In this document: piece by piece, positions 1 through 10,912 of the stretch
Position numbering within the stretch: the stretch's first letter is position 1
How the letters are laid out: the number at the start of each line of letters is the position of its first letter
Source: a bacterium
Lineage (GTDB): Bacteria > UBP15 > UBA6099 > DSWB01
Length of the DNA: 10,912 bases
Assembly: GCA_020061125.1 (NCBI GenBank)
Contig: JAGUYV010000486.1
Coordinates: 1-10,912 of the forward strand
Direction: 5' to 3'
Notes under the pieces: model-generated
What the model was told of the DNA's origin: nothing
Databases searched by the model: none
What the model saw: only the letters and a program-made list of their open reading frames with translations
Position numbers and translations under genes: made by a program

Positions 1-1
1 G

Positions 2-484
2 GCCGCGTGGGTCAAGCTCGAAGGCACCGTGGACAAGGCCAACAAGACGCTGACCGTGTACAGCACGCACTTCTCGCGCTACGACACCTTCGGGTTCCGC
101 GTGGGCGCGCAGCCTGCGGTGATCACGCCACTGCAGTTGCCCAACATCCACACCTATCCCAACCCGTGGCGCACCACGGACGGCGTGCCTGTGAAATTCG
201 CCGCGGACACGGCCAATGGCGACGGCGCCATCGCCGTGGACATCAAGATCTACGACATCCGCGGGTCCCTGGTGGCGGCGGTGAGCAATGTCGTGAACCG
301 CGCGGGCGCGGGCTATCCCACCGAAGCCGCGGAGAACAACGCCGTGGTCCTGGCCCCGTGGAACGCCACCAACCAGGCCGGCCGTGCCCTGGCCTCGGGC
401 GTGTACCTGTACTACCTCACCGCAAAAGACCTCACCAACGGCACCACCGTCACCCACACCGGCAAACTCTCAATATTGCACTGA
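2..484 (+). CDS. C-terminal end of a large secreted/surface protein with FlgD-like Ig tail (5' end outside window)
   Basis: Only the last 160 codons are present; the frame is open from base 2 and ends with TGA at 482-484. The first 35 or so residues (AAWVKLEGTVDKANKTLTV, then a THFSRYDTFGF segment) match the 'W-V..-G-T-V-D......T...T-H-F-S' tail seen before the end of many bacterial surface proteins. From residue 52 a YPNPW motif begins a FlgD-like/T9SS-tail-like beta-sandwich: an IKIYDIRG strand near residue 81, a W near residue 120, then ASGVYLYYLTAK and a closing GKLSIL strand. Such domains end large extracellular proteins, where they serve as structural or anchoring modules. I infer export and a surface location; the catalytic or adhesive part lies outside the window. 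It converges with the downstream hydrolase gene, with 50 bases between the stops and no clear terminator in that gap. Confidence 0.75.
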   Translation, partial: AAWVKLEGTVDKANKTLTVYSTHFSRYDTFGFRVGAQPAVITPLQLPNIHTYPNPWRTTDGVPVKFAADTANGDGAIAVDIKIYDIRGSLVAAVSNVVNRAGAGYPTEAAENNAVVLAPWNATNQAGRALASGVYLYYLTAKDLTNGTTVTHTGKLSILH

Positions 485-534
485 TGCGAAGTTTCAACGG
501 CAAAGCGCCCCGCATGAAAACCGATTCACCGGAT

Positions 535-2637
535 TTACTGTGAGTCTGCGGGGATCACCGGCAGGGTGATGCGCGAGGGGTGATCCGCGCCGTGAAGAAT
601 GGTGATGGTTGGGACGGTGTTGCCGGGGCTGGCGGGGTCGTTGGCGGGCGAGAGCGCGGGGTGCAGGTTGAAGGTGGGCCAGTCCGCGGCGGCCAGGCTC
701 ACGCGGATGCGGTGTCCCTTTTTGAACACCCACGAGGTGGGGTGCAGGTCGAAGGCGAGTTTCACGGGCGCGCCGGACGCGAAAATCTGTGGGTCGTAGT
801 GCGCTTTTTCGTATCCGTGCCAGGGCAGTTCGGGTTTGACATTCACGCGGGCCGCACCGCGCAGGATCATGGTGTCGTTGTCGTGCAGGGCGGCGAAGCC
901 TGCGCGCTGCGGCATTTCGCTGATGAGGATGGCGCGGCCGTCCGGGGCAACATCTTCGAGGTACGCGAAGAAGTCGCCGTCCGGGGCCGTGGACTGCGCC
1001 CAGAATTCCACGATGGGGTGGCCGGTGACTTCGGTGTCGCGTTCGAGCGGCGCGGTGGTGTAGGTGAGGCATTTCTTGTCAAGCTCCGCGCGGTCCGGCG
1101 CTTCCGGGGGAATGATGAACATGAGCCAGCGGTTGCCTTTGTTGGGGCCGAAGCGGGAGTCGTGCGAGAGGTCGGCTTTGTATTGCATGCTGCCGGGCGC
1201 GGGCGCGGACGCGGCCAGTGCGCCGCCGTCCGCGAAGTAATAGTCCGTGGAAACCTGCCGTGACGGGGGCCATTCCTGTTCCTGGCGCAGGCCGCTGTTC
1301 ATCACATAGAGGGTCACGGGCGGCTCTGTGTCCAGTCCGTTGGGGATGCCCTTGAGGTAGCGGTCGAAGAACCGGAGCTGCTCGCGGCCGATCATGTCCA
1401 TGTACTTCTGCTGGCTGTCTCCGAAATATTCATAGAACGGGGACATGATGATGTGGTAGCCGGGGAGCATGAGGAGTTTGGACGGGTTGGTGTTTTTGGC
1501 GGTGGCGAAGAACAGGGTGGTGCTGCGCGGCTGCGCGTCGAACCAGCCGCCGAGGTGGTAGATGGGGATGCCGGACTCCATGATGGCGGGCACATTTGCG
1601 ATGGGACTCAATGCGTAGCCGTCAATGCCGCTCCACTGGTCGTCGAAGCCCAGGTCCGCGCCCGTGGTGTCCATGAACTGCGCGGCGGACATCCAGGCGT
1701 TGAGGTCCTGGTTGCCGGCGTGCTGTTTTGTGGCGAGGAAGTAGAGGTGCTGGCGGGGCTGTCCGTCCTCGTACTGGGGCGGGTCGTTGGGGTCCTCGGG
1801 ATAAGCGTAGTCGTCTGTGAACGAGCCGTTTCCGTTTTTGTCCAAGGGAATTTCGTCGAGGAGCTTGCCGTCGCCGTCTTCGTCCGCGGCCGGGGCCGTG
1901 GGCATGATGGGGAACATGGCGCCGTCGGTTTTCAGCAGGTTGCTGTTCATCTGCTTCAGGAGTTTGGAATACTCGTTCATGAAACCCTGCGAGTACACGC
2001 CGCCGGGGTACAGGTCCTGGTATCCGAAGGGGTAGACCATGAGGAAGATGGCTTTGAGAGCCGAGGGCTTGCGCGCGGCGGTGAGGATCTGGGACATGGC
2101 CATGTAGGATGCGCCTTTCATGCCCACGGCGCCGTCGCTCCAGGGCTGCTGCGCGATCCAGGCAAGTAGTTCGTCGCCGTCGTCGCCGATGCGGGGCATG
2201 AGGTCCAGGCGTGAGCCGAAGGACGCGCCCGAGCCGCGGATGTCGGCGATGACCACGGCGTAGCCGTTTTCGAGCAGGGTTTTGCTCAAGCAGAACGGGT
2301 TGGGAATGACCGCGCCCTCGCCTCCCATAAGGTTGGTGCGGCCCGTGCCGTCGAGAAGCGCGAACGCGGGGTTGATGTATGCGCGGGAGTAGGGCGTGTA
2401 TTCCACGACCGCGGGGAACTTGTCCCGTTTCGGCCCTTTTCGCGGAAGGTACACATCCACGGCCAGTTTCACGCCGTCGCTCATTTCCACGAACGCGGAA
2501 AAGGATTTATAGCTGCTGTATTCCTTTTGCGAGTAACCCGAGTATTCCCAGGGGGAGCTTGTCTTTTGCTGTGCATGCGCGCCCGCGCACAGGGCGAGGG
2601 CCAGCGCGGCGGTCATGAGCAGCGCGGTTTTTCTCAC
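535..2637 (-). CDS. Exported CocE/NonD-family alpha/beta hydrolase (X-Pro dipeptidyl-peptidase, S15-like)
   Basis: A serine hydrolase of the CocE/S15 family, which cleaves esters, acylated compounds or X-Pro peptides; the substrate cannot be read from sequence. I choose the GTG start at 2637 because GGAGGA (2649-2644) sits 6 bases upstream and it opens directly into a signal peptide (VRKTALLMTAALALALCAGAHA, cleavage about residue 22). This gives 700 residues; an in-frame ATG at 2685 would add 16 residues in front of the signal peptide and has no better ribosome site. The triad is visible: nucleophile Ser177 in GMKGASYMA, Asp367 in GGWFDAQ, His395 in LPGYHI. The region after about residue 430 is the beta-rich X-ProDP C-terminal domain (VTLYVMN; HPIVEFWAQST; LAFDLHPTSWVFKKGHRIRV). 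Unusual are two acidic loops at residues 252-276, DEDGDGKLLDE and DKNGNGSFTDD, which resemble calcium-binding EF-hand/dockerin loops. The protein probably acts in the periplasm or outside the cell. No confident promoter was found. Confidence 0.9.
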   Translation of the reverse strand: MRKTALLMTAALALALCAGAHAQQKTSSPWEYSGYSQKEYSSYKSFSAFVEMSDGVKLAVDVYLPRKGPKRDKFPAVVEYTPYSRAYINPAFALLDGTGRTNLMGGEGAVIPNPFCLSKTLLENGYAVVIADIRGSGASFGSRLDLMPRIGDDGDELLAWIAQQPWSDGAVGMKGASYMAMSQILTAARKPSALKAIFLMVYPFGYQDLYPGGVYSQGFMNEYSKLLKQMNSNLLKTDGAMFPIMPTAPAADEDGDGKLLDEIPLDKNGNGSFTDDYAYPEDPNDPPQYEDGQPRQHLYFLATKQHAGNQDLNAWMSAAQFMDTTGADLGFDDQWSGIDGYALSPIANVPAIMESGIPIYHLGGWFDAQPRSTTLFFATAKNTNPSKLLMLPGYHIIMSPFYEYFGDSQQKYMDMIGREQLRFFDRYLKGIPNGLDTEPPVTLYVMNSGLRQEQEWPPSRQVSTDYYFADGGALAASAPAPGSMQYKADLSHDSRFGPNKGNRWLMFIIPPEAPDRAELDKKCLTYTTAPLERDTEVTGHPIVEFWAQSTAPDGDFFAYLEDVAPDGRAILISEMPQRAGFAALHDNDTMILRGAARVNVKPELPWHGYEKAHYDPQIFASGAPVKLAFDLHPTSWVFKKGHRIRVSLAAADWPTFNLHPALSPANDPASPGNTVPTITILHGADHPSRITLPVIPADSQ

Positions 2638-2885
2638 GGCATGTCCTCCGGTCGCAAGGTGCGGCGTTACAGGCAGATCATACATGAGAAATGAGGGTCA
2701 TGCATGAGGGGCGCGCTGAAAAATGGGGAGGTGCTTCTTGATTCGCGGGTCGCGAATAAACCGGGGAGAGGCGTCGCTTCCCTTGCGGAAAGCGGGCCGT
2801 CCCGGCATTTTCGCTCCCTGCAAAAGAACGGAATTCACTCCGCAGGGTGAATGGTTTCAATCAGCCCCTTGTTGGGGGTCGGCAG
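2638..2885. other. Intergenic region between hydrolase start and DUF6448 stop
   Basis: This 248-base gap holds no convincing gene. It should contain the minus-strand promoter of the hydrolase: a TATGAT box can be read on the minus strand at about 2687-2682, but no good -35 element lies at the right distance. It also holds a terminator-like hairpin for the DUF6448 gene, listed separately. Nothing else was recognised. Confidence 0.6.
2822..2852 (-). terminator. Candidate rho-independent terminator after the DUF6448 gene
   Basis: On the minus strand, perfect 6-base arms ATTCAC and GTGAAT (2852-2847 and 2838-2833) enclose CCTGCGGA, in which CC and GG can extend the stem around a triloop with one bulged A. 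A T-rich run (TTCTTTT) follows a few bases later at 2828-2822. It lies 34 bases past the DUF6448 stop, the expected place. The stem is short and the T run is not immediate, so this is only a candidate. Confidence 0.4.
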
Positions 2886-3515
2886 TCAGTGCGCGTGCCC
2901 GTCCTGGGGTTTCCCGTCATCAGCCGCGCCGTGATGCTCCTGGGCGCTCTCAATGGCGTTGTGAAGCCCTTCGAGATAATGCGTGAAAATCACATAAGCC
3001 TCGACATATTCCCGTCCGGCCTCCACGCTATCGTCTTTGTGCGCGGCTGTTTGCATGACGCGCTCGAAGCGTTCTTTGATTCCGTGTTCGACTTCTTGCC
3101 GGACTTTTGGAATAAGCGATTCAATCGAACCCGCGGCCAAAGCGTTGTCGGCGGCGGCCACGGGGGGAGCGACATGTCCCGCGGGCTTGAGTCCGGTGTA
3201 TGCCGCTCCTTCTCCTTCACGATGCAGACGCACAAGCGTTTCGAAAAAATACTGATCCGCGAGGGCCATGGCGTCGGCGCCCAGGCTGCGCACGGAGACA
3301 GCCTTGTCGAACGCCTGCCGGATCTCGGCCTCATGTCCGGGTTTGACCCACTTGAGCACGGCTGTGACATCGCCCGCGGACAGCGCGGCGCGCGCGTCCC
3401 GGACCACGGGGCCGTCCAGAGTGTCGCAATGCGCCCACGCAAATTGCTGCAACGCCAGCAAGATCACAATCGCTGCCGTAACGGCTGTTGCCAATCTCAT
3501 GCCTGTTCGTTTCAT
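2886..3515 (-). CDS. Exported DUF6448 family protein
   Basis: A 209-residue protein of the uncharacterised DUF6448 family, recognised by the HCDTLDGPVV opening, the ADQYFFETLVRLHREGEGA stretch, YTGLKPAG, and the VEAGREYVEAYV block near the end. No biochemical role is established to my knowledge. I choose the ATG at 3515, which opens a clear signal peptide (MKRTGMRLATAVTAAIVILLALQQFAWA) and has AAGGA (3530-3526) upstream; the 31 codons available further upstream do not look coding. Predicted cleavage after Ala28 would leave His29-Cys30 at the mature N terminus, and the C terminus is rich in His (EHHG at 193-196 and HAH at the end). Both suggest metal or haem contacts, which is inference. The rest is mostly alpha-helical. 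The gene follows a TetR-type regulator by 53 bases on the same strand, so the two are probably cotranscribed and the regulator probably controls it. Confidence 0.85.
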   Translation of the reverse strand: MKRTGMRLATAVTAAIVILLALQQFAWAHCDTLDGPVVRDARAALSAGDVTAVLKWVKPGHEAEIRQAFDKAVSVRSLGADAMALADQYFFETLVRLHREGEGAAYTGLKPAGHVAPPVAAADNALAAGSIESLIPKVRQEVEHGIKERFERVMQTAAHKDDSVEAGREYVEAYVIFTHYLEGLHNAIESAQEHHGAADDGKPQDGHAH

Positions 3516-3568
3516 GTTTGATCCATCCTTTCTCTTGTTGATGTGCAATTTATCGCCACGGCCGGAAA

Positions 3569-4171
3569 TCATGTTCCCGCCCGGATTTGCTGCTCGAACA
3601 TTGTCCACGCGATCGTTGCATACGAATCCAGATCAAAATCGCCGCCGGAAAGCCGCCAAAGAATGGCCGAAGGCTGGATCAGGCCCAGAAACATAACGGA
3701 AAGGGCATCGGGATCCGCATCTGCCCGGATCTGGCCCTGCTCCTGGCCCAGTCTCAATGTCCCGGCCACTTCCGCGAGGTACGATGAGATGATTGCATAC
3801 ACCTTGCCCGTGCGTTCCGGTCTGGTTTCGTACATATCCTCGGCAAACACGATTCGCGTGATACCGCGGTTTTCCTTAATCAATGCGATGTGCAGCAACA
3901 GCAGCCGTTCCAGGCGCCGAACCGGATTTCCGGCTTCACGGCTCGCGATAGCCACATTTTCAAGCAACCTCGCGTGGATAAGATCCAAAACCGCATCCAC
4001 AATGTCTTCCTTGCTCTGGAAATGCCGGTAAATGGCCGATGGAACCAGCCCGATGCGCCCGGCAATGGACGCCACACTCAATCCGCGCAATCCCTGGTCC
4101 GTCATGATTTCCAGTGCGGTTTGTGCAATCTGTTCCCGTCTTAACGCCGTTTGCATTTTTGATGTGTTCAT
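3569..4171 (-). CDS. TetR/AcrR family transcriptional regulator
   Basis: A 200-residue one-component repressor of the TetR family. The N-terminal DNA-binding domain is plain: a helix at residues 9-24 (ALRREQIAQTALEIMT), then the helix-turn-helix at about 31-52 (LSVASIAGRIGLVPSAIYRHF) followed by QSKEDIV. Residues from about 65 on form the variable ligand-binding and dimerisation domain; the ligand cannot be inferred. I choose the ATG at 4171 because GGAG lies 5 bases ahead. The in-frame ATG at 4195 would place its start codon inside the operator-like dyad and has no ribosome site. Length is normal for the family. It is the first gene of a likely two-gene unit with the DUF6448 gene, and the dyad at 4182-4201 suggests autoregulation. 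Confidence 0.9.
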   Translation of the reverse strand: MNTSKMQTALRREQIAQTALEIMTDQGLRGLSVASIAGRIGLVPSAIYRHFQSKEDIVDAVLDLIHARLLENVAIASREAGNPVRRLERLLLLHIALIKENRGITRIVFAEDMYETRPERTGKVYAIISSYLAEVAGTLRLGQEQGQIRADADPDALSVMFLGLIQPSAILWRLSGGDFDLDSYATIAWTMFEQQIRAGT

Positions 4172-4181
4172 GGCCGCTCCA

Positions 4182-4201
4182 ATGTGAACGCTCATTCACA
4201 T
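4182..4201. promoter_or_regulatory. Candidate TetR operator (inverted repeat) upstream of its own gene
   Basis: Perfect 7-base arms ATGTGAA and TTCACAT are separated by CGCTCA, and one more symmetric pair inside the spacer gives 16 matching positions in 20. The core reads TGAACG-CT-CATTCA, the length and shape typical of operators bound by TetR-family dimers. It ends 10 bases before the chosen start codon of the TetR gene, so a bound dimer would block transcription of the TetR-DUF6448 unit. Confidence 0.55.
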
Positions 4202-4279
4202 GAAAAAACATGAAGGAATAAGAGTTTGTTCCCGAAAAAATCGAAAAATAAGAAATACGCGTGTTAATGTTCTTTTTTA

Positions 4280-4301
4280 TTTGATTTCGATTTGATTTCG
4301 G
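4280..4301. repeat. Tandem 11-base direct repeat in AT-rich upstream region
   Basis: Two adjacent copies, TTTGATTTCGA (4280-4290) and TTTGATTTCGG (4291-4301), differ only in the last base. They lie in the AT-rich 190-base gap between the TetR gene and the dehydrogenase gene, about 110 bases upstream of the TetR start. They may be part of the promoter region for the minus-strand TetR unit, but no clear -35/-10 pair was found. The gap contains no gene. Confidence 0.6.
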
Positions 4302-4361
4302 GGACGCAGTGTACGGCTGTGCAAATATTCAAAATCGCTGCAGAAAATTCCGGAGCTTGCA

Positions 4362-5252
4362 TCAATTGATGTATTCCGGAAGAATGCTCTCCAGTCGCAC
4401 GAAATCCATTTGAAAGACCTCGGCTGCGGGAGCGGGATCTCCGGTGTTGTCTTCGCGGATCATGGTCAACTGGTCCGTGGTCAGAGGCGGATCGGGCAGG
4501 AGTTTTTCCATGGCGCGCGCCATGGGTTTGGCCAGGGCTTCGGGCATGTGCAGTTTGGCGCGCCTGCGGCCCAGGTGCTCGCCGATCACATCAAGCAACT
4601 GCGGCATGGTGTACCTTGCCGGACCCGCAAGCTCGAATATGCGGTTGGCCGCATCCGGGTTGTCCACGGCCGCTGCGAAGCAGCGCGCCACATCCCCGGC
4701 GTACACGGGCTGGAGTTTGGCCTTGCCCGCGCCAATTACGGGCACGAAAAGCGGGTTTTTGAAGAAATCCGCGAGCATGGAAATGAATTCGTCGCCGGGA
4801 CCGAAAATCACCGACGGGCGGAAGATCACAAACGGGATGCCCGCGGCGCGCACGGCTTCCTCGCCTTTCCACTTGGTCTGGTGATACCTGCTGCGCGCGT
4901 GCGGCCTGGTGCCGAGCGCGCTCATGTGCACAAAGCGTTCCATGCCGCAAGCCGCGGCCGCGCGCACCGCGTTCACCGTGGCCTGGTGGTGCATTTGCTC
5001 GAAACCCGCGCCCGGCTTCTCTCGGATGATTCCCACGAGATGCACCAGCACATCGCGCCCTGAAGCCGCTGATTCTATGGATGCAGGGTCCAACACATCG
5101 CCCTGGGCCAGTGCGATACCGCTTCTCTCAAGAGCCGCGGCCTTTTTCGGGTTGCGCACCAGCGCCGTAACCTCATGCCCGGCCTTGAGAAGTTCATCCA
5201 CAACATAGCCGCCCACGAAACCCGTTGCGCCCGTTATCAGCACTTTCTTCAT
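4362..5252 (-). CDS. NAD(P)-dependent epimerase/atypical SDR (NDUFA9-like)
   Basis: A 296-residue Rossmann-fold protein of the atypical short-chain dehydrogenase class, close in style to NDUFA9/NmrA-like and UDP-sugar-epimerase-like proteins. The dinucleotide motif GATGFVGG (G8, G11, G14) follows the first strand KKVLIT. GDVLD near residue 51 and HLVGI near 71 continue the fold. Ser111, Tyr123 and Lys127 (YHQTK) form the usual SDR catalytic set, so it may be an active oxidoreductase. FRPSVIFGPGDEF and the QPVYAGDVARC block are typical of the family's substrate half. The substrate is unknown. I choose the ATG at 5252, which begins MKKVLITG; GGGGAG lies 8 bases upstream, and earlier ATGs only add residues ahead of the first strand. 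The stop codon lies within a 12-base palindrome, CATCAATTGATG (4360-4371), and no T run follows it. It seems to be monocistronic. Confidence 0.88.
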   Translation of the reverse strand: MKKVLITGATGFVGGYVVDELLKAGHEVTALVRNPKKAAALERSGIALAQGDVLDPASIESAASGRDVLVHLVGIIREKPGAGFEQMHHQATVNAVRAAAACGMERFVHMSALGTRPHARSRYHQTKWKGEEAVRAAGIPFVIFRPSVIFGPGDEFISMLADFFKNPLFVPVIGAGKAKLQPVYAGDVARCFAAAVDNPDAANRIFELAGPARYTMPQLLDVIGEHLGRRRAKLHMPEALAKPMARAMEKLLPDPPLTTDQLTMIREDNTGDPAPAAEVFQMDFVRLESILPEYIN

Positions 5253-5413
5253 ATCCACCACTCTCCCCATTAACACATCTAACCACAAAACAACGGCCGC
5301 GCGCAACCTGTTCCCCGAACGCGGCTGCGGCGGGGAGGGGAAGCCTGGCGAAAAACGGGATCACAAATTTTCACGAATCCGAATAAGTCTGCATAAATGG
5401 TTTTGTTCTGCAC

Positions 5414-5433
5414 CCGGAAGCCGGAAGCCGGAA
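5414..5433. repeat. Short tandem repeat CCGGAAG x 2.9
   Basis: Two full copies of CCGGAAG followed by CCGGAA, without mismatch. It directly precedes the CACAGAG-type repeat remnant and probably belongs to the same patch of intergenic repeat debris. Confidence 0.7.
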
Positions 5434-5444
5434 AAGCAATGATA

Positions 5445-5530
5445 ACCACAGAGGCCACAGAGTTCACGGGAACGCGGCCAGCGGCCGCGCAAAAAACAGC
5501 GCTCCGCGACTCCGCGTCTCCGCAGTGTCC
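5445..5530. repeat. Degenerate ACCACAGAG/CCGCGTCTCCG-type intergenic repeat pair
   Basis: The plus strand reads ACCACAGAGGCCACAGAG at 5445-5462 and then, inverted and diverged, CTCCGCGACTCCGCGTCTCC at 5502-5521, followed by GCAGTGTCC. Both are built from 'AC-CACAGAG-ACACAGAG'-like units that I recognise as widespread non-coding repeats in large environmental bacterial genomes. The arms face each other across a GC-rich centre containing GCGGCC and GCGGCCGC. A related remnant, TCACAAATTTTCACGAAT, lies at 5361-5378. No coding function is supported. Confidence 0.45.
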
Positions 5531-5581
5531 TTTTGCTTTTCTTGGATTGTACAAAAGCCGGATATTAGCAAATACCGCGCC

Positions 5582-5624
5582 ATCCGACTAGTTTTTTTGC
5601 GTAAATAAATTAAAAATCCGACTA
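5582..5624. repeat. 9-base direct repeat ATCCGACTA, two copies
   Basis: Identical copies lie at 5582-5590 and 5616-5624, 34 bases apart, at the beginning of the AT-rich part of the tmc upstream region. The spacing is close to three helical turns, so they could be paired binding sites on one DNA face. A shared repeat origin is equally possible. Confidence 0.45.
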
Positions 5625-5655
5625 TTCCTATAGGTCTCTTAATAGCGACATCCGG

Positions 5656-5666
5656 TGAACGGTTCA
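5656..5666. promoter_or_regulatory. Inverted repeat TGAAC-G-GTTCA upstream of tmc promoter
   Basis: Perfect 5-base arms around a single G, about 85 bases upstream of the -35 box. Related half-sites recur around the promoter: TTGAAC at 5749-5754, GTTC within 5760-5763 and GAACA at 5783-5787. This may mark binding sites for a regulator of the operon. It is short enough that chance is possible. Confidence 0.3.
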
Positions 5667-5697
5667 AATTCAAAAGAGCCTTTATTTAATAGGAAAA

Positions 5698-5720
5698 ATA
5701 CACTACTATAACGGTAGTAT
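5698..5720. promoter_or_regulatory. Candidate operator dyad upstream of rrf2-tmc promoter
   Basis: This 23-base element begins ATAC and ends GTAT, with inner arms ACTAC (5702-5706) and GTAGT (5714-5718). It lies about 30 bases upstream of the -35 box. The outer ATAC/GTAT symmetry and the length recall IscR/Rrf2-type operators, but the inner bases do not fit a known consensus. Because the first gene downstream encodes an Rrf2-family regulator, autoregulation through this site is a reasonable guess. Confidence 0.35.
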
Positions 5721-5748
5721 TTCTCATGTTTGTTTTTTGAAAAAGTGC

Positions 5749-5776
5749 TTGAACCCGGTGTTCGAAATCATATAAT
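5749..5776 (+). promoter_or_regulatory. Sigma-70-type promoter of the rrf2-tmc operon
   Basis: The -35 element TTGAAC (5749-5754) and a perfect -10 element TATAAT (5771-5776) are separated by 16 bases. Transcription would begin near 5783, giving a leader of roughly 70 bases before the Rrf2 start. The -10 box is flanked by the inverted pentamers TGTTC (5759-5763) and GAACA (5783-5787), a position where a bound repressor would block polymerase. Confidence 0.7.
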
Positions 5777-5809
5777 CACTGTGAACAGATAGGATTAGGA
5801 TGTTTAGAA

Positions 5810-5824
5810 CGGCCTAACTGGCCG
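5810..5824 (+). other. Small hairpin in the 5' leader of the rrf2-tmc transcript
   Basis: Arms CGGCC (5810-5814) and GGCCG (5820-5824) around the loop TAACT would form a 5-base GC stem in the leader, 30 bases before the Rrf2 start codon. No T run follows, so it is not a simple terminator. A role in mRNA stability is possible. Confidence 0.35.
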
Positions 5825-5854
5825 GAAAGGCATCGGGGCAGGGAAAAGAGGATT

Positions 5855-6346
5855 ATGAAGCTCTCGACGCGGGCAATCTATTCTCTTCGGCTCATGATCT
5901 ACCTTGCCGACCATGCCGGCCGCAACACCCCCATCAGCCTCAAGGAAATTTCCCAGGAACAAAACCTGCCGTTCCGGTATCTGGAGCAGCTTGTGGTGGC
6001 GCTCAAGACCGCAGGACTGGTCAAGAGCGTGCAGGGCAAGCAGGGTGGTTACATCCTGGGCCGAGATGCGCAGGATATCAAGGCCCTGGATGTGGTGGAA
6101 GCCAGCATGGGGCATGTAGAACTGCTCAAGTGCCTGGAGCCGGACGCGCCGTGTTCGTTCCGCGATGTCTGCACTTCGCGGCGCATGTGGGGCATGATTC
6201 AAACCCGGATCACCGACATTCTGGCGGAATACAGTCTTAAAGATCTATCTGAATCGGACATGAAGGCGCGCCTGGAGCAGACCCTGCTCGGAGGGGTCGA
6301 GACCGGGGCCGCCATGATTTGCGATTGCAGAAGCGAATCTTCCTGA
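5855..6346 (+). CDS. Rrf2-family (IscR-like) transcriptional regulator, putative Fe-S sensor
   Basis: A 163-residue regulator of the Rrf2 family. The N-terminal MKLSTRAIYSLRLMIYLA is the family hallmark. The winged helix-turn-helix follows: ISLKEISQEQNLPFRYLEQLVVALKTAGLVKS at residues 27-58, then the wing VQGKQGGYILGR. Three cysteines at 93, 100 and 106 (C-x6-C-x5-C) lie where IscR and related sensors hold an Fe-S cluster, so cluster- or redox-dependent binding is likely. A further Cys-Asp-Cys at 156-158 near the C terminus is unusual. The start is fixed by family homology; GAGGA ends only 2 bases before the ATG, an unusually short spacing that may mean weak translation. It is the first gene of the operon, 14 bases ahead of tmcD. 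Desulfovibrio also has Rrf-type regulators (Rrf1/Rrf2) linked to the hmc operon, so it probably regulates the downstream complex and itself. Confidence 0.92.
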   Translation: MKLSTRAIYSLRLMIYLADHAGRNTPISLKEISQEQNLPFRYLEQLVVALKTAGLVKSVQGKQGGYILGRDAQDIKALDVVEASMGHVELLKCLEPDAPCSFRDVCTSRRMWGMIQTRITDILAEYSLKDLSESDMKARLEQTLLGGVETGAAMICDCRSESS

Positions 6347-6360
6347 CGAGGAGCACTGTG

Positions 6361-7626
6361 ATGCAGGACAAAAAGAACTGGAACTGGGATGCCGGCAAGG
6401 AGATGCTCGCCGATGTGGCCGCCATGCGCAAGGCGTATGCGGATGTTCACGAGTTTTCGGTGAGCGCGGACGGCACAAAAATCGCGGCCCCGGTCAAACT
6501 CGAAGACGACACCTTCACGGCTGTGTGCAACGGCCAGGCGTGGGAAACCAGTTTCGAGAAGCTGTGGTACGCCCGGTTCAGCCCGGACAACCGGCTCACG
6601 GCCCTGGTCATGGAAGACGACGCCTGGACCCTGGCCGCGGACGGGCAGGCGTGGGAGGAAAAATTCTCCTATGCGTGGAACCCGAAATTCAGCGCGGACG
6701 GCGCGCACGCGGGCATGCAGGTCAAGCAGGATTTCGACTACACCCTGGCTGTAGACGGGCAGGCGTGGGAAACCACCTTCCTGGCGACACGAGATTTTGC
6801 GATCAGCCCCGACGGCGCTCTGGGCGTTGCGCTTGTGCAGGTCGAGAATGTGCCCGAAGCCGATATCTGGAAGTTCAACAGCGGCACCTGGACCGTGGCC
6901 GTAAACGGAGCGGCCTGGGACCGGCTGTTTATGAATGTGTGGGGCATCGCCTTCAGCCCGGACTGCAAGCGCGTGGCCACACAGGTGCGCCTCGACAGCA
7001 CGACTTACACCTTGGCCGTGGACGGAAAGCCCTGGGACCAGACCTTCACCAGCGTGTGGGAGCCGAAGTTCCGGCCGGACAACGGCGCGCTGCTCGCGCC
7101 CGCGCGCAACGCCAGCGGCTGGACACTGGTGGAGAACGGCAACCCCATCTGGGACGGCGGTTTCTCGCAGTTGTGGTACATCACCTTCAGTTGCGACGCA
7201 AAGCGCATCGGCGCGGTCGTGGCTACGGCGCTCGGAAAATGGACCATCGCCGTGGACGGCAAGCCGTGGAAAAACTCCTGGCGCGACCTGGTCGTCGGCC
7301 CGGTGTTCTCGCAGGACACATCCAAAACCGCGGCCGTGGTCAAGCACGAAAACCGGTGGTCCATCGCCGTGGACGGCGAGCAGTGGCCCGACACCTATGA
7401 CATGGCCTGGGACCCGGCCATCAGCCCGGACAACCGCCTGGTCATGGCCAAGGTGGAAAAGGGCGGCAAGTATTTCATCGGCGTGAACGGCAAGTTGTTC
7501 AGCCAGGCGTTCGACGCGCTGTGGGAGCCTGCGTTCAGCCCGGACGGAAGCAAAGTCCTGATCCGGTGCGTCGAGGGCGGCAAATACTACCGGTGGGTTG
7601 CGCCGGTCAGTCAAATCGCGGGATGA
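6361..7626 (+). CDS. tmcD: TmcD-like tryptophan-rich repeat protein
   Basis: A 421-residue soluble protein without signal peptide or membrane segments, matching TmcD, the tryptophan-rich cytoplasmic subunit of the Tmc complex of sulfate reducers. I assign it from its composition (25 Trp by my count), size and position next to tmcC and tmcB. The protein consists almost entirely of nine repeats of about 38-40 residues. Each has an S-x-D turn (SPDG/SPDN; first at 35-38, last at 393-396) followed by a strand and then [D/N]-G-x-x-W-x-x-x-F (at 57, 94, 132, 182, 221, 259, 299, 338 and 376). The fourth unit carries an insert of about 12 residues. The spacing suggests a beta-propeller. The start at 6361 has GAGGAG 7 bases upstream; an in-frame ATG at 6319 would overlap the Rrf2 gene. 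No cofactor motif is visible, so it is probably a scaffold or docking subunit. Confidence 0.82.
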   Translation: MQDKKNWNWDAGKEMLADVAAMRKAYADVHEFSVSADGTKIAAPVKLEDDTFTAVCNGQAWETSFEKLWYARFSPDNRLTALVMEDDAWTLAADGQAWEEKFSYAWNPKFSADGAHAGMQVKQDFDYTLAVDGQAWETTFLATRDFAISPDGALGVALVQVENVPEADIWKFNSGTWTVAVNGAAWDRLFMNVWGIAFSPDCKRVATQVRLDSTTYTLAVDGKPWDQTFTSVWEPKFRPDNGALLAPARNASGWTLVENGNPIWDGGFSQLWYITFSCDAKRIGAVVATALGKWTIAVDGKPWKNSWRDLVVGPVFSQDTSKTAAVVKHENRWSIAVDGEQWPDTYDMAWDPAISPDNRLVMAKVEKGGKYFIGVNGKLFSQAFDALWEPAFSPDGSKVLIRCVEGGKYYRWVAPVSQIAG

Positions 7627-7640
7627 CGAGGGGTTACACC

Positions 7641-8276
7641 ATGTACGAATTCGTGAGCGGACCGTTGTTCTGGATCTCCCTGGCCATCTGTGTGGCGGGC
7701 AGCATTTATAAGCTGGTCACCGTCATCAAGCTGGCCAGGAAAGACAAGGTGGTTCTGCCGTACATGCGGTTGAGCTACAGCATGAAATCCATCGGGCGCT
7801 GGATCACGCCGTTCGGCACGCGCAGCATGCGTCTGACGCCCATCTTCACAGCCGTGGCGTTCAGTTTCCATATCTGCCTGCTGTTCACGCCGCTGCTGCT
7901 GCTGGCGCACCACGAGCTGCTGGGCATCCGCCTCATCCACCTGCCCGACCCCGTGGCGCATGTCATGACCGCCATCGTGATTATTGGCGGCCTGTTCTTC
8001 CTGCAGCGCCGCCTGCTGGTGCCGTATGTCAACAATGTCACCTATTTTTCCGACATCCTCCTGCTGCTCCTGGTCATGGCCCCGTTCGTGACCGGGTTCC
8101 TGGCCTATTACCAGTGGTTCGATTACCGCACGGTCATCACCCTGCACATGATATTCGGGTGCGTCATGCTCGTGATCATCCCCTTCACGCGCATCGTGCA
8201 CATGTTGTTTTTTGCGCTGACCCGGGCGTACATGGCCTGTGAGTTCGGATATGTCCGCAACTCCCAGGACTGGTGA
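7641..8276 (+). CDS. tmcC: TmcC-like membrane cytochrome b subunit (NarI/DsrM/HmcE type)
   Basis: A 211-residue integral membrane protein with five predicted helices at about residues 5-31, 65-89, 105-127, 138-157 and 164-190. It fits the NarI-like cytochrome b subunits of the Tmc, Hmc and Dsr complexes, which carry electrons or quinol redox chemistry through the membrane to the cytoplasmic HdrD-like partner. Candidate haem b ligands are His77 and His90/91 on helix 2 and His169 and His187 on helix 5. The 18-residue spacing of the last pair equals that of the two ligands on the last helix of E. coli NarI. The start at 7641 has GAGGGG 7 bases upstream. An ATG at 7623 overlapping the tmcD stop would add six residues but has no better ribosome site. 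HmcE is the closest alternative name; the neighbouring tmcD favours TmcC. Confidence 0.83.
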   Translation: MYEFVSGPLFWISLAICVAGSIYKLVTVIKLARKDKVVLPYMRLSYSMKSIGRWITPFGTRSMRLTPIFTAVAFSFHICLLFTPLLLLAHHELLGIRLIHLPDPVAHVMTAIVIIGGLFFLQRRLLVPYVNNVTYFSDILLLLLVMAPFVTGFLAYYQWFDYRTVITLHMIFGCVMLVIIPFTRIVHMLFFALTRAYMACEFGYVRNSQDW

Positions 8277-8303
8277 CGCACATCCTTGAAAGGTGGGTTT
8301 TCC

Positions 8304-9641
8304 ATGGGGTTCAAGCCCAGAGAAGAAGTCGCTGATCAGGGCATTGACAAGCGGCTCGAAGAACTAAGCCTCGAACAGATCGAGCAGACCATCAACAAGG
8401 TGCTGGCCGCGGAGATGAACGCGCGCATGACGGCCTACCTCCAGACCTGCGTGCACTGCGGCCTGTGCGCCAACGCGTGCCACTACTGCCTGTCCCACAA
8501 CATGGACCCGAAATACGCGCCCGTGGGCAAGGTCAAGGACACGGTCTGGGAGATGGTCAAGAAGAAGGGCAAAGTCAGCAAGGAGTTCATGCGCACCGCG
8601 GCGCGCATCGCCTACACCGAGTGCAACACCTGCCGCCGCTGCAGCATGTACTGCCCCTTCGGAATTGACATCGCGTACTTCATCATCACCACGCGCCGCA
8701 TCTGCCACCTGCTTGGCATCGTGCCCCAGTACGAGCAGGACACGGTCAACAGCCACTCCGCCACCTTCAATCAGATGTGGGTGCAGCAGGACGAGTGGAT
8801 TGACACCCTGCAATGGCAGGAAGAGGACGCCCAGGGCAAGATCCCGCTGGCCCGCATCCCTCTGGAAAAAGAGGGCGCGGACATCATGTACTCGGTCATC
8901 GCGCCCGAACCCAAGATTCTGGCGCAGCTTCTGGCCAACGCGTCCATCATCATGACCGCCGCGGGCATGAGCTGGACCATGCCCGCCACAGACGGCTGGG
9001 ACAACAGCAACATGGCCATGTTCTCGGGCGACTTCGAGACCAGCGCACGCCTCGAACGCCTGCACCACGAGACCGCCATCAGGCTCAAGGTCAAGCGCAT
9101 CGTCATGGGCGAGTGCGGCCACGCATACCGCGGCGCCGTGTACGACGGGCCCAAGTCCAACTCCTGGATGTTCCCTCCCATCCCGGTCGTCCACGCCATT
9201 GATTTCTACCACGAGATCATCACACAGGGCAAAATCAAGATCGCCAAGAAATTCGACAAGCCCATCACCGTGCAGGACCCGTGCAATGTCATCCGCAACG
9301 CGGGCCTGGGCATGAAACTGCGCGAGATCATGAAGGCCACATGCAGCGACTTCCGCGATGTGGAGCCGCGCCTGGGGCACAACTACTGCTGCGCGGCCGG
9401 CGGCGGCGTGATCAACTGCGGCCCCCCGTGGAAAAAGGATCGCGTCAAGGGCAACAAGATTAAGGCCGAACAGCTCCGCGCCACGGGCGCCGAATATGTG
9501 GTCACCCCCTGCCACAACTGCCACAGCGGCATCGAAGACATTCTCAAGGAATTCAATGTCCACATGCATGTGATTTTCTTCAGCGAACTGCTTGTGGACC
9601 ACTGCATGGAAATTCCCGAACATCTCAAGGCAAAGGATTAG
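8304..9641 (+). CDS. tmcB: TmcB-like iron-sulfur protein (HdrD/DsrK/HmcF family)
   Basis: A 445-residue cytoplasmic iron-sulfur protein related to the heterodisulfide reductase subunit HdrD. Two [4Fe-4S] ferredoxin motifs are complete: C49-x2-C52-x2-C55-x3-C59 and C107-x2-C110-x2-C113-x3-CP. The C-terminal cysteine-rich (CCG) domain is complete: C327, C362-C363, C403 and C406, which in this family can hold a catalytic or special [4Fe-4S] centre. The first CCG repeat is reduced to GECGHAYRG around C271, a form shared with DsrK-type proteins. No signal peptide is present. The start at 8304 has AAAGGTGG 7 bases upstream. It begins 27 bases after tmcC and ends 4 bases before the cytochrome gene. 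Electrons would pass between this protein and the haems of TmcC; the cytoplasmic redox partner (a thiol/disulfide such as DsrC, by analogy with DsrK) is inference. Confidence 0.87.
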   Translation: MGFKPREEVADQGIDKRLEELSLEQIEQTINKVLAAEMNARMTAYLQTCVHCGLCANACHYCLSHNMDPKYAPVGKVKDTVWEMVKKKGKVSKEFMRTAARIAYTECNTCRRCSMYCPFGIDIAYFIITTRRICHLLGIVPQYEQDTVNSHSATFNQMWVQQDEWIDTLQWQEEDAQGKIPLARIPLEKEGADIMYSVIAPEPKILAQLLANASIIMTAAGMSWTMPATDGWDNSNMAMFSGDFETSARLERLHHETAIRLKVKRIVMGECGHAYRGAVYDGPKSNSWMFPPIPVVHAIDFYHEIITQGKIKIAKKFDKPITVQDPCNVIRNAGLGMKLREIMKATCSDFRDVEPRLGHNYCCAAGGGVINCGPPWKKDRVKGNKIKAEQLRATGAEYVVTPCHNCHSGIEDILKEFNVHMHVIFFSELLVDHCMEIPEHLKAKD

Positions 9642-9645
9642 GAAC

Positions 9646-10912
9646 ATGCAGAACAAATCAGTGAACTGGACAGGAGTCCTGCTGCTGCTCGGGGTGTTCG
9701 CGGCCCTGGCGGGCGGATGGCTGTACAAGACCTCGCAGGGGCACGCGTCCGAACACGGCCGCCGCACCTTCGCCATCGAGTTGCCCGCGGACAAGTTCGC
9801 CAAACTCGAGCGCCCCGCCGTGCTCTTCGATCACGAAAAGCACACGGAAGCCCTCAAGGACGCGCCCTGCACCGAGTGCCACCGGCAGGACAAGGACTCG
9901 GGCGCGCTGGTGTTCGGCGTCATTGACCCGGAAAAGCACACCACGCGCAAGGCCATCACCGATGCGTATCACGACAACTGCATCGGCTGCCACAAGGAGC
10001 GCGGCGCAGGCCCCATGGCCTGCGGCGAATGCCATGTGCGCAACGCGCCCGCAAGCGCCCCGTGGCACTCCATGGAGCTGTCCCTCGAACAGCACCAGAA
10101 GCATGTGGCCGCCATGGAGGACAAGTGCGAGGCCTGCCACCACGATTACGACGAGCAGGCCAAGAAGCTCGTGTACAAGCAGGGCGCGGAAACCTCGTGC
10201 CGCGACTGCCACCGCGAGGCGGCCCAGGACAACCGCCCCTCCATGCGCATGGCCGCGCACACGCAGTGCATCACCTGCCACATGGACCGCGAGAAACAGA
10301 ATGCGGCCACCGGCCCGGTGCAGTGCCAGGGCTGTCACGACGAGGCTTTGAAACTGCCCGCGCTCATGGACATGAGCCGCGTCAAGCGCCTGGACCGCAA
10401 CCAGGAGGACATGCCGCTCATTACGGTTAAAGACAATAAAATGAAACCCGTTCCATTCGATCACAAAAACCACGAAACCGTGGCGCGCAACTGCCGCACC
10501 TGCCACCACGAATCCCTCAAGGCTTGCAGCGAGTGCCACACCGTGCAGGGCAAGAAGGAAGGCGGCTATGTGAGGCTGTCCGAAGCGTTCCACCGCGCCA
10601 CCTCGGAACGAAGCTGCGTGGGCTGTCACGAGCAGGTCAAGAAGCAGACCGCGTGCCGCGTATGCCACGAGAGCATGGCCTCCGGCCCCGTGGAGTCGTC
10701 CTGCGACACCTGCCACTCGGGCGAAGAGGGCGCGCCCGCGGCCGCGCGCGCGGACCGCGATCCCAACGAGGTCATTGACTGGGCGCTCATGTATGTTCAG
10801 GATTTCCCCGAGGATATCGAAGTCAAAACCATCGCGGACAAATACGAAGCCGTGCCGTTCCCGCACCTCGAGATCATCAAGAGCATGAACAAGCTGCTTG
10901 GCGGCAACCGCC
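9646..10912 (+). CDS. hmcA: HmcA-like high-molecular-weight multihaem cytochrome c (3' end outside window)
   Basis: The first 422 residues are present and the frame is open at the window end. AAGGA lies 8 bases before the ATG. An N-terminal hydrophobic stretch (residues 9-27) is a signal peptide or anchor, with possible cleavage after GHA34, so the protein is periplasmic. There are twelve CxxCH haem sites, first Cys at 75, 112, 126, 161, 185, 208, 227, 283, 294, 324, 337 and 353. Class III (cytochrome c3-type) domains start with paired His: FDHEKH at 61-66, EQHQKH at 149-153, FDHKNH at 271-276 and PFPH at 404-407. The layout of 3 + 4 + 4 + 1 haems and then a new domain is that of the 16-haem HmcA of Desulfovibrio; several blocks match what I recall of that protein (NCIGCH, CxTCHH, SCVGCH). 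Four more haems are expected beyond the window. It would carry electrons from periplasmic hydrogenases and cytochrome c3 to the membrane subunit. In classical Tmc this place is taken by the tetrahaem TmcA. Confidence 0.88.
   Translation, partial: MQNKSVNWTGVLLLLGVFAALAGGWLYKTSQGHASEHGRRTFAIELPADKFAKLERPAVLFDHEKHTEALKDAPCTECHRQDKDSGALVFGVIDPEKHTTRKAITDAYHDNCIGCHKERGAGPMACGECHVRNAPASAPWHSMELSLEQHQKHVAAMEDKCEACHHDYDEQAKKLVYKQGAETSCRDCHREAAQDNRPSMRMAAHTQCITCHMDREKQNAATGPVQCQGCHDEALKLPALMDMSRVKRLDRNQEDMPLITVKDNKMKPVPFDHKNHETVARNCRTCHHESLKACSECHTVQGKKEGGYVRLSEAFHRATSERSCVGCHEQVKKQTACRVCHESMASGPVESSCDTCHSGEEGAPAAARADRDPNEVIDWALMYVQDFPEDIEVKTIADKYEAVPFPHLEIIKSMNKLLGGNR

Follow-up and report, generated by a model that had tools for sequence, protein, structure and literature searches.

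A predicted redox operon that combines a Tmc-type core with an Hmc-type outer module

Described complexes and the genes of the window

The described systems closest to this locus are Tmc (TmcABCD) of Desulfovibrio and Hmc (HmcABCDEF) of the Desulfovibrionaceae. Their roles and direction in sulfate respiration are unsettled, and the literature leaves the direction of electron flow through Hmc in particular undecided (PMC6303296). One suggestion sees Tmc as an Hmc in simplified form (Pereira 2011, cited in PMC4215793). Tmc mutants of D. alaskensis are impaired in H2 use, and electron transfer from Tmc to DsrC has been proposed (PMC4215793). In Desulfococcus multivorans, hmc genes adjoin tmcA1, but there the two sets are complete (PMC5109826). 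The Thermodesulfovibrio sp. N1 genes THER_1440-1444 were published as an Hmc, with TmcD and TmcC unmentioned (PMC5165239); compared by locus tag, they comprise a CCG Fe-S protein (1444), a 16-haem HmcA (1443), an HmcB (1441) and an NrfD protein (1440). Our literature search found no paper naming a TmcBCD–HmcABC complex; the comparison of Pereira et al. 2011, which lay outside the search, may mention the arrangement.

The window analyzed here, a stretch of 10,912 bases, is the entire contig C167 of a 4.1 Mb genome that is 79% complete and divided among 513 contigs. On the forward strand, the operon probably starts with an Rrf2-family regulator gene (5855..6346; Pfam Rrf2, 114 bits; TIGR00738, 115 bits, cut-off 73), which ends 14 bases before tmcD and has a 59% identical counterpart at the same position in a sister genome. 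Four more genes follow on this strand: tmcD (6361..7626), tmcC (7641..8276), tmcB (8304..9641) and the 5' part of hmcA (9646..10912, the contig end). These coordinates confirm the gaps of 14, 27 and 4 bases given in the first-pass annotation.

The first three of these genes encode the putative core. TmcD, a Trp-rich propeller-like protein, scores 507.5 bits with NF045725 (cut-off 440), carries a Pfam PD40 match and weakly matches WD40-type propellers in the PDB; no signal peptide was seen by eye, and the protein is presumably cytoplasmic. TmcC, a membrane dihaem cytochrome b homologous to HmcE, reaches 251.4 bits with NF045723 (cut-off 240), compared with 162.6 bits for the HmcE model. Its histidines 77, 90, 169 and 187 are predicted to serve two haems b and do not vary among the 45 Tmc-side and 13 HmcE rows of the alignment. 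The homologue of HmcF and DsrK, TmcB, has two ferredoxin-type 4Fe-4S motifs and a CCG catalytic domain; it scores 685.3 bits with NF045724, just below the cut-off of 735, and 374.6 bits with the HmcF model. The eight ferredoxin cysteines, together with Cys271, 327, 362, 363, 403 and 406 (CCG), show no variation across 38 Tmc-side and 13 HmcF rows.

The Hmc-type module and its probable continuation on a second contig

A tetrahaem type II cytochrome c3 (TmcA) is absent as the periplasmic subunit; an HmcA-type multihaem cytochrome c, with an N-terminal membrane anchor or signal, is encoded instead. We counted 12 CxxCH sites within the window, in line with the earlier figure of at least 12. The incomplete protein scores 369.7 bits with NF045713 (cut-off 400), covering profile positions 7-458 of 541, and its best PDB matches are the 16-haem HmcA structures 1gws (E-value 4.6e-73), 2e84 (5.9e-69) and 1h29. 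The TmcA model also matches its N-terminal domains, at 121 bits summed, and HmcA is the best model. A truncated or frameshifted duplication of TmcA is ruled out, as one open frame matches HmcA up to the contig end.

Because C167 ends inside the cytochrome gene, nothing can be read on it beyond 10,912. With the sister HmcB as query, the same genome yielded one strong match, 65% identical, at positions 184-1242 of contig C339 (L081). Bases 3-155 of this contig encode the last 51 residues of an HmcA, including two CxxCH sites, and then a stop; hmcB, hmcC, an hmcD-like gene and a response regulator (RR) gene follow, in the order and on the strand expected. HmcB is of the ferredoxin type and has a twin-arginine motif (459.5 bits, NCBIfam cut-off 420), and HmcC belongs to the NrfD family (585.3 bits, NCBIfam cut-off 550). 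Twelve bases 3' of hmcC lies a hydrophobic ORF of 45 residues whose best model is HmcD, with a score of 24 bits against a cut-off of 34, and the receiver-domain protein, of DVU0259 type, scores 146.8 bits (cut-off 160). In the sister genome (G001; L025/L030), rrf2-D-C-B-HmcA-HmcB-HmcC-HmcD-like-RR stand in the same order on one contig, and HmcA has 15 CxxCH sites and scores 432 bits, over the cut-off of 400.

We therefore infer an operon rrf2–tmcD–tmcC–tmcB–hmcA–hmcB–hmcC–hmcD–RR that is split over C167 and C339; the join is drawn from synteny with sister locus L030 and from this HmcB being the sole one of its kind in the genome, with no bridging sequence. The window HmcA is 42.6% identical to residues 1-415 of the sister HmcA over 423 columns, and the C339 tail is 56% identical to residues 464-502 over 39 columns. 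About 40 residues are swallowed by the assembly gap, where the sister protein has two CxxCH sites (433 and 449). Twelve sites in the window, two on C339 and two taken from the sister for the gap add up to the 16 haem sites that the full HmcA probably carries. The final haems and the hmcB, hmcC and hmcD-like genes, for which the first-pass annotation had advised reading past position 10,912, thus probably lie on C339 and not on C167. The idea of a Tmc core plus HmcA alone finds no support, as these genes come after hmcA.

Subunit phylogeny, distribution and ancestry

As canonical Hmc references we used the operons of 13 genomes, all belonging to a single Desulfovibrio-type family. HmcE forms one clade (100/99) in the TmcC/HmcE tree, where the window sequence falls in the Tmc clade (98/98), grouping with the sister and the Zixibacteria hybrids (98/98). 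Similarly, the TmcB/HmcF tree has an HmcF clade (100/100) and places the window in the Tmc clade (98/96). The HmcA, HmcB and HmcC trees set canonical Hmc inside the hybrid sequences, beside the Zixibacteria hybrids (99/97, 100/97 and 100/100); the sequences of the window and the sister branch immediately outside this canonical-plus-Zixibacteria group. Because TmcB and TmcC lie on the Tmc branch and HmcA, HmcB and HmcC go with Hmc, this appears to be a true composite and not merely a Tmc with a long cytochrome. We conclude that the operon is, as predicted from its sequence, a Tmc core plus a whole HmcABC(D) module. The proposal of a Tmc-type core with an HmcA-type cytochrome is thus backed by both family scores and trees. 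Of the two features named beforehand as pointing away from it, hmcBCD-type genes do lie downstream, but TmcC and TmcB do not branch inside HmcE and HmcF.

The locus has in common with Tmc the genes TmcD-TmcC-TmcB, their order, the CCG and haem-b chemistry and an Rrf2-like gene near the operon; it differs in that tetrahaem TmcA is replaced by a probably 16-haem HmcA with HmcB, HmcC and an HmcD-like protein, which adds a quinone-linked module. With Hmc it shares the internal order HmcA-B-C-(D), partners of E/F type, nearby Rrf2 and receiver regulators and the overall topology. One might accordingly read it as an ordinary Hmc with permuted gene order, in which TmcC and TmcB are divergent forms of HmcE and HmcF and TmcD is an accessory. 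That reading fits the position of the window beside canonical Hmc in the HmcA, HmcB and HmcC trees, the presence of an HmcD-like peptide and the annotation of the matching Thermodesulfovibrio genes as Hmc (PMC5165239), but we consider it unlikely. HmcE and HmcF are absent at the locus, where their homologues are of TmcC and TmcB type: these models outscore their Hmc counterparts (251 against 163 bits and 685 against 375 bits), and HmcE and HmcF form clades apart from that of the window. Additionally, these subunits are placed before A-B-C, and the extra protein TmcD (507 bits) is encoded directly 5' of tmcC and is absent from the mapped canonical hmc operons. For the E and F subunits, the reading as an ordinary Hmc is largely refuted.

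A TmcD alignment, run against 84,980 species genomes, identified 46 loci. Tetrahaem TmcA directly follows TmcB in 20 of them, and all 20 have the order D-C-B-A, although a few have a broken or merged TmcB frame and TmcD of L065 comes from a tblastn match; bearers include named Desulfovibrio, Desulfocurvus, Humidesulfovibrio and Desulfosarcina. This shows that D-C-B-A is the standard order and that the lettering of the subunits does not reflect how the genes are arranged. It was therefore wrong to call the present order the exact reverse of tmcABCD, and we dismissed a reversed operon.

The order D-C-B-HmcA(15-17 CxxCH)-HmcB-HmcC was found in 11 loci beyond the window: two from Nitrospirota, three from Zixibacteria, one from Phycisphaerae (Planctomycetota), one from Desulfomonile, two from 'Deltaproteobacteria' and two from 'bacterium' MAGs, one of which is the sister. 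The partial order that locus tags give for THER_1440-1444, published as 'Hmc' (PMC5165239), agrees with that of two Nitrospirota hybrids, L034 and L047. The composite is thus not a one-off, and the identical order in other phyla rules out chance clustering. HmcD-like ORFs occur among the hybrids only in one region of the tree, that of the window genome, the sister, Zixibacteria and Phycisphaerae, and they are also present in canonical operons. Other loci combine these parts differently: in L031, L072 and G030 (L028), Qrc lies upstream and the cytochrome has 14 haems, and in L038, L041 and L046 tmcB occurs twice and no cytochrome was seen next to it. An Nhc-type locus, G068 (L113), likewise has HmcB and HmcC, with a shorter nine-haem HmcA, adjoining TmcC-TmcB-tetrahaem genes; it differs in having two cytochromes (of nine and four haems), a TmcB homologue closer to HmcF and no TmcD that we could find.

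Such variation would also suit two independent complexes encoded in one operon, namely an HmcABC(D) quinone module and a Tmc that has no cytochrome of its own, linked by soluble cytochromes. TmcBCD and HmcABC are indeed separable across loci: TmcA replaces HmcABC in most Desulfobacterota loci, and in L031 HmcB and HmcC lie 4.6 kb away from a Tmc core with its 14-haem cytochrome. We nevertheless regard two complexes as quite improbable, in view of the uninterrupted D-C-B-HmcA-B-C run in 11 other loci of several phyla and of the precedent of Hmc, in which HmcE/HmcF-type subunits are described in one complex with HmcABC.

With the same combination present in several phyla, the composite looks like a link between two textbook complexes, and the suggestion of an evolutionary intermediate in the first-pass annotation finds some support. 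When all hybrids were forced into one clade, the constraint was rejected for HmcA (AU p 0.001), for HmcC (AU p 0.011, with two long rows left out) and for TmcB (AU p 0.0035, in a thinned set that included the 14-haem loci). The TmcD tree is split at the midpoint between hybrids and tetrahaem Tmc, and so gives no support for tetrahaem Tmc nested within the hybrids, in conflict with TmcB and TmcC; the AU test on TmcD was uninformative, since nested within the group are also the 14-haem loci and short contigs of no assigned type. On domain 1 of HmcA, the TmcA profile scores 55.5 bits for the window, 30-46 bits for other hybrids and 10-37 bits for canonical HmcA. That this profile usually scores best on the N-terminal domains of hybrid HmcA fits, but does not prove, an origin of TmcA as a cut-down HmcA. 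We tentatively raise the possibility that the composite is close to the form ancestral to the family as a whole and that both textbook complexes derive from it. Tetrahaem Tmc would then have lost HmcB, HmcC and HmcD, with HmcA reduced to the N-terminal domain. In the Hmc of Desulfovibrio, TmcD would have been lost and the E and F subunits moved and either rapidly changed or replaced. A widespread natural complex with both halves is a concrete test object for the idea that Tmc is a simplified Hmc. It also calls for caution in annotation, as such loci are labelled 'Hmc' or 'Tmc' according to the gene inspected.

Proposed electron flow and host sulfur metabolism

We think it likely that the operon encodes one transmembrane redox complex, with a Tmc-type inner core and an Hmc-type outer module, that passes electrons from cytochromes to menaquinone and DsrC. 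The composite thus predicts a single machine joining these partners, all steps of electron flow being drawn from homology. HmcA, probably with 16 haems, would collect electrons from periplasmic cytochromes and could pass them along two routes. Through HmcB, they would reach menaquinone at HmcC, with protons drawn from the cytoplasm, as in QrcD. On the other route, the haems b of TmcC would carry electrons across the membrane to TmcB, and the CCG cluster of TmcB may reduce the DsrC (tri)sulfide, the last step of sulfite reduction. Energetics permitting, flow might also be reversed, or quinol electrons might share the route to DsrC. The Rrf2 and receiver proteins may adjust expression to the redox or Fe-S state.

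For HmcC, Duarte et al. considered an electrogenic role probable and its direction uncertain, and proposed the proton-path residues of QrcD (PMC6303296). Six of these nine residues have conserved counterparts in the HmcC of this genome: QrcD D70, Y110, Y150, E157, E164 and H199 correspond to HmcC D54, Y95, Y136, E143, E150 and H179, on a mapping that takes the offset between the QrcD proteins of D. vulgaris and L028 to be constant.

The host, an uncultured bacterium resembling a sulfate reducer, also encodes sulfur-metabolism partners in its genome. AprA (902 bits, cut-off 642), DsrA (559 bits, cut-off 393) and DsrK (704 bits, cut-off 400) all exceed their cut-offs, and DsrC is present with both C-terminal cysteines kept; together, these four proteins rule out a host without sulfur metabolism. 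On contig C313, there is no dsrD-like gene between dsrB and a dsrN-like gene, which decides nothing on the direction of Dsr. The sole clear NiFe hydrogenase match in this 79%-complete genome is, by eye, of the cytoplasmic Mvh type. Within the order, five other genomes have neither TmcD nor DsrA, and the window genome and its sister have both.

In-frame TGA codons in TmcB/HmcF homologues

Three TmcB/HmcF homologues carry an in-frame TGA codon: two in Nitrospirota hybrid loci (L034:6313-7620 and L047:11797-13110) and one in the Desulfovibrio-type family (L114:4507-5808). In each, the TGA occupies the position of the conserved CCG-domain cysteine of the GECGH motif, corresponding to Cys271 of the window TmcB, and the reading frame is open again downstream. 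Because the codon falls exactly on this conserved cysteine and the frame continues, these sequences probably specify selenocysteine at the catalytic site.

Variant Tmc operons

The Tmc operons of L038, L041 and L046, which form a clade of their own in the TmcB tree, each contain two tmcB copies. L038 and L041 share the order tmcB-tmcD-tmcC-tmcB, L046 being cut by a contig end, and no adjoining cytochrome gene was seen at any of the three loci. At L031, L072 and L028, tmcD-C-B lie immediately downstream of Qrc genes, and the HmcA-like cytochrome has 14 haems. HmcB and HmcC of L031 are encoded 4.6 kb further on, past sensor kinase and GcvH-like genes.

Other genes of the window and its genome

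The window's minus strand encodes a CocE/X-Pro peptidase-type hydrolase (535-2685), a TetR-type regulator (3569-4195) and an NAD-dependent epimerase-like protein (4362-5306), all assigned by eye; we saw no connection between these genes and the Tmc-Hmc operon. Elsewhere in the same genome, a cluster on contig C325 (L082:5085-9600) resembles the downstream cluster of L031, with GcvH-like, HmcB-like and HmcC-like genes, a 609-aa protein containing 28 CxxCH sites and a sensor kinase close by. On contig C290, DsrK/HmcF-like, HmcE-like, HmcB-like and HmcC-like genes accompany a cytochrome with six CxxCH sites (L029:5678-10633); their scores fall far under all cut-offs, and this further complex may represent an undescribed relative of Hmc/Dsr.
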